NCBI GenBank assembly: GCA_025934695.1
Contig: JAICWS010000001.1
Coordinates: forward strand, 62,001 to 126,000
Reading direction: 5' to 3'
DNA: 64,000 nt
Source: Alphaproteobacteria bacterium
GTDB taxonomy: Bacteria > Pseudomonadota > Alphaproteobacteria > Micavibrionales > UBA2020
Both the position numbers and the translations under genes were made by a program. Below, one piece after another: positions 1 through 64,000 of the stretch; positions within the stretch are counted from its first letter, which is position 1; each line of letters starts with the position of its first letter. A model generated the notes under the pieces. The model saw only the letters and a program-made list of their open reading frames with translations, did not search any database and had not been told where the DNA came from.

Positions 1-1
1 C

Positions 2-712
2 TTGGGCCTCAAGAGCGACGAGCGCATCGGCTATGACGGCAAGTCATTCGAAAATTTCCTGCCCGAGGAAGACCGCGCGGAGCTTCACCGCATTATGAAG
101 AAGCCCGCGCTCGTCGACCAGGTCGGTGCCTGGCTGGCGCGCACGCCCTTCGTCGAAATGGGCGGCTTCAGCTTCTGGAAAGCCTATCGCAAGGCGGTCG
201 TCGACATGATCGAAAACGACCGCGAGGCCATTCTCAAGAGCAAGCGCATGCCGGCAAGCGCGCGGGAAACCGAGCTAACGAAGCTCAAGAACATGCAGGC
301 CCAGTTCGACCAGCTTTTCCTGGAAGGCGAAGGCAAGGGCGAGGCGCTGCCATGGCGCTTCTCCAAGCCTGCGCTGCATGCCGCCTTGTTCATCAATCTC
401 TATCGCGACCAGCCGGCCCTGCAAGTGCCGTTCCAGGTGCTGAATGGCCTCATGGACATCGACGAGCTTTTCGCGCTCTGGCGCTACCGCCATGCCCTGA
501 TGGTGCAGCGCATGCTGGGCACCAAGATGGGCAGCGGCGGTTCGACCGGGCATGATTATCTCGCGGCCACGGCCAGCAAGCACCGTATCTTCAAGGACCT
601 TTTCGGCCTTTCCACCTTCCTCATCCCGCGCTCCAAGCTGCCCAAGCTGCCGCGCCAGGTCGAGGAGCGCATGGGCTTCCGCTACTGGGACAAGGCGGAC
701 GATGCCGCCTGA
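2..712 (+). CDS. kynA: Tryptophan 2,3-dioxygenase, 5' end cut off by window edge
   Basis: Haem enzyme that opens the indole ring of L-tryptophan to N-formylkynurenine, the first step of the kynurenine pathway. The visible 236 residues hold the C-terminal core: a WRYRHALMVQR helix, whose His fits the proximal haem ligand of the family, followed by GTKMGSGGSTGHDYL, matching the conserved Gly/Ser-rich substrate loop of TDOs. The frame is open to the left edge, so the true start lies outside. The stop overlaps the start of the ygfZ-like gene by 11 bases, suggesting co-transcription, although the two products have no obvious shared pathway. The family call is confident from the motif. Confidence 0.88.
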   Translation: MGLKSDERIGYDGKSFENFLPEEDRAELHRIMKKPALVDQVGAWLARTPFVEMGGFSFWKAYRKAVVDMIENDREAILKSKRMPASARETELTKLKNMQAQFDQLFLEGEGKGEALPWRFSKPALHAALFINLYRDQPALQVPFQVLNGLMDIDELFALWRYRHALMVQRMLGTKMGSGGSTGHDYLAATASKHRIFKDLFGLSTFLIPRSKLPKLPRQVEERMGFRYWDKADDAA

Positions 713-1493
713 CTTCACCGCGCATCTGTCCGATCGGCTCATCGTGCGCATTTCCGGCGCGGACGCGGAATCTTTCCTGCAAAATATCGTCACCAACGAT
801 GTGCGCAACATCGGCGCGGGCGAATTGCGCTTTGCCTGTCTGCTGACGCCCCAAGGGCAATACCTGCACGACTTCTTTATCTTCCCGGACGGCGAGGGCG
901 GCTATTTCCTCGATTGCGAAGCCGCGCGGATTTCCGACCTGCTCAAGCGGTTCACGATTTTCAAACTGCGCTCGCGCGTGACTTTCGCGGAAGTGCCCGA
1001 CATGCGGGTATACGCCACGACGAAAGCCGGACAGGGCTATGCCGACCCGCGGCGCGACGGTCTTGGTTTTCGCATTTATACGAAGGAAGAGCTGCCGGCC
1101 GAACCGGTTGCGCGCTATTACGATTTCTGCATCGAGCGCGGCATCCCCTGCGGCACGCAGACGATCAGGCCCGAGAAGGAAACCATGGCGGATGTCAGCC
1201 TCGACCTGCTCAACGCCGTGTCTTGGGACAAGGGTTGTTTCATCGGGCAGGAAGTCGCGGCGCGCATGCATAACCGGGGGCTGACCAAGCGCCGGCTGTT
1301 CGTCGTATCCGGCGCGCAACTGCAACCGGGTATTCTGCGGCAGGGGGAAGTCGACGCGGGGGACGTCCGCCAGGTCAATTCAGCGGGAGACAAGGCGCTG
1401 GCGGTGATTAAGCTTGCCGCCGCCAGTCAGCAATCCCCCAGCTTTACGACGGCGCAAGGGACAGAGGTGAGCCTTGCCGAATATAATGTATAG
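702..1493 (+). CDS. ygfZ: YgfZ/GcvT-like folate-binding protein (Fe-S cluster maintenance)
   Basis: 263-residue member of the YgfZ (IBA57-like) branch of the GcvT fold. Family members use tetrahydrofolate and support repair or assembly of certain Fe-S enzymes. The signature KGCFIGQEVAARMHNRG, with its conserved Cys, lies in the C-terminal half, and the N-terminus (FTAHLSDRLIVRISGADAES) matches the usual YgfZ opening. The frame is open further upstream from 552, but the ATG at 702 is chosen because family homology begins there and the upstream part is only the shifted frame of the dioxygenase gene. It overlaps the preceding gene by 11 bases. Confidence 0.88.
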   Translation: MPPDFTAHLSDRLIVRISGADAESFLQNIVTNDVRNIGAGELRFACLLTPQGQYLHDFFIFPDGEGGYFLDCEAARISDLLKRFTIFKLRSRVTFAEVPDMRVYATTKAGQGYADPRRDGLGFRIYTKEELPAEPVARYYDFCIERGIPCGTQTIRPEKETMADVSLDLLNAVSWDKGCFIGQEVAARMHNRGLTKRRLFVVSGAQLQPGILRQGEVDAGDVRQVNSAGDKALAVIKLAAASQQSPSFTTAQGTEVSLAEYNV

Positions 1494-1609
1494 CCGCAAA
1501 TGGTTAATGGGGGCAAAATTAGCGCAAGAAAACATAGTCTTCTTAAGGGGATGATTCCTTAACCTTTATGGATTACTATATTAGCTAGGGAAGAAGGCGG
1601 CATCGGGGG

Positions 1610-2671
1610 ATGACGGATAAATCCAAAGATTCCAAGGGTAAAGGCGGAAAACGTCCGCCTGTTTCCGACAAGGACGCAATCGACACATTGCCCTTGTCGA
1701 TGATTCCCTTGCAAAGCACCACGCTGAAGTCGGCGCGTCTGATCAAGAATTCGCGCCTCGAAACGGCGGTGGAGCTGCATAACGACCCGATTTCCGGGAG
1801 CCTGCAGATCCGGCCAGAAGACGTGGCCGAAAGCTTCCCCGGCGCCATCGGCGACCAGGAAATCATTTCGAGTCTCGCCAAGCTGCACAGCTATGACGTC
1901 TATTCCCTGCGCACGAGCCTGAAAAAGCTCGGCATCAAGGTCGACAACACGGTGCTCGAGCTGTCGGATGCCATGAAGGACCAGCTTGACCATTATGCTG
2001 TCGAATTTACCCGGCCGCTGATCCGCAACATCTTTGGCGACGGCGCGAACGATATCCGCGACCAGGATGGTTTGGTCAAAATATTCCGCGATCCCGACCG
2101 CGTACGTGTTGCGCAGAGATTGCGGCTGATGGCGCAGAAAACGAACATTCCGATCGAAGACATTCCCAAATTCCTCGAAAATTACAATGACGTGTTCCTG
2201 TCGGTCGCCTATTACCGGTACAGCTTTGAAAGCGTCGTTCCCGACATCAACCGCTTCTGGCTGTGGCTGGGCGACCTGCGCAGCCGGCGTGAGGTCATGA
2301 CGTCGCCGCGCACGGTCGCCGCTTGCAAAAAGGTCGAGGAATCGCTCCGGTTCCTCTCCAGCTCCATCCGCGAACGCCTGGGACGCTTCCGCAGCGCCTT
2401 CGAGGCCTTCTGGGAAGATATGAACCCCCAGAGCTTCGACAAGCTGCGCCGCGAGATCGAGGACAACCATGTCGGCATGGGGGCGGTGCTCTGCGGCCTT
2501 GTCGTCAAGATGCACGGCTGGTCGGTCGCCTTCCCCGACAACGAAGTGGGTGGACCTGCGACCCGCGCGCAATATCTTATCTCTGAAATGGAGCCGGGGC
2601 TGGAACAGCTCAAGGAGATGGAGAATGACGCGCGCGCCCGTATCGGGCTGACGCTGGTGCATATCTTCTAG
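1610..2671 (+). CDS. Conserved hypothetical protein, 353 aa
   Basis: I do not recognise the family. The N-terminal 30 residues are Lys/Ser/Gly-rich and probably disordered. The rest is predicted mostly helical and soluble, with no signal peptide or membrane segment. Residues near 175-260 are rich in Arg, Glu and aromatic residues (for example NRFWLWLGDLRSRREVM), and the C-terminal region contains one short hydrophobic stretch (GAVLCGLVVKMHGW). The ATG at 1610 follows a purine-rich CGGGGG stretch. A 116-base gap separates it from ygfZ and 54 bases from the next gene on the same strand, so it may be a separate unit with that gene. GC-rich codon use argues that it is a real gene. Confidence 0.7.
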   Translation: MTDKSKDSKGKGGKRPPVSDKDAIDTLPLSMIPLQSTTLKSARLIKNSRLETAVELHNDPISGSLQIRPEDVAESFPGAIGDQEIISSLAKLHSYDVYSLRTSLKKLGIKVDNTVLELSDAMKDQLDHYAVEFTRPLIRNIFGDGANDIRDQDGLVKIFRDPDRVRVAQRLRLMAQKTNIPIEDIPKFLENYNDVFLSVAYYRYSFESVVPDINRFWLWLGDLRSRREVMTSPRTVAACKKVEESLRFLSSSIRERLGRFRSAFEAFWEDMNPQSFDKLRREIEDNHVGMGAVLCGLVVKMHGWSVAFPDNEVGGPATRAQYLISEMEPGLEQLKEMENDARARIGLTLVHIF

Positions 2672-2725
2672 GCCGCCGCCGCGTCTCTATTTAACATAAA
2701 TAATAGAAAAAAGGGGTATCCGACG

Positions 2726-3154
2726 ATGGCGCCGGACAAGAAAATTCCTGACGTCGATACGCTGAAGAAACTGGGCGAGGAGGACTTCGCCAACGCGGTC
2801 TGCACGTCGCTGCGGCGCTGCGATATGCAGGCGCCGGCCTTCAACCTCGCCGCGCAGGCCAAATCCATCATGCCCGAGGGCGGCCGCACCATGCTGCTCT
2901 ACCCCGCGGAGGGGCAGGGGCTGATCATGGCGGGCGTCAAGGCGCTGCGGGAATATGCGAAGACCGGAAAAATTTCAAATGCAACGCGCGAGGAATTCAT
3001 CCTCGCCGATACGCGTGACATCCTGCGCAACGAAGACGCCGACCTGCGCGACAAGATCATGAATTATATTTCATCGCGCCTGACCGCCATCGGCACCCTG
3101 GCCCTCGCGCCGCCCGCGGACATGATGCCGAGGCGGATGCTGCCGAAGCCGTAG
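2726..3154 (+). CDS. Hypothetical protein, 142 aa
   Basis: Small soluble protein of unknown family. No signal peptide or membrane segment is seen. The middle (residues about 50-75: PEGGRTMLLYPAEGQGLIMA) is the only strand-rich part; the rest looks helical and charged. The C-terminus is Pro/Met/Arg-rich. An AAAAAAGGGG stretch lies 10 to 17 bases before the ATG and can serve as ribosome-binding site. It follows the 353-residue unknown gene in the same direction and is followed by a strong hairpin region at 3213-3287. Confidence 0.65.
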   Translation: MAPDKKIPDVDTLKKLGEEDFANAVCTSLRRCDMQAPAFNLAAQAKSIMPEGGRTMLLYPAEGQGLIMAGVKALREYAKTGKISNATREEFILADTRDILRNEDADLRDKIMNYISSRLTAIGTLALAPPADMMPRRMLPKP

Positions 3155-3212
3155 GATATCCGCTACGAAAATGCTCTTTTAACGTTACTTGGGCTGCCAG
3201 TCAGTCACGATG

Positions 3213-3287
3213 GCGCCGCCTGCGGCGGCGCGAATTGACTCCGGCGCCCCGGAACTGGCGCTCGCCTGCGGCTCGCTGGTCCGGAGT
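3213..3287. terminator. Two GC-rich hairpins between convergent genes
   Basis: The 157-base gap between the convergent 142-aa gene and ppdK holds a short hairpin (GCGCCGCCTGCGGCGGCGC, 3213-3231) and a longer one with stem ACTCCGG (3238-3244) pairing with CCGGAGT (3281-3287). The second is followed on the plus strand by GGTTTTATTT. Read this way it resembles an intrinsic terminator for the plus-strand gene and may also stop transcription of ppdK from the other side. Confidence 0.5.
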
Positions 3288-3311
3288 GGTTTTATTTAAA
3301 TGAAGTAGGTC

Positions 3312-5960
3312 CTAGTCCTTCAGCGACGCCTGCGCCGCCGCCAGCCGTGCGATGGGCACGCGGTAGGGCGAGCAGGAGATGTAATCCAGCCCGGTGGTCT
3401 CGAAGAATTTGATTGAGGCCGGATCGCCGCCGTGTTCGCCGCAGATGCCGAGCTTCAGCTCCTTCCGGGTCTTGCGCCCGCGTTCGGCCGCGATCTTCAC
3501 CAGCTCGCCCACGCCTTCCGTGTCGATGGAGGCGAAGGGATCTGCGGAAAGAATATGCTGGGCCTGGTAAGCGGGCAGGAAGGAACCCGCATCGTCGCGG
3601 CTGATGCCGAAGGTCGTCTGCGTCAGGTCGTTGGTGCCGAACGAGAAGAACTCGGCCGTTTCGGCGATGCTGCCGGCGGCGAGTGCCGCGCGCGGCAGCT
3701 CGATCATCGTGCCGGTCAGATAGCCTTTGAAGCCGGTGGCAGCCGCGACCTTGTCGACCATGGCTTTCAGAATATCCATCTCGGCCTTGGTGGCGATGAG
3801 CGGGACCATGACTTCAGGCGTTACGGTTTCGCCGGTTTCCTTCTTGACGGCGAGGGCCGCCTCGAAGATCGCCTTCACCTGCATCTCATAGATTTCGGGA
3901 TAGACGATGCCGAGGCGCGAGCCGCGCAGACCGAGCATCGGGTTCGCCTCATGCAGGCGCTGAATGCGCTGGCGTACTTTATCCGGGCTGACCGAAAGCG
4001 ACTTGGCGACCGAATTGATCTCGTCCTCTTCCTGCGGCAGGAATTCGTGCAGCGGCGGGTCCAGTAAACGAATGGTAACTGGTAATCCCTTCATGATCTT
4101 GAACAGGTTGACGAAGTCCTGGCGCTGGTGCGGCTCGATCTTGGCGAGCGCTTCGCGCCGCTCTTCCTGCGTTTCGGCCAAAATCATCTGACGGACGTGG
4201 AGGATGCGCGAGGGCTCGAAGAACATATGCTCAGTGCGGCACAGGCCGATGCCTTCCGCGCCGAACTTGCGGGCGGTTTCGGCGTCGAGCGCGGTTTCGG
4301 CGTTCGCGCGCACTTTAAGTCGGCGGGTCGCGTCGGCCCATTGCATGAGCGTTTCGAAGTCGCCGGTCAGCGCCGGCTGCAGCATGCGCACGGCGCCAAA
4401 GAGTACTTCCCCCGTGGAACCATCAATCGTGATCTTTTCGCCTTCCTTCAGCGTGCGGCCCTTGACCGTCATGGTCTTGTTCTTGTGGTCAATCATGACG
4501 TCGCCGGCGCCGGAGACGCAAGGCTTGCCCATGCCGCGCGCGACGACGGCCGCGTGGCTCGTCATTCCGCCGCGCGAGGTCAGGATACCTTCGGCGGCGT
4601 GCATGCCGTGAATGTCCTCGGGGCTGGTTTCGGTGCGGCACAGGATGACTTTATGGCCGTCCTTCGCCAGTTTCTCGGCGTCATCCGCATCGAAGCTGAT
4701 TTCGCCGGTCGCGGCGCCGGGGGAGGCGGGCAGGCCCTTAGCCAGCACCGTCTTTTCCGCTTTCGCGTCGATGGTCGGGTGCAGCAGCTGGTCGAGCGAT
4801 TGGGGATTGATACGCTTGATCGCCTGTTCTTTCGTGATCAGCTTTTCGTTCACCATGTCGACCGCGATTTTCAAAGCCGCCGCCGCCGTGCGCTTGCCGG
4901 TGCGCGTCTGCAGCATGTAGAGCTTTTTGTTCTGGATGGTGAATTCGATGTCCTGCATGTCTTTATAGTGTTTTTCGAGCTGCAGGCGGATGCCGTTGAG
5001 CTCCTTGTACACTTCCGGCATCGTCTTCTGCATGTCTTCGAGGTGCAGCGGCGTGCGGATGCCGGCCACGACGTCTTCGCCCTGCGCATTCAGCAGGTAC
5101 TCGCCGTAGAACATGTTTTCGCCGGTCGAGGGATTGCGCGTGAAGGCCACGCCCGTGCCGCAATCATCGCCCATGTTGCCGAAAACGACGGCCTGGACGC
5201 AGACCGCCGTGCCCCATTCCTCGGGGATGGCGTTGATCTTGCGATAGGTGACGGCGCGCGGCGTCATCCACGACTTGAAGACGGCGCCGATGGCGCCCCA
5301 CAGCTGCTCGCGCGGTTCCTGCGGGAAGGCCTTGCCCGTTTCCTTCTTCACGAGGTCCTTGAACTGCTCGGAAATTTCTTTCAGGCCCTCGGCGGTGATG
5401 TCGGTGTCCTGCCTGCAGCCGTTGCGGCGCTTGTAAGTGTCGAGAATGTCTTCAAACAGGTCGTGGTCGACGCCGAGAACGACGTCGCTGTACATCTGGA
5501 TCAGGCGGCGATAGCAGTCATAGGCGAAGCGCTCGTTGTTCGACGAGGCGGCCAGGCCTTTGACCGTCGTGTCGTTGAGACCGATGTTGAGGATCGTGTC
5601 CATCATGCCGGGCATCGAGACGCGCGCGCCGGAGCGGACGGAAAGGAGAAGGGGCTTCTTCACATCGCCGAAGCTCGCGCCGATTTCCTTTTCGACCTGC
5701 TTGAGGCCGGCGTCGACCTGGTGCTCGATTTCGGTGGGGTAGGCGTTCTTGTTCTGGTAGAAGTAGGTGCAGACTTCGGTCGAAAGGATAAATCCGGGAG
5801 GAACAGGGAGGCCGATCTTGCTCATCTCCGCGAGGTTCGCGCCTTTGCCGCCCAGCAGGTTCTTCTGCGTGGCGTCGCCCTGGCAAATCTCCTTGCCGAA
5901 GCTGTACACCCATTTGTCGTTCGTCTGCGCGCTGGTCTTGAGCATTGCGTTCACTGCCAT
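3312..5960 (-). CDS. ppdK: Pyruvate, phosphate dikinase
   Basis: Reversibly converts pyruvate, ATP and Pi into phosphoenolpyruvate, AMP and PPi. The 882-residue length is typical. Visible parts: N-terminal ATP-grasp nucleotide-binding domain opening with LLGGKGANLAEM; swivelling phospho-His domain with GGMTSHAAVVARG, catalytic His at residue 469; C-terminal PEP/pyruvate barrel with GLCRTEHMFF and the proton-donating Cys840 in GICGEHGG. The start follows GAGGGG and lies three bases past the glyS stop, so it is the last gene of a glyQ-glyS-ppdK operon, an order known from Rhodospirillales. No regulatory kinase/phosphatase gene (PDRP) is adjacent. Confidence 0.97.
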   Translation of the reverse strand: MAVNAMLKTSAQTNDKWVYSFGKEICQGDATQKNLLGGKGANLAEMSKIGLPVPPGFILSTEVCTYFYQNKNAYPTEIEHQVDAGLKQVEKEIGASFGDVKKPLLLSVRSGARVSMPGMMDTILNIGLNDTTVKGLAASSNNERFAYDCYRRLIQMYSDVVLGVDHDLFEDILDTYKRRNGCRQDTDITAEGLKEISEQFKDLVKKETGKAFPQEPREQLWGAIGAVFKSWMTPRAVTYRKINAIPEEWGTAVCVQAVVFGNMGDDCGTGVAFTRNPSTGENMFYGEYLLNAQGEDVVAGIRTPLHLEDMQKTMPEVYKELNGIRLQLEKHYKDMQDIEFTIQNKKLYMLQTRTGKRTAAAALKIAVDMVNEKLITKEQAIKRINPQSLDQLLHPTIDAKAEKTVLAKGLPASPGAATGEISFDADDAEKLAKDGHKVILCRTETSPEDIHGMHAAEGILTSRGGMTSHAAVVARGMGKPCVSGAGDVMIDHKNKTMTVKGRTLKEGEKITIDGSTGEVLFGAVRMLQPALTGDFETLMQWADATRRLKVRANAETALDAETARKFGAEGIGLCRTEHMFFEPSRILHVRQMILAETQEERREALAKIEPHQRQDFVNLFKIMKGLPVTIRLLDPPLHEFLPQEEDEINSVAKSLSVSPDKVRQRIQRLHEANPMLGLRGSRLGIVYPEIYEMQVKAIFEAALAVKKETGETVTPEVMVPLIATKAEMDILKAMVDKVAAATGFKGYLTGTMIELPRAALAAGSIAETAEFFSFGTNDLTQTTFGISRDDAGSFLPAYQAQHILSADPFASIDTEGVGELVKIAAERGRKTRKELKLGICGEHGGDPASIKFFETTGLDYISCSPYRVPIARLAAAQASLKD

Positions 5961-5963
5961 GAT

Positions 5964-8075
5964 TTACCCCTCAAGTTTTGAAAAATCTGCTACATCGTTC
6001 ATCGTCCCCGCGATGCTCCCCAGCATGCGAAGCCTGTTCGCGCGCAAGTTGGCATCTTCAGCATTGACCCGGATTTTATCAAAGAACTGGTCGACCGCGC
6101 CGCGAATACCGGCCATTGCCGACATCGCGGACTTGAAATCTTCCTTGTCGATATCGGCGCGGATTTTCGCGCCGGAGGCGGAGAGCGCCTTGAACAGCGC
6201 CTTTTCCTGCTCTTCTGCGAGGAGCTTTTCGTCGACGTCCTTGCCCGAATAGGTTTTGGCGTCTTTCTTCTGCTCGTCGCGCAGGATGTTGGCGGCGCGC
6301 TTGTAGGCGGTCAGCAGGTTCGCGCCGTCGTCGGTCTTCAAAAATTCCTGGACCGCATTGGCGCGGGCGACGACGCGGAACAGGTCATCGTCGGCCTTGG
6401 CCGCGAAAACAGCGTCGATCAGGTCGTGACGCACGCCCTGGTCTTTGAGCGCGACCTTCAGGCGCTCGGTGAAGAACTGCATGAGGTCCTTGGCCACATC
6501 GGCTTCGGGGCGCAGGCCTTTCACCTTGACGGCGTAAAGCTGATAGGCGGTCGAGAACAGAGTTTTGAGCGACAGGCGCAGCTTGTTCTCGAGGATGATG
6601 CGGATGACGCCGAGCGCGGCACGGCGCAGCGCGAAGGGGTCTTTTGAGCCCGTCGGTTTTTCATCGATGGCAAAGAAGCCGACCAGCGCGTCGATCTTGT
6701 CCGCCAGCGCCACGCAGATGCTGACGGGGGCGGTCGGGCAGCTGTCATTCGCGCCCGCGGGCTTGTAATGTTCCGCGATTGCCTGTGCGACCTCAGGCTT
6801 TTCCTTGTCATGCAACGCGTAATAGCGGCCCATGATGCCCTGGACTTCGGGGAACTGGAACACGACGCCGGAGGTGAGGTCGGCCTTGCAGAGCTGCGCC
6901 GCGCGCTGCGCGGAGGCGACATCGGCCTTCAGCAGCTCAGCGATGCTCTTGGACAGAGACTGCAAGCGCACAACGCGGTCTTTCACGGTGCCGAGCTTCT
7001 GGTGGAAGGTGATCTGCTCGAGCGCGGTGTTGCGGCTCTCGAGTTTTTGGCGGCGGTCCTGATCCCAAAAGAATTTCGCATCCGACAGGCGCGCGCGCAG
7101 GACCTTTTCGTTCCCCGCCACCACCTGCTTGCCGCCGTCCTCGGTGATCATGTTCGCGATGACGATGAACTTGTTCGACAGCTTGCCCGCGCTATCCAGC
7201 AGCGCGATGTATTTTTGGTTGCCGCGCATGGTCGAGATCAGCACTTCCTGCGGCACGTCGAGATATTCTTTCTCGAACGTCCCGACCAAGGGCACCGGCC
7301 ATTCGACGAGGCCGACGATTTCGTCCATCAGTGCCTCGTCGTCGCGGATCTTCAGGTTTTCTTTGTTGGCCAGCTTCTGCGCCTGTTCGGCGATGATGGC
7401 CTTGCGCTCGTCGCGCGACAGCAGCACATGCGCTTTTTTCAGCTTCTCGGTATAGTCCGCGTAGCTGAAGACTTCGAACGCGCCACTGGAAAGGAAGCGA
7501 TGTCCTTCCGTCGTCTGGCCGAAGGTGATCGAGGCGTGTCCGCCGAGGTCGAAAGCCGCGGGCTGTCCGCTGGACGTCTTCAGCGCCTTCTTGTCGAACA
7601 GCGCCAGGATGGAATGAATGGGCCGGACCCACATATAGCTGTTGCCAGCCCAGCGCATGGATTTCGGCCAAGAGAATTTCTTCAGCGCCTCAGTCAGCAC
7701 GTCGACGAGCACATCCTGTGCCGGGCGGCCCTTGACGTTCTCGCGATAGAACCAGAAGGCGCCTTTGGGACTTTCTTCCTTCACGCATTTGTCGAGGCTG
7801 GTCAGGTTGACCGACTTCAGGAAGCCCTGGATCGCCTGTTCCGGGGCATCGACGCGAGGCCCGCGCTTTTCCAGCATCGTGTCCGGCTGTTGCGTCGGCA
7901 ATCCTTCCACGACAAGCGAGATGCGCCGCGGAGTCGAATGCGGCTCCGCCTTCGTGAAGGCCAGTCCTTTGCCGGTGAGGCCCTTGGTGACGAGTTCTTT
8001 TAAGTCCTCCGCGGCCTTCACTTGCATGCGGGCGGGAATTTCTTCCGAGAAGATTTCGAGCAGGAATTCGGCCAT
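5964..8075 (-). CDS. glyS: Glycine--tRNA ligase beta subunit
   Basis: Beta chain of the bacterial alpha2beta2 glycyl-tRNA synthetase, which charges tRNA-Gly in the cytoplasm. The 703-residue length and the N-terminus (MAEFLLEIFSEEIPARM) are characteristic, as are the central PTGSKDPFALRR segment and the C-terminal DALR-type anticodon-binding helical domain. It starts one base after the end of glyQ and ends three bases before ppdK, indicating one transcript and coupled translation of the two subunits. Confidence 0.97.
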   Translation of the reverse strand: MAEFLLEIFSEEIPARMQVKAAEDLKELVTKGLTGKGLAFTKAEPHSTPRRISLVVEGLPTQQPDTMLEKRGPRVDAPEQAIQGFLKSVNLTSLDKCVKEESPKGAFWFYRENVKGRPAQDVLVDVLTEALKKFSWPKSMRWAGNSYMWVRPIHSILALFDKKALKTSSGQPAAFDLGGHASITFGQTTEGHRFLSSGAFEVFSYADYTEKLKKAHVLLSRDERKAIIAEQAQKLANKENLKIRDDEALMDEIVGLVEWPVPLVGTFEKEYLDVPQEVLISTMRGNQKYIALLDSAGKLSNKFIVIANMITEDGGKQVVAGNEKVLRARLSDAKFFWDQDRRQKLESRNTALEQITFHQKLGTVKDRVVRLQSLSKSIAELLKADVASAQRAAQLCKADLTSGVVFQFPEVQGIMGRYYALHDKEKPEVAQAIAEHYKPAGANDSCPTAPVSICVALADKIDALVGFFAIDEKPTGSKDPFALRRAALGVIRIILENKLRLSLKTLFSTAYQLYAVKVKGLRPEADVAKDLMQFFTERLKVALKDQGVRHDLIDAVFAAKADDDLFRVVARANAVQEFLKTDDGANLLTAYKRAANILRDEQKKDAKTYSGKDVDEKLLAEEQEKALFKALSASGAKIRADIDKEDFKSAMSAMAGIRGAVDQFFDKIRVNAEDANLRANRLRMLGSIAGTMNDVADFSKLEG

Positions 8076-8076
8076 G

Positions 8077-9000
8077 TTACGCGGCCTCCTGCTTCTGTTC
8101 GCCGGGATAGACGCCGAGCCAGGCGTCGCAGCAACCTTTCGCCAGCGCGCGCACGCGGCCGATATAGGCCTGGCGCTCGACGACGCTGATGACGCCGCGC
8201 GCGTCCATCAGGTTGAACAGGTGGCTGGCCTTCAGGCACTGGTCGTAGGCGGGCAGGGCGAGGCCCTTGCGGCCGTTGTTGGAGCGGTGCGTGGATTGGG
8301 CGGCGAGCAGCGCCTTGCATTCGGCTTCCGCGTCTTTGAAATGCTGCATCAGAATGTCGGTATTCGCGAACTCGAAGTTATAAGCGGTGTATTCCTGTTC
8401 CGCGCGCAGAAAGACGTCGCCGTATTTCACGCCGCGCCCGTTGAAGTCGAGGTCATAGACGTTGTTCACGTCCTGGATATACATGGCCAGGCGCTCGAGG
8501 CCATAGGTGATCTCGGCCGAAACGGGGTTGCATTCGATGCCGCCGACCTGCTGGAAATAGGTGAACTGCGTCACCTCCATGCCGTCGCACCAGACTTCCC
8601 AGCCCAAGCCCCAGGCACCCAGCGTCGGGCTTTCCCAGTCGTCCTCGACGAAACGGATGTCATGGTACTTTGAATCGATGCCGATCTTCTTCAGGCTCTC
8701 CAGATACAGGTCCTGAATGTTCGATGGGGACGGCTTCATAATCACCTGATACTGGTAGTAGTGCTGGAGCCGGTTCGGATTTTCGCCATAGCGGCCGTCG
8801 GTCGGGCGGCGCGACGGCTGGACATAAGCGGAGTTCCATGGTTCCTGCCCCAAGGCCCTCAACGTCGTGGCGGGGTGGAAGGTTCCGGCGCCGACTTCCA
8901 TGTCGTAAGGCTGCAGGATCAGGCAACCCTGGTCCGACCAGAACTGGTGCAGCGTCAGGATGAGATTCTGAAAACTGAGAGCTTTTTTGCCGTCTGCCAT
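8077..9000 (-). CDS. glyQ: Glycine--tRNA ligase alpha subunit
   Basis: Catalytic alpha chain of heterotetrameric glycyl-tRNA synthetase, class II fold. The family opening ([20 protein letters not shown]) and [19 protein letters not shown] are clear. The motif-2 region with [19 protein letters not shown] binds ATP and the tRNA acceptor end. 307 residues is normal for the family. First gene of the minus-strand glyQ-glyS-ppdK operon, divergent from the chagasin-like gene 76 bases away. Confidence 0.97.
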
Positions 9001-9076
9001 CGTGAAAGACCACCCTTCATTGATGCCCGAAAGACTAGCAGCAAAATAGCGATTTTCAAAGCGCCGCCGTTGAGCT

Positions 9077-9448
9077 ATGACAGTAGCAATCTTTCAAAAA
9101 AAGGCGTGTTTGCGCATGAAAAGGCTCAGCGAACAGTTCAACAGTATTTCGGTGAAGAAGGGCGAATTTTTCGTCGTCGATCTTCCGTCGAACGGGGGCT
9201 CGACCGGTTACATGTGGGACGTCAGCGTGACCGCAGGGAAAGCAGCGGTCGTGAAAAAAGAATATGTCGACCTGCACCCCGATGAGACCGAAGAAGACAA
9301 AATGGTTTGCGGCCGCACCTTCTACGACCGCACCATCTTGCAGGCGCAAGAGGCGGGCACCATCGAGCTGAAGGCCGAATACCGGCGGCCATGGGAGACG
9401 GGGACCGCCCCGGTCCAGCAGAAGACTTTCAAAGTCACGGTGGATTGA
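9077..9448 (+). CDS. Chagasin-like (I42 family) cysteine-protease inhibitor
   Basis: Chagasin/ICP family proteins block papain-type cysteine proteases with three loops of an immunoglobulin-like fold. Two loop signatures are visible: [11 protein letters not shown] (family NPTTGY-W) and YRRPWETG (family RPW-E). The I42 domain spans residues about 18-122 of 123. Start choice is open: ATG at 9077, or ATG at 9116 ([10 protein letters not shown]), which would remove a 13-residue basic leader. Neither form shows a convincing signal peptide, which is unusual for bacterial members. It is divergent from glyQ and has no obvious functional partner; no papain-like protease gene is visible in the window. 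Confidence 0.8.
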
Positions 9449-9629
9449 AAGCGGTCCGTTAACCACACGACTCGCTTAACGATTCATTCAGATTTACGCG
9501 CACAATTTATCTAAAAATGTAGGTATATCAAAAACTTGATTAATTTCCTTCGGCATTAACAAGCTCTTAACTATTTTCATATATCCTTGGGGTAGACTGA
9601 AAACTGCGCGCCGGGGAGGTACTAACCTG

Positions 9630-9905
9630 ATGATTTCTGAGAGCGTAATTATCTTCGGCGCGACGGGGAATGTGATCATGGTGATTAACGGCGAGCTGCC
9701 GAAAAACATCCCGATCATGTTCAAGGTAGGGGCCAGCAAGCTGGACCTCGTGACAGATGACAATGTTTTGTACTCGGAGAAGGGCCTCAGCCCTTATATA
9801 TGCCAGCGGCTGAGCCAGAAGAACGAGATCGGGTTGCTGGAAGTAAAAGATTCACAGAACCCACCCAAGCACTTGACGAATATCGCCTATCAATACGCGT
9901 CCTAG
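9630..9905 (+). CDS. Small hypothetical protein, 91 aa
   Basis: Unknown family. Predicted mainly beta-strand with short hydrophobic stretches (SVIIFGATGNVIMVING) and no signal peptide. GGGGAGG, 10 to 16 bases before the ATG, gives a good ribosome-binding site. The preceding 181 bases are AT-rich and probably hold its promoter, though I could not assign convincing -35/-10 boxes. The next gene starts 25 bases after the stop in the same direction, so the pair is likely one operon. Confidence 0.65.
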   Translation: MISESVIIFGATGNVIMVINGELPKNIPIMFKVGASKLDLVTDDNVLYSEKGLSPYICQRLSQKNEIGLLEVKDSQNPPKHLTNIAYQYAS

Positions 9906-9930
9906 CGGATAACCGAAAGGACCTTACATT

Positions 9931-10311
9931 ATGAACCCGGGTGATTCAGTGACTGACGCCGTCGGACCAAAAGCAGAAGTTGTCGGGAATACGCAGAGCG
10001 ACTTTTTCAAGGGCATCAATGCGTATATGCTCGGCAATATTCAATTGACCGTCGGCCAGGATTTGTCCGGCGCGCGCCCGATGATGGCCGGCATGAGCCT
10101 CGCGGAAGCCGCGGGCACCAGCGCAGAAGTTTACGGCAAAGGCGCGCTGACGGGCGTCGCGATGGGCCTGCTCGCCGAAGGCGGCGTCGAGGCCATGCAG
10201 ATGAATGCGACTGCGCCTTCCACCCCGAGCGTTCAACAACAGGTCGCGCCTGTCCAGGCGCCCGTGCGCCAGACGGCTTCCGTCTATACCAAGCCGCCGA
10301 AGATGGGCTAA
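9931..10311 (+). CDS. Ala/Gly-rich hypothetical protein, 126 aa
   Basis: Unrecognised protein. Residues about 45-90 are rich in Ala, Gly and Met (GMSLAEAAGTSAEVYGKGAL and following) and look like a small-residue helical region. The last 35 residues are Pro/Gln/Val/Ala-rich (VQQQVAPVQAPVRQ) and probably disordered. No clear signal peptide. GAAAGGA lies a few bases before the ATG. It follows the 91-residue unknown gene closely and ends seven bases before the convergent methyltransferase gene. Confidence 0.65.
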   Translation: MNPGDSVTDAVGPKAEVVGNTQSDFFKGINAYMLGNIQLTVGQDLSGARPMMAGMSLAEAAGTSAEVYGKGALTGVAMGLLAEGGVEAMQMNATAPSTPSVQQQVAPVQAPVRQTASVYTKPPKMG

Positions 10312-10318
10312 GCTTAAT

Positions 10319-11086
10319 TCACATATCGATTGCTTCAGCGGCGCTCAGGATCCTCTGGGCGCCGTCTGTGTATTGGCCGTTCTTTTCGTGAATGACGAGG
10401 CCGGCCTTCAGGACCAGCGGGGCATAACGCTCCTTGCGCGCGCGAACGATGATGCGCTTGGCATCATCTCCCGCCTTCGACCAGAGCGGATAAACCTCGA
10501 GGCTGCCGAACCAGCGGCGATGCTCGAGCGCTACCACGACATCGTCAAGCCGATCGGCGCGATGGATCATGACCAACGAACCCCCGTTCTTCAGTTTGCG
10601 GTGGGCATATTTGATCCAATCCAGCAGCCTGGCGCCCGAAGCTTCCTCGCCGTGTGAGATCGCCTTGTTCTGGCGGGGCGAGGGCGTATGGGTGCCGGCT
10701 TCCTGATAAGGTGGATTCATAAGAACAGCGTTGAAGTAATTCTCGGGAATGGCTTTTTCTGTTTTCAGGTCGCCGCGAAAGAAGTGACAGTGCTCGCCAA
10801 AACCATTCAGCGCCGCATTCTGATGCGCAAGGTCGATCAGCTCGCGCTGGATATCGAGGCCGACCAAGTGAATATGGGGATTTCTTGCCAGGACACATAA
10901 ACCTGCCGAGCCCACGCCGCAGCCGACGTCCAGCACATTGAAATTGTTTTTCAGGGGCGCGGCAGCGGCCAGGAAGACCGTGTCGAGCGAGGCATGGAAA
11001 CCGATCCGGGGCTGCAACAGCCGGACGCGCCCGCGCAGCAGGGTCGTCTCGATAACCTCGTTGCTGTTGTCATTCGTCTTCTTCAT
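10319..11086 (-). CDS. TrmN6-like class I methyltransferase (tRNA1Val adenine-N6 type)
   Basis: SAM-dependent methyltransferase of the YfiC/TrmN6 group, which methylates adenine 37 of tRNA1-Val in E. coli. The SAM-binding glycine loop VLDVGCGVGSAGLC and the catalytic NPPY of N6-adenine methylases (VLMNPPYQEAG) are both present. The frame is open to 11116, but the ATG at 11086 (MKKTND) is preferred; 11116 would deepen the overlap with the upstream DUF2007 gene. Either start overlaps that gene by 17 bases or more, so the two are probably co-transcribed. The exact substrate is inferred from the family only. Confidence 0.85.
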   Translation of the reverse strand: MKKTNDNSNEVIETTLLRGRVRLLQPRIGFHASLDTVFLAAAAPLKNNFNVLDVGCGVGSAGLCVLARNPHIHLVGLDIQRELIDLAHQNAALNGFGEHCHFFRGDLKTEKAIPENYFNAVLMNPPYQEAGTHTPSPRQNKAISHGEEASGARLLDWIKYAHRKLKNGGSLVMIHRADRLDDVVVALEHRRWFGSLEVYPLWSKAGDDAKRIIVRARKERYAPLVLKAGLVIHEKNGQYTDGAQRILSAAEAIDM

Positions 11087-11315
11087 ATTCCTCGTCTTCA
11101 TCGAACAGCCCGGCATCCTCGAGGACGTCGAGGGCGTCGTCCATATCGTCCTCTAATACCATAAAGCGGCAAGCGCTGATATCATCGCCGACCAAGTCGC
11201 CGACGAGGGAGTTAAGATGTTCACCGAAAACGAAATATCGGATGCCCGCAGAGTCGAGGAGCGACTTGACGAAGGAGACCTCGACGATATCCTGAGTTCT
11301 GAAAATTTCCTGCAT
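11070..11315 (-). CDS. DUF2007 family protein, 81 aa
   Basis: Small putative signal-transducing/metal-binding family protein. The core FVKSLLDSAGIRYFVFGEH followed by a CRFMVLEDDMDDALDVLED segment is the usual DUF2007 pattern, which resembles a PII/ACT-like alpha-beta fold. The last 12 residues are almost all Asp/Glu. It precedes and overlaps the TrmN6-like gene, an arrangement I recall from other alphaproteobacteria. It is divergent from the polyprenyl synthetase gene. Confidence 0.85.
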   Translation of the reverse strand: MQEIFRTQDIVEVSFVKSLLDSAGIRYFVFGEHLNSLVGDLVGDDISACRFMVLEDDMDDALDVLEDAGLFDEDEEYEEDE

Positions 11316-11389
11316 TAGCTATTAGTGTTGGCCCGGTTTTTTGCTATATCAATAGCGCAAAGGTTGAAAAACACAAGGCGCGGGGATAG

Positions 11390-12412
11390 ATGTCAGCCGT
11401 TTCCACCCAAGGAAAACCAGCCGTTCAACAAAAGGTCAACCCGCTCGAAAAGCTGGCCAAGGCCCTGCATGACGACCTGGCGGCGGTCAACGCCATCATC
11501 CTTGACCGCATGCGCTCCGATATTCCGCTGATCCCGCAACTTGCCGGTCACCTGATCGCGGCGGGCGGCAAGCGTATCCGCCCGGTGCTCACCCTCGCTT
11601 CCGCGGCGCTGTTCGGATACAAGGGTGCGCGCCAGCACAAACTGGCCGCCTCCGTCGAATTCATCCATACAGCGACCTTGCTCCATGATGACGTGGTGGA
11701 CGCCAGCGACCAGCGCCGGGGCCGCGCCTCGGCCAATGCCCTGTTCGGCAACGAGGCCGCCGTTCTTGTCGGCGACTTCCTGTTCAGCCGCTCGTTCCAG
11801 CTGATGGTCGAAGATGGCAATCTCGATGTATTGCGGATCCTCTCTAACGCCTCCGCCGTCATCGCCGAGGGCGAGGTGCTCCAGCTGTCTACGGCCAACA
11901 ACCTCGAGACGACCGAAGACCAGTACATGCAGGTCATCGGCGCCAAGACGGCCGAGCTGTTCGCGGCCGCATGCGAAGTCGGCGCCGTCATCGCGGAACG
12001 TTCGTCGGGCGAGTGCCGGACGATGCGCGAATATGGCCAATGCCTCGGCATCGCCTTCCAGATTTCCGACGACGTGCTGGATTACGCGGCGTCCGAAGAA
12101 CGCCTCGGCAAATCGCTGGGCGATGACTTCCGCGAAGGCAAGATGACGCTGCCCGTCATCAAGGCGCTGCAGCATGCGACCGACAAGGAACGCCGCTTCT
12201 GGAAGCGCTGCATGGAAGAGGTCAAGCAGGACGAGATCGACTTCAAGGAAGCCCTGCGCCTGCTGCAGGCCCACAACGCGCTGGACGTGTCGCTCGAAAC
12301 CGCGCGCCAGTTCGCCGCGCGCGGACGCCAGCTGCTCAAGGACCTGCCGACGCATCCCCTGCGCAACGAACTCGCCGAGCTCATTACCTTCGCAGTCGAG
12401 CGCGACTACTAG
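11390..12412 (+). CDS. ispB: Polyprenyl (octa-/decaprenyl) diphosphate synthase
   Basis: Trans-prenyltransferase that builds the isoprenoid tail of ubiquinone from isopentenyl diphosphate and farnesyl diphosphate. The first Asp-rich motif is LLHDDVVDASDQRRG (Asp100, Asp101, Asp104) and the second is QISDDVLDYAASEE, near residue 225. Both bind the magnesium/diphosphate. The GGKRIRP motif near residue 60 is also intact. The 340-residue length is normal for long-chain enzymes. Product chain length cannot be read from sequence; C10 is common in alphaproteobacteria. Divergent from the DUF2007/methyltransferase pair and convergent with the HExxH gene. Confidence 0.93.
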   Translation: MSAVSTQGKPAVQQKVNPLEKLAKALHDDLAAVNAIILDRMRSDIPLIPQLAGHLIAAGGKRIRPVLTLASAALFGYKGARQHKLAASVEFIHTATLLHDDVVDASDQRRGRASANALFGNEAAVLVGDFLFSRSFQLMVEDGNLDVLRILSNASAVIAEGEVLQLSTANNLETTEDQYMQVIGAKTAELFAAACEVGAVIAERSSGECRTMREYGQCLGIAFQISDDVLDYAASEERLGKSLGDDFREGKMTLPVIKALQHATDKERRFWKRCMEEVKQDEIDFKEALRLLQAHNALDVSLETARQFAARGRQLLKDLPTHPLRNELAELITFAVERDY

Positions 12413-12435
12413 TTTTCAATTCAGGTATCGCGACA

Positions 12436-13680
12436 TTACGCCGAGGGCTTCGGTTGCTGCGGCGGGCGCGGCACGTCGAGGCGGTCGGGCGCGGGGTGGT
12501 ATTCCTTCGTCATGAAGCCCAGATCGACCTTGTCGAGGTCGAACTTGCGGTCGATGATCTTGCCGCCCGCGGTCTGGTTGAAGTACTCGATGGAGCGGAC
12601 GAAAGCGGCTGCAGCCTTCTTCATGCCGGGATCTTCATTCAGCAGCCCGTCCCGTTGCATCGCGAGCGTCAGGTAGAAATAGCGGTTGCCGGTCGACATG
12701 GCGGCGGGGAAGTTGCGGTCGTTCCGGACATCGGCTTCTTCCAGCACATCGTGCAGGCGCCTGAAGTCGGCCGCGTCCTCGTACGAGTCGAAGATGCGCT
12801 CGCCGCCGCGTTCCAGGGTGAAGGTCGAGACATGCGCTTGGTCACCGCCCATCGTCGCATTCAGCACGCGGGCATTCGCCACGATCATTTCGGCCTCGTT
12901 CAGGAGTTTCGGGTCCACACCGCGGGACTGGAGAACCCTGAAAGCGTAAAGATCGGCATCAGCTTCGTTGGCGGTGATATAGGCGCGCTTGTCCTGGTCG
13001 CCGTGACGCGCCTCGTGGAGCATCACGAATTCGAACAGCACGTCGCGCAGGTCCTGGCGGTCGTTCCGGAACGTCAATTTGCCGCCGTCGACGCCCGAGA
13101 AGTCGTCGAGGAACCCGTTCAGTGAAAATTCGCCGGGCGGACGAATGAAATTGACGCGATCCGACAGCTTGTCGTTCGTCGTCATCGAATAGGCATCAAG
13201 CTGGTTGTTGTGGATCATATCCGAGAAACCCTTCCATAGGGCACCCGTATAGACGAAGGGCGTTTCGATGGCGAGCGGAATGGCGGCGAGGTGGGTCAGT
13301 TTCATCTCCTCGTGCCAGCTGATAGCGACTTCGCGGCCCGCGAGGTGGAACGGGTAGAGCGGATTGAAACGGTCATAGACGCGGATCTCGCCAGTCGAAT
13401 AGTTTTGCGACAGGTTGTTGTCATACCCGCGCGCCGACATGAAATCGTCGAACTTCGTGCTGACGAGATCGGGCGCCGATTGCAGCACCGTCGAGAGCGC
13501 GGCGGAGGCGAGAAAGATGTTGCGCAAGCGCTTGTAGATCTTGCGGCGGTGATGCTTTTCGATCGCCTTGCGCAGCGGCTTGTTGTTCAGCAGTTCTTGC
13601 GGGATCTGCGGCTGGGCCTTGCGTTTGAAGATGTCGCGCAGGCGAAATTCCTTGAGCTTCTTCTTCAGGTTGTCGAACAT
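12436..13680 (-). CDS. Putative zinc metallopeptidase-like protein (HEARH), 414 aa
   Basis: Carries an HExxH zinc motif (VMLHEARHGDQ) followed about 15 residues later by ANEADADLYAF, whose Glu fits the third ligand of gluzincin-type peptidases. This resembles a DUF6782-type putative metallopeptidase, but I am not certain of the family. The N-terminal 45 residues are Lys/Arg-rich, followed by one weak hydrophobic stretch (NIFLASAALSTVLQS), so it may be anchored or exported; no clean signal peptide is visible. The C-terminus is Pro-rich. Convergent with the polyprenyl synthase gene. Substrate unknown. Confidence 0.7.
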   Translation of the reverse strand: MFDNLKKKLKEFRLRDIFKRKAQPQIPQELLNNKPLRKAIEKHHRRKIYKRLRNIFLASAALSTVLQSAPDLVSTKFDDFMSARGYDNNLSQNYSTGEIRVYDRFNPLYPFHLAGREVAISWHEEMKLTHLAAIPLAIETPFVYTGALWKGFSDMIHNNQLDAYSMTTNDKLSDRVNFIRPPGEFSLNGFLDDFSGVDGGKLTFRNDRQDLRDVLFEFVMLHEARHGDQDKRAYITANEADADLYAFRVLQSRGVDPKLLNEAEMIVANARVLNATMGGDQAHVSTFTLERGGERIFDSYEDAADFRRLHDVLEEADVRNDRNFPAAMSTGNRYFYLTLAMQRDGLLNEDPGMKKAAAAFVRSIEYFNQTAGGKIIDRKFDLDKVDLGFMTKEYHPAPDRLDVPRPPQQPKPSA

Positions 13681-13796
13681 GGCGGCCGCCTTTTTTCGGA
13701 GAAAAACTGGCAGGAAGCCTATCCGAGCAAAGCGCTTATGTCAACGTTATGGATTTACATAAATTAGAAGAAAGCGAGGGGGCGAAATCGCGCGGT

Positions 13797-14567
13797 CTAG
13801 GCCCGGAATTGCGCGAGGATCGGCGTATGGTCGGAAGCCTTTTCGAGTCCACGCGGTTCGGCGTCGATGACGCAGCTTTCCAGTGCGTCCGCCGCCTGCG
13901 GCGAGCAGAGGATATGGTCGATGCGGATGCCGTGATTACGCGGCCAGGCGCCCGCCTGATAGTCCCAGAACGTAAACTGGTGGTCTTTGTCGTTGAAAAC
14001 GCGGAAGGCGTCGGTATAGCCGAGATTGAGCAGCGTGCGAAACTTGCGGCGGCTTTCGAGGCGGAAGAGCGCATCGTCCTGCCAGGCCACGGGGTCGTGG
14101 CAGTCGCGCCCTTCGGGAATGATGTTGAAATCCCCGGCAAGGACGACGGGACGCTGCTGCGCCAGCAGGCTCTTTCCGTGCGCGATGAGCCGGTCGAACC
14201 ATTTCAGCTTGTACGGATATTTTTCAGTGTCGACCGGATTGCCGTTGGGAAGATAGATCGAGGCGATGCGAATGCCGCGCACGGTCGCCTCGATATACCG
14301 AGATTGCTCGTCCGTGTCATCCCCGGGTAGGCCGTTCTTTACCTGGTCGATTTTCAGCTTCGAGAGGATCGCGACGCCGTTCCAGCTCTTCTGTCCGAAA
14401 ACGGCGGTGTTATAGCCCGCGTCTTTGAACTCCGCCTCGGGGAAGTTCTCGTCTGTGCATTTCAATTCCTGGAGCAGCAGCACGTCGGGCTGCTGCGCTT
14501 TCAGCCACGCCAGAACATTGGGCAGGCGCGTTCTGATGGAATTGATGTTCCAGCTCGCGATTTTCAT
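13797..14567 (-). CDS. xthA: Exodeoxyribonuclease III (AP endonuclease)
   Basis: Base-excision-repair enzyme of the EEP/ExoIII fold that cuts abasic sites and removes 3' blocking groups. Diagnostic parts: N-terminal KIASWNINSIRTRLPNVL, the metal-ligand LLLQELK, the AGDFNIIPEGRD loop with catalytic Asp/Asn, and C-terminal SDHTPILAQF with the catalytic Asp-His. 256 residues matches the family. It starts five bases after the stop of the DUF899 gene, so the two are probably co-transcribed. Confidence 0.95.
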   Translation of the reverse strand: MKIASWNINSIRTRLPNVLAWLKAQQPDVLLLQELKCTDENFPEAEFKDAGYNTAVFGQKSWNGVAILSKLKIDQVKNGLPGDDTDEQSRYIEATVRGIRIASIYLPNGNPVDTEKYPYKLKWFDRLIAHGKSLLAQQRPVVLAGDFNIIPEGRDCHDPVAWQDDALFRLESRRKFRTLLNLGYTDAFRVFNDKDHQFTFWDYQAGAWPRNHGIRIDHILCSPQAADALESCVIDAEPRGLEKASDHTPILAQFRA

Positions 14568-14572
14568 GCCGG

Positions 14573-15223
14573 TTATTTTTTGTACTTATACTTCGGCGAC
14601 CAGTCGTCGGCGCCGTTTTTGAGCAGGTCGAACAGGTGCCAGACGCTGCAATAGGGATCGCCGGGGCCGAGCGTGTCGTTTGCGATATTGTAGATCTTGC
14701 CTTTCTCGCGATAGAAGGTCGAGACGCCCGGGCTGACGTCGCCGTGTTTATCCTCGAAGCCGAGGTACTTCTTGAACTCGCTGCCGTGGCTCGAAAAGGT
14801 CTTGAAGCGCCAGTTGCGGCTCTTCGCGAATTTCTTCAGGTCCGCAGGCTTGTCGGGGGACACAAGCGCGAAGCCCGCGCGGTTCTCGAGATGCTCGGTA
14901 AAACCGTTGAACCCATCGGCCCAGAGCGTGCAGTAGGGGCAGGACTTGCCCATGTTCTGGATCACGATCAGCTCGTCGTGCTTGCCGAAGAGCTTCGAGA
15001 GCGTCGTCTTTTTGCCGTCGGGGGTGACGAGTGGGAAATCCTTCACTTCATGCCAGCCATGGACGCCGTCACGCGCGGGGACGCCGGGCCTGCCGCCGCG
15101 GGCGTTCGACCATTCGCGGTTCAGTTCGACGAGGCGCTCGCGCGCTTCTTTAAGCTGAGCGGAAAGTGCCTGGTGTTCCTTCTCGAAGTCGCGGTTGCGG
15201 TTGGCGGCGGCGGATTTTTTCAT
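14573..15223 (-). CDS. DUF899 family thioredoxin-like protein
   Basis: Thioredoxin-fold protein with a CPYC active-site-like motif in the context GKSCPYCTLWADG, typical of the DUF899 family of putative dithiol-disulfide oxidoreductases. The N-terminal 45 residues form a charged helix (KEHQALSAQLKEARERLVEL). No signal peptide, so it is likely cytoplasmic. 216 residues. The C-terminus is Lys/Tyr-rich. It lies upstream of and close to xthA, with an REP-like doublet on its other side. Confidence 0.85.
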   Translation of the reverse strand: MKKSAAANRNRDFEKEHQALSAQLKEARERLVELNREWSNARGGRPGVPARDGVHGWHEVKDFPLVTPDGKKTTLSKLFGKHDELIVIQNMGKSCPYCTLWADGFNGFTEHLENRAGFALVSPDKPADLKKFAKSRNWRFKTFSSHGSEFKKYLGFEDKHGDVSPGVSTFYREKGKIYNIANDTLGPGDPYCSVWHLFDLLKNGADDWSPKYKYKK

Positions 15224-15266
15224 GGTTGAAGCTCCTTAAATGAATGCTGTGGAATAATAGCAGTTC

Positions 15267-15365
15267 GTCATTCCCGCGAAAGCGGGAATCCAGACAACAT
15301 TCGTCCGGATGACATAGTATGCTCATGCCTTAACCGTTATGGATTCCCGCTTGCGCGGGAACGAC
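15267..15365. repeat. REP-like inverted doublet 1
   Basis: Two copies of a palindromic unit in opposite orientation. The left arm is ATTCCCGCGAAAGCGGGAAT (15270-15289), flanked by GTC and CCAG. The right arm is TTCCCGCTTGCGCGGGAA (15344-15361), flanked by TGGA and CGAC. Each arm is a hairpin and the pair can form one long inverted repeat. It sits between the DUF899 gene and ilvE, both on the minus strand, and may serve as ilvE transcription end. Confidence 0.85.
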
Positions 15366-15369
15366 GCGC

Positions 15370-16278
15370 TCAACTCGCCGCTTTCTTTTGCTGGGCGGCT
15401 GCCGGCGGCATGCGCACGAGCTTTTCGTATTCTTCCCGGATGCGGCGGGTGACGGGTCCGACGGCATAGGTCTTGTCATCGATCTTGCCGATGGGCGTGA
15501 CCTCCGCCGCAGTGCCGGTCGCGAAGCATTCATCGGCTTCTTTCAGCTCTTCCGGCTTGATATGGCGCTCGGTGACCTTGTAGCCAAGGCTCCGCGCGAG
15601 ATCGATGACGGTCAGGCGCGTGATGCCGTTCAGGATGCAGTCGGTAATCGGTGTGTGCAGCTCGCCGTTCTTGATCATGAAGAAGTTCGCGCCGGTCAGC
15701 TCGGCGACATAGCCACGATAATCGTGCATCAGCGCGTCGGTGTAGCCAGCCTTGTCCGCTTCGTGCTTGGACAGGGTACAGATCATATAAAGGCCGCAGG
15801 CTTTGGCCGTGACGGGCGCCATGTCGGGCGCGGGGCGGCGCCAGCGCGAGGTCTTAATGGTGATGCCTTTTTCGCGCATCTCGGGGCTGAAGTAGCTCGG
15901 CCAGTCCCAGGCGGCGACGGCGAGGTGGATCTTCGTCTGCTGGGCGGCGACCCCCATCTGCTCGGGGCCGCGCCAGGCGAGGGGACGGATATAGGCGTCG
16001 ACCAGCTTGTTCGCCTTCACCGCTTCAATGCAGGCCTGACTGATCTGCTCGAGCGTATAGGTGATTTTCATATCCATCGTTTTGCAGCCCTCGAGCAGGC
16101 GCTGGCTGTGGTCGTTGAGCTTGAAAATATTGCCGCCGTAGCATCGGACGCCTTCGAAAACGCCGGAACCATAGTGCAGGGCGTGGGTCAGGAAATGAAC
16201 CTTCGCGTCGCGCCAGGGGACCAGCTTTCCGTCGAACCAGATTTGTCCGTCGCGATCATCGTAGGGTATCATTGCCAT
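15370..16278 (-). CDS. ilvE: Branched-chain amino acid aminotransferase
   Basis: PLP enzyme (fold type IV) catalysing the last step of Val, Leu and Ile synthesis and the first step of their breakdown. Family features: HALHYGSGVFEGVRCYGG near residue 35, the catalytic Lys in TDALMHDYRGYVAEL context, and the ITRLTVIDLARSLGYKV region. The frame is open far upstream to 17136, but family homology starts at MAMIPYDDRDG, and the ATG at 16278 is preceded by AGGAAAACCCACC. This gives 302 residues, the normal size. Divergent from the response-regulator gene, with 87 bases between. Confidence 0.94.
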   Translation of the reverse strand: MAMIPYDDRDGQIWFDGKLVPWRDAKVHFLTHALHYGSGVFEGVRCYGGNIFKLNDHSQRLLEGCKTMDMKITYTLEQISQACIEAVKANKLVDAYIRPLAWRGPEQMGVAAQQTKIHLAVAAWDWPSYFSPEMREKGITIKTSRWRRPAPDMAPVTAKACGLYMICTLSKHEADKAGYTDALMHDYRGYVAELTGANFFMIKNGELHTPITDCILNGITRLTVIDLARSLGYKVTERHIKPEELKEADECFATGTAAEVTPIGKIDDKTYAVGPVTRRIREEYEKLVRMPPAAAQQKKAAS

Positions 16279-16365
16279 GGTGGGTTTTCCTGTATAAAAG
16301 GTGCATTTTAGCCGCGGACATACTATCCTGAATCCGCTCGGTTCTACAACCCTAAAAATGGGATT

Positions 16366-17079
16366 ATGAATAAACCTAAGGCCGAAATCGAACCTGACAA
16401 GAAGCCGCACATCCTGGTCGTCGACGACGACGAACGCCTGCGCGAGCTTCTGTCGCGATTCCTGGTCGAAAACGGCTTCCTTGTCACGACGGCCACAGAC
16501 GCAAAGGAAGCCCGCGACATCCTCAAATATCTGTCCTATGACCTGATGATCTTCGACGTCATGATGCCCGGCGAGGACGGCATGGCGCTGACCAAGGCCC
16601 TGAAAAAGCAAGGCATGGCAACGCCCATCCTGCTGCTGACCGCCTTGGGGGAGATCGAATCCCGCATCAGCGGATTTGAAGCGGGGGCGGACGATTACCT
16701 GCCCAAGCCCTTCGAGCCGCGCGAATTGCTGCTGCGCATCAATGCCATCCTGCGGCGCGTCGCCGCCAAGCCGCCGGAGAAGGATGCCCCGGTGCGCTTC
16801 GGCAAATGGCAACTCGATCTTGAGCGCGGCGAGCTCGCATCCTCCGAAGAGCGTGTCGCGCTGACGTCGGTCGAGCATACGCTGCTCAAGGCGCTGGCCA
16901 GCAAAAAGGGCGAGGTCATCAGCCGGGAAGAATTGGCGGCACTCTGCAATATGAGCGCGAACGAGCGCACTATCGATGTGCAGATCACCCGCCTGCGCAA
17001 GAAAGTCGAGGAAGACCCGAAGCTGCCACGGTATATCCAGACGGTGCGCGGGAAAGGATACGTGCTGTGGTCGGATTGA
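16366..17079 (+). CDS. OmpR-family DNA-binding response regulator
   Basis: Two-component response regulator. The receiver domain (residues about 14-130) has the acidic pocket VVDDDER, the phospho-acceptor Asp64 in MIFDVMMPGEDG and Lys114 in LPKPFEP. The winged-helix output domain (about 138-235) ends with RTIDVQITRLRKKVEEDPKLPRYIQTVRGKGYVL, typical of OmpR/PhoB regulators. The stop overlaps the ATG of the kinase gene by one base (TGATG). Which genes it controls cannot be read from the window; the downstream prepilin-like gene is an obvious candidate member of the same transcript. Confidence 0.93.
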   Translation: MNKPKAEIEPDKKPHILVVDDDERLRELLSRFLVENGFLVTTATDAKEARDILKYLSYDLMIFDVMMPGEDGMALTKALKKQGMATPILLLTALGEIESRISGFEAGADDYLPKPFEPRELLLRINAILRRVAAKPPEKDAPVRFGKWQLDLERGELASSEERVALTSVEHTLLKALASKKGEVISREELAALCNMSANERTIDVQITRLRKKVEEDPKLPRYIQTVRGKGYVLWSD

Positions 17080-18422
17080 TGAATTACTCCGCCAAACAGC
17101 TTCGCCGCCGCCTGCTGCCGCGCACGCTGTTCGCACGGTCGCTGATGATCCTGAGCGTGCCGATCCTCCTGCTGCAGATGATCGTCGCCTATGTGTTCTT
17201 CGACCGGCACTGGGACGCGATGAGCGACAAGCTCGTCTTCGCGCTGGCGGGCGAGATCCAGATGATTTCCGATCGCCTCGTCACGGCAAGTCCCGACCAG
17301 GTCAAGGGCATCATCGCCGAAACCTCGAAGAGCCTCGACATCATGGTAACGGTCGAGAACGGCAAGCATAATCTTGAATCGCCGGAGCTCTCCTTCCAGA
17401 AATTCACCTGGTTCGACATCGCCGAGAAGCTCCAGGAACAACTCACTGCCAAGCTGGGCCGACCTTTCACCATCCGTCCCTACGAGAAGGACAAGTGGTT
17501 CGAGGTCGTCGTCCGCCTGAATGGCGGCAGGGACGCGCACTTCGTCTGCCCTGACCGGCGGCTGTTTAGCGCGACGACCTATATCTTCATCCTCTGGCTC
17601 ATCGGCAGCGCCGCCGTGTTGCTGGGCATCGCGATGCTGTTCATGCGCAACCAGATCCGCCCGATCATGCGCCTGGCCGTCGCCGCTGAAAAGCTCGGCA
17701 AGGGACAGGATGTGCCGGACTTCGCGCCCTCAGGCGCGTCGGAAGTGCGGCGCGCTTCCAAAGCCTTCCTCCAGATGAAGGACCGGCTCAAGCGACAGAT
17801 GGAGCAGCGCACGGCGATGCTGAGCGGCGTTTCTCACGACTTGCGCACGCCCTTGACGCGCATGAAGCTGCAGCTTGCCATGTCATCGGCGCATGGTCAG
17901 GAATCCGACAACCTGCGCCAGGACGTCGAGGAAATGGAGCGGATGATCGAGGGCTATCTTGCTTTCGCGCGCGGGGAGGGCGACGAGGCGGTCGAGATGA
18001 CCGACCTGCGCCCCATGCTCGAGCGTATCATCGTGCGCGCGCGGCGGCAGGGCTGCGACGTGAAGGAAGAAATCGCCGGGCGTCTCATGATCAAGGTGCG
18101 CCCCGTGGCGGTCGAGCGCGCTATCGCCAATATCGTCACCAATTCCTGCAAATACGGCAAGCACGTTTGGGTCGCGGCGCGGACGGAAGAAGACCATATC
18201 GAGATCGCGGTCGACGATGATGGCCCCGGCATCGCCCCGGACCTGCGCGAGGAAGTGTTCAAACCCTTCTTTCGCGTCGAGAAATCGCGCAACAAGAAAA
18301 CGGGGGGCGTCGGCCTGGGCCTGTCCATCGCCCGCGACATCGTCCACAGCCATGGCGGGGAAATCCAGCTCGACGACAGCCGGCACGGCGGGTTGCGCGC
18401 CGTCATACGATTACCTTTGTAG
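17079..18422 (+). CDS. EnvZ-like membrane sensor histidine kinase
   Basis: Partner kinase of the preceding regulator. Two membrane segments (SLMILSVPILLLQMIVAYVF near residue 28 and IFILWLIGSAAVLLGIAML near residue 170) enclose a periplasmic sensor of about 120 residues. HAMP linker, then the phospho-acceptor His (about residue 253) in GVSHDLRTPLTRMK, the N box NIVTNSCKYGKH, the G1 box DDDGPGIAP and the G2 box GGVGLGLSIARDIV. The ATG at 17079 overlaps the regulator stop; a GTG at 17067 is possible but less likely. The next gene begins within ten bases of its stop. Confidence 0.93.
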   Translation: MNYSAKQLRRRLLPRTLFARSLMILSVPILLLQMIVAYVFFDRHWDAMSDKLVFALAGEIQMISDRLVTASPDQVKGIIAETSKSLDIMVTVENGKHNLESPELSFQKFTWFDIAEKLQEQLTAKLGRPFTIRPYEKDKWFEVVVRLNGGRDAHFVCPDRRLFSATTYIFILWLIGSAAVLLGIAMLFMRNQIRPIMRLAVAAEKLGKGQDVPDFAPSGASEVRRASKAFLQMKDRLKRQMEQRTAMLSGVSHDLRTPLTRMKLQLAMSSAHGQESDNLRQDVEEMERMIEGYLAFARGEGDEAVEMTDLRPMLERIIVRARRQGCDVKEEIAGRLMIKVRPVAVERAIANIVTNSCKYGKHVWVAARTEEDHIEIAVDDDGPGIAPDLREEVFKPFFRVEKSRNKKTGGVGLGLSIARDIVHSHGGEIQLDDSRHGGLRAVIRLPL

Positions 18423-18431
18423 GGAATGGCG

Positions 18432-19541
18432 ATGCGGGGGAAAGAACAGCGGCGCAAGAAAAAAACCGGTTTCACCCTGATCGAGCTTGCCGTGGTCATG
18501 ACGATCATGGGCATCCTCATCGCGTCTTTCCTCCAGTTTTACGAGATCCAGCTTGAAAAATCGCGAATCGAGACGACGCGCAAACGGCTCGATGACCTCC
18601 GCACGGATCTCACCATCTACGTTGCCGCCTATAACAAGCTGCCATGCCCCGCAAGCGTCGCGCCGCCTTCGGGGAAAGCCGATGATGAGCAGCCGGCGAG
18701 CGCCTGCACAGAAGGAAAGGAAGAGGACCGCGGCGAGATCGACACCCACAAGACGGACGGTTCAGACCTCATCATCACCGGCGTCATTCCCATCCGCGAC
18801 CTGCGCCTGACGCAGGAGCAGGCGACCGACGGCTGGGGTAACCTGTTCACCTACGTCGTGGCGAAAAAGCTGACGCGGGAAGATGGCATGCGCGGTAATC
18901 CGCCGCCGCCGGGATCGCTGGACATCATTGATGCCGTGGGTCGCAATATCCTCGACACACCGGGAACCGGCAGATACGTCATTATCTCTCACGGACGTAC
19001 AGGCAAAGGCGCCTGGACGGCCGGCGGCACGCGGCGGCCCTGCGACCGCGAGGCGCGCGACGGCGTCAACTGCAGCGGCGGCGCGACTTTCGTGGAGGCG
19101 CCCTTTTCGCTGCGGCCGGGACAGAATTATTACGACGACATTGTTATTCACGACGATGTGAATGTGCGCGGCACGCTGCTTGACCGTATCGTGGTCTGCA
19201 ACGCAAAAAGGGCCTTCTACGAGCCGGGCGACAACAGCGCGGATTCTGATGGCTGCGTGAAAGAGCCCGGCCTGTGGGAGGGGGCTTGTCTGCGATCCTT
19301 CACCCTCGACCCGAGCGGCACCGAGACGCCGTACAAATCCGCCAACGTGGTCATGGCCCCCGCGACGGCGAACGGCGCCGAGTGCGGCTGCGACAGCGCG
19401 CATCATGTCCAGAAAATCGGCGCTTGGGACGACGGCACGGTGCAGGTCACCGTGGCGCCCCCGAAAGGCGCGCCGCCCGGCACCAGTCCCACGACGCAGG
19501 CGCAACTCAAGCGCACGGCGCTATACGTGTGCGTGAACTGA
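18432..19541 (+). CDS. Prepilin-like protein with type IV N-terminal methylation motif
   Basis: Residues 14 onward read GFTLIELAVVMTIMGILI, the class III signal of type IV pilins and type II secretion pseudopilins: cleavage after Gly, Glu at +5, then a hydrophobic helix. A strongly basic leader (KEQRRKKK) precedes it. The remaining 330 residues are an unusually long cysteine-containing extracellular head with PCPASVAP near residue 60 and several CxC/Cys clusters, with no recognised domain. The ATG at 18432 is chosen over 18426 because AGGGA lies six bases before it. It follows the histidine kinase by nine bases. No prepilin peptidase, ATPase or secretin gene is nearby. Confidence 0.82.
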   Translation: MRGKEQRRKKKTGFTLIELAVVMTIMGILIASFLQFYEIQLEKSRIETTRKRLDDLRTDLTIYVAAYNKLPCPASVAPPSGKADDEQPASACTEGKEEDRGEIDTHKTDGSDLIITGVIPIRDLRLTQEQATDGWGNLFTYVVAKKLTREDGMRGNPPPPGSLDIIDAVGRNILDTPGTGRYVIISHGRTGKGAWTAGGTRRPCDREARDGVNCSGGATFVEAPFSLRPGQNYYDDIVIHDDVNVRGTLLDRIVVCNAKRAFYEPGDNSADSDGCVKEPGLWEGACLRSFTLDPSGTETPYKSANVVMAPATANGAECGCDSAHHVQKIGAWDDGTVQVTVAPPKGAPPGTSPTTQAQLKRTALYVCVN

Positions 19542-19551
19542 CAGTCGTTTT

Positions 19552-20124
19552 TTATTGCTTTGAAAATTCGACCAGCCGGCCGTACAGCTCGAGCCTGCGG
19601 TTGATGGCGGCCATGGTGCGGGAAAGATCCGCGGTCTCATCCTTCAGCCATGTATCGGCGACTGAGAGATACACAAGCCCCAGTGCCATGACGAGCGCCG
19701 GCTGGCATAGTTTTTTGGGCAGGCCGGAGAGCACGAGCGCCCGGTCCAGCATCTGGTAAAAGCCGCGCGCGAAACGGGGTGCGATATCCGGATGGCGCAG
19801 GAACGCTTTCGGCAGCGCGGCGAATGATTTGCGGTGCGCCTGTGCCAGCTCGAAGCGCATCATGAAGATTTCCGCAAGATTGTCGCGCCATTCGTCGCCG
19901 AGATAATCCTCGACCTGTTCTTTCGCGTCCGCTTCGAGTTTTGTCAGGACCCATTTCAGGATGTCCCAGGTGTCGGAAAACTGCGCCTCGACGTCCGAAA
20001 CTTTGACTTTCGCTTTTTTAGCGATGTCCTGGAACGTCAGCCGGTCCCATGTCGTCTTTTCGGCAAGCTGCAGGGCGGCTTCCGCGATGGTTTTCGTCTG
20101 GTCTGACTTGCGTTTTTGTGCCAT
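19552..20124 (-). CDS. TetR-type transcriptional regulator
   Basis: 190-residue all-helical protein. The N-terminal 60 residues fit a TetR helix-turn-helix (TIAEAALQLAEKTTWDRLTF then DIAKKAKVKVSDVEAQF). The C-terminal part is a ligand/dimer domain with no recognisable subtype. The COQ9 protein of ubiquinone biosynthesis shares this fold, so a lipid-binding rather than DNA-binding role cannot be ruled out. Divergent from adenosine kinase with only 35 bases between, so any operator would affect both genes. Confidence 0.75.
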   Translation of the reverse strand: MAQKRKSDQTKTIAEAALQLAEKTTWDRLTFQDIAKKAKVKVSDVEAQFSDTWDILKWVLTKLEADAKEQVEDYLGDEWRDNLAEIFMMRFELAQAHRKSFAALPKAFLRHPDIAPRFARGFYQMLDRALVLSGLPKKLCQPALVMALGLVYLSVADTWLKDETADLSRTMAAINRRLELYGRLVEFSKQ

Positions 20125-20159
20125 GTTGATCGGGAATTAAAGGTATAGGGGTTTGCGCC

Positions 20160-21155
20160 ATGAGTAAAGAAAATCTTGATCTTGTTGGCATCGGCAACGC
20201 CATCGTCGACGTGCTGACGAAAACGGGCGATGACTTCCTGCGGGCGAACAAAATCAACAAGGGCACTATGACCCTTATTGAGGCCGACCAGGCGGAAGCG
20301 CTCTACGCCAAGATGGGGCCGGGCACCGAAGTTTCAGGCGGCTCGGCGGCCAATACGGTCGCGGCCTTCGCCAGCATGAGCGGCAAAGCCGGCTATATCG
20401 GCAAGGTTGCGAACGACCAGCTCGGCTCGGTGTTCCGGCACGATATTCGGGCCATCGGCGTGGCCTTCGAGACACCGGCGCTCACCGACGGGCCGCCGAC
20501 CGCGCGCTGCCTCATTCTCATTACTCCCGATGCGCAGCGCACGATGTGCACGTTTCTGGGCGCTTGCGTCTGGATCGCGCCCAGCGATCTTGACGAAGAG
20601 ATGATCAAGAATTCGAAAGTGACTTACCTTGAAGGATATCTGTTCGACCGTCCACGCGCCAAGCTGACGTTCCGCAAGGCGTCCGAGATCGCGCGCGGCG
20701 CGGGCAAAAAAGTGGCCCTGACGCTCTCCGACCCGTTCTGCGTCGACCGCCACCGCGACGAATTCCTCGACCTCATCAAGAACGGCACCGATATCCTCTT
20801 CGCTAACGAGGCGGAACTCCTGTCGCTCTATAAAGCTGACGAGTTCGATGACGCCGTGAAGCAGGCGCGGGAGACTTGTCCGCTCGTCATCGTCACGCGT
20901 TCCGCCAAAGGTTCGCTGATCCTGAATGGCAACGACACGATTGAAGTGGCGGCCGAGTCCGTCAAGGCGGTCGTCGATACGACGGGAGCGGGCGATATGT
21001 ATGCCGCGGGGTTCCTCTACGGTTATACGAAGGGAAAATCCCTCGCCGAGTGCGGGCGCGCAGCTTCCGTCGTCGCGGCCGAGGTCATCCAGCATGTCGG
21101 TGCCCGGCCGCAGCTTGATCTTGCCAAGCTGCTGAGAGAGAAAAAGGCGGTTTGA
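20160..21155 (+). CDS. Adenosine kinase / PfkB-family sugar kinase
   Basis: Ribokinase-fold kinase. GGSAANTVAAFASMSGKAGYIGKV (N-terminal PfkB signature region) near residue 60 and VVDTTGAGDMYAAGFLYGYT near residue 270, with the catalytic Asp of the DTxGAGD anion hole, are both intact. 331 residues is the length of alphaproteobacterial proteins annotated as adenosine kinase, which phosphorylate adenosine to AMP. Ribokinase or another PfkB specificity is possible. Divergent from the TetR-type gene; an REP-like doublet begins just after its stop. Confidence 0.88.
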   Translation: MSKENLDLVGIGNAIVDVLTKTGDDFLRANKINKGTMTLIEADQAEALYAKMGPGTEVSGGSAANTVAAFASMSGKAGYIGKVANDQLGSVFRHDIRAIGVAFETPALTDGPPTARCLILITPDAQRTMCTFLGACVWIAPSDLDEEMIKNSKVTYLEGYLFDRPRAKLTFRKASEIARGAGKKVALTLSDPFCVDRHRDEFLDLIKNGTDILFANEAELLSLYKADEFDDAVKQARETCPLVIVTRSAKGSLILNGNDTIEVAAESVKAVVDTTGAGDMYAAGFLYGYTKGKSLAECGRAASVVAAEVIQHVGARPQLDLAKLLREKKAV

Positions 21156-21178
21156 TTGTTAAACCCGTCTCTCCATGA

Positions 21179-21295
21179 GTGCCACCCCGGCGGAAGCCGG
21201 GGTCCACGGACTTTGGCGTTGGGGCGCATAACAGGTTGCCTGTTACGCAAGTTTGTTCGTGGACGTCCGTGGATCCCGGCTTTCGCCGGGATGGC
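21179..21295. repeat. REP-like inverted doublet 2
   Basis: The left arm CCACCCCGGCGGAAGCCGGG (within 21182-21202, continuing GGTCCACGGA) and the right arm TCCGTGGATCCCGGCTTTCG (continuing CCGGGATGGCA, to 21295) are near reverse complements. Between them a smaller hairpin, ATAACAGG-TTG-CCTGTTAC, occupies about 21229-21246. The whole block can fold as one cruciform-like structure. It fills the gap between adenosine kinase and the yejA-like gene, and the right arm includes the probable ATG of that gene. Confidence 0.85.
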
Positions 21296-23045
21296 ATCGC
21301 TTTTTTTGGTGTTTCTGCTCTATATGCCTTCCGCCCTTGCTTCCGACATCGGCATCGCGATGCACGGGGAGCCGAAGTATAAGGCGGGTTTCGATCATGT
21401 CGAGTATGTGAACCCCGACGCGCCGAAGGGCGGGGAACTGCGCATTTCAGAGATCGGTGCTTTTGACAGCCTGAACGGGCATATCATCTTCGGCAACAAG
21501 CCCGAAGGGCTTGATTACTTAAGCGATAAATTGATGCAGCGCGCCTGGGACGAGCCGTTCACGCTTTACGGCCTCGTCGCCGAAAGCGTCGATGTGGCGC
21601 CGGATCGGTCCTGGATCACGTTCCATCTGCGCCCGCAAGCGCGCTTTCACGACGGCGTGCCGATGACGGCCGACGACGTGAAATTCTCGTTCGAGCGCAT
21701 TCGCGAACTCGGCTACCCGGCGCAGCGCCGGGTCTTCGGCCTCGTGAACAAGGTTGATATTTCCGATCCGCATACGATTACCTTTCATCTCGGTCCCGGC
21801 TATGACCGCGAATGCGTGATGATCCTCGCCCTGATGGCGGTGCTGCCCAAGCATTACTGGGAAAAACACGACCTGTCGAAGACGACCCTCGAGCCGCCGC
21901 TCGGCAGCGGGCCCTACAAGATCACGTCCGTCGACCCCGGCCGCCAGCTTGTGCTCGAGCGCGTGAAGGACTACTGGGCGAAGGATCTGCCGATCAACAA
22001 GGGCTATTATAACTTCGACAAGATCATCTACATTTACTTCCGCAACGACGAAGCGGCGCTGCAGGCCTTCGCGTCGGGCTATTACAACTATCGCCACGAA
22101 TTCGACATCTCGAAATGGCTGACGCGCTATGATTTCAAAAATATCGCCGACGGCAAAGTCATCAAGGAGGAAATCCCGAACCATCGCCCGGCGATGCTGA
22201 AGGCCTTCGTTTTCAACCTGCGCAAGCCGATGTTCGCCGACCGCCGCGTGCGTGAAGCCCTAAGTGGCATGTTCAACGATGCCTGGATCGACAAGACCTT
22301 TTACTTCGGCAAGCTGAAACGGACGACCAGCATCTTCCCGAACTCGGAACTTGCTGCCTCCGGCAAGCCGGAGGGGGAGGAACTGCGTATTCTCACTCAA
22401 TATAAAGCCGACCTGCCGCCGGAAGTATTCGGCGACGCCTGGCAACCGCCGCCGGGCGACATGCGCGAGCGGCAGCGCCACGCGATCGAGTTGCTGAAAG
22501 AGGCGGGATGGAAATACCAGAACGAACGCCTGGTGAACGAGAAGGGTGAGCCGTTCCGCTTTGAAATCCTGCTTCAGGATGCGCAGGACGAAAAAGTCGC
22601 GCTCGAATTCGCGCATGACCTGTCGAAGATCGGCGTAGCAGCGACGGTCAGGACTGTCGATAATTCACAATTCATGGGGCATCTCACGCAATACGACTAT
22701 GACATGGTGGCCTACCGCTGGATCAGCACGCTGTCCCCGGGCAACGAGCAGGTGAATTTCTGGGGCTCGCAGACCGCCGACATCAAGGGCGCGCGCAATT
22801 ACGCCGGCATCAGGAATAAGGCTGTCGACGCGCTGGCCGACAGCATCGCCCGCGCCGTCGATCGCGCGACTCTTGTCGCGCGCTGCCACGCGCTCGACCG
22901 GGCGCTCATGTACGGCTACTACATGATTCCCCTGTTTTACTTCGGCGGCGACATGGTTGCGCACACGGTCGATATACATAGGCCATCGACGACTCCGGTT
23001 TATGGCATGGTTCTGGAAACATTGTGGCATCAGGACGGGGGATAA
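21291..23045 (+). CDS. YejA-like extracellular solute-binding protein (family 5)
   Basis: Periplasmic oligopeptide/microcin C-type binding protein of the ABC SBP_bac_5 family. After a signal peptide (ASLFLVFLLYMPSALAS), residues about 35-60 read VNPDAPKGGELRISEIGAFD, the hallmark of the YejA branch, followed by FHLRPQARFHDGVPMTADDV. The ATG at 21291 gives a clean signal peptide and 584 residues; the frame is open upstream only because the REP doublet is in phase. That ATG lies inside the right REP arm and has no clear Shine-Dalgarno sequence. No yejB/E/F permease or ATPase genes follow, so partners must lie elsewhere. Confidence 0.88.
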   Translation: MASLFLVFLLYMPSALASDIGIAMHGEPKYKAGFDHVEYVNPDAPKGGELRISEIGAFDSLNGHIIFGNKPEGLDYLSDKLMQRAWDEPFTLYGLVAESVDVAPDRSWITFHLRPQARFHDGVPMTADDVKFSFERIRELGYPAQRRVFGLVNKVDISDPHTITFHLGPGYDRECVMILALMAVLPKHYWEKHDLSKTTLEPPLGSGPYKITSVDPGRQLVLERVKDYWAKDLPINKGYYNFDKIIYIYFRNDEAALQAFASGYYNYRHEFDISKWLTRYDFKNIADGKVIKEEIPNHRPAMLKAFVFNLRKPMFADRRVREALSGMFNDAWIDKTFYFGKLKRTTSIFPNSELAASGKPEGEELRILTQYKADLPPEVFGDAWQPPPGDMRERQRHAIELLKEAGWKYQNERLVNEKGEPFRFEILLQDAQDEKVALEFAHDLSKIGVAATVRTVDNSQFMGHLTQYDYDMVAYRWISTLSPGNEQVNFWGSQTADIKGARNYAGIRNKAVDALADSIARAVDRATLVARCHALDRALMYGYYMIPLFYFGGDMVAHTVDIHRPSTTPVYGMVLETLWHQDGG

Positions 23046-23134
23046 CACGCCCTAATGAACAAGCGTCTATTGTTTTTATTAATGAATTCGGGTTAATCTA
23101 TGGCTAAGAGATTCAGTGCAGGGGGAGTTCGCAG

Positions 23135-23668
23135 ATGAATTCTAAGATTAAACTGTTGTTGGCCGCTTGCGGCATTCTGGCGATGTCCGGATGCGCCTGG
23201 AGCCCGCCCACAGGGCAAGCTTACTGGCAGCGCGTGGAGGACAATGACGGCCTCTACATGACGGGCCCGAAAGCGCAGCAGACCCTTGAGGACAATATTG
23301 CCACCTGCGTCCGCGAAGTGGACGAGCTGGTCGAGCTGGGCGCCTTGCGTGAAACCACGCCGCCCGATACGCACAGCGAATATCATCGCGCGCTCGAGGC
23401 TTCCGGCGCTCTCGACTATTACGATACGCCGACCCGCTACGGCGAGCAGATGGTTTCCCACAGCGACTTCCATGATTTCGACAGCTGCATGCGCTACAAG
23501 GGCTGGGAACGCGTGAAATTCGTCCGTTACCAGGTCGCCAAGCAGGCGCAGGATACCTATAACGACACGACCGACCTGCGCATCTGGGGCGTCTCCGGCG
23601 AGGAAGCGCGCGAGAAGCAGAAAGAAAAGGTCAACGCCGTGAAGGGTGAGTATACGACCAACAACTAA
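23135..23668 (+). CDS. Outer-membrane-type lipoprotein, unknown function
   Basis: Signal peptide MNSKIKLLLAACGILAMSGC with lipobox LAMSGC, so Cys20 would be lipidated. The mature 158 residues are charged and rich in Asp, Glu and Tyr, with two further Cys (NIATCVREV and DSCMRYKGWERV), possibly forming one disulfide. The end is Lys/Glu-rich. No family recognised. GCAGGGGGAG precedes the ATG by about ten bases. Position +2 after the Cys is Ala, compatible with outer-membrane sorting. Convergent with the GT9 gene three bases away. Confidence 0.8.
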   Translation: MNSKIKLLLAACGILAMSGCAWSPPTGQAYWQRVEDNDGLYMTGPKAQQTLEDNIATCVREVDELVELGALRETTPPDTHSEYHRALEASGALDYYDTPTRYGEQMVSHSDFHDFDSCMRYKGWERVKFVRYQVAKQAQDTYNDTTDLRIWGVSGEEAREKQKEKVNAVKGEYTTNN

Positions 23669-23671
23669 GCG

Positions 23672-24628
23672 TTACGGGTGGGATTTCTGCCACAGTTTGA
23701 CGGCCGCCTCGAGGGCGGCCGTTACTGTTAGTGACGTCATAAGCGACGCCTTGACCGCGCCCGGCGAGGCGTGCGGCTTCATGAGCTGTTCCGGCGTCTC
23801 GGGCGTCGCGACATAGGCGCAATGTGGCCCCCAGGGCCGATAAATTTCCGGCCAGCCGTATCCAAAAAGTGCCAGCGTCGGGGCGCCTGCAGCTGCCGCG
23901 GCATGGGTGATGCCGGAATCGTTTCCGATATACAGCGCCGCGTTGCGTAATACGGCAGCGCTTAGGAGCGGCGGGCCTTTGGCGATGACATCGATCTGCC
24001 GTTCCTTCGGCACCGCATTCAGCACGGGCCAGGCGCGGAGTTCCTCGCCGGGCGCCGCGAGCACGGCGAGGCGGGCGTCCGGCAATATGCCGTCTTTTGC
24101 GGTGAGGGCGCGGATCAGGCTGATATAGTTTTCCGCGGGCCATTCCTTGCCGGGCCAGTTCGCGGTGGGACCAACGGCGAGGATAGGACCGCCGGGCGGC
24201 GCAATCTTACTGGCTTTTTCGAGTGTCGCCGTATCGAACCACAGCTTTGGCGCGGGCGGCGGCCTGATGCCGCCCATGACATCCGCGATCTGCTCCACTT
24301 TATGCTTCTTCGCATCGGATGGGCCCCAGACGTACTTCTTGTCCGCGCGCATGATGCGCGACAACAGGCTGTTGCGCAGGTCGACGATGATGTCCCATCT
24401 TTCGGCGAAGGTTTCGCGCGCGAGCTTCAGCCAGTGCCCGGCGTAGGGCTCCTTCTTGAGCGCGATGACCTTTTTCACATTTGGCGCCACGGCGAAGATA
24501 CCGGCGGCGACGGGACCGCAGGCGACGGTGATCTCCGCATCGGGATAAAGCTGGATCAGGTAATCCAGCGCGCCTGTCGAGAGAATGGCATCGCCGAGGT
24601 AGGTGGCGGTGATGAACAGGATCTTCAT
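23672..24628 (-). CDS. Glycosyltransferase family 9 (ADP-heptose:LPS heptosyltransferase-like)
   Basis: GT-B fold transferase of the heptosyltransferase family, which adds heptose to lipopolysaccharide core at the inner face of the cytoplasmic membrane. N-terminus MKILFITATYLGDAILSTGAL matches the family phosphate loop, and the C-terminal donor site NDSGITHAAAAAGAPTLALFG is characteristic. 318 residues is normal. The exact acceptor is not deducible. Stand-alone between the convergent lipoprotein gene and the 65-residue membrane protein gene. Confidence 0.88.
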   Translation of the reverse strand: MKILFITATYLGDAILSTGALDYLIQLYPDAEITVACGPVAAGIFAVAPNVKKVIALKKEPYAGHWLKLARETFAERWDIIVDLRNSLLSRIMRADKKYVWGPSDAKKHKVEQIADVMGGIRPPPAPKLWFDTATLEKASKIAPPGGPILAVGPTANWPGKEWPAENYISLIRALTAKDGILPDARLAVLAAPGEELRAWPVLNAVPKERQIDVIAKGPPLLSAAVLRNAALYIGNDSGITHAAAAAGAPTLALFGYGWPEIYRPWGPHCAYVATPETPEQLMKPHASPGAVKASLMTSLTVTAALEAAVKLWQKSHP

Positions 24629-24658
24629 GGGAGCGATCTGGACACTCTGGAAAACGAC

Positions 24659-24856
24659 TTAAGAGGCGAGATAAGCCAGGAACAGGAAGAAGATTGTCAG
24701 CCCCTGAAACAGGACGCGCATGCGCATCATCTTATTGCTGCTCATACGATCCTTCTGTTCGCCCTGGGTCAGGAAGAACAGGCCGCCGAACAGCGAAACG
24801 ACCACGCAGACGATGCAGATCATGGCGGCGATGATAAAGAGGGTGGCGAGTGTCAT
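24659..24856 (-). CDS. HIG1-like twin-transmembrane protein, 65 aa
   Basis: Two hydrophobic segments (LATLFIIAAMICIVCVVVSLFGGLFFL and VLFQGLTIFFLFLAYLA) are joined by a short loop with GEQKDRMSSNKMMRMRVLFQ. This matches the alphaproteobacterial twin-transmembrane family related to the hypoxia-induced gene 1 (HIG1) domain, whose conserved feature is an MR-RV/FQ turn. Mitochondrial relatives associate with respiratory complexes; the bacterial role is not settled. Located 30 bases upstream of the GT9 gene on the same strand. Confidence 0.78.
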   Translation of the reverse strand: MTLATLFIIAAMICIVCVVVSLFGGLFFLTQGEQKDRMSSNKMMRMRVLFQGLTIFFLFLAYLAS

Positions 24857-25011
24857 GGCGGCGGTCCTTTTATGTCTATGAGGCTTTTTAGCACAGGCCT
24901 CTCGGTCACGCCACCCCCGCCTTGCGCGAGGGTTGGCACTGGGTTCTGAATTCCGCTTGCACGATAAGGGGCGGCGGTGTTTGATGGTGCCGTCTAAAAA
25001 AGGAAAAGCGC

Positions 25012-25701
25012 ATGCAACAACTCGACGGTCCCTTCATCCCGCCGCGCTCCGGCACGGCGAAGCAGCTGGTGATTTTCCTCCATGGTTATGGGGCGAACGG
25101 CGACGATCTTGTTGCGATCGGCGAAGACTGGGGCCGGACGATGCCCGATTGTGCCTTCATCTCGCCGCATGCGCCAGAGGTCTGCGAAGCCTGGTCCCAA
25201 GGCTATCAATGGTTTCCCATCCGCGCCATTTCGCCCGAGGCTATGGAGCGCGATAAATACGCTTCCATCGTGGCGCCGGTCCTCAACGCCTTCATCGACC
25301 AGCAATTGTCCAAGTGGGGCGTGGAAGATAAGGCCCTGGCCGTGGCGGGTTTTTCGCAAGGCGCGATGATGGCCATGTACACGATGCCGCGCCGCAAAGC
25401 GCCTTGCGCCGCCGTGATCGGCTACTCGGGAATGCTGCTGGACGCGCAAGGGCTGAAAGCGCCGGATATCGTCAAAATGCCGATCCTCGCCATCCATGGC
25501 GATGCGGATGAGATCGTGCCACCCGAGAATCTGGCGCGCATCGACCGCGGATTCTCCGACGCCGGTTTCGAGGTGGAGGCAGTCATGCGCCCCGGATTGG
25601 GACATGGCATTGACCAATTCGGATTAACGCGCGGCTTGCAATTCATTCAAGAAGGCTTTGAAAAGGCCGAAAAAACCGCCAGAAAGCAAGCTAAAGCTTA
25701 A
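25012..25701 (+). CDS. Carboxylesterase/phospholipase-type alpha/beta hydrolase
   Basis: 229-residue serine hydrolase of the YpfH/lysophospholipase-like carboxylesterase family. Catalytic triad: nucleophile Ser in VAGFSQGAMM, Asp in HGDADEIVPPEN, His in GLGHGIDQFG. The oxyanion-region motif FLHGYGANGDDL is also typical. No signal peptide, so cytoplasmic. Start ATG is preceded by AAGGAAAAG. The natural ester substrate is unknown. The 155 bases before it hold nothing recognisable. Confidence 0.92.
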   Translation: MQQLDGPFIPPRSGTAKQLVIFLHGYGANGDDLVAIGEDWGRTMPDCAFISPHAPEVCEAWSQGYQWFPIRAISPEAMERDKYASIVAPVLNAFIDQQLSKWGVEDKALAVAGFSQGAMMAMYTMPRRKAPCAAVIGYSGMLLDAQGLKAPDIVKMPILAIHGDADEIVPPENLARIDRGFSDAGFEVEAVMRPGLGHGIDQFGLTRGLQFIQEGFEKAEKTARKQAKA

Positions 25702-25762
25702 CTTTCAATCCTCTGTAAATACTAGGAAATTTGGGGCACATACGCGTTTTTGGCGCGTTTTG

Positions 25763-25771
25763 TGTTATAAT
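25763..25771 (+). promoter_or_regulatory. Extended -10 promoter of the HNH gene
   Basis: TGTTATAAT is a perfect sigma-70-type -10 box (TATAAT, 25766-25771) with the TG extension one base upstream. No good -35 box lies 16-18 bases before it, as expected for extended -10 promoters. Transcription would start near 25778, giving a leader of roughly 80 bases before the GTG start of the HNH gene. Confidence 0.6.
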
Positions 25772-25796
25772 AAAACTGTGAGTTAGATTCGTTAAT

Positions 25797-25860
25797 AAAA
25801 CCCCTTGCCCGGGTGACAGTAACGGCCAAGGTTCCGGATGCCAAGAAAGGGGTTTAACAG
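25797..25860 (+). promoter_or_regulatory. Structured leader covering the HNH ribosome-binding site
   Basis: AAACCCC (25798-25804) can pair with GGGGTTT (25849-25855), closing a stem that contains the Shine-Dalgarno sequence of the HNH gene (AAGAAAGGGG). Inside it, CTTG (25804-25807) can pair with either of two CAAG copies (25827-25830 or 25842-25845), offering mutually exclusive folds. Such a layout is typical of translational switches. I do not recognise a known riboswitch class. The fold is inferred by eye only. Confidence 0.45.
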
Positions 25861-26424
25861 GTGCACAGTCACCTCGATAACTGTCCGACTTTAGTCCTGA
25901 ACGCGGACTACCGTCCTTTGAGTTATTTTCCACTTTCTCTATGGTCCTGGCAGGAAGCCGTTAAGGCTGTGTTTTTAGACCGGGTCAGCATTGTTTCTGA
26001 ATACGACCAGGTCATTCGTTCGCCAAGTTTCCAGATGAGAGTGCCCAGCGTGATCGCGCTGAAGGAATATGTGCAGCCCAAAGCACGCCCGGCCTTCACG
26101 CGATTCAACGTGTTCCTGCGCGACAAGTGGACCTGCCAGTATTGCGGTCATCGGCATCGGACGCACGAGCTGACGTTCGACCACGTTATCCCGAAATCCC
26201 GCGGCGGCACGACGACCTGGGAAAACATCTGCACTGCCTGTCAGCATTGCAACCTGCTGAAGGGCAATTACCTGCCTGAAGAATGCAAGATGTACCCGCT
26301 TCGCAAGCCGCTCCAGCCATCGACCATCGAGCTGCAGCTTAACGGCCGCGCCTATCCGCCCAACTTCCTGCACCAAAGCTGGGGTGACTATCTCTACTGG
26401 GATACGGAACTGGAGAACGGATAA
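25861..26424 (+). CDS. HNH endonuclease family protein
   Basis: 187-residue protein. Residues about 9-70 form the conserved N-terminal segment common to this bacterial HNH group (LVLNADYRPLSYFPLSLWSW). The HNH nuclease core spans about 88-135: two zinc-type pairs (Cys92/Cys95 and Cys127/Cys130) and the catalytic His108 in LTFDHVIPKSRGG. Start is GTG at 25861, nine bases or so after AAAGGGG; no in-frame ATG fits family homology. Function of the group is unknown; DNA nicking is inferred from the motif. It has its own promoter and structured leader. Confidence 0.88.
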   Translation: MHSHLDNCPTLVLNADYRPLSYFPLSLWSWQEAVKAVFLDRVSIVSEYDQVIRSPSFQMRVPSVIALKEYVQPKARPAFTRFNVFLRDKWTCQYCGHRHRTHELTFDHVIPKSRGGTTTWENICTACQHCNLLKGNYLPEECKMYPLRKPLQPSTIELQLNGRAYPPNFLHQSWGDYLYWDTELENG

Positions 26425-26455
26425 GACGTCTTTAGCGCAATGGTTAAACCTATCC

Positions 26456-26559
26456 GTAACCCCGGCGGAAGCCGGGGTTTTGGATATTGCAACCAGCGAG
26501 GCGGAAATTATTTCCAATAGTATTGCGGATAGAGCGCAGACCCCGGCCTTCGCCGGGAT
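26456..26559. repeat. REP-like inverted doublet 3
   Basis: The left arm TAACCCCGGCGGAAGCCGGG (26457-26476, continuing GTTTTGGA) and the right arm CAGACCCCGGCCTTCGCCGG (26538-26557, continuing GATCGGA) are opposite copies of the same palindromic unit. Between them lie about 60 bases with no obvious structure. The doublet occupies the 222-base gap between the HNH gene and the DUF4337 gene. Confidence 0.82.
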
Positions 26560-26603
26560 CGGATTATTGGAAAAGCGGCTTTAATATTCCAGCTTGTCCC
26601 TCT

Positions 26604-26628
26604 GGGGAAGTTTGAGTAAACCTTCCCC
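26604..26628 (+). promoter_or_regulatory. Hairpin just upstream of DUF4337 gene
   Basis: GGGGAAGTTT (26604-26613), loop GAGT, then AAACCTTCCCC (26618-26628) form a stem with one bulged base. It ends 18 bases before the ATG at 26647, with AAAAGGGAAAA as the likely ribosome-binding site between. It could be a terminator for upstream transcription or a leader hairpin; the run after it is A-rich rather than T-rich, which speaks against a plus-strand terminator. Confidence 0.4.
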
Positions 26629-26646
26629 AAAAGGGAAAACCTCCTC

Positions 26647-27183
26647 ATGACTGAAGAAATCGAATCCCCCGTCGAAAGCGTCTCCGAAGACATGCACCAC
26701 CACGCGGAGCATTCGGCGGAAAGCTGGCTGAAGTGGTGCGCCGTCCTGGCCGCGACATATGCGGTGCTGGCCGCCATCGCGGGGCTGCAATCATCCCACT
26801 TTGCCAACGACGCGATGATTGAGCAGATCGAGGCCTCCGACCAGTGGGGCTATTACCAGGCCAAGGGTATCAAGGCCATGGTCGCCGAAAGTGAACGCGA
26901 CATCCTGCGCCAGCTCGGCAAGGATGCCGGCAAATCGCCCGATCCCGACAAGTACAAAAAGGAACAGGAAGACATCCAGAAGGACGCGCAGGAAAAAGTC
27001 GAAGCCGCCAAGCGACACCTGGTGCAGCACGAAATCCTCTCCCGCGCGGTCACGATGTTCCAAGTGTCGATCGCCGTCATCGCCATCGCCGTTCTCACAA
27101 AACGCCGCCCGTTCGCGCTGCTCTCGGCGGCGATGAGCCTGCTTGGTTTGTATTTCCTTGCCGCGGGTTTGATGACGCGCTGA
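26647..27183 (+). CDS. DUF4337 family membrane protein
   Basis: 178 residues. A His/Glu-rich N-terminus (DMHHHAEHSAESW) leads into a first membrane segment (WCAVLAATYAVLAAIAGL), then a charged coiled-coil-like region of about 85 residues (residues 55-135) and two further hydrophobic segments at the C-terminus (FQVSIAVIAIAVLT and LLSAAMSLLGLYFLAAGLM). This layout and the SDQWGYYQAKGIK motif are those of DUF4337 proteins, which have no known function. Convergent with the YfhO-like gene two bases beyond its stop. Confidence 0.85.
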   Translation: MTEEIESPVESVSEDMHHHAEHSAESWLKWCAVLAATYAVLAAIAGLQSSHFANDAMIEQIEASDQWGYYQAKGIKAMVAESERDILRQLGKDAGKSPDPDKYKKEQEDIQKDAQEKVEAAKRHLVQHEILSRAVTMFQVSIAVIAIAVLTKRRPFALLSAAMSLLGLYFLAAGLMTR

Positions 27184-27184
27184 T

Positions 27185-29356
27185 CTAGCCGGAAACTTTA
27201 CCTGCGCGTTGCCGGTTCCATAGCGCGGCCGCGGCGGCTGCCAGCAGAGCTGTTATGGCGAGCGCCATGCAGGGCTCGAAATAAGGGGGCAGGAAGCCGA
27301 GCTCGAGGCGGCCCGCGGCGTTGGGCGGGATATCGACGGCGACGAAAAAGTCATCCAGGGCGCGTGTAGTCAGCGGCACGCCATCCAGGTCTGCATGGAA
27401 GCCGGGATAAAACGCCCGGGCGAAAGCGATGGTTGCCTTCGCCGGTCCGTTGCGCAGGGTCAGGCTTTCTCCGTTCGTCTCGAGTGCCCCGTCGCCCACC
27501 GTGAGGGCGGGGGAGTGCCATGAAACCGTTCCGGGAAGTCGGGAAGCCTGCGGCGCCATAAAGCGTACCGTCGCCGGGTGGTTTTCCTGCGTCCAGTGCA
27601 AAGCCGACATGCCCGGGGCAATCGAGTCCGCTGTTTTCTTGTCAGCGACGATGGTGCCGACTTTCAGGAGTTCGAGGTAAGAAGCCCCCGTCTCGGGCTC
27701 GTGCCGCATCAGCGCAGGAAATTTCGCCGAAGCAAAGTTATCGAGATTGCCGGAAACCCTGGCCCAGCTGCGATGCCCGAGTGACGAATAGCCACCGATC
27801 GTGTCGATATTGAAATAGGCGCCCATGGCCTGATAAAGGAATTCGTTTTCGTCGAGCAGACGATGCGATGCGGGGAAGTCGTAAAGGTACAACGAATAAT
27901 TGACGCAGGAGCCGTCATGCGGCCGAATATTCGTCGTCTGGTCGTCTTTTCCCCAATCGCCGTACAGGATTGGATTCACCGGAAACATCGCCGCGATGGA
28001 AAGGACGATCGCAGCCGCACCGGCGCCCAAATAACTGGCAAGCCATTTTCCGCCGGCGGCGCGCGCGGCCAGGGGCAGTAGCAGCGCAAAAATGATTGGC
28101 ATGGGAAAGAGGATCAGGGACGGCAGAACCGGCTGCGCAGGGTTCCCCAACGCGAGAAGCGCCAGCATGATCATGGCCACGACGGCGTGCCTGGGCCGCG
28201 GCGCCGACAAAACGGGATCATCCTGGAGCATCGAAAGCGTCACGATCAGGATGACGAGGTCGAGGTCCGCCAGCCAGCGGGTCGGATAACGCAGAAGATG
28301 GATGTGCAGCATGCCCGTCGCCAACAGGAACAGCGGCGCGGCCACGGCGGCTAATTCGTCGATTTTTTTGAATGAAAGTGCGGACCGCCGCGCCATGAAC
28401 ATCGCGGGAAGAAAGAACCAGGCGATGAAGTAAAACGGCATCGCCACCAGCGACATCGTCTGATCGCGGTCGGAAACCATCGTCGGCCAGCCCGGGTTGC
28501 CTGCCCCGGCCAGCAGGTCCGGCACGGAAGCCGTCAACCCGTTGATGTCGATATTCTCGACGCGCGCCGTCCATGGCAAGGCGGCGACGACGGGAACCAC
28601 CACGGGCAGGCAAAGCGCCACGGACAGCCCGGCGGCCAGCGCGAAACGCAAAGCGCCTTGTCGATTGCCGCGCATAACTTCCGCCGCGAAAAGAACCGTG
28701 CCGACAATCGCCAGCACGACGTCGGTATGCGGCCATCCGGCGCTCACGGTCAGGTACATCAGGACACCAGTCGTGAGCACATGCAGCGGAATATTTCCCT
28801 GCCGCCTTGGCAATTCCTTGAGCGAGGCCCAGGCAAATGCCAGGAACGCCAGCGACAGCAGCGCCGGGCCCCAGATGTTGGAGTCGAAATAAAGGGAGTA
28901 GATATTCGTCCCCATGAGGAACGCCAGGAGCGCTGAAAAATCCGCCCTCAATGCGTAAGCGCGGCCAAGGCGGTAAACTCCGCAACACAGAAATCCGCTG
29001 ACAAGGATCGCGAAGAGCAGGCCGCTCAGCTCCAGGTGCTGAGGCATGATGGTGAGAGTCAGCAGAAGCGAAAAAGGATTCAGCAGCCCGTATTGCCAGT
29101 CGAGCCACAGTGCTCCGCCGGTAAAGGTCCGCACCGTCAGGAAAGGAAAATGTCCGTCGAGCAGCGCCTGTTTGATGATCAGCCCGTAGGGAAAATACTG
29201 AACCTGCCGGTCGTCGGTGAAAAAGAACCGGGGATTGATCGCGTAGATGCAACACAGGACCGCGACGAGGCCCACAAGCGCCGCCGCCAGCGGGTGAAAC
29301 CTTCCTGCGCCCTTGTTAGCGGTTCCTGGTGTCTGGCTTGTCTGTTGAAAAGACAA
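27185..29356 (-). CDS. YfhO-like polytopic membrane protein 1
   Basis: 723-residue integral membrane protein with about 11-13 hydrophobic segments. The first extracytoplasmic loop (FFTDDRQVQYFPYGLIIKQA then DGHFPFLTVRTFTGGALWLD) and the C-terminal soluble part with FYPGFHADLDGVPLTTRALD resemble the YfhO family, GT-C-like glycosyltransferases implicated in glycosylating lipoteichoic acid or other envelope polymers. Acidic residues in the first loop (DDR) fit a GT-C catalytic site. Start is a TTG at 29356 with GGAG seven bases before; there is no nearby ATG. Clearly paralogous to the 744-residue protein near 38-40 kb. Downstream of greA and the ZIP gene on the same strand. Confidence 0.75.
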   Translation of the reverse strand: MSFQQTSQTPGTANKGAGRFHPLAAALVGLVAVLCCIYAINPRFFFTDDRQVQYFPYGLIIKQALLDGHFPFLTVRTFTGGALWLDWQYGLLNPFSLLLTLTIMPQHLELSGLLFAILVSGFLCCGVYRLGRAYALRADFSALLAFLMGTNIYSLYFDSNIWGPALLSLAFLAFAWASLKELPRRQGNIPLHVLTTGVLMYLTVSAGWPHTDVVLAIVGTVLFAAEVMRGNRQGALRFALAAGLSVALCLPVVVPVVAALPWTARVENIDINGLTASVPDLLAGAGNPGWPTMVSDRDQTMSLVAMPFYFIAWFFLPAMFMARRSALSFKKIDELAAVAAPLFLLATGMLHIHLLRYPTRWLADLDLVILIVTLSMLQDDPVLSAPRPRHAVVAMIMLALLALGNPAQPVLPSLILFPMPIIFALLLPLAARAAGGKWLASYLGAGAAAIVLSIAAMFPVNPILYGDWGKDDQTTNIRPHDGSCVNYSLYLYDFPASHRLLDENEFLYQAMGAYFNIDTIGGYSSLGHRSWARVSGNLDNFASAKFPALMRHEPETGASYLELLKVGTIVADKKTADSIAPGMSALHWTQENHPATVRFMAPQASRLPGTVSWHSPALTVGDGALETNGESLTLRNGPAKATIAFARAFYPGFHADLDGVPLTTRALDDFFVAVDIPPNAAGRLELGFLPPYFEPCMALAITALLAAAAAALWNRQRAGKVSG

Positions 29357-29438
29357 ACGGCGGCTCCGTCATTGGCCGTGTTGAAGATAATCCAGACTAC
29401 GGCGGTAGCATGGAATGTCAATATCGCGACGGCCGCCG

Positions 29439-30179
29439 TCACCCAATCAACCGCACCACCAGCCCGATGAACTCCGCGCCGAGGCAGGTCAGCACGATCA
29501 GTCCGGCCGTCATGCCGGGCTTGCTGCGGGAGTGGGCTTCGGGGAGGACGTCGGCGGCGCCGATGTAGAGGAGGAAGCCGGCGAAGAAGCCGAGGTAGAG
29601 CATCAGCATCTCGGGCGGCACCTTGATGGCGTAGGACACGGCGGCGCCGACAACGGGCGCTGCGGCGTCGGCCAGCAGCAGGTGGAAGGCGCGGCGCTTG
29701 GTGTTGCGGTTGACGAGCATCAGGCCGACCGTATTGAGCCCGTCGCAGAAATCATGCGCAATGACCGCGAGCGCCACGACCGTGCCGACGGCGGGCGAAA
29801 CCTGGAAGCCCAGGCCGATCCCGACGCCGTCCATGAAACTGTGGCCGGTCAGCGCGAGCGCTGAGAGGACGCCAATCTTCGGATGGCGGTGGCCGCCCGT
29901 ATAGTCCTTGTCGTGGACCATGTGGACGATAAAGAATTTTTCGAACGCATGAAAAACGAGGAAGCCCAGCACTAGCGTCGTCATGGCGCCCGACGGATCG
30001 TAATTATGCTCATGCGCAATGGAGAAGATTTCCGGGAGCAGGTCGAAGGCCACGACGCCCAGCAGCACGCCGGCCGTGAAACTGAGAATGAAGTGCAGGC
30101 GGTCGTTGAATTTGAGCGCGAACAGCCCCCCGCACAGCGTCGAGAAGAACGTTGCAAGCGACAGCGGAATGGGGCTCAT
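29439..30179 (-). CDS. ZIP family divalent metal transporter
   Basis: 246-residue membrane protein with about eight hydrophobic segments. The two metal-site helices of the ZIP family are visible: TGHSFMDGVGIGLGF (His and Asp) and VIAHDFCDGLNTVGLM (His-Asp and Asp-Gly). A His-rich loop (MVHDKDYTGGHRHPKIG) precedes the first. Family members import zinc, iron or other divalent cations. Located 37 bases after greA on the same strand, possibly part of the carB-greA transcript. Confidence 0.88.
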   Translation of the reverse strand: MSPIPLSLATFFSTLCGGLFALKFNDRLHFILSFTAGVLLGVVAFDLLPEIFSIAHEHNYDPSGAMTTLVLGFLVFHAFEKFFIVHMVHDKDYTGGHRHPKIGVLSALALTGHSFMDGVGIGLGFQVSPAVGTVVALAVIAHDFCDGLNTVGLMLVNRNTKRRAFHLLLADAAAPVVGAAVSYAIKVPPEMLMLYLGFFAGFLLYIGAADVLPEAHSRSKPGMTAGLIVLTCLGAEFIGLVVRLIG

Positions 30180-30216
30180 GAGTTTAATAGTCCCGAAGGC
30201 CGGAAACGGCGATGGT

Positions 30217-30690
30217 TTATTTATACACGACTTCGAGGACTTCGTAAGCCTTGGTTCCCTTGGGCGTGGTCACCTCGACGCTGTCCCCGGCCTTCTTGCC
30301 GATCAGGGCGCGCGGCAGCGGCGCGGTGAGGGCGAGGCGGCCTTTCTCGATGTCGGCTTCATATTCGCCGACTATCTGGAAGGCCTGCTCGTGGTCGGTG
30401 TCTTCATCCACCACCTTAACATGAGCGCCGAACTTAATGACATTGCCGTTCATTTTCGTCGTATCGATGACGTCGGCGCGGGAGATCTTGTCCTCGAGCT
30501 CGAGGATGCGGCCTTCGATAAAGCTCTGCTTCTCGCGCGCGGCATGATACTCCGCGTTCTCTGACAGGTCGCCGTGCGAACGGGCTTCGGCGATGGCCTC
30601 GATAATATTCGGGCGCTCAACCGATTTCAGGTGCTTGATTTCCTCTTCGAGCCGTTTGTAGCCGTCGGAGGTCATGGGTATTTTCTGCAT
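30217..30690 (-). CDS. greA: Transcription elongation factor GreA
   Basis: Rescues backtracked RNA polymerase by stimulating transcript cleavage. The N-terminal coiled coil carries the acidic tip [18 protein letters not shown], which enters the polymerase secondary channel; the C-terminal FKBP-like domain ends [13 protein letters not shown]. The ATG at 30690 (AGGA six bases before) gives 157 residues, the standard length; an upstream in-frame extension is not used. Directly downstream of carB, a common alphaproteobacterial arrangement. Confidence 0.95.
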
Positions 30691-30794
30691 AATCAGTCCT
30701 ATTCTTAAAAGCCGCAAACCGGCCAAAACTCGGAACAAAACTTTCTTCATGCGCCGAAAACCAGCGCATTATCGCTTGTCCCTTGTTCCCTTGA

Positions 30795-34085
<3,291 letters not shown>

Positions 34086-34279
34086 GAGACTTTCCCGACC
34101 GAGCTTTTTTGAGCTTTTCCCGAAGTTAGGGCAGGGAGGGGGTCCCGTCAAGCCATTCGGGGCGTTTTTTATTGCTTTATGCGCCTGAAATCGCAAATAA
34201 ATTGTCGCCTTGCGCACCCCGCTCCGCAGCGGATATAATCAATCTTCCCGTTCTGGGTTTTCTCCACAAGACCTTCGCC

Positions 34280-35491
34280 ATGGCAATCCCCGGCTTTCTC
34301 AAGAGCAAAATCCAGTCTCCCGACATCCTGAATACCCTGTGGGTATGGTCGTTCATCGGCGTCGCGGGCTTTTCGCCGGTCCTTTACGACGTTTTCTGGC
34401 CCAGCCATGGCGGCTATGACGTCAGGGGCTACAGGCTGGGCCGCGACTTTGCCAACGTCTGGCTGGGGGCGCGCCTGACTCGCGAGGGAAAACTGTCGCA
34501 TATTTACGATTTCCCGGCCTATATGCAGGAGATGCGGGCGCTGTTCGGCCAGGAATACACCCAGCATAACTTTTCCTATCCGCCCGATATTCTTCCGCTG
34601 ATTTTCGTCTTCGGCCTGCTTCCTTATTTTCCGGCATTCTTCGCCTGGATCGCTTCGGGCGCGACCGCGCTGGTCGCCGCGATACGCGCGAACAAGGACA
34701 TTGTGAAGTCATGGCGTTTGCCGGCGCTGATGCTATTGTCGCCCGCCTTCCTCGTCAACATCGTTACCGGACAGAATGGCGGCTTTTCGGCGGCCTGTTT
34801 CCTGGGCGGTTTTTACCTGTGCGAATCTTCGCCCGTCATTGCGGGCGTGCTGTTCGGCCTGCTGACCGTCAAGCCGCAGCTCGGCGTGCTGATCCCCTTT
34901 GCCTTGCTGTTACGCAAGAACTGGAAGTGCATCGCGAGCGCCGGCGTCACGACGGTGTGCCTTGTCGGGCTGAGCCTGCTGTTATTGGGTGTCGCGCCCT
35001 GGCAGGACTATTGGACGAAGGGGATATCGTTCCAGCAAAGCCTGCTGGAGCTGTCTCAGGGCTATTACCGGCTGATGATGCCTGGCGTCTATGCCGACGC
35101 GCGCGTCGTAATGCAGTTCAGTATCGGCGTGTCGTTGATCATACAGCTTGCCTGCGGCGCCTTGGCGTTCACGCTGGCGCTGCTGAACGTGAACCGCGAT
35201 GGACTGAGCCCGCGCACGATTGCGATGCTCGCCATCGCGACGCCGCTGGTGGTGCCTTACAGTTTCAACTACGACCTGACGATCGCCTGCGGCGGCGCCA
35301 TGATTTTCCTTGCAACGGTCACGGAAATGCCGGTGCTTGCACATCTCCTCTTCGGGGCGCTGTGGGTCCTCCCCTCCACGATTTTCGAGATCAAGAGAAT
35401 GCCATACTTCCCGGCCTCCAGCCTCACGCTGATGCTGTTACTGGTCTTTTTGCACGTCTATGGGAAGACCCGCGCCGCGCCGCCGGCATAA
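34280..35491 (+). CDS. GT87-like (DUF2029) membrane glycosyltransferase 1
   Basis: 403-residue protein with about ten membrane segments. The motif DFANVWLGARLTREGKLSHI followed by QHNFSYPPDILPLIFVFGLL is the DUF2029/GT87 pattern: Asp in the first periplasmic loop and FxYPP in the next. GT87 enzymes use polyprenyl-phosphate mannose or other lipid-linked sugars outside the membrane. The ATG at 34280 is chosen because paralogue similarity begins shortly after (LKSKIQSPDILNTLWVWS); the frame is open from 34172. Divergent from carB. First of three consecutive paralogues. Acceptor unknown. Confidence 0.8.
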   Translation: MAIPGFLKSKIQSPDILNTLWVWSFIGVAGFSPVLYDVFWPSHGGYDVRGYRLGRDFANVWLGARLTREGKLSHIYDFPAYMQEMRALFGQEYTQHNFSYPPDILPLIFVFGLLPYFPAFFAWIASGATALVAAIRANKDIVKSWRLPALMLLSPAFLVNIVTGQNGGFSAACFLGGFYLCESSPVIAGVLFGLLTVKPQLGVLIPFALLLRKNWKCIASAGVTTVCLVGLSLLLLGVAPWQDYWTKGISFQQSLLELSQGYYRLMMPGVYADARVVMQFSIGVSLIIQLACGALAFTLALLNVNRDGLSPRTIAMLAIATPLVVPYSFNYDLTIACGGAMIFLATVTEMPVLAHLLFGALWVLPSTIFEIKRMPYFPASSLTLMLLLVFLHVYGKTRAAPPA

Positions 35492-35661
35492 TTCGCGTAT
35501 CGTCTGCGTGGTGTCGTCATGGCGTATGCAATGCGCCATTCGGTGACTATGAAACGGATGACCTAAAGGAGAGTGTTATATCTGAATATGGTTTTCATGC
35601 ATCGTCAGAAAGTGTAATGTAAACTTAATAACTTAATAATATACCACGGTTAGATTGCTGC
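35492..35661. other. AT-rich spacer between GT87 paralogues
   Basis: 170 bases with no gene. The second half (about 35570-35650) is markedly AT-rich (GTAATGTAAACTTAATAACT then TAATAATATACC), unlike the surrounding coding DNA. It probably contains the promoter of the second GT87-like gene, but no convincing -35/-10 pair could be assigned. Confidence 0.5.
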
Positions 35662-36921
35662 ATGGGGATACTGACGTCACGGGTCCGCTCACCGGAAAGC
35701 CTTCGGCTCCTCTGGTTTTGGTCAATCGTCGGATTTTTGGGCTTTTCATTCCCGTTTATCAGGTTTTACCTTCCATCTCACGGCATTATTGATGTCAACG
35801 GCAATATCGTTGGAGACGACTTCGTCAACGTTTGGTTCGGCGCACGCCTGGCGATGCGCAACGAAATGCATGCCCTGTATTTCCCAAGTGAATACGTTCA
35901 GCACATGGCGGGGGCATTCAGCCAGCACTTCTATGATCATAATTTTTCCTATTTTCCCAATGTCCTCCCGCTGATTTTGGTTTTTGGGTTGCTTCCGTAC
36001 CTTCCGTCGCTTGCGTTCTGGACCTTCTTCGGCACGGCAAGTCTTATCGCCGCGCTAAAGCGTAACAAATTTTCCCAGTTGTCTTTAGCGTCACTTTTTC
36101 TTATCGCTTTTTCCCCGGCGAATATTCTAAATGCGATTGGGGGGCAGAATGGAGCGTTCACCGGCGCCCTGTTCCTGGGAGGGTTATTTCTATGCCGGGC
36201 ATCTCCTCTGACTGCTGGAGTGCTATTCGGCATTTTGACGGTCAAGCCCCATCTTGGAATTTTAATCCCTTTCGTTCTCCTTCTTCAGCGTAACTGGAGA
36301 TGCATCGCGAGCGCGTCGGTGACCGCATTGCTCTTGATTACAACAAGCGTCTTAATCTGGGGCATCGCGCCCTGGCAATACTACATGGCGGGAACCATGC
36401 CCTTTCAGACAGAATTCCTGTCCGTACACCGTCCCGATGCAAAGAATATGCTGATGCCTGGTCCTTATGAGGATCTCTCGACTCTCATGCATGTTCCGGA
36501 GTGGTACGCCGTGATTATATGCGTTTGTATCGGCATGGCCGCCCTGTGGATGTCCTTTCACTTGCTGATCAAAGAAGGATTGACGCCGCGTGTTATTCTC
36601 ATGCTGGCCACGACAACCCTCATTATCCTTCCCTACGGATTTGAATATGACATGGGAGCAATCACCGGCGCTCTTGTTATCTACCTCGCATCTGCTGCGG
36701 AAATCCCAATGCTTACTCATTTGATGCTGGGTTTGCTTTGGGCGCTGCCGGCACTCATTCTGGAGATTAAAACGGTTCAATTGCCTATCAGTAGTTCCAT
36801 CCTGATCCTGTCCCTCGTGTCTTTATATTTCTGTGAGAGCAAGATGTCTGCGGCATCCTCGATCGAAAACCTGTTGGGGCGGGAAGGAGAGAGAGCCGTG
36901 ACTGACAGGACAGCGCCATGA
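35662..36921 (+). CDS. GT87-like (DUF2029) membrane glycosyltransferase 2
   Basis: 419-residue paralogue of its neighbours with the same landmarks: DDFVNVWFGARLAMRNEMHA, DHNFSYFPNVLPLILVFGLL, ILNAIGGQNGAFTGALFLGG, ILTVKPHLGILIPFVLLLQR. Note FSYFP where the others have FSYPP. The DNA is clearly AT-richer than its neighbours (by hand count, 36061-36120 is 26 of 60 G+C), suggesting a separate origin or relaxed codon selection. The C-terminus has a hydrophilic tail of about 25 residues. Its stop overlaps the start of the third paralogue as ATGA, so the two are translationally coupled. Confidence 0.8.
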   Translation: MGILTSRVRSPESLRLLWFWSIVGFLGFSFPFIRFYLPSHGIIDVNGNIVGDDFVNVWFGARLAMRNEMHALYFPSEYVQHMAGAFSQHFYDHNFSYFPNVLPLILVFGLLPYLPSLAFWTFFGTASLIAALKRNKFSQLSLASLFLIAFSPANILNAIGGQNGAFTGALFLGGLFLCRASPLTAGVLFGILTVKPHLGILIPFVLLLQRNWRCIASASVTALLLITTSVLIWGIAPWQYYMAGTMPFQTEFLSVHRPDAKNMLMPGPYEDLSTLMHVPEWYAVIICVCIGMAALWMSFHLLIKEGLTPRVILMLATTTLIILPYGFEYDMGAITGALVIYLASAAEIPMLTHLMLGLLWALPALILEIKTVQLPISSSILILSLVSLYFCESKMSAASSIENLLGREGERAVTDRTAP

Positions 36922-38123
36922 ACGCGCGCATCCATAATCCACTGCGATTATTCTGGATGTGGACGCTTCTCGGCCTTGCCCACCTGACAGGACCTTGGCT
37001 GTACTGGCTTATGCCGGGCAAGGATGGTCATGATGTGCAGGGCTATCTGCCGGGGCGCGATTTTGTCAATGTCTGGTTCGGGGCGAAACAGGTGATAGAC
37101 GGAAAATCGGCGCACATCCTGGCACATCGCGAATATCTGGCGGATATGCGGTCTCTGCTGGGCAAGGATTACCCCATCCATAATTTTTCTTATCCGCCGC
37201 ACATCTTGCCGTTGATCCTTGCTTTCGGGCTGGCGTCCTATTTTCCGTCCCTGGCGGCCTGGACGCTGGCGGGTGGGGCTGCATTCGTCCTGGCCCTGCG
37301 CGCCAATAAGTTTTATGCATTCAAATGGCAGGCCCTGCTGCTCGTGCTATTGTCTCCTGCAGCCATCTTTAACGCCATTTTCGGGCAGAACGGCGCATTT
37401 ACGGCAGCCTTTCTTCTGGGAGGGCTTTATCTTTGCGAGGCATCCCCGGTGGCCGGCGGAATCCTGTTTGGCTTGCTGACGGTGAAGCCGCACATGGGGT
37501 TGTTGATTCCCCTTGTATTGCTCATACGCCGCAACTGGGCCTGTATCGCAAGCGCTGGCGTCACGACGGCCATTCTGATCGCCGTCAGCCTGCTGTGCTG
37601 GGGAACAGGGCCATGGCACGACTATATCGGAGATACTATTCCTTATCAGGCGGGCTTCCTGAACGGGGTCAGCAACATGTTCAATCCGCTGATGCCCGGG
37701 CCTTGGTCCGACGCCGTCCGGATGACGGCGGTCGAAGGCATACGCTATACCTTCTATGGAATAGCGGCATTGGCGGCGCTGGCTTCCGTCATTCTGACGG
37801 TAAAGAAGGAGGGATTAACGGCGCGCAGCATCCTGATGATCGCGCTCGCGACGATGATCATTCTTCCCTACGGATTCAATTACGACATGGTCGCCATCAC
37901 GGGCGCGCTTGCGGTTTACCTGGGAACGCTGGCCGACGTTTCGGCTTCAGGCTTTGTCATTCTGGGCTGTCTGTGGGCGCTGCCCGCGGCGGTGATCGTG
38001 CTCAAGCTGGCGCCGCTCCCGATCAGTAGCGCCATTCTGCTGGCGTCACTTATCCACCTGCATTTTTCATCGGCTTGCGGAAGATCTGGAACACGCCCAG
38101 GCAAATTTTTTGCCCCGGATTAG
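36918..38123 (+). CDS. GT87-like (DUF2029) membrane glycosyltransferase 3
   Basis: 401-residue paralogue: GRDFVNVWFGAKQVIDGKSA, IHNFSYPPHILPLILAFGL, NAIFGQNGAFTAAFLLGGLY, LLTVKPHMGLLIPLVLLIRR. About ten membrane segments. The last 20 or so residues (SSACGRSGTRPGKFFAPD) are not part of the family: the DNA there is the antisense of a spermidine-synthase-like gene end, so the original C-terminus was replaced by recombination. It overlaps the convergent YfhO-like gene by 57 bases. GC content is normal for the window, unlike the preceding paralogue. Confidence 0.8.
   Translation: MNARIHNPLRLFWMWTLLGLAHLTGPWLYWLMPGKDGHDVQGYLPGRDFVNVWFGAKQVIDGKSAHILAHREYLADMRSLLGKDYPIHNFSYPPHILPLILAFGLASYFPSLAAWTLAGGAAFVLALRANKFYAFKWQALLLVLLSPAAIFNAIFGQNGAFTAAFLLGGLYLCEASPVAGGILFGLLTVKPHMGLLIPLVLLIRRNWACIASAGVTTAILIAVSLLCWGTGPWHDYIGDTIPYQAGFLNGVSNMFNPLMPGPWSDAVRMTAVEGIRYTFYGIAALAALASVILTVKKEGLTARSILMIALATMIILPYGFNYDMVAITGALAVYLGTLADVSASGFVILGCLWALPAAVIVLKLAPLPISSAILLASLIHLHFSSACGRSGTRPGKFFAPD
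38024..38100. repeat. GT87-end/SpeE-end junction, copy A
   Basis: 77 bases that align with 40449-40520 in the same orientation: CAGTAGCGCCATT-TGCTGGC, then CATTTTTCA-CGGCTTGCGGA, CTGGAA-ACGC-CAG. On the plus strand this is the end of the third GT87-like gene. On the minus strand 38050-38100 reads LGVFQIFRKPMKNAGG then stop, the C-terminus of a SpeE-like protein (intact copy: LSVFQVFRKPVKNAGK). It is therefore a fossil tail of another SpeE-like gene, now cut off from its body. Confidence 0.75.
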
Positions 38124-40301
38124 CATATCTCTAATCAAGCGAGGGCCGACGCGCTTTTCGAAGAACACGGCTATCATCCAGCACAGGAGGGCAGACATCG
38201 CCAGTGTAAGGCAGGGCACGAACATCGGGGGAAGAAATGTAAGAATCAGGCGTCCTTTCGCGTGAGGGGGTATATCGACGCCAACGACCAGCTCGTCGAC
38301 GGGACGAACATTGAGTTCCCGGCCGTCCAGGAACGCCCGGAATCCTGGGAAATACAGTCGCGCAAAGGCAATCAAACCCGGCGTGTCACGGGCATTTGAG
38401 ATTGCAAGCTCTTCTCCGTCGGGCTTAAGTTGCGCCGATCCTTTCGTTGATACTCCTTGGGAATACCACGACACCGTCCCTGGCAATTGCCTTGGCTGAG
38501 GCCGCTCAAGGCGAACGGTATTGGGCGTATCGCGCCAAGACCAATGCCGCAGTGCGACAGAGGCGTCGAGCGCTGATATGCCCTTTTGAGCGACAACAGT
38601 ATCGATCTTTAAGAGGTCGAGGTACGGCACCCCTGTTTCCGGTGCTCTCTGCAGAAGCGTCGAGACGTATACAACGCAGAAAGGCGTTTCAACGGTCGCG
38701 CAACCGAATATCGTGCCCCAACCCTTATATGCAAGAGACGAATAGCCAATGAAGGAGTTGACGCCGTAATACGCGGCCGAGGCGCCTGGAAGATATTCCG
38801 TTTCATCCTTAGGATTCAGCGAGGCCAAATAATGACCCGAGTAGAGAGTGTAGGCGACACGGCTTTCCGAAGCCATGGCAACGGCGGGGGTCTTGTTATT
38901 CTTACCAAGGTCTAAAAATGGGGGAATTCTGGCGACCATCACCAGCACCATAACAATAGACGTTATTCCTAGAAACATGGGCAGCCAGTCAAAGCGCTTC
39001 GCCATGGGAGGTAGCATAGCGATGAAAATCGCGGCCAAGAATACCAAGCTCATATTATCCATGGCCACAGGGGGGTTGTTCACGATCGCCGCGAGCGTCG
39101 TCAAGCAGAGCGCGCCGAAAGCCAGAAGCATGCGCGGCCACGTTGCTCTGATCGCGCTCTTTTCAGTGGCACAGAAAAGTGACAGCAGCAAACAGATCTG
39201 AACGTCCGGCAGCCAGCGCATCGGAAAGCGAAGGGGGCCAAGCTGCGCTGCCTCAGTGGTAAGCATTATCAGCCCACCCATCACGAACAGGATTTCTTTC
39301 GGCCATTTAAGGTTTCGCATGTCTACGAGCGCGAGCAGCGGCAATGCGTACCACGCCGTAAAGAATAAAGGACAGGACATGTGCTGACCGGGGGCGAACC
39401 ACAAAATGTCAGGAAACCATGCCGGGTTGCTGAAGTTAAGCAAGTCAGTTGGTTTCGGTGTGAATAAGCCCTGAGTTGCAAGCCCTACAGGGCGCGAGGT
39501 AAAGGGTAGTGCCATAATGATCGGAACGACGACCGGAAGGCAGAGCGCGGCACCAAGAGCGCCAGCCCAAACGAGGCGGAGTGCGTGGCGCCGGGAATTC
39601 CGGAGCTCATTCAGAAACATGATTGTCATCACAACGGCGAGCGCCACGACGTTATGTGGCCATCCGGAGCTTACGAGCAAATAAATCAATATGGCTGATC
39701 CGAGAATGTGCCAACAAATATTTTTTTCGGCATCCTGCAGCCGTTTCAGCGCTGCCCAAGCGAACATCAGCCAGCCCATGGATGAGGCCGCAGGGTGCCA
39801 ATCGGCGGAATTAATATAAAGCGTGTAGAGGTTGATGCCCGCCATGAGACCGAGCAGAGCTGCAAATGAAGGACGAATCCCATAGGCCCGGCCCAGCGTA
39901 TACGCCCCCGTCGTCAGCAGTATATTCAGGACAATGGCGTACAGCAGGCCGGAGACTTCGAGATGTGCAGGATCGATGAGCATCGTCATGATCATCGCCA
40001 GGGGATTATAGATGCCGTTCTGCGGATCCAGCCAAAGGGCGCCGCCAAAAAAAGTGCGCGTGGTCACGAACGGAAATTGCCCGCGCAGCAGCATATCTTT
40101 GATAATCAGGCCGTAGGGGAAATATTGCGTCTGCCGATCGTCGACGAAGAAAAAGCGGTGATTGATTTCATAGATTGTCACCAGCGCGGCGACCACACCG
40201 AGCACAGCTATTGCAAGCGGGGAAAAAAATCTTGCCGCTGCCTTTAGGGGCTGGATAGGGGCAGTCGAATTCAAGGATTTCCTCTCTCGTTGCTTAGCCA
40301 T
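38067..40301 (-). CDS. YfhO-like polytopic membrane protein 2
   Basis: 744-residue paralogue of the 723-residue YfhO-like protein near 27-29 kb. Shared landmarks: FFVDDRQTQYFPYGLIIKDM, FFGGALWLDPQNGIYNPLAM, SGWPHNVVALAV and the C-terminal YFPGFRAFLDGRELN, VGVDIPPHAKGRL. About 11-13 membrane segments plus a soluble C-terminal part. The final dozen residues (ending WACSRSSASR) are read out of frame from a fossil SpeE-like tail, so the native C-terminus was altered. Patchy lower G+C (39661-39720 is 25 of 60 by hand count). Flanked by the two junction repeats; no clear ribosome-binding site before its ATG. Confidence 0.75.
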   Translation of the reverse strand: MAKQRERKSLNSTAPIQPLKAAARFFSPLAIAVLGVVAALVTIYEINHRFFFVDDRQTQYFPYGLIIKDMLLRGQFPFVTTRTFFGGALWLDPQNGIYNPLAMIMTMLIDPAHLEVSGLLYAIVLNILLTTGAYTLGRAYGIRPSFAALLGLMAGINLYTLYINSADWHPAASSMGWLMFAWAALKRLQDAEKNICWHILGSAILIYLLVSSGWPHNVVALAVVMTIMFLNELRNSRRHALRLVWAGALGAALCLPVVVPIIMALPFTSRPVGLATQGLFTPKPTDLLNFSNPAWFPDILWFAPGQHMSCPLFFTAWYALPLLALVDMRNLKWPKEILFVMGGLIMLTTEAAQLGPLRFPMRWLPDVQICLLLSLFCATEKSAIRATWPRMLLAFGALCLTTLAAIVNNPPVAMDNMSLVFLAAIFIAMLPPMAKRFDWLPMFLGITSIVMVLVMVARIPPFLDLGKNNKTPAVAMASESRVAYTLYSGHYLASLNPKDETEYLPGASAAYYGVNSFIGYSSLAYKGWGTIFGCATVETPFCVVYVSTLLQRAPETGVPYLDLLKIDTVVAQKGISALDASVALRHWSWRDTPNTVRLERPQPRQLPGTVSWYSQGVSTKGSAQLKPDGEELAISNARDTPGLIAFARLYFPGFRAFLDGRELNVRPVDELVVGVDIPPHAKGRLILTFLPPMFVPCLTLAMSALLCWMIAVFFEKRVGPRLIRDMLIRGKKFAWACSRSSASR

Positions 40302-40413
40302 ATACTAAACAAACGAAGGAACTTGACAAGCCGTGGGGCCTCTCGGAGATGAACAAATTGTGAATGGTAAGCCTCAGGAGCGGTGCGTCTCCAGATGGTA
40401 TAGATGTCGCATT

Positions 40414-40500
40414 GCGCTCGTGCAGATCAAGCACGTCAATTTCCTGTTCAGTAGCGCCATTATGCTGGCTTACTTACCGGCATTTTTCACGGGCTTGCGG
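40414..40500 (+). pseudogene. Stump of a fourth GT87-like gene (3' end only)
   Basis: The plus strand here reads IALVQIKHVNFLFSSAIMLA then YLPAFF, which aligns with the C-termini of the GT87-like proteins (LILEIKTVQLPISSSILILS and IVLKLAPLPISSAILLASLI). No upstream part of the gene remains; the sequence before about 40414 shows no similarity. It sits convergent to the 3' end of the first SpeE-like gene, as the third GT87-like gene must once have done. Confidence 0.6.
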
Positions 40501-40520
40501 AACACCTGGAATACGCTCAG
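40449..40520. repeat. GT87-end/SpeE-end junction, copy B
   Basis: 72 bases matching 38024-38100 in direct orientation with one short gap of about five bases. Here the minus strand is the genuine end of the intact SpeE-like gene (LSVFQVFRKPVKNAGK, stop at 40470), while the plus strand is the GT87 stump. The two copies are about 2.4 kb apart and bracket the second YfhO-like gene. Confidence 0.75.
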
Positions 40521-42701
40521 AAGATCGGTGTAATCATCCGTCCAGGGGCGCAGGTCCGCCGAAGCCGTAGGGGTAAGCCAGCCGACCGTATCGAGCGGCG
40601 TCATGCTGGCGCCGGGCCGCGCCATGGTGAACCACAGGCTGGCGGAGGCGTAGGGGATATCGTCCGGAGCGTCGAACTTGATGCGGTATTTCAGCCCGAG
40701 ATCTTCCGCATTGCGCGACATTTCTGCGGCCAGGTTGAAATAGCGGTTCGACAGGTTCATCAGCATCAGCCCGCGCGGGCTCAGATGGTCGAGGTAGACC
40801 TTGATCGCATCGGTCGTCAGCAGATGTGCGGGAATGGTGTCGGAGGAAAAAGCGTCGAGCACGATGAGGTCGAATTTCTCCGGACGCTTGGCCAGTTCCA
40901 GCCGTCCGTCGCCGGGAATGATGACGGGCGGCCGTTTTCCCCTGCAGGCCGAAAGGAAGGTGAAATATTTCGGATCGCTGGCGACATCGATGATGGCGAG
41001 GTCGATTTCGAAGAAAGTGAATTCGCTTTTGGGCGTGCTGTAGCAGTTCAGCGTGCCCGCGCCGAGGCCGATCACCGCGATTTTTTCCGGCGCATAGAGA
41101 TTGAACACATCGCCCGCCGGGCCGCTGCGGGTGAAGTAGGCGGTGGGCGTGGTTTCGTATTTCTTGTCCTCGATCTGGATGCCATGCGTCGTCGTGCCGT
41201 GGTAGAGATAGCGCGCCTGGTACGTGTGACCGTTGATGACAATAGGCGCCTCGAAAACCTTGATGACGCCGTAAAAGTTTCGGCGCACCAGCAGTTCGTC
41301 CGACGGCGTGATGAATTCCGCAATGAACAGCATCACGAGCCCGCCGCAGAGCAGGGTACGGGCGTTAAACGACGAGCCCAGCAGGATCACGAAAAGCAAT
41401 ACATCAGCGATAAAGGCCTGCACGGGCTCGCCGCCCAGTTCCTTGCCGCCAAAATCGCCGAAAAGCCCGCGGACATTTGCGATATAGAACAGCGCGAGCG
41501 CAGCGGCGATGCCAAGCGCCAGCTTCGCCCGTTCGGACAAAGTTTTCCTGAAGGACGGATTGACCAGGCAGGACAGGATCAGCAGCGCCGGATACTCAAG
41601 AAGCCGGTTGAGGGCCAGCGGAGCGACGAAGGCATTCAGGATACCGCCGAGCGCGCCTCCGACGGCGATCATCAGGTAGAATTCGGTCAGCCGTCGACCG
41701 TCCTTCAGCGGGCGCTTTTCGGCGAGGCGCATATGGCACATCAGCGCAGTCAGGGTGAAGGCGACGAGATGTACGATCATGCCGCGCCACGACACGCGGA
41801 GGTATGAATCGAGCATCATGATGAAGCCGAGCGCGAGCGCCGCCGCAACAGGCTGCAGCGCCGCGACGCTGGACAGCGGCATCAGCTGCCGGCGGCCAAA
41901 AGCGACAACGAAGGTCAGCAGGTAGAGCGAAAGCGGCAATACCCACAGCATCGGCGCCGAGAATATATCGGTCGAAATATGGGTGGTTACGGCGAGCAGC
42001 AGGGCCGAGGGGAAAAAGGCCAGCGCGACCCACTCGAGCCGTTCTCGATTTGCCACTCGCTGCGATTTCCGCTCTTTGTGTGATGCGGGCGCGTTCGGTG
42101 AGGCGCGCGACAGGCAAATCAGCCCGCCCGCGATCAGCAGCGCGTAACCCCAGAGCCAGTAATGCGCCTGGTCCGAAAGACCCCAGAGCCGCTCGAAGGC
42201 AAGCGGGTAAAGGAACAGGCCGATAAAGCTGCCGAGGTTGCTGGCGGCATAGAGGAAATAGGGATCGTCCGCCGCGGCATGCCGGGTTGCCGTAAACAGG
42301 CGCTGCAACGTCGACGAAGTGGCCGACAGGGCGATGAAAGGCACGGCGAGCGACACGGTGAGCAAGCGAAAAACATCAAAGGCGCCCAATGCCGCGCCGC
42401 CGGTATCGGGCAGATGGAAGGGCAGGAAAAAGCAACCCAGGCCCAATGCCGCGACGTACAGAACGCCGTGCACGCGAGGCGGGAACCGCGACAGGAAATG
42501 CGCGTAAAGATACCCCAGCAGCAGCATGACCTGGAAGAAGGCCATCGCGACGATCCAGCCCGCGGGCGTGCCGCCGACCACGGGCAGCAATGCTTTCCCG
42601 GCCATCGGCTGGATGGCGAACATCAGCCCCGCCGACAGGAACAGCGTCCCGCCGAACAGCGCAAGCATCGCGGGATCCTGCCGCCGGTGTTTCGCCTTCA
42701 T
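40470..42701 (-). CDS. Membrane-fused spermidine-synthase-like protein A
   Basis: 743 residues. The N-terminal half has about 10-12 membrane segments, opening with LFLSAGLMFAIQPMAGKALL and GGTPAGWIVAMAFFQVMLLL. The C-terminal 220 or so residues are a SpeE-like Rossmann domain with IGLGAGTLNCYSTP, TFFEIDLAIIDVA (SAM-ribose Glu), GDGRLELA and LDAFSSDTIPAHLL. The canonical polyamine-site GGGDG is replaced by GLGAG, so classical spermidine synthesis is doubtful. Starts directly next to the stop of paralogue B. Last of four tandem paralogues in transcription order from carA. Confidence 0.85.
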   Translation of the reverse strand: MKAKHRRQDPAMLALFGGTLFLSAGLMFAIQPMAGKALLPVVGGTPAGWIVAMAFFQVMLLLGYLYAHFLSRFPPRVHGVLYVAALGLGCFFLPFHLPDTGGAALGAFDVFRLLTVSLAVPFIALSATSSTLQRLFTATRHAAADDPYFLYAASNLGSFIGLFLYPLAFERLWGLSDQAHYWLWGYALLIAGGLICLSRASPNAPASHKERKSQRVANRERLEWVALAFFPSALLLAVTTHISTDIFSAPMLWVLPLSLYLLTFVVAFGRRQLMPLSSVAALQPVAAALALGFIMMLDSYLRVSWRGMIVHLVAFTLTALMCHMRLAEKRPLKDGRRLTEFYLMIAVGGALGGILNAFVAPLALNRLLEYPALLILSCLVNPSFRKTLSERAKLALGIAAALALFYIANVRGLFGDFGGKELGGEPVQAFIADVLLFVILLGSSFNARTLLCGGLVMLFIAEFITPSDELLVRRNFYGVIKVFEAPIVINGHTYQARYLYHGTTTHGIQIEDKKYETTPTAYFTRSGPAGDVFNLYAPEKIAVIGLGAGTLNCYSTPKSEFTFFEIDLAIIDVASDPKYFTFLSACRGKRPPVIIPGDGRLELAKRPEKFDLIVLDAFSSDTIPAHLLTTDAIKVYLDHLSPRGLMLMNLSNRYFNLAAEMSRNAEDLGLKYRIKFDAPDDIPYASASLWFTMARPGASMTPLDTVGWLTPTASADLRPWTDDYTDLLSVFQVFRKPVKNAGK

Positions 42702-44933
42702 TCAAGTGGGCCCCATGAAGCCTGTGAACATCAAAGTGCTCAAGGGATTGGTGTAATCATCCGTCCACCGGCGGCGGCCCTGCTGTGGCGTCACCTCGTG
42801 CCAGCCGTAAACTTCAAGCGGCGACAAGCTGACGTTCTTGCGCGCCATGACGAACCATTCGCTGGGCGCGGCATAAAATGCGCGATCCGGCGGTATCTCC
42901 AGCATGCTGCGCGACTTCAGGTCCAGCACCTGTGCATTGACTGCCAGAACTTTCGCTAGGTTGAAGAACCGGTTCGAAATATGCAGAAGAATAATGCCAT
43001 TGGGATTCAGATGGTCGAGATAGACCTTCAGCGCTTCCAGCGTGATCAGGTGGGTGGGGATCGCATCGGACGAAAAGGCGTCGAGCGTGATCAGGTCGAA
43101 TTTATCCTTTCGGTGGGCAAGCTGCAGGCGGCCATCGCCAAGAACGAAGTCCGGCGGACGCCTGCCTTTGCAGGCTGAAAGGAATGTAAAAAGGCCGGAA
43201 TCGCGCGCGATCTTGATGACCGCAGGATCGATTTCAAAGAAGGTAAATTCGTTGGAGGGAGTGCTGTAGCAATTCAGCGTTCCCGCGCCGAGGCCGATGA
43301 CCGCGATTTTTTTTGGATTGTAAGCGTCGAAAACATTGCCGGCCGGGCCTTCCTTCCAGAAATAGCTGGTCGGAACCTTCTCATACGCCGGATCGCGCAC
43401 CTGGATGCCATGAGTCGTGACGCCATGGACGAGAAAGCGGATATCGTAAAGCTTTCCGTCCGCTTCCTGTGGCCGGTCGAAGACCTTTACGACGCCATAG
43501 AAATTCCGCTCCGTCAGTTTCACGTCGCGCGGCACGATGAACTGCGTCGTCATCAGCAGGACGAGCGTCCCGTAAAATACCGTGCGCGGATGCGTCGCGA
43601 GAATGATGGCGGTCGCAAAAACTGCGACATCGGCGATCGTCATGCCGTTCGTATAGCCGCCCGCGACGGTGCCATAGATGAAATTCAGCCCGGCGATGCG
43701 GTAAATCACATAGACGCCGACGCAGGCAAGGCCGATCGCCATGAAATCTCTCGCCGCCTTGGCCATTTTCGGCGCGAAGCCGGGGTTCATGAGGCAGGAC
43801 AGGATCATCATCAGCGGATATTCGATCAGACGGTCGGAAATGACCGGAATGATAAAAGCGTTGAGAAGGCCGCCCAGCGCGCCGCCCACTGACATCATCA
43901 GGTAAAACTCGGTCAGGCCCCGGTCGTCGCCGATTGGCCGCTCGGCCGCGAGCTGCAGATGGCACATCAGAGCGACGATGCCAAAGGCGATGAAATGAAA
44001 ACCGACGGCATACCAGGACACCCGCAGGTCACTGTCAAATGATAACAGGAGTGCCGTCACCAGCGCGACCGCGAGCGGCTGCAGCGTCGACATCGTCCGC
44101 ATTTTTACCAGCGGCTTGCGGCTGAACGCAATGACGAAGGTCAGCAGGTAAATCGCGAGCGGCGGCACCCAGACCAGCGGCGCGGAGAACAGGTCCGTCG
44201 AGATGTGCGTCGTCACGCCGAGCAGCAGGCTCGACGGGAAAAAAGCCAGCGCGATCCAGCGCAGGCGCTGTTCGCGGGTGATTTTCGACTTCCCGCGCGC
44301 TTTCGCCGGTTTTTTGCCGGCGGCCTGATACGTCAGCGCGAGGCACAGCAGGCAGAAAATCGCCAGCGCCCCGAAAGCATAGAACCAGTAGCGCGCCTGT
44401 TCGGCCAGACCGAAAGCGGGCTCAAAGGCGAAGGGATAGAGAAGCAGTCCCGCGAAGCTGCCGAGGTTGCTGGCCGCGTAAAGAAAATAGGGATCGCCGG
44501 AAGCCGAATGACCCGCCGTCGTGAACAGGCGCTGCAGCGTCGATGATGTGGCCGACAGCGCGATAAAGGGCACGGCCGCCGCGACCGTCAGCAGGGCGAA
44601 AACCTGGAAGGGGCCGGGATTTCCGATCGTCTCGCCCGAAGGCATCCTGATTGGCAGGCAGGCCATCCCGGCCACCAGCACGGCGATATACATGAGTGCA
44701 TGCACCCGCGGTGTAAAGCGCGACAGCATGTGGGCATAAAAATAGCCCAAGAGCAGCATCACCTGGAAAAAAGCCATCGCGACGATCCAGCCCGCCGGCG
44801 TGCCGCCGACCAGCGGCAGCAGCATCTTGCCGGTCATCGGCTCGATGGCGAACATCAATGCCGCCGAGAGGAACAATGTCAGGCTGAAGAGCCCGAGGGC
44901 GAAAGGGTTGCTTTTCTTCGCGGCAGCTCTCAT
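42702..44933 (-). CDS. Membrane-fused spermidine-synthase-like protein B
   Basis: 743-residue paralogue. The membrane half contains LMFAIEPMTGKMLLPLVGGT, FIALSATSSTLQRLF and DPYFLYAASNLGSF; the soluble half contains IGLGAGTLNCYSTP, TFFEIDPAVIKIA, LGDGRLQLAH and LDAFSSDAIPTHLI. Same missing GGGDG signature as paralogue A. Its start overlaps the stop of paralogue C as ATGA, so translation is coupled. The YfhO-like and GT87-like genes further along suggest an envelope setting, but no substrate can be named. Confidence 0.85.
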   Translation of the reverse strand: MRAAAKKSNPFALGLFSLTLFLSAALMFAIEPMTGKMLLPLVGGTPAGWIVAMAFFQVMLLLGYFYAHMLSRFTPRVHALMYIAVLVAGMACLPIRMPSGETIGNPGPFQVFALLTVAAAVPFIALSATSSTLQRLFTTAGHSASGDPYFLYAASNLGSFAGLLLYPFAFEPAFGLAEQARYWFYAFGALAIFCLLCLALTYQAAGKKPAKARGKSKITREQRLRWIALAFFPSSLLLGVTTHISTDLFSAPLVWVPPLAIYLLTFVIAFSRKPLVKMRTMSTLQPLAVALVTALLLSFDSDLRVSWYAVGFHFIAFGIVALMCHLQLAAERPIGDDRGLTEFYLMMSVGGALGGLLNAFIIPVISDRLIEYPLMMILSCLMNPGFAPKMAKAARDFMAIGLACVGVYVIYRIAGLNFIYGTVAGGYTNGMTIADVAVFATAIILATHPRTVFYGTLVLLMTTQFIVPRDVKLTERNFYGVVKVFDRPQEADGKLYDIRFLVHGVTTHGIQVRDPAYEKVPTSYFWKEGPAGNVFDAYNPKKIAVIGLGAGTLNCYSTPSNEFTFFEIDPAVIKIARDSGLFTFLSACKGRRPPDFVLGDGRLQLAHRKDKFDLITLDAFSSDAIPTHLITLEALKVYLDHLNPNGIILLHISNRFFNLAKVLAVNAQVLDLKSRSMLEIPPDRAFYAAPSEWFVMARKNVSLSPLEVYGWHEVTPQQGRRRWTDDYTNPLSTLMFTGFMGPT

Positions 44934-47152
44934 TTCAGCGCGCCTCCCGAGGAGAGAGCGGCCAAAAGATTGGTATAATTATCAGTCCAGGGCTTCAGCC
45001 GTCCCGTAGGCGTCACCGGTTTCCAGCCGCGCGCCGCAAAAGCGGCGGATAGAGGCGGCTTGCCCATGATCATCCAGACGCTGGGCGAGCTGTAGAACGG
45101 ACGGTTGGGCGAAACATCCCTTTTTATGGCCGTGACGAGGCCGAGCGTGGAGGCGGTCGTCGCAATCGTATCCCACAGGGAGAAGTAACGATTGGAGATG
45201 TTCATCGCAAGCGTTCCGCCCGGCGCGATATGGTCGAAGTACATCTTCAGCGCTTCCTGCGTCACGATATGCGTGGGGATCGTGTCCGAGGTGAAAACGT
45301 CGACGATCAGGAGGTCGAATTTATCCGGAAGCCGCGCCAGTTCCAGCCTGCCGTCGCCGACGAAGACGCGGTAGGGTTTCTTGCCGGGGCATTTCTTGAG
45401 GAACGTGAAGTCGTTTTCGGCGACATCGACCACATCGGGATCGATTTCGAAGAAGGTGAAGGACCGGTCCTTCGCATTGAAGCAATTCGTGACGCCCGCG
45501 CCGAGGCCGAGCACCGCGACGTCATGCGGTTTTGCGACGGCGAAGACATCACCCAGCGGGCCTTGCTTCGTGAAATAGGCCGTCGGCAGCGTTTCCAGCG
45601 CCGGGTCGCCGCGCATCTGGATGCCGTGCGTCGTCGAGCCGTGGCGCATCGTGCGCACCGTCAACGGCTTGCCGTCTTCCATCCGCGCGCTGTCGTAAAG
45701 CCGTACGGTGCCGAAGAAATTCCGGACGCTGAGGAATTCGCCTTCGCCGATGACGAACTGCGACATCATGAAAATGCCGAACGCGGCGAGAATGACAAGC
45801 GGCGGGGACAGGGACCGATAAAAGATGGCATATCCCGCCAGGGCAATCGCGCCGAGGCTGAGCGCCTCGAAGAAAACGCGCCGCGCGTGCAGCATGTCCG
45901 TGTTGAAGGCGAGCGGCGGCACGTCCACCAGCACTACGCAAAGGACCATCAGCGCGAGAATCGCCATGCCGGTGCGGGAGCGCGCCTTGAAGTCCTCATG
46001 CACCAGGAAAGAGGCCAGCAGGAACAGGGGGAACTCGATCAGGCGATTGAAAATGACGGGAATGACAAACGCGTTCAGCACGCCGCCCAGCGCGCCGCCG
46101 ACGGACATCATCACGTAATAAGACGTCAGTTGGCGGCCGTCGTCGAGGGGCCGCAGGCTCGCCAGCCGCATGTGGCAGGCGAGGGCAACGGCGGTAAACA
46201 CGGCGAGATAAGATGCGACGCCCAGCCAGCTGAACAGCCAGTCCGCGCGCAACAGCGAGATAAAGATGATGGCGACGCAGATGACGTAGGGCTGGATGCC
46301 TTCCATGAGCCGCAGCGAAACGACCGGCTTGCGGCTGAAGGCGATCACAAAGGTCAGCAGGTACAGCGCCAGCGGCAAAATCCAGATCAGCGGCGCCGAG
46401 ATGATGTCGGACGTTATATACGTCGTCACGCTCATCAGTAGCGCGGAGGGCAGGAAGGCCAGCGCCAGCCACTCCGCCTGGCGCTTCCAGCCCAAATGAC
46501 GGATGTGCTTTCGCGGCGCGGACACCCCCTTCTTTTGATCGCTGCTGCCCGAGAACAGCAGGCAGAGCGCCGCCAGCGCCATCAGCAGCACGTAGCCGCC
46601 AGCGACGCCGTCTGACTGGCGATCAAGCGGCAGCAGCGGCTCGATAACGAAGGGATAGAGCAGCAGGCCGGCGAAGCTGCCGAGATTGCTCGCGGCGTAA
46701 AGAAAGTACGGATCTCCGGCCGACCCGTGGCGCGTCGTCGTAAACAGCCGCTGGAGGGTCGACGAAGTCGCTGAAAGCGCAATGAAGGGAATTGCCAGCG
46801 CCTCCGTCAAAAGCAGGAACACCTTGCCGGGACCGCTCAAGGTATCGAGCCCGTCATGATGGCCGAGACTGATGGGAAGAAACGGCGCTCCCGCCGCGAG
46901 CGCGGCGATATAAAGCCAGCCCTGCTGGCGCGGCGTCAGGCGGGAGAGGGCATGCGCCAGGAGGTATCCCAGGAGGACCATCACCTGGAAGAACGCCATG
47001 GCGACGATCCATCCGGCCGGCGTGCCGCCGACGAGCGGCAGCAGCATTTTGCCCGTCATGGGCTCGACCGCGAACATAAGTCCCGCGGCAAGGAACAGGG
47101 TAAAGCTGAAAACCGCCAGCGTCGCTCCCGTTCTTGTTCCCCCAGGTTTCAT
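44930..47152 (-). CDS. Membrane-fused spermidine-synthase-like protein C
   Basis: 740-residue paralogue. The ATG at 47152 (MKPGGTRTG) is used; the frame is open to 47290 only as a shadow of the upstream gene. Landmarks: LMFAVEPMTGKMLLPLVGGT in the membrane half; LGLGAGVTNCFNAKD, TFFEIDPDVVDVA, VGDGRLELARL and VDVFTSDTIPTHIV in the soluble half, which is more divergent from A and B (VTNCFNAKD for TLNCYSTP, DVFTSD for DAFSSD). It begins two bases after the stop of paralogue D. Confidence 0.85.
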   Translation of the reverse strand: MKPGGTRTGATLAVFSFTLFLAAGLMFAVEPMTGKMLLPLVGGTPAGWIVAMAFFQVMVLLGYLLAHALSRLTPRQQGWLYIAALAAGAPFLPISLGHHDGLDTLSGPGKVFLLLTEALAIPFIALSATSSTLQRLFTTTRHGSAGDPYFLYAASNLGSFAGLLLYPFVIEPLLPLDRQSDGVAGGYVLLMALAALCLLFSGSSDQKKGVSAPRKHIRHLGWKRQAEWLALAFLPSALLMSVTTYITSDIISAPLIWILPLALYLLTFVIAFSRKPVVSLRLMEGIQPYVICVAIIFISLLRADWLFSWLGVASYLAVFTAVALACHMRLASLRPLDDGRQLTSYYVMMSVGGALGGVLNAFVIPVIFNRLIEFPLFLLASFLVHEDFKARSRTGMAILALMVLCVVLVDVPPLAFNTDMLHARRVFFEALSLGAIALAGYAIFYRSLSPPLVILAAFGIFMMSQFVIGEGEFLSVRNFFGTVRLYDSARMEDGKPLTVRTMRHGSTTHGIQMRGDPALETLPTAYFTKQGPLGDVFAVAKPHDVAVLGLGAGVTNCFNAKDRSFTFFEIDPDVVDVAENDFTFLKKCPGKKPYRVFVGDGRLELARLPDKFDLLIVDVFTSDTIPTHIVTQEALKMYFDHIAPGGTLAMNISNRYFSLWDTIATTASTLGLVTAIKRDVSPNRPFYSSPSVWMIMGKPPLSAAFAARGWKPVTPTGRLKPWTDNYTNLLAALSSGGALK

Positions 47153-47154
47153 TT

Positions 47155-49341
47155 TCAGAACTTGATGACGCTCGCCACGTTCGAATAGCTGTCTGTCCAG
47201 GGCCGGGTGCCGGGCGGCGGGGCCTTGTCTTCCCACATCGGGCTGGACAGGTGCGCGAGGTCGGTGCCGGGCCTCGCCATGATCAGCCACGAGCTGGGCA
47301 GCAGAAACGGCGAGGAAATGCGGTCGTCGACCCAGTAGCGGTATTGCAGCCCGGCCGCGAGCGCGCCCGCAGCCAGCGTGTTTTCAAGCCGCACATAGCG
47401 GCTCGACAGGTTGAAGGCGAGGATGCCGCCGTCCGCGAGGTGGTCCAGATATAGCTTGATCGCCTCCTGCGAGATCAGGTGCACCGGCACCATGTCGGAA
47501 GAAAAAGCGTCCAGAATGATCATGTCGAATTTTTCGCCCGTCAGCTTCGCGAGCTCGAGCCGTCCGTCGCCCACCAGGATACGCGCCGGCGCGGCGCCCT
47601 GGCATTTCGACAGGAAGGTGAACTGGTTCTTCGCCATCTCGACGACGGCAGGGTCGAGTTCGAGGAACGTGAACTGGCTTTGCGGGTTCTGGTAGCAGGC
47701 GAGCGTCCCGGCGCCGAGGCCCATCACCGCGACCTTGCCGGGGCGGAAAGTCTTGAAGACGTCACCCAAGGGGCCCAGCATCGAGAAATAGGAGGTCGGA
47801 ATGGTCTCCAGCTTCGGTTCGTCGATGATCTGCGTGCTGTGGGTCGTCGTGCCGTGGCGGAACACGCGCATGCGGTAGATATGGCCGGGCGTGTAGGCGT
47901 CGCGGTCATAGACGCGGATGGCGCCATAGAAATTGCGCGTCATCAGCTTGACGTCGACCGGCGTGAAGAAGAATTGCGACGTGATATAGACGAAAGCACC
48001 CGCGATGATCGTCGCGCGCGGATGGAAGGTGACGAGCGCGAAGACGATCACCAGCAGGCCGTTGCGCAGGGCCGGCAGATCGACCGCTTTTTCCGCGAAG
48101 ACAGCGCCCAGCACCATGATCAGCCCGCCGAGGACGAAAAGCATGCCGTAGCGGAAAGAGAAGGGCGACTTGATGCGCGGGTTCATCAGGCACGAGGCCA
48201 GCAGGACGAGGGGGTATTCCGCCATGCGGTCGAAGACCAGCGGCGCGATAAAGGCGTTCAGCACGCCGCCGAGCGCGCCGCCCAAGGCGATCATCATGTA
48301 AAATTCAGGCAGCTGGCGCTCGTCGTCGAGCGGGCGCTCCTTCGACAGGCGCATATGGCAGACGAGAGAAACGATGGCGAAGGTGGCCAGGTGAATGCCC
48401 ATGGCGATGAAGGAAATCGGCATGAAGCCGTTGATGATCAGGCTCAGCGCGACCGACAGGGCGACCGCCGTCGGCTGGACCTTCTGGACGAGTTCCAGCG
48501 ACACGACCGGCTTGCGGCTGAAAGCGACGACGAATGTCAGCAGGTAAATCCCAAGCGGCAGCACCCAGACCATCGGCGCGGAAATCAGGTCGGTGATGAT
48601 GTGCGAGGTCACTCCCAGCATCAGGCTGGACGGGAAGAAGGCGAGCGCGGCCCAATGGAGCTTCTGCCGCCAGGCGATCGGCGGCGCTTTTCCTGTCGGC
48701 ATTACATATGCGCGCCGCTCCGGCAGGAACAGGCATGCCGACGACAGGAGGATCAGCGCGGCGTAGGCGCAGAGCCACAGTTGCGACTGCTGCTGCAGCG
48801 TCAGGTATGATTCAATGACGGTCGGGTAGATCAGCAAGCCTGTAAAACTGCCGAGGTTGCTGGCGGCGTACAGGAAATAGGGATCCTGCGCCTCCGTATG
48901 CAGCGTCGACGAAAACAGCCGCTGGATGGTGGAGGAGGTGGCCGAGATGGCGATGAACGGCACACCGATGCTGGCGGACAGCAGCCGGAACACCAGCCAG
49001 GCGTTGATCGGTCCTTCCGCGCTTTGCGGCAGGCCGACGGGCAGGAACAGGCTTCCCAGCAGCAGCGCGCCCAGGAACGCCATCCCGTGCGTGCGTGGCG
49101 AATAGCGCGACAGCCACCAGGCCAGCGCATAGCCGCCGAGCAGCATGATCTGGAAGAAGGCCATTGCGACGATCCAGCCGGCGGGCGTGCCGCCGACGAA
49201 GGGCAGCAGCATTTTGCCGATCATCGGCTGAACCATGAACATGGAGCCGGCGGAGATGAACAGGGTAATGGCGAACAGGAGAAGCGTTTGCGACTGGCGC
49301 GGAAGGGCCAGGGAAGGCCGGGAAACGTCCTCGGCCATCAT
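47155..49341 (-). CDS. Membrane-fused spermidine-synthase-like protein D
   Basis: 728-residue paralogue, first of the four after carA. Landmarks: SMFMVQPMIGKMLLPFVGGT, FIAISATSSTIQRLFSS, DPYFLYAASNLGSF; soluble half MGLGAGTLACYQNP, TFLELDPAVVEMA, VGDGRLELAKL, LDAFSSDMVPVHLI. The catalytic-type Asp of the DAFSSD motif is kept, while GGGDG is absent as in the paralogues. Its ATG overlaps the carA stop as ATGA, so these genes are now built into the carA transcript. Confidence 0.85.
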   Translation of the reverse strand: MMAEDVSRPSLALPRQSQTLLLFAITLFISAGSMFMVQPMIGKMLLPFVGGTPAGWIVAMAFFQIMLLGGYALAWWLSRYSPRTHGMAFLGALLLGSLFLPVGLPQSAEGPINAWLVFRLLSASIGVPFIAISATSSTIQRLFSSTLHTEAQDPYFLYAASNLGSFTGLLIYPTVIESYLTLQQQSQLWLCAYAALILLSSACLFLPERRAYVMPTGKAPPIAWRQKLHWAALAFFPSSLMLGVTSHIITDLISAPMVWVLPLGIYLLTFVVAFSRKPVVSLELVQKVQPTAVALSVALSLIINGFMPISFIAMGIHLATFAIVSLVCHMRLSKERPLDDERQLPEFYMMIALGGALGGVLNAFIAPLVFDRMAEYPLVLLASCLMNPRIKSPFSFRYGMLFVLGGLIMVLGAVFAEKAVDLPALRNGLLVIVFALVTFHPRATIIAGAFVYITSQFFFTPVDVKLMTRNFYGAIRVYDRDAYTPGHIYRMRVFRHGTTTHSTQIIDEPKLETIPTSYFSMLGPLGDVFKTFRPGKVAVMGLGAGTLACYQNPQSQFTFLELDPAVVEMAKNQFTFLSKCQGAAPARILVGDGRLELAKLTGEKFDMIILDAFSSDMVPVHLISQEAIKLYLDHLADGGILAFNLSSRYVRLENTLAAGALAAGLQYRYWVDDRISSPFLLPSSWLIMARPGTDLAHLSSPMWEDKAPPPGTRPWTDSYSNVASVIKF

Positions 49342-50510
49342 GCCGTTTTTCTCGCCTTGTCGCGGATCAGGCCGGCGAACTGCCCGAACAGGTAATGGCT
49401 GTCCTGCGGGCCAGGCGAGGCTTCAGGGTGGTATTGCACCGAGAACACCGGGCGGCCCTTGACGCTTAGGCCTTCGTTGGTGCTGTCGAAAAGGCTGACG
49501 TGCGTGACTTCCGCCGTGTCGGGAAGCGTGTCGGGGATGACGTGGAAGCCGTGGTTCTGGCTGGTGATCTCGACCTGGCCGTTGAGGAGGTTCTTCACCG
49601 GGTGGTTCGCGCCGCGGTGGCCGAAGGGCAGTTTTTCCGTCTTCGCGCCCAGCGCGATCGCCAGCATCTGGTGGCCGAGACAGATGCCGAAAATGGGCAA
49701 CCCTGTTTTCAGCAGCTTCTGGATCACCGGCACGGCGTAAACGCCGGTGGCCGCGGGATCGCCGGGGCCGTTCGACAGGAAGATGCCGTCAGGATCGAGC
49801 TCGAGGATTTTCTCGGCGGTGGTGTCGCAAGGAACAATGGTTAGGCGGAAGCCCTGCGCGGAGAGACAGCGCAGGATGTTGCGCTTGACGCCGTAATCCA
49901 CAACCACGACATGTTCGGCGGGGCGCACCATCGTATTATAATGTCCCGCTTGCTGGTTCCAGCCCGCTTCGCTCCAGGTATAAACGCTCTTGCACGACAC
50001 GGTTTTGGCGATGTCGAACCCGTTCATGTCGGGCAGGGTTTTGACTTTCGCTTTAAGATCCTCGGCGTCGATTTTGTGATCGGCCGGGAAATAGATGATG
50101 CCATTCTGCGAACCTTTGTCCCGCAGATGCTGGGTCAGCGCGCGCGTGTCGATGTTGCAGATGCCGGTCAGCCGGTGGTTCTTCAGCCATTCGTTGAAAT
50201 GCGACTGGGAACGGTAGTTGGCGGGCGAAGTAATGTCCGCGCGCAGGATAATTCCCTTGGCGAAGGGAAATTCCGCTTCCTGGTCGTACATGTTGGCACC
50301 GACGTTGCCGACATGCGGGAAGGTGAAGGTAATGATCTGCCCCGCGTAGGAGGGATCGGTCATGATTTCCTGGTATCCGGTCATCGAGGTATTGAAGCAA
50401 ACCTCTCCGCCGGTCATGCCCGGCGCGCCGATGCCCTTGCCCCAGAACACGCTGCCATCAGCCAGGATGAGGACCGCAGTCATGTCCGGCGGGTTTTGTT
50501 GTGAAAACAT
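49338..50510 (-). CDS. carA: Carbamoyl phosphate synthase small (glutaminase) subunit
   Basis: Supplies ammonia from glutamine to CarB. Class I glutamine amidotransferase: nucleophile Cys in FGICLGHQMLAIALG, His-Glu in QYHPEASPGPQDS. N-terminal CPSase domain with GEVCFNTSMTGYQEIMTDPS. The ATG at 50510 (MFSQQNPPDM) is chosen because AGGGAA lies five to ten bases before it; an internal ATG at 50483 (MTAVLILADG) lacks a ribosome-binding site. 390 residues. The stop overlaps the first SpeE-like gene. carB is on the same strand but 15 kb away. Divergent from yqeY. Confidence 0.96.
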   Translation of the reverse strand: MFSQQNPPDMTAVLILADGSVFWGKGIGAPGMTGGEVCFNTSMTGYQEIMTDPSYAGQIITFTFPHVGNVGANMYDQEAEFPFAKGIILRADITSPANYRSQSHFNEWLKNHRLTGICNIDTRALTQHLRDKGSQNGIIYFPADHKIDAEDLKAKVKTLPDMNGFDIAKTVSCKSVYTWSEAGWNQQAGHYNTMVRPAEHVVVVDYGVKRNILRCLSAQGFRLTIVPCDTTAEKILELDPDGIFLSNGPGDPAATGVYAVPVIQKLLKTGLPIFGICLGHQMLAIALGAKTEKLPFGHRGANHPVKNLLNGQVEITSQNHGFHVIPDTLPDTAEVTHVSLFDSTNEGLSVKGRPVFSVQYHPEASPGPQDSHYLFGQFAGLIRDKARKTA

Positions 50511-50618
50511 GCACTTCCCTGAAACTGAGTGTCTTTTTTGGCGTGTTGTAATTATAACCGCCTTGGAATAGCATACCAAGCAGTTTGTTGCCATATAGAA
50601 AATGACGAAGGAAAAGCA

Positions 50619-51077
50619 ATGCTACGCGAGAAATTCACCGAACAGCTCAAGCAGGCAATGCAGGCGAAGGATGAGATTACCGTCGCCACATTACGTCTAA
50701 TCATTGCCGCCATGAAGGATCGCGACATCGCCGCCCGCGCCAAGGGCAATTGGGACGGCATCAAAGACGATGAAATCATGTCGATGCTCTCATCGATGAT
50801 CAAGCAGCGTCAGGAATCCATTAAAATGTACGAAGCGGGCAACCGCCAGGACCTCGTCGACCGCGAAGCCGCCGAAATCCGCGTCATCGAAAGTTTCCTG
50901 CCCCGCCAGCTGTCCGAAACCGAGGTCAAAGCTATAATTGATCAGTCCATCAAGACGGTGAATGCCGCGGGCCTCAAGGATATGGGCAAAGTGATGGCGG
51001 AGATGAAAGCCAAATATGCCGGCCAGCTCGACTTTTCCAAGGCGAGCGGCTGGGTGAAAGAACGCCTCGCGGGTTGA
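50619..51077 (+). CDS. yqeY: GatB/YqeY domain protein
   Basis: 152-residue stand-alone YqeY domain, related to the tRNA-binding tail of GatB, the amidotransferase subunit that makes Gln-tRNA and Asn-tRNA. Landmarks: MLREKFTEQLKQAMQAKDEI, TLRLIIAAMKDRDIA, KQRQESIKMYEAGNRQDLVD, LPRQLSETEV and DMGKVMAEMKAKYAGQLDF. Its exact role is not established. The ATG at 50619 has GGAAAA just before it. Divergent from carA across a 108-base gap that must hold both promoters; carA beside yqeY is a familiar alphaproteobacterial layout. Confidence 0.92.
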   Translation: MLREKFTEQLKQAMQAKDEITVATLRLIIAAMKDRDIAARAKGNWDGIKDDEIMSMLSSMIKQRQESIKMYEAGNRQDLVDREAAEIRVIESFLPRQLSETEVKAIIDQSIKTVNAAGLKDMGKVMAEMKAKYAGQLDFSKASGWVKERLAG

Positions 51078-51081
51078 AAAC

Positions 51082-51909
51082 ATGGAAAAAAAGCTACGCC
51101 AGCCGGAACCTGTTACGCCTCAAGCGAAGCCGCCTGTCGCGCCGGCGCAGACGCAGCATCCCGATTTCATCGTCCTCGATTCAGTCTATGGCAGGTTCAT
51201 CGTCAACCGCTATTGCGCGGGCCATGCTCAGTCTCTGGTCAGCACCGGCAAAACGCATATCGAGGCCGAACTGAACAATATCCGCGCGATACTGAAGACG
51301 CTTCCCAATGACTGCCTGATCGTCGACGGAGGCGCGAATATCGGTTTTGTCGCCGTGCCTGCGGCCCTCGCCGTGCGCGAAAAACGCGGCATCATCCATG
51401 CTTTCGAGCCGCAGCGGATGATGGCCAACGCGCTGTGCGGGACCATTGCGCTGAACAGCTTCGACAATATATATGTGCACAATTGCGCCTTGGGTTCTGC
51501 GCCCGGACGCCTCTTTCTGCCCAAGATCGACTACGGCAAGCCCGCCGATTTCGGCATGGTCTCGCTCTCCGAAAAGCAGCAGGGTGAAGGCGTCGACGTT
51601 GTCACCCTCGACAGCCGCGACCTGCCGCGCTGCGATTTCTTCAAGCTCGACGTGGAAGGTTTCGAAGTCCCGGCCTTGCTGGGCGCGCGCAAAACCATCG
51701 AGAAATTCGAACCCTGGTGCTGGATCGAATACTGGATGACGGGCCAGGAAAATATCATGAAGTGTTTCAGCGGCCTGAAGTATCGCTTCTTCCAGATGGA
51801 CAAGCTGAATATGCTGTGCGCGCCTGAATCACGCCTCAAGGGCAGCGATATCAGCACCAATGCGCCGGAGATCGGCGTTTCAATCGCGCCGGCCGTTCCT
51901 AAAGATTAA
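51082..51909 (+). CDS. FkbM-family SAM-dependent methyltransferase
   Basis: 275 residues. SAM-binding motif I VDGGANIGFVAVPAAL near residue 75, motif II IIHAFEPQRMMANALCGTIA, and the FkbM hallmark DFFKLDVEGFEVPALLGARK near residue 190. FkbM enzymes O-methylate sugars or polyketides; many sit with polysaccharide genes. The N-terminal 27 residues are Pro/Gln/Lys-rich and probably disordered. Starts four bases after yqeY, so co-transcribed. Its 3' end overlaps a small convergent gene by 11 bases. Confidence 0.88.
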   Translation: MEKKLRQPEPVTPQAKPPVAPAQTQHPDFIVLDSVYGRFIVNRYCAGHAQSLVSTGKTHIEAELNNIRAILKTLPNDCLIVDGGANIGFVAVPAALAVREKRGIIHAFEPQRMMANALCGTIALNSFDNIYVHNCALGSAPGRLFLPKIDYGKPADFGMVSLSEKQQGEGVDVVTLDSRDLPRCDFFKLDVEGFEVPALLGARKTIEKFEPWCWIEYWMTGQENIMKCFSGLKYRFFQMDKLNMLCAPESRLKGSDISTNAPEIGVSIAPAVPKD

Positions 51910-52180
51910 GTCCGCCCCTGTTCGGGCCCGCCGGACGATTGTCCGCCACGCCGTGCGGCGCTTCCTTGTCGTTGCCCGTAAAAACCGTCATGCTGACGCC
52001 GCCGCCGATGCCGAAGACCAATTGGCCATCGGCGTCTTTCGCGACAAGCCGCTGATCGCCGCGCAGGATCGACCGGGCGCGGTCAGCGCGGCCCGTTGCA
52101 TAAGCGAATGCGGCCTTCAGGAAGACCGGGAAACTGGGCTGGGTCTGCTCAAGCGTCACGCTGTGAATTTTGCGGTCCAT
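51899..52180 (-). CDS. Small hypothetical protein, 93 aa
   Basis: Unrecognised. Start ATG at 52180 (MDRKIHSVTL) with GGAGC just before it; a longer frame from 52204 is less likely. Third codon positions are strongly G/C, as in true genes of this window. Residues about 15-45 look helical (FPVFLKAAFAYATGRADRAR), followed by a strand-rich part (GQLVFGIGGGVSMTVF) and a Gly/Pro/Asn-rich tail. Convergent with the FkbM gene and divergent from the ankyrin genes. Confidence 0.5.
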   Translation of the reverse strand: MDRKIHSVTLEQTQPSFPVFLKAAFAYATGRADRARSILRGDQRLVAKDADGQLVFGIGGGVSMTVFTGNDKEAPHGVADNRPAGPNRGGLNL

Positions 52181-52272
52181 GGATGCTCCGTTCGCTCTTT
52201 TCAAAAGGAATGGCCGGGTTATACAGGCAATTTCTATGTTATGTCAATGCGTTGCTAGATTTGACATAATAA

Positions 52273-52301
52273 TTGACATATCCTCTTAATTATTATAGAT
52301 T
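52273..52301 (+). promoter_or_regulatory. Sigma-70-like promoter of the ankyrin genes
   Basis: TTGACA (52273-52278), a perfect -35 box, with TAGATT (52296-52301) 17 bases later as a four-of-six -10 box. A second TTGACA at 52261-52266 forms a direct repeat TTGACATA-N4-TTGACATA with the first. The 123-base gap is strongly AT-rich compared with flanking genes. Transcription would start near 52308, about 20 bases before the first ankyrin gene. Confidence 0.5.
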
Positions 52302-52327
52302 ATTTCCAGTTTAACCGGGCGGAACAG

Positions 52328-53737
52328 ATGTCGGCAGGCGGCGATTTCAATGAAGCGAGTATGACACCGGCGGGATTGCTCGAGGCGGTTTCGACCGGCA
52401 ATTTTCGTTTCGTACGCGCCGCGCTGAAAGCGGGCATTTCCGCGAACGTCCGGGACGAGGCCGGATGCACGCCGCTAATGCGCGCAGCCGTGCGCGGCAA
52501 CGTGCCGATCGCGTCACTACTGCTCGGTTACGGCGCCGAAGTGAACGTCGCCAACGATGCCGGAGACACGCCTTTGCAATACAGCGTCAATGCCTGCAGC
52601 GCGGATATGCAGGATTTGCTGCTGTTATCGGGCGCCGATCCGCTCGCTGCCGGAAGCCCTCGCCATGGCGCCATGCTGGCGGCACGCGCCGCCGCCCGGG
52701 GCGTCACGCCGGCGCTTTCTGCGTTGCTCGGAAACGGCGTGAGTCCGGACGCGCAGGAGGACAAGATGCCGCTGCTGACCCTCGCCGCGGCGGGCGGTCA
52801 TGCCGAAACGGTAGCCGCACTGTTGAAAGCGGGCACCAATGTTCACCAATACGACAAGAACGGCCAGTCGGCGCTACGCGCGGCGATGAAGGCCGGCAGT
52901 CTTGAGTGCGTAAACCTTCTCCTGGATGCCGGGGCCGACCCACACATGCGCTCGAATATCCCCGACGAGCGCACCGACGATTACCATTTTTCACGTGACT
53001 GCAAGCCCGAGATTGCAGCTGCGGTCGACAAGGCCTACCAGAAATTCCTCCTGATCCATGCGTCGCTCGACGGCGACGCGGCGAAGGTCGCAGAGCTCAT
53101 CGGCAAAGGCGAGCCCGTCGATACATTTACTTTCGACGGCGTCACCGCGCTCACCTGCGCCTGCAACCAGAAGCATCCCGGGGTCGTCAAGCTGCTGCTC
53201 GAGGCCGGCGCAAATCCCAATCTGGCGACGCGCGAGGGAAGGGAGCCGCTTTACCTGTCGATGAACAAAGGAGATACCGAGGCCGTCGCGCTGCTTCTGA
53301 AAGCTGGGGCCGTTCCCAGTCCCATCGCGCTGCATTCCGCGGTCGGACGTAAACAGGCCGGGATCGCCAAGGCGTTGCTCGACCATGGCGCCGATCCGCA
53401 TGTTACAGCGCGCGAGACGAAATATTTTCCCGAGCCTGCCGATTTCAATATCACCCAGATGGGCGTCCAGCCCGACGATTACCCGCTTCATTCGGCGATC
53501 CGGAACGGCGACGCGGAGACCGTCGCCGTGCTGACGAAGGCGGGAGCGAGAACGACGATTGCCAACGCGGCGGGAGAAACGCCTGTCACACTCGCGAAGG
53601 ATCTCGGCAACGAGGCGGTAAGGGACCTGGTCATGGAGCGTTACGCGCAGGAGATCGACGGCATCGCGGACAGCGCCATTCGCCTGGGCCAGGAGACGGC
53701 GCCGATGAAGAAAATTAAATTCAAGGCGGGGCCCTGA
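52328..53737 (+). CDS. Ankyrin-repeat protein 1, 469 aa
   Basis: About ten ankyrin repeats in two blocks (residues about 12-225 and 250-430), with typical TPLMRAAVRGNVPIASLLLG and ALTCACNQKHPGVVKLLLEA helices. A non-repeat insert (SRDCKPEIAAAVDKAYQKFL) separates the blocks. The end carries a short basic tail (SAIRLGQETAPMKKIKFKAG) that recurs in the next protein. No signal peptide, so cytoplasmic or exported by an unrecognised route. Ankyrin stacks bind proteins; the partner is unknown. Overlaps the next ankyrin gene by one base (TGATG). Confidence 0.88.
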   Translation: MSAGGDFNEASMTPAGLLEAVSTGNFRFVRAALKAGISANVRDEAGCTPLMRAAVRGNVPIASLLLGYGAEVNVANDAGDTPLQYSVNACSADMQDLLLLSGADPLAAGSPRHGAMLAARAAARGVTPALSALLGNGVSPDAQEDKMPLLTLAAAGGHAETVAALLKAGTNVHQYDKNGQSALRAAMKAGSLECVNLLLDAGADPHMRSNIPDERTDDYHFSRDCKPEIAAAVDKAYQKFLLIHASLDGDAAKVAELIGKGEPVDTFTFDGVTALTCACNQKHPGVVKLLLEAGANPNLATREGREPLYLSMNKGDTEAVALLLKAGAVPSPIALHSAVGRKQAGIAKALLDHGADPHVTARETKYFPEPADFNITQMGVQPDDYPLHSAIRNGDAETVAVLTKAGARTTIANAAGETPVTLAKDLGNEAVRDLVMERYAQEIDGIADSAIRLGQETAPMKKIKFKAGP

Positions 53738-54969
53738 TGTCGCTGTCGGATGATTTTGCGGACGCAGGCGGCTTCGTAGACTACACGCTTGAAGAGGCTG
53801 TGAATGCGCTCTTTGACGCTATCAATATGGATGACCGCCAGGTCGTGGGCGCCCTGATCGAGGCGGGCGTGCCCGTCGACGCGCGCAACGAATTCGGCGA
53901 TACGCCGCTGATCCTCGCGGTTCATCGCGGACGCTACGAGATGGCGCAGTTCCTCCTCGACATGAAGGCCGATCCCAACGCTAAGAACGCGGAAGGCTTC
54001 ACTCCGCTGTTCTACGGCGTCCGCCAAAACCTAGGCATGCTCGACCTGCTGTTTGCGCATGGCGCCGCTTACCCTGAAGGCAAAGCCCCTGCTATCGCCG
54101 CGCGCCTGACAGAAGCCACCTTCGCAGGCTATGACCGCGTGGTCGAGGCGGCGCTGGCCGCGGGCGCGGATCCAAATACAGTCGCGCCCAATTGCGACGA
54201 CGCGTGCCTCCTGCACCTCGCTGCCCAAAACGGAAATCCCCGGATGGTGAAAGCGCTGATTGCGGCGGGAGCCGAAGTTAACATGCTGGATAAGAACCAG
54301 CGCTCCGTCTTGAGGGCGGCGTTGCGGGGCGGAAACCTGGAATGCGTGACGGCCATTCTCGAAGCGGGCGCCGACACGCGCAACCGGAGCTTGGACCAAA
54401 AGAGCGGCCGCACGATTTCCGATGAAAGCGCATCGGTCGATTGCGATTTTGACATCGCCCGCGCCGTCACCCAGGCGGCGATGAAATTCAATCTGCTGGA
54501 CGCAGCCGCAAGCGGTGCTGCCAAGGAAGTGCAGATGTTGCTGGAAGCTGGTGTTTCGCCGGACGCGAAGCTCGACGAGGACGGAAACACCGCCTTGTAC
54601 CGGGCTTGCGCAAAGGGACATGCTGACGTGGCCAAGGCTCTTCTAGAACATGGCGCTAACGTCCACTTTCGTCCCAAAGACAAGCCCAGCGCCTTATTCA
54701 TGGCCGCCCTGAGTGGTTCTGCGGAGTGCGTGCGCGTTCTTGGCGAGGCGGGTGCGAATGTCTTGGCCCAAGAGCCTGGCGGCGCCAGCGTTGTAAATAT
54801 GGTGGAACAGGCGCCGGCAGCCGGCGTCTCGGCGGAGATGAGCATCGTCGTCCGCATCCTCAAGGCTGCGGAAGTCGAAAAGATGGCGCAGAACGCGATC
54901 CGCCTCGACGGGACCGTCCCCCCGATGACAAAACTGCGCTTCCGGCTGCGCCAGCCGTCGGGAGTTTGA
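53737..54969 (+). CDS. Ankyrin-repeat protein 2, 410 aa
   Basis: Paralogue of the preceding protein with about nine ankyrin repeats (for example TPLILAVHRGRYEMAQFLLD and TALYRACAKGHADVAKALLE). The same mid-protein insert is present (DCDFDIARAVTQAAMKFNLL) and the same basic tail (NAIRLDGTVPPMTKLRFRLR), so both are conserved design elements rather than chance. The N-terminal 15 residues are acidic. The stop abuts the start of the third ankyrin gene. A tandem duplication origin is inferred. Confidence 0.88.
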   Translation: MSLSDDFADAGGFVDYTLEEAVNALFDAINMDDRQVVGALIEAGVPVDARNEFGDTPLILAVHRGRYEMAQFLLDMKADPNAKNAEGFTPLFYGVRQNLGMLDLLFAHGAAYPEGKAPAIAARLTEATFAGYDRVVEAALAAGADPNTVAPNCDDACLLHLAAQNGNPRMVKALIAAGAEVNMLDKNQRSVLRAALRGGNLECVTAILEAGADTRNRSLDQKSGRTISDESASVDCDFDIARAVTQAAMKFNLLDAAASGAAKEVQMLLEAGVSPDAKLDEDGNTALYRACAKGHADVAKALLEHGANVHFRPKDKPSALFMAALSGSAECVRVLGEAGANVLAQEPGGASVVNMVEQAPAAGVSAEMSIVVRILKAAEVEKMAQNAIRLDGTVPPMTKLRFRLRQPSGV

Positions 54970-55356
54970 ATGAAAGACAATGTCCAGAAGACGTTCTTCG
55001 CCGCCATCGTCCTCGGCCATATCGACGAGGTGAGGGGCGTTTTGCCTGGCCATCCCGATGCCATCTCATGGATCTCCCCGGCGGGATATCCACCTCTGCA
55101 CATGGCAATCCTTGAGCATCAACCGCAGATCGCCGTCCTTCTCGTGGAGTACGGCGCCGGACTGGAACAGAAGGCGCATGGCGAAACCGCGTCGACGCTT
55201 GCAGCGCGGAAAGGCATGCTGGAAATGCTGCACGACGCGGCAGCGCGTGTGGAGCAACGCGGTTCGGACGCCGTCGCGGCCTGCCATGCGGGACTGAATC
55301 AGCCCGTCAGCGTCCCGCGCAAGCCGCTGTCGTTGAAGCGCAGGCCCTTGGTTTAG
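54970..55356 (+). CDS. Short ankyrin-repeat protein 3, 128 aa
   Basis: Two to three ankyrin repeats ([60 protein letters not shown]) and a basic C-terminal tail ([15 protein letters not shown]) that resembles, more weakly, the tails of the two larger neighbours. It begins directly after the stop of ankyrin gene 2, and its stop overlaps the convergent trmFO by four bases. It could be a truncated paralogue, but its frame and tail are intact. Confidence 0.82.
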
Positions 55357-56705
55357 GCCGCCAGTTTCACGTCTTTAATCCAATTGTCGAAATCGGCCAG
55401 CGCGCGCGAGGTATAGGCCCTCTTGCGCTCCTTGCCCTGGATTTTTTCGTCGATAGGCGGGAAGAGGCCGAAGTTCACGTTCATCGGCTGGAAGGTTTCG
55501 GCATTCGCGCCGGTGGTGATGTGGTTGAGCAGCGCGCCCATGGCGGTCGTTGCGGGCGGCGTCGACGGCTGGCGGCCCAAGGCCTCGGCGGCGGCGAAAC
55601 GTCCGGCCATCAGGCCGACCGCCGCGCTTTCGACATAGCCTTCGCAGCCGGTGACCTGCCCGGCAAAGCGCAGGCGCGGCATGGCCTTCAGGCGCAGCAC
55701 CGCATCGAGCAGCTTGGGACTGTTGATGAAGGTATTGCGGTGAATGCCGCCTAGCCGCGCGAATTCCGCGTTCTCGAGGCCGGGGATCATGCGGAAGATG
55801 CGCGTCTGTTCGCCGTATTTCAGCTTCGTCTGGAAGCCGACGATGTTGAAGAGCGTGCCCAAGGCATTGTCCTGCCGCAGCTGCACGACCGCCCAAGGGC
55901 GCCGGCCGGCGTGCGGGTCAGTCAGGCCCACGGGCTTCATCGGTCCGAAGCGCAAAGTATCCTTGCCGCGCTCCGCCATAACCTCGATGGGCAGGCAGCC
56001 TTCGAAATAGGGCGTGTTCTTTTCCCATTCCTTGAATTCGGTCTTTTCCGCGGCGAGCAAGGCGTCGATGAACTTATAATAGTCTTCCTTCAGGTCGAAG
56101 CCGCAGTTGATGTAATCCTTGCCCGTGCCGCCCGGACCCGGCTTGTCGTAGCGCGACTGGTACCAGGCGCGTTCCATGTTTATCGACTCTCTGAAAACGA
56201 TGGGGGCGATGGCATCGAAGAAGGCGAGGCTCTGCTCATTCGTCAGTTCGAGAATGGCTTTCGACAGCGCGGGCGAGGTAAGCGGACCGGTCGCGATGAT
56301 GGTGCTGTCCCATTCCGTCGGCGGCAATCCTGTAACCTCGCCGCGCTCAATAGTCACGAGCGGGTGCGATTTCAGCTTGTCGGTGACATCGGCCGAAAAG
56401 CCGTCGCGATCGACGGCGAGCGCGGAGCCCGCAGGCACCTTGTGCCGGTCGCCGGCCGCCATGATCAGCGACCCCGCGCGGCGCATTTCTTCGTGCAGCA
56501 GGCCGACCGCGTTATTTTCAAAATCGTCGGAACGGAAAGAGTTCGAGCACACGAGCTCGGCGAAATTCTCCGTCTGGTGGGCTTCCGTCTTGCGCACCGG
56601 ACGCATTTCATGGATCACGACGGGCACGCCCGCCTGGACGATCTGCCAAGCCGCTTCTGATCCGGCCATGCCGCCGCCGATGATGTGTATGGGCTTCGTT
56701 TTCAT
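55353..56705 (-). CDS. trmFO: Methylenetetrahydrofolate--tRNA-(uracil-5-)-methyltransferase
   Basis: FAD enzyme that makes 5-methyluridine 54 in tRNA using methylenetetrahydrofolate. N-terminal FAD motif [40 protein letters not shown] with the conserved Cys; [15 protein letters not shown] with a second conserved Cys; [20 protein letters not shown] and [20 protein letters not shown]. 450 residues fits the family. Monocistronic by appearance, convergent with the ankyrin genes. Confidence 0.96.
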
Positions 56706-56746
56706 GCCAGTTCAGATAGCATGGCAGCTGGCGAATTTCAATAATA

Positions 56747-57457
56747 TTACTTGGCGTCCGGGGTGGGCAGGGTTGGCGCTTCATCCGGGCACAGGGCGGA
56801 TTCCTGTTTGTAGTTCTCGATCGTGTCGATGGAACCCTGCCGGGCGCGGCGGGCCGCGATAAGCTTTTCTTTCATCGGCTGGATCGCCTCAACGATCCCT
56901 TTTTCGGTCTTTTTCACCTGGTCCGGCGCCTGGCTCATGGGGACGGGCCCCAAGGGGCCCAGCGACCTTAAGTACCAGAGCAGGTCCATTTTGATCTTGG
57001 GCATATATTCATTGATCGTCTTGAGGTCAGTTGCGACGTGCCGCTCCTCGTGAAGCTTGACCATCTTCTTACGGCATTCGTGGCCCGGCTGCTGCAGTTC
57101 CTTGGCAAGGAAGATGGTGGGCTCATAGTAAATGCTGAAATAAACCTTGTGCACATAAAAGCAGGTATTGCCCGCTGAATCGCTCAGATTCGTGAAATCA
57201 AATCCATATTGAGCGCCTTCCACGCCGCCGACGGTGACGCCTTCGACGAACCATTTGCTGTCAGTAGCGAAAGTGGAGTCGGGAATCTTCGCCATTTCGG
57301 ACGTCAGCTCCTTGATGGGAACATTGGTGACGTATTCCGGCTTTTGCGGCATGAAGTAGACTTCGGCGTGCGGCGCCTCCTGCGGCGGCGGGCAGACGGT
57401 CAGCTGCGCCAGGATGGCGGCTTTGGCGAGCGTAAGAGCGGGAGATGAGTAAGCCAT
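56747..57457 (-). CDS. Four-cysteine HExxH protein 1 (putative secreted metalloprotease)
   Basis: 236 residues; last of four tandem paralogues. Zinc-type motif MVKLHEERHVATDLKTI near residue 138. Four cysteines at equivalent places in all four proteins: in LTVCPP, NTCFYVHKV, GHECRKKM and SALCPDE, suggesting two disulfides and export. N-terminal hydrophobic stretch SPALTLAKAAILAQL serves as possible signal but lacks the usual basic start. Common core: DSKW..GGVTV, YEPTIFLAKEL-PGHEC. No named family recognised. Starts 11 bases after paralogue 2. Confidence 0.75.
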   Translation of the reverse strand: MAYSSPALTLAKAAILAQLTVCPPPQEAPHAEVYFMPQKPEYVTNVPIKELTSEMAKIPDSTFATDSKWFVEGVTVGGVEGAQYGFDFTNLSDSAGNTCFYVHKVYFSIYYEPTIFLAKELQQPGHECRKKMVKLHEERHVATDLKTINEYMPKIKMDLLWYLRSLGPLGPVPMSQAPDQVKKTEKGIVEAIQPMKEKLIAARRARQGSIDTIENYKQESALCPDEAPTLPTPDAK

Positions 57458-57468
57458 GTATCCCCTCG

Positions 57469-58197
57469 CTATTTCGCGGACGGCGCGGGAGAGGGAACGG
57501 CGGCGGCTTTGCCGGGCGCCGCGCAGAGGGATTTTTCTTCCTTGAAGTTCTCCGGCGTGTCGATAGACGATTGCCGGTCGCGCCGGTCGGACAAAAGCTG
57601 GCCGACCATCGGCTTCAGGATCCTGTCGACGGCTTTCTCGAGGTCATGTTGCTGGCCCGCGACGTAATCGCTGTGGAAGGGGCCTTTCACGCCGCCGCCG
57701 CCGCGCAGGAACAAGAGCATCTTCATCTTCATCCTGGCGATACCGTCGTCGAGAAGCGCGATGTCGGCCGCGACATGGCGTTCCTCGTGGTCCTTCGTCA
57801 TTTTAAGCCGGCATTCATGGCCGGGGGCGCCCAGTTCCTTCGCCAGGAAAATCGTCGGCGCATAGCTGACGACAAGCTGGACTTTGTCGATGTAAATGCA
57901 GGCATTGGCGTCTTCGTCGGCAAGCTGCGATGAAAATTCGACGCTGATGTCGCCCGCGCTCGTTTCGGCGGCCATCGCGCCGCCGGGAAAGAGCTGACTG
58001 TCGGATTCCAGTGTCGAATCCAGATCTCCCTGCAGTGTCCCGTTGAGCTCGGCCAGCGGCGCGGTGGTAATGTATTTCGGCTTCGCCGCCGCAAGCATGA
58101 TTTCGACCCGCGGCGCCTGCGCTGCGAGCGGGCAGGCCGACATCTGCGTGAGGACAAAGGCTTTTGCGAGTAAAAGAGCGGGGGAGACGATGGCCAT
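57469..58197 (-). CDS. Four-cysteine HExxH protein 2 (putative secreted metalloprotease)
   Basis: 242-residue paralogue. HExxH motif in MTKDHEERHVAADIALL; cysteines in MSACPLA, NACIYIDKV, GHECRLKM and KSLCAAP. N-terminus IVSPALLLAKAFVLTQM parallels protein 1. The last 15 residues are Ala/Pro-rich. The ATG at 58197 is used; the frame is open to 58317 only as a shadow of the upstream gene. It overlaps the stop of paralogue 3 by one base. Closest to protein 1 (APTIFLAKELGAPGHECRLK against EPTIFLAKELQQPGHECRKK). Confidence 0.75.
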   Translation of the reverse strand: MAIVSPALLLAKAFVLTQMSACPLAAQAPRVEIMLAAAKPKYITTAPLAELNGTLQGDLDSTLESDSQLFPGGAMAAETSAGDISVEFSSQLADEDANACIYIDKVQLVVSYAPTIFLAKELGAPGHECRLKMTKDHEERHVAADIALLDDGIARMKMKMLLFLRGGGGVKGPFHSDYVAGQQHDLEKAVDRILKPMVGQLLSDRRDRQSSIDTPENFKEEKSLCAAPGKAAAVPSPAPSAK

Positions 58198-58904
58198 TAC
58201 CGGGATCCGTCGAATTTGGGGAATTGCCCGGGGCACAGGGCCGTGTCGCGCTGATAATTCGGCAGCGTGTCGATCTCGGCCTGCTTCTGCCGTCGCAGCG
58301 CGACAAACTGCTGCCACTGCGGCGCGATGGCCGCGCCGATCTGTTCGACAACGCGGCGCTTCTGGCTGTCAAGGTCGCCCACGGCATAGGGTCCTTGCGG
58401 CCCCAGCGATTCTGCGATCGCCTGCAACGATTTTTTGAGGTCGGGCACGGCGTCGGTCAGGAGCCTCACGTCCGTGTCGACGTGGCGCTTTTCGTGCATG
58501 AGCGTGGCGCTGTAGCGGCATCCCATGTTCAGGAAGTCCGACGCGATATATACTGACGGATTATAGGTGATCGTGTAGCTGACCTTGTTGACGGTGAAGC
58601 AGGCGGCGCCGGTGCGGACCTCGGTCATGGCCTGGAACCCCACCTGTATCGTGTCCATCAGGTTCGCGCCGGGCTTGACCACCGTGACGCCGCCGACCAT
58701 CCACTTGCCGTCGGTCGCCAGCGTTGAATCGGGGTTCATCATCTGCTGCGTCAGTTGCGCCGAGGTCATGTTGGTGATGGTCGGGCTGTCCTGCTTGACG
58801 AACTCGACGTCGACATCGACAGGCCCCTGCGCCGGGCATTGCGCGGCGCTCAAGGTGGCAAGAATATATCCGGCGGAAAGGGTGAGCGGGTCAAGTCCGA
58901 GCAT
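58197..58904 (-). CDS. Four-cysteine HExxH protein 3 (putative secreted metalloprotease)
   Basis: 235-residue paralogue. HExxH motif in ATLMHEKRHVDTDVRLL; cysteines in AAQCPAQ, AACFTVNKV, NMGCRYS and TALCPGQ. N-terminus GLDPLTLSAGYILATLSA. Closest to protein 4, with which it shares the ending TALCPGQFPKFDG versus TAACPGQFPPYDG. The catalytic Glu and both His are present, so it may be active. Begins eight bases after paralogue 4. Confidence 0.75.
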   Translation of the reverse strand: MLGLDPLTLSAGYILATLSAAQCPAQGPVDVDVEFVKQDSPTITNMTSAQLTQQMMNPDSTLATDGKWMVGGVTVVKPGANLMDTIQVGFQAMTEVRTGAACFTVNKVSYTITYNPSVYIASDFLNMGCRYSATLMHEKRHVDTDVRLLTDAVPDLKKSLQAIAESLGPQGPYAVGDLDSQKRRVVEQIGAAIAPQWQQFVALRRQKQAEIDTLPNYQRDTALCPGQFPKFDGSR

Positions 58905-58912
58905 GCGGGGGC

Positions 58913-59611
58913 CTATTTCCTCACGCCGTCATAGGGCGGGAACTGACCCGGGCAGGCCGCGGTGTCGCGCTTGTAATCGTCGGCCGTATCCACCTGTCCC
59001 TGCGCCTGCTGGACCTGGTAGGACAGATTGCCCCATTTCCCCTTGATGGCCTCCATCGCTTTTTTCATCAGCTCAGTCTTCAAGGATTCGGTCAGCGTCT
59101 CGGGCACCGGCGGCTGCGGGGGCCGCGAGGCCATGTAATCCTCCAGCGCCTGCTGCAGGACCGGCAGGTTGTTGTTGATGATCGTCTCGTCGAGGGCGAC
59201 GTGACGTTTTTCATGCGCGAGCGTCGCATTGGACACGCAATCCGACAGGCCGGCGGCCAGGTAAATCGTCGGGCTGAAGGTGACCGTGTAATTGACCTTG
59301 TCGACCGACAGGCAGACCGTGCCCGCGGCAGCCGGGTGGGTCTTGAATTCGATGTCGATGCCTTCTTTCAGGGCCATGCCGCGGGTCAGGGTCGCACCGC
59401 CCGGCATCCATTTCCCGTGCCAGTAAGCAGTCGAATCCCGGTCCGAGCGCAGGCTCGCCATCTGTTCGGGCGTCTGGTTGCCGACGACGGGATTGTCGGT
59501 CGTCACCAGCTGGACGTTTACCTGCGGCGCGGTCTGCGCCGGGCATTCCGCGACGGTCATGCTGGTAAGGATATACGCGGCGGACAGCGTCAGCGGATCA
59601 AAACCGATCAT
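58913..59611 (-). CDS. Four-cysteine HExxH protein 4 (putative secreted metalloprotease)
   Basis: 232-residue paralogue, first of the four after the L,D-transpeptidase. HExxH motif in ATLAHEKRHVALDETII; cysteines in VAECPAQ, TVCLSVDKV, LSDCVSN and TAACPGQ. N-terminus GFDPLTLSAAYILTSMTV. The gap to the transpeptidase gene is 37 bases, so one transcript is likely. The neighbouring cell-wall enzyme suggests an envelope role for the group; this is inference only. Confidence 0.75.
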   Translation of the reverse strand: MIGFDPLTLSAAYILTSMTVAECPAQTAPQVNVQLVTTDNPVVGNQTPEQMASLRSDRDSTAYWHGKWMPGGATLTRGMALKEGIDIEFKTHPAAAGTVCLSVDKVNYTVTFSPTIYLAAGLSDCVSNATLAHEKRHVALDETIINNNLPVLQQALEDYMASRPPQPPVPETLTESLKTELMKKAMEAIKGKWGNLSYQVQQAQGQVDTADDYKRDTAACPGQFPPYDGVRK

Positions 59612-59648
59612 GGGAAAGCGTCCTTGAAATGAAGGGGAGAAGTATCGA

Positions 59649-60257
59649 TTAAGGCTTGATAATTATGGGAGTGCCGTTCTGGACGAGCTTCCAGATTTCA
59701 TTGATTTCATCATCAGATACGGCGATGCAGCCGTTTGTCCAGTCCTGGTTTTGCGCGCGGCGCCACCAGACCCAGCTCTTGTCGTTCGGCTTGCCGTGAA
59801 TAAAGATGCTGCCGCCCGTTCTATAGCCCAGGCGATGAGCGCGGGCGACGTCCTCGGGATTCGGGTAGGAGATGTGCAGCGAACGGTGATAGGCGCTGCG
59901 GTCGTTGCGCTGATCGATGTAATAGGTGCCTTCCGGCGTCCGGCCGTCGCCTTCGCGGGTCTTCGCCCCGTTCGGCTCGAAACCCAGCGACACGCGATAA
60001 CTGCGGATGGTCCGGCCCTGCGCATCCAGAAGATCGAGGCGGCGCTCGGACTTGATCACCCTTATGGATGAGGCTTTGACATGCGACAGATCGGGATAGG
60101 TCGGCGCCGCGTCTTCATCGGGCAGCAACTGATTGAAAGAAGGCTGGAGAAGGGGAATAGGCGGCTGGTTGGCTGCGATCTTGGTTTGAGCTTGAGCAGA
60201 CCCTGCGGCGGTCACCGCAATAAAGAAACAGACGATTAAAAACTTCCCCGGACGCAT
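59649..60257 (-). CDS. L,D-transpeptidase (YkuD domain)
   Basis: Peptidoglycan cross-linking or protein-anchoring enzyme acting in the periplasm. Signal peptide RPGKFLIVCFFIAVTAAGSA with AQAQ cleavage site. The YkuD domain covers the last 150 residues, with SIFIHGKP and the catalytic Cys in WTNGCIAVSDDEINEIW. The ATG at 60257 gives the clean signal peptide and has GAGGGG before it, although closely spaced; a longer frame to 60290 lacks a ribosome-binding site. 202 residues. First gene before the four HExxH paralogues on the same strand. Confidence 0.9.
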   Translation of the reverse strand: MRPGKFLIVCFFIAVTAAGSAQAQTKIAANQPPIPLLQPSFNQLLPDEDAAPTYPDLSHVKASSIRVIKSERRLDLLDAQGRTIRSYRVSLGFEPNGAKTREGDGRTPEGTYYIDQRNDRSAYHRSLHISYPNPEDVARAHRLGYRTGGSIFIHGKPNDKSWVWWRRAQNQDWTNGCIAVSDDEINEIWKLVQNGTPIIIKP

Positions 60258-60330
60258 ACCCCTCGGACCCCTGAGTCCTCCATAATTCAATGATAATACG
60301 GATCATGAATTAAATAAAATGGATTTTCGC

Positions 60331-60930
60331 TTAAGCAAGGACCGGAACAGCTGTTTTATTCCGTCTTATCAATAGGTAAGCCGTCATAGAACAATTTGTG
60401 AACACCATGAGAACAGGATAGAGCCAAGTGGCGGGTGTATAACGTTCTATGGCAAAGACGGAAAGAAAGGCACCGGCGGTGAAAAACGCATAGCCGGCGG
60501 CAGGCTCTTCATAAGGACGCTCCCAAGCCTTGCGCACCGTGGGGATGAAACCGACCGTATCGATGATGCAGACGAGAATAACGGAATAGATCGGGGTCTT
60601 CGTTACGATCCACAAAGGCACCGCCATCAAGGAAACAATAAGGGTGATCCAGTCGCCGCGGGTATAGCCGCGATCGCCGCGCATATAGCCGATGGCGACA
60701 AGCAAAAAACATGTGGCGCAGGCAAAACCGCGCGCCCAGGAGCCGGGCCCAGCGCCTTCCGCCACCTGCGCCGCGAAGCCAACGGATGAAATCGCGCCCC
60801 AGATCAGCCAAGAAAAGGCATGCGGCTTCGCGCCGTGGCGGAAGACGCTGTTGAAGTAGAAGAGACGGGAGATGAAGATCATTCCCGTCGACAAAACGCC
60901 GAAGATTTCTGTTTGCGTCAACATGTTCAT
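60331..60930 (-). CDS. Multi-pass membrane protein, paralogue of next gene (199 aa)
   Basis: About six to seven hydrophobic segments. Conserved with its neighbour: KPHAFSWLIWGAISSVGFAA, DWITLIVSLMAVPLWIVTKT, SVILVCIIDTVGFIPTVRKA, YTPATWLYPVLMVFTNCSMT. No named family recognised; the Pro/Trp/Asp pattern recalls small transporter-like folds such as PQ-loop proteins, but this is weak. The ATG at 60930 overlaps the upstream gene's stop as ATGA; an upstream TTG at 60936 is less likely. Probably co-transcribed with its paralogue. Confidence 0.72.
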   Translation of the reverse strand: MNMLTQTEIFGVLSTGMIFISRLFYFNSVFRHGAKPHAFSWLIWGAISSVGFAAQVAEGAGPGSWARGFACATCFLLVAIGYMRGDRGYTRGDWITLIVSLMAVPLWIVTKTPIYSVILVCIIDTVGFIPTVRKAWERPYEEPAAGYAFFTAGAFLSVFAIERYTPATWLYPVLMVFTNCSMTAYLLIRRNKTAVPVLA

Positions 60931-61568
60931 TGCCAATGCAGGGATGATGCCTCTTCGCCGGGGGCAAGTCCAGTCTTTGCGCGCTTCGGATGCAGCTGCC
61001 GGCGCCGGATCAGGATATAGGAAGCCATGGTCGCGTTCGACAGCGTCAGCACCGCGGGATAAAGCCAGGTCGAGGGCGTGTAATTCTCGATCGCGAGCAG
61101 CGAGAGGAAGGCGCCGCCGCAGGAGAACATATAGCTATAGGGCGTTTCTTCCTTCGGCTTGCGCCACACTTTGCGCGCGGTCGGCAAATAGCCCGAGGAG
61201 TCGATCATGCAGACGAGGATGACCGACCAGACCGGCGTCTTGGTGATGATCCAGAGCGGAATTGCCGTGAAGGCGATGCCCAGCGTGATCCAGTCCGCAC
61301 GCCGGATGTCGCGCTCGCCCTTCCACCAGCAGAGCGCCAAAATGACATAGCATGTCACGCAGCCCACGCCGCGCACCCAGGCGGCGGGACCCGCATGTTC
61401 CGCGATTTGCGCGGCGAGGCCGATGGCGGAAATCACGCCCCAGATCAGCCACGAAAAAGCATGCGGCCGGGTGCGGCCCTTCATCATGCTCGTCAAATAG
61501 GTCGCGCGGGACGACAGCATCATCCCGATGGCGATAAAGGCGTAGAGGTCTTTGAGTATGAGCGTCAC
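60927..61568 (-). CDS. Multi-pass membrane protein, paralogue of preceding gene (213 aa)
   Basis: Same architecture as the 199-residue protein: RPHAFSWLIWGVISAIGLAA, DWITLGIAFTAIPLWIITKT, SVILVCMIDSSGYLPTARKV, YTPSTWLYPAVLTLSNATMA. The frame is open to 61619 through the REP-like doublet; GTG at 61568 (VTLILKDLYA) is the best start outside the repeat arm, although no strong ribosome-binding site is seen. The tail is basic and hydrophilic. Function unknown. Confidence 0.7.
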   Translation of the reverse strand: MTLILKDLYAFIAIGMMLSSRATYLTSMMKGRTRPHAFSWLIWGVISAIGLAAQIAEHAGPAAWVRGVGCVTCYVILALCWWKGERDIRRADWITLGIAFTAIPLWIITKTPVWSVILVCMIDSSGYLPTARKVWRKPKEETPYSYMFSCGGAFLSLLAIENYTPSTWLYPAVLTLSNATMASYILIRRRQLHPKRAKTGLAPGEEASSLHWQ

Positions 61569-61581
61569 AATAATCCAACAC

Positions 61582-61701
61582 GTAACCCCGGCGAAAGCCG
61601 GGGTCCAGAGTCCATCCATTCAAACGGTGAGCGACAGTGTAAACGACTTCTGCCGTTTGCACTGCAACATTTCAGACCCCGGCTTCCGCCGGGGTTACCG
61701 A
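61582..61701. repeat. REP-like inverted doublet 4
   Basis: The left arm GTAACCCCGGCGAAAGCCGG (61582-61601, continuing GGTCCAGAG) and the right arm CAGACCCCGGCTTCCGCCGG (61673-61692, continuing GGTTACCG) are inverted copies of one palindrome. They lie between serA and the membrane-protein pair, all on the minus strand, and close to both gene ends, so they may help end serA transcription. Confidence 0.85.
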
Positions 61702-61702
61702 G

Positions 61703-63289
61703 TTAGAACCGCAGCACCTGCACACGTTCCACTTGGCTGATCTTCGAAATGTCATCGATGATCTTCTGCGGGACGGTGCCGTCGACGGAAATCAGCGCGA
61801 TGGCGCGGTCTTTGCCGGGAATGCGGCCGAGGTTGAAGTCGGAGATGTTGATGTTGCTGTTGCCCAGGAGTGTACCAACTGCACCAATAAGTCCCGGCTT
61901 GTCGAGGTTCAGGACATAGAGCATTTCCTGGTTGAGGCCCGCTTCCGTGGGCACGCCATTGATATCGATGACGCGCGGATGCTCGCCGCCGAAAACGGTG
62001 CCGGCCACGGTAAAAGTGCCACCCGGGCCTCTCACGGTCACGCGCACGACGGTCTGATAATCGATCGCCTTGTCGCGCTTGGTTTCCGCGATGGTGATGC
62101 CGCGTTCCTTGGCGCGGGCAGGGGCGGAGACGATGTTCACGCCTTCCATCGAGGGCTTAAGGAAGCCTGCGAGGACGAGGGCGGTCAAGGGACGCGTGTT
62201 CAGCGACGCCACCTGGCCTTCATATTCGATCTGGACTTCTTTGGCGTCGGTCGTTGCCATCTGGCCCGCGAAGGAGCCGAGCTGTTCGGCCAGCTTCATA
62301 TAGGGTTTCAGCTTCGGCGCGTCTTCAGCCGAGACGGAAGGCATATTGACCGCGTTCGCGATCGCGCCCTGCAGCAGGTAATCGGCCATCTGCTCGGCCA
62401 CCTGGAGCGCGACGTTTTCCTGCGCTTCGACGGTCGAGGCGCCGAGGTGCGGCGTGCAGATGACTTTGGGATGGTTAAAAAGCACGTTTTCTTTCGCCGG
62501 CTCGACTTCGAAAACATCGAGCGCAGCGCCCGCGACCTGGCCGCTGTCGAGAGCCGCCTTGAGATCCGCTTCGACAATGAGTCCGCCACGCGCGCAATTG
62601 ATCAGGCGCACACCTTTCTTCATTTTCGCAATCGCCGCGGCGTTGAGGATGCCCTTGGTCTGTTCTGTCATCGGCGTATGGAGCGTGATGAAATCCGAGC
62701 GTTTCAGGACATCGTCAAGCTCGACCTTTTCGACGCCGATTTCCACGGCGCGTTCGGCCGACAGGAAGGGGTCATAGGCGATGACTTTCATCTTGAGGCC
62801 GATCGCGCGATCGGCGACGATGGCGCCGATATTGCCGCAGCCGATGACGCCCAGCGTCTTTCCGAACAGCTCCTGGCCCATGAATTTCGACTTTTCCCAT
62901 TTGCCGGCGTGAGTGGAGGCGTTGGCCTGTGGAATGTCGCGGGCGAGCGCCATCAGCATGGCGACGGAATGTTCGGCCGTCGTGATCGAGTTGCCGAAGG
63001 GCGTGTTCATGACGACGACGCCGGTCTGCGTCGCGGCGGGAACATCGACGTTGTCGACGCCGATGCCGGCGCGGCCGATGACTTTCAGGTTCTTCGCGCT
63101 TTTCAGGATATCCGCCGTGACCTTGGTGGAGGAGCGCACGGCAAGACCGTCGTAATTGGCGATTTCGACTTTCAGCTCTTCGGGCTTCAGGTCGGTCTTC
63201 ACCGTGACGTCGACGCCGCGAGAGCGGAAAATCTGCTCGGCCTGCGGGCTCATCTTGTCGCTGATCAAAACTTTCGGCTTGGCGGTCAT
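61703..63289 (-). CDS. serA: D-3-phosphoglycerate dehydrogenase
   Basis: First enzyme of serine biosynthesis, oxidising 3-phosphoglycerate with NAD. Substrate domain KVIGRAGIGVDNVDVPAATQ; NAD site LGVIGCGNIGAIVADRAIGL; catalytic INCARGGLIVE (Arg), and His-Glu pair region with CTPHLGAST. The C-terminal ACT domain (LYVLNLDKPGLIGAVGTLLG) and intervening domain make the long form; 528 residues from the ATG at 63289 (MTAKPKVLIS). The open frame to 63376 is not used. serC is not adjacent. Confidence 0.95.
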   Translation of the reverse strand: MTAKPKVLISDKMSPQAEQIFRSRGVDVTVKTDLKPEELKVEIANYDGLAVRSSTKVTADILKSAKNLKVIGRAGIGVDNVDVPAATQTGVVVMNTPFGNSITTAEHSVAMLMALARDIPQANASTHAGKWEKSKFMGQELFGKTLGVIGCGNIGAIVADRAIGLKMKVIAYDPFLSAERAVEIGVEKVELDDVLKRSDFITLHTPMTEQTKGILNAAAIAKMKKGVRLINCARGGLIVEADLKAALDSGQVAGAALDVFEVEPAKENVLFNHPKVICTPHLGASTVEAQENVALQVAEQMADYLLQGAIANAVNMPSVSAEDAPKLKPYMKLAEQLGSFAGQMATTDAKEVQIEYEGQVASLNTRPLTALVLAGFLKPSMEGVNIVSAPARAKERGITIAETKRDKAIDYQTVVRVTVRGPGGTFTVAGTVFGGEHPRVIDINGVPTEAGLNQEMLYVLNLDKPGLIGAVGTLLGNSNINISDFNLGRIPGKDRAIALISVDGTVPQKIIDDISKISQVERVQVLRF

Positions 63290-63467
63290 GGTTTTTGGTT
63301 CTCCCTCGGATTTAACTCGTGCAAACATGATACGCCGCGCCAAAACCCAATCAAGCGCCGTGATGCTGCGCCGCACAAAAACGCAAGGATTCGTGTAAAT
63401 TTATGCCGTGGACCGCAAAATTATTTCCCGGATGCGGTAGTAATGTGGCGTTTTATGAAAAATTTGC

Positions 63468-63495
63468 ATGACAGGTTGGCGAAGAAGCGTATAGT
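63468..63495 (+). promoter_or_regulatory. Sigma-70-like promoter of the 140-aa gene
   Basis: ATGACA (63468-63473, five of six to TTGACA) and TATAGT (63490-63495, five of six to TATAAT) separated by 16 bases. Transcription would begin near 63501, leaving a leader of about 22 bases with AAGGAACGAG before the ATG at 63524. Confidence 0.5.
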
Positions 63496-63523
63496 AGCGG
63501 CTATCGACAGAAGGAACGAGATC

Positions 63524-63946
63524 ATGAAAAACGGATTCAATGCCGCCGCGCAGAAGATCGTGGACTGGGACGAGTACAAGGCAAAAAAGACCGATATCGA
63601 GATGAAGCAATTCACGCTCGCCGACCACCTGTTTGAAGCCTTCGTCGACTTTCCCTCAAAAGCCTTCCTGTGGATGCGCCGCGGCTTCGGCGAGGCTGCC
63701 GCCGAGATACGTGGGCGTCCTGTCGAGGCGGGCGGATATTATTTCGACACGCTGAACCAGTCGGCCTCCAGTGCTGTGTATTTCGACCGTGATGCGCTTG
63801 AATCAGACCTCGCGTATTTCGCGCGCCACGGCATCAGCGGCAAATTCCAGGCGAAAGCCGCCGCCATTTCGCGCCAGGCCTTCGATGCCTGCCGCGATTT
63901 CAGCGGCCTCATTGAGACCGGCCAGCTCCAGAAAATTTCGATTTAA
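63524..63946 (+). CDS. Hypothetical soluble protein, 140 aa
   Basis: Unrecognised. Start ATG at 63524 (MKNGFNAAAQ) has AAGGAACGAG just before it and a plausible promoter upstream. The protein is predicted helical and charged with several aromatic residues (LFEAFVDFPSKAFLWMRRGF), no signal peptide, no membrane segment. I considered phasin because of size and helicity, but no phasin motif is seen. A long upstream extension of the frame runs antisense to serA and is not credible as coding. Confidence 0.6.
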   Translation: MKNGFNAAAQKIVDWDEYKAKKTDIEMKQFTLADHLFEAFVDFPSKAFLWMRRGFGEAAAEIRGRPVEAGGYYFDTLNQSASSAVYFDRDALESDLAYFARHGISGKFQAKAAAISRQAFDACRDFSGLIETGQLQKISI

Positions 63947-63955
63947 GAATAAGAC

Positions 63956-64000
63956 CTAGCGCCGGTGCTTCTTTTTGTCGCCGGGCGCGCGCTCGCGTTC
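63956..64000 (-). CDS. C-terminal codons of a gene running off the right edge
   Basis: Minus-strand reading from the edge gives ERERAPGDKKKHRR then stop (63956-63958). The Lys/Arg-rich end resembles the basic tails of RNA-binding proteins such as helicases, pseudouridine synthases or nucleases, but 14 residues are too few for any call. Convergent with the 140-residue gene nine bases away. Confidence 0.35.
   Translation of the reverse strand, partial: ERERAPGDKKKHRR

Follow-up and report, generated by a model that had tools for sequence, protein, structure and literature searches.

Of the described HExxH families compared here, the one closest to the genes analyzed is the domain of unknown function DUF922 (PF06037). 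The accessible part of one survey predicts that DUF922 adopts a zincin fold (PMC3650047), and the available text of another paper names it a Zn-dependent protease (PMC11788153); the portions available of the DUF922 literature found report no tested function. The same part of the survey describes CLCA_X as zincin-like, with the motif HExxHxxxD (PMC3650047). In 16 DUF922 proteins that we aligned, a Pro, the HExxH and an Asp are invariant, and two Cys and a Trp are nearly so. For the enzyme encoded next to our genes, the best match among solved structures is E. coli DpaA (8ikr), which is known to release proteins from the cell wall.

In the window, the whole stretch of 64,000 nucleotides that was analyzed, four adjacent paralogues (A to D) lie in tandem on the minus strand behind a gene for a YkuD-domain enzyme (Table 1). 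Derived anew from the window sequence, the array proved to be as the first-pass annotation had described it, with four consecutive genes that share HE(E/K)RHV and exactly four cysteines per protein (residues 23/100/125/220 in A, 23/102/129/224 in B, 22/100/129/225 in C and 22/99/128/223 in D). The coordinates likewise bear out the reported close packing, with 37 bases between the YkuD gene and A, 8 between A and B, a one-base overlap of B and C (TAATG) and 11 bases between C and D. The copies are diverged, as had been claimed, with identities to D of 42% (C), 35% (B) and 32% (A), and the proposed core TI(F/Y)LA before the third Cys is present in all except gene B, which has SVYIA. The array is far above chance, since homologues with the same conserved residues occur across dozens of genomes. 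Promoter-like sites are at chance level (1 observed vs 1.6 expected) and terminator-like sites above it (13 observed vs 4.9 expected), with no minus-strand terminator-like site between the array genes. A GTG upstream of gene C, inside gene B, would lengthen C to 282 aa. The source bacterium is a relative of the predator Micavibrio.

Table 1. Features of the array and its flanks, in window positions; those of the HExxHxxxD codons were derived by counting from residue numbers.
Feature	Position	Strand	Remarks
YkuD-domain enzyme, DpaA/YafK-like, first of the conserved pair	59649..60257	-	ATG at 60257; TTG at 60290 also open
Family gene A	58913..59611	-	232 aa; HEKRHVALD
Gene A HExxHxxxD codons	59189..59215	-	residues 133-141
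Family gene B	58197..58904	-	235 aa; HEKRHVDTD; model pLDDT 85.6, pTM 0.78
Gene B HExxHxxxD codons	58470..58496	-	residues 137-145
Family gene C	57469..58197	-	242 aa; HEERHVAAD; start codon shares one base with the gene B stop
Gene C HExxHxxxD codons	57763..57789	-	residues 137-145
Family gene D	56747..57457	-	236 aa; HEERHVATD; model pLDDT 85.8, pTM 0.77
Gene D HExxHxxxD codons	57026..57052	-	residues 136-144
GIDA-domain gene, downstream and co-directional	55353..56705	-	Pfam GIDA 326.8 bits

The family is present in 51 of 55 genomes (the source genome and its relatives), and every one of the 36 high-quality genomes sampled from the order, the source genome included, carries it. It extends to 39 of 190 genomes in the class sample, 37 of them from other orders, and to 32 of 398 in the phylum sample, 24 of them from other classes. 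In an alignment of 71 members, which includes four pairs more than 90% alike and leaves out the fragments L013 and L024_1447 as well as L074, which repeats the window, and L075, which repeats G019, C23, C102 and D212 (gene B numbering) are invariant, C129, C224, H137 and H141 are each kept in 70 members, and E138 in 69. The HExxH motif is complete in 69 of the 71. The gene A homologue in G001, a genome of the same genus, reads HLKRH, so that the catalytic Glu is replaced by Leu with both His kept, and in L026_2268 both His and the Glu are gone; some family copies may for this reason be inactive.

No Pfam model covers any of the four window proteins, the 41 members or the 10 further members scanned, and no NCBIfam model covers the family, so the earlier description of it as unnamed holds; we found no description or name for it in the open-access literature. 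Across Pfam, NCBIfam and PHROGs only weak, scattered matches were obtained, each family matching at most 3 of the 41 members; the recurrent ones from Pfam include Peptidase_M91 (3/41) and eCIS_core (2/41). One member of Peptidase_M91 is an effector that a pathogen injects. One narrow query for a viral origin returned 17 stretches that fit the pattern, none of them a relative, and no DUF922 protein was found among viral contigs.

The first-pass annotation had recognized no family, which stands as regards a name or a model, but profile-profile comparison does identify a distant relative. By these alignments DUF922 is a detectable distant relative of the family, with similarity that extends beyond the HExxH motif: hhalign gave probabilities of 92.7/87.5 over about 187 colinear columns, falling to 52.1/70.6 with the HExxH columns masked, vs 0.3-0.7 for reversed-alignment controls. 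The controls Peptidase_M78 (0.9/2.8; 7 of 15 loci yielded a row) and M48 (6.6/10.7; 25 of 25) aligned over just 8 to 11 motif columns. These are single profile-profile comparisons rather than database searches, with three HExxH families compared, and the DUF922 set comprised 24 proteins (from 30 loci, five of them without an HExxH frame; a wrong L067 frame and a second L053 frame were excluded). A second profile comparison, made with a different pair of alignments, reached 83.0 and covered 65 columns, of the C-terminal part only. At the DUF922 Pfam cut-off (27 bits), none of the 4 window proteins, the 41 members (weak matches in 2, the better with E 0.17) or the 10 further members (weak matches in 2, with E of 0.11 and 0.44) scored above threshold.

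Cys, Pro, HExxH and C-terminal Asp follow the same order in DUF922 and in the family, and hydrophobic, signal-like N-termini are common to both. The HExxH, the Asp and the first Cys of DUF922 are matched in the family, and its Pro in 46 of 71 members; its second Cys and the Trp ahead of HExxH have no counterpart that we could see in the family alignment. In contrast to the two conserved Cys of DUF922, the family has four, and its stretch from HExxH to Asp is longer (71 residues in B vs 50 in the DUF922 protein L045). Among the genomes with both DUF922 and the family are G137 and G144, where the two lie at separate places. DUF922 is itself only a predicted zincin.

AlphaFold models of B and D are confident and agree with each other, showing strands, a 40-residue helix with HExxH near its start, a further strand and a second long helix, whose predicted end falls on the invariant Asp (gene B residue D212) or immediately ahead of it. 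Foldseek comparison of the two models with solved structures found nothing significant (best E 0.11 and 0.26). Sequence searches against solved structures were likewise without significant matches, and the best hit of a VIA fold search was a designed helical protein (Z 5.0), absence from the VIA list excluding no family. The likeness to the zincins of the Peptidase_MA clan lies in the HExxH motif and its position in a long helix, and the claim of a zincin fold is limited because neither model significantly matches a solved structure. In the putative site, H137 and H141 would bind zinc, E138 would act as general base and D212 would be the likeliest third ligand. D145 was considered as a universal third ligand and rejected: it is Asp in only 60 of the 71 aligned members, and N, L, M or W occupies the position in 8 members of the phylum sample. 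The same variation sets the family apart from CLCA_X, with which it has HExxHxxxD in common as a motif resemblance alone.

A hydrophobic N-terminal segment would carry the proteins to the periplasm, where two disulfides would form, most likely C23-C102 and C129-C224. C129 and C224 are missing together in the sole member of the 71 that lacks either, and the family is, on this cysteine pattern, probably disulfide-bonded. Signal peptides have a basic residue near the N-terminus. Of the 23 N-termini from outside the order, 17 carry one within the first 8 residues, and within the order 49 of 58 have no Lys or Arg there, which makes export of A to D uncertain; the counts cover the 81 of 85 proteins that passed the rule, with some assigned starts or first Cys clearly mistaken in each of the two groups. 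Tested as a signal of wider use, the start motif M-h-G-h-D-P did not hold up: at the DNA level it occurs three times in the source genome, every time in a family gene. The residues before a lipoprotein Cys are defined by the lipobox rule; we discarded a lipoprotein anchor on the first Cys, since the preceding residue varies (Glu in A, Gln in B, Ala in C, Val in D) with no recurring lipobox.

The upstream enzyme had been called an L,D-transpeptidase. Its YkuD domain is clear (85.2 bits vs a cut-off of 23.4), but by its sequence features the protein is better described as resembling the hydrolase DpaA/YafK. Like DpaA/LdtF/YafK (8IKR), it has a catalytic Cys (within TNGCIA) without an Arg after GCx, presumably the Arg of GCxR, and it has a Lys where DpaA has Lys83; T[ND]GC[IV]A and this Lys are found in 11 of 11 YkuD proteins. 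It differs from them in its score against the NCBIfam model LdtF_DpaA_YafK (NF040599), 39.5 bits and far under the cut-off of 365. Co-occurrence of YkuD and family genes, raised in the first-pass annotation, holds within one bacterial family (f1), where in all 9 genomes that have a strong YkuD match this gene lies directly upstream of one to four copies, in three genera and with constant order and direction; these nine genomes are close kin and not independent. The link was not seen outside f1, and elsewhere family genes adjoin unrelated housekeeping genes, such as folD-yggT and acnA, COQ9 and cytochrome c maturation genes, rplO-secY, or AhpC/TSA. The GIDA-domain gene, which we take to be TrmFO-like, keeps this order in seven of the nine YkuD regions and is probably functionally unrelated.

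Codon comparison with G001, by pairwise counting with synonymous sites near saturation, gave dN/dS of 0.14 for D, 0.17 for the YkuD gene and, for A compared with its sister gene in G001, 0.43; for B (0.45) and C (0.49) the comparison is only with a paralogue. In the tree, gene A is sister to the G001 copy carrying HLKRH. Because this quick tree has many weak deep branches, only the groupings A/B and C/D are used; these subtypes would predate diversification of the genus, each having then duplicated again.

Weighing these data, we consider it somewhat probable that A to D are zinc-dependent peptidases that are secreted and belong to a family without a name, a distant relative of DUF922; they would cut peptide bonds of envelope proteins. 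A DUF922-like metal site without proteolysis, in which the proteins would bind a structural zinc, or else work as periplasmic chaperones or inhibitors, and the array would provide binding specificity, is in line with the lack of a match to solved peptidases, with the Glu to Leu replacement beside two retained His in the G001 homologue of A, and with the dN/dS values of A and D. Conservation of E138, however, exceeds the need of a purely structural site and counts against this explanation, which we regard as unlikely. We think it very improbable that the proteins are exported to act, in the course of predation, on the envelopes of prey cells. The genus of the window genome does include a genome labelled Micavibrio sp., and 49 proteases and peptidases were predicted in M. 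aeruginosavorus (accessible text of PMC3189940), but many copies adjoin housekeeping genes such as rplO-secY, and a predation-specific role would be secondary given the spread of the family to other orders and classes.

The peptidase reading is compatible with the YkuD gene and the array being adjacent without a functional link, a serious possibility to which we give a little less than an even chance: the housekeeping neighbors elsewhere and the kinship of the nine pair-bearing genomes speak for it, but the fixed arrangement across three genera of f1 speaks against it. If the two are linked, the YkuD partner may in this lineage attack stem-peptide bonds or those that join protein to peptidoglycan, with the paralogues perhaps processing proteins that sit at the wall or have been released from it. 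A full wall release-and-process module, in which a DpaA-like hydrolase frees proteins covalently bound to peptidoglycan, diverged periplasmic metallopeptidases of a new family, differing in specificity, trim or degrade them and the copy number of one to four tracks the wall-anchored repertoire, appears quite improbable.

The array thus belongs to a widespread, strongly conserved family that has a metallopeptidase signature and lies outside the Pfam and NCBIfam models scanned. The family offers a second, independent set of sequences towards the function of the equally uncharacterized DUF922, and the operon that it forms with a DpaA-like enzyme in a single lineage provides a testable lead to a cell-wall substrate.

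Four consecutive genes (A to D) follow a YkuD gene, at spacings of 37 (YkuD-A), 8 (A-B), -1 (B-C) and 11 (C-D) bases. Each product contains exactly four cysteines and the motif HE[EK]RHVxxD, with pairwise identities of 26-42% where compared. Coordinates, gaps, cysteine counts and motif bear out the tandem array of HExxH proteins proposed in the first-pass annotation; the TI(F/Y)LA core described there as common to all four is found except in B, which has SVYIA at that position.

The YkuD gene and the four-gene array (A to D) behind it
Feature	Position	Strand	Description
YkuD gene	59649-60257	minus	upstream of array
gene A	58913-59611	minus	family gene
gene B	58197-58904	minus	family gene
gene C	57469-58197	minus	family gene
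gene D	56747-57457	minus	family gene

Upstream of the YkuD gene lie two neighboring, mutually similar membrane-protein-like genes (60331-60936, without a Pfam match at 1e-5, and 60927-61619), and in other genomes, too, homologs of this pair immediately precede the YkuD gene. Two genes within 52328-54969, presumably of ankyrin-repeat type, are on the opposite strand and overlap by one base.

No named family had been recognized for the array, and the scans gave none: no Pfam or NCBIfam cut-off was reached by A-D or by 41 members scanned with both, and no Pfam cut-off by 10 further members. As weak DUF922 (PF06037) Pfam matches recurred among the members, DUF922 proteins were gathered for profile comparison. 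The hhalign probabilities, which stem from single comparisons and not from database searches, were 92.7 one way and 87.5 the other, across approximately 187 columns; in one of these alignments the HExxH motifs of both families coincide, as does the C-terminal Asp, and the printed path of the other was out of register around the motif. Masking the motif gave 52.1 and 70.6 over 191 columns. Reversed-alignment controls gave 0.3-0.7, and the HExxH control families were confined to Peptidase_M78 (0.9 and 2.8) and Peptidase_M48 (6.6 and 10.7, over 8 to 11 columns only). A separate comparison using two other alignments gave 83.0 for the C-terminal 65 columns only, with HExxH and the Asp in register. 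DUF922 has been predicted to be a zincin (PMC3650047), and a proteomics paper lists a DUF922 protein in vesicles as a Zn-dependent protease (PMC11788153). We read the relation as distant homology and not membership, because the members scanned stay below the DUF922 Pfam cut-off.

Among 71 aligned members, including four pairs more than 90% alike, the four cysteines are nearly invariant (protein B numbering: C23 and C102, 71; C129 and C224, 70), as are H137 (70), E138 (69) and H141 (70) of the motif and D212 (71); G72 is found in 69, Y217 in 67 and D145 in 60. The single member without C129 also lacks C224, which suggests a C129-C224 disulfide and, by exclusion, a C23-C102 pair. Eight extra members, of which L197 and L204 belong to the same class and six to other classes, all retain HExxH and the Asp of IDT/LDT, with N, L, M or W at the D145 position. 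Since D212 is kept throughout and the D145 position varies, we infer that D212 is the better candidate for the third metal ligand. D212 is also present in two copies that are possibly inactive paralogs: the homolog of gene A in the same-genus genome G001 (L009:5300-5998), with the broken motif HLKRH, and L026_2268 (L026:2268-3164), in which both His and the Glu of HExxH are lost.

The AlphaFold models of B and D (mean pLDDT 85.6 and 85.8), built on the same 16 sequences, agree with each other. They run from a weakly predicted N-terminal helix through strands to a 40-residue helix with HExxH near its start. A short strand then leads to another long helix, which spans 175-211 in B and 174-208 in D, and the chain closes with a short one. 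The second long helix terminates at the Asp or shortly before it, and the helix-hairpin geometry should place D212 near HExxH. A fold search with both models gave no significant match among solved structures (best VIA Z 5.0).

Sec signal peptides carry basic residues near the N-terminus. With starts assigned by rule, which are wrong for some rows of both groups, Lys or Arg occurs within the first eight residues in 17 of 23 members examined from outside the order Micavibrionales and in only 9 of 58 within it, where 30 of the 58 have an acidic and no basic residue in this stretch. A and B start MhGhDPLTL, and the DNA pattern encoding MhGhDP has three matches in the genome, each of them in a family gene. 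Judging from the wider family, export of A-D seems likely.

The window genome encodes three further copies, two adjacent on contig C2 and one on C3. The family was found in 51 of 55 genomes (own and relatives), including all 36 with a completeness of at least 90% and a contamination of at most 5%. It is present in 39 of 190 genomes of a class sample (37 of the 39 labeled as another order of the class) and in 32 of 398 of a phylum sample (the window's own, 7 more from its class and 24 from other classes); one narrow query of viral contigs found no relative. In the NCBI taxonomy Micavibrio is a genus of Bdellovibrionota, at odds with related records titled Alphaproteobacteria. The tree pairs A with B and C with D, and both pairs also take in copies from other genomes, which indicates that the split between the A/B and C/D types is older than the genus. 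End branches are 0.79 (A) and 0.98 (C), against shorter ones for B (0.28) and D (0.20). The dN/dS values relative to G001 (D 0.14, YkuD gene 0.17, A 0.43) point to strong constraint on D and on the YkuD gene, and to less on A; neither B nor C has a clear counterpart in G001.

Relatives of the YkuD gene were searched in the 55 genomes. In nine genomes of the same bacterial family (f1), from three genera and including near-identical kin (G003 and G005), a strong match lies directly upstream of family genes on the same strand, with 1, 1, 1, 2, 2, 3, 3, 3 and 4 of them behind it; the other nine f1 genomes gave no match. A second match in G001 is on a contig (C135) without a listed family gene, and two more under E 1e-30 (G026, G050) do not adjoin one; the neighbors were surveyed for these stronger matches, above a tail of weaker ones at E 1e-9 to 1e-6. 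A GIDA-domain gene, which we take to be TrmFO, is downstream in seven of the nine regions. Other settings are between folD-yggT and acnA, behind an AhpC/TSA gene, and behind COQ9 and beside probable cytochrome c maturation genes. The COQ9-like gene, with its Pfam assignment from the homolog in locus L105, overlaps the family-gene start by 4 bases in L106, L177, L178, L179 and L181. In four genomes of the same order (L189, L190, L191 and L192) a family gene sits within the ribosomal protein operon, between rplO (L15) and secY and co-directional with them, with two in each of L189 and L191. No universal neighbor was seen across the surveyed regions, and the link to YkuD appears to be a trait of one lineage: the association drawn in the first-pass annotation holds in all nine f1 genomes with a strong match, and elsewhere the neighbors differ.

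The closest solved relative of the YkuD protein, which had been annotated as an L,D-transpeptidase, is 8ikr (E 2.1e-07), identified in PMC10653827 as E. coli DpaA. Next come 7o21, labeled uncharacterized, and 4xzz, labeled a conserved hypothetical secreted protein; 4xzz has the same sequence as 4y4v, used in that paper as a D-Ala complex, apparently of Csd6 (PMC10653827). In all 11 YkuD relatives examined the catalytic Cys lies within T[ND]GC[IV]A and a Lys aligns with DpaA Lys83 (residue number by counting), and DpaA lacks the Arg that L,D-transpeptidases conserve, according to a review (PMC12729407). On these grounds the partner looks hydrolase-like, sharing the Lys and catalytic Cys with DpaA, though it scores far below the cut-off of the NCBIfam DpaA model. 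The hypothesis that wall-anchored proteins are shared substrates of this enzyme and the array strikes us as improbable. The array itself belongs to a genuine family, unnamed and widespread, and we lean toward its members being periplasmic zinc metallopeptidases and distant kin of DUF922.
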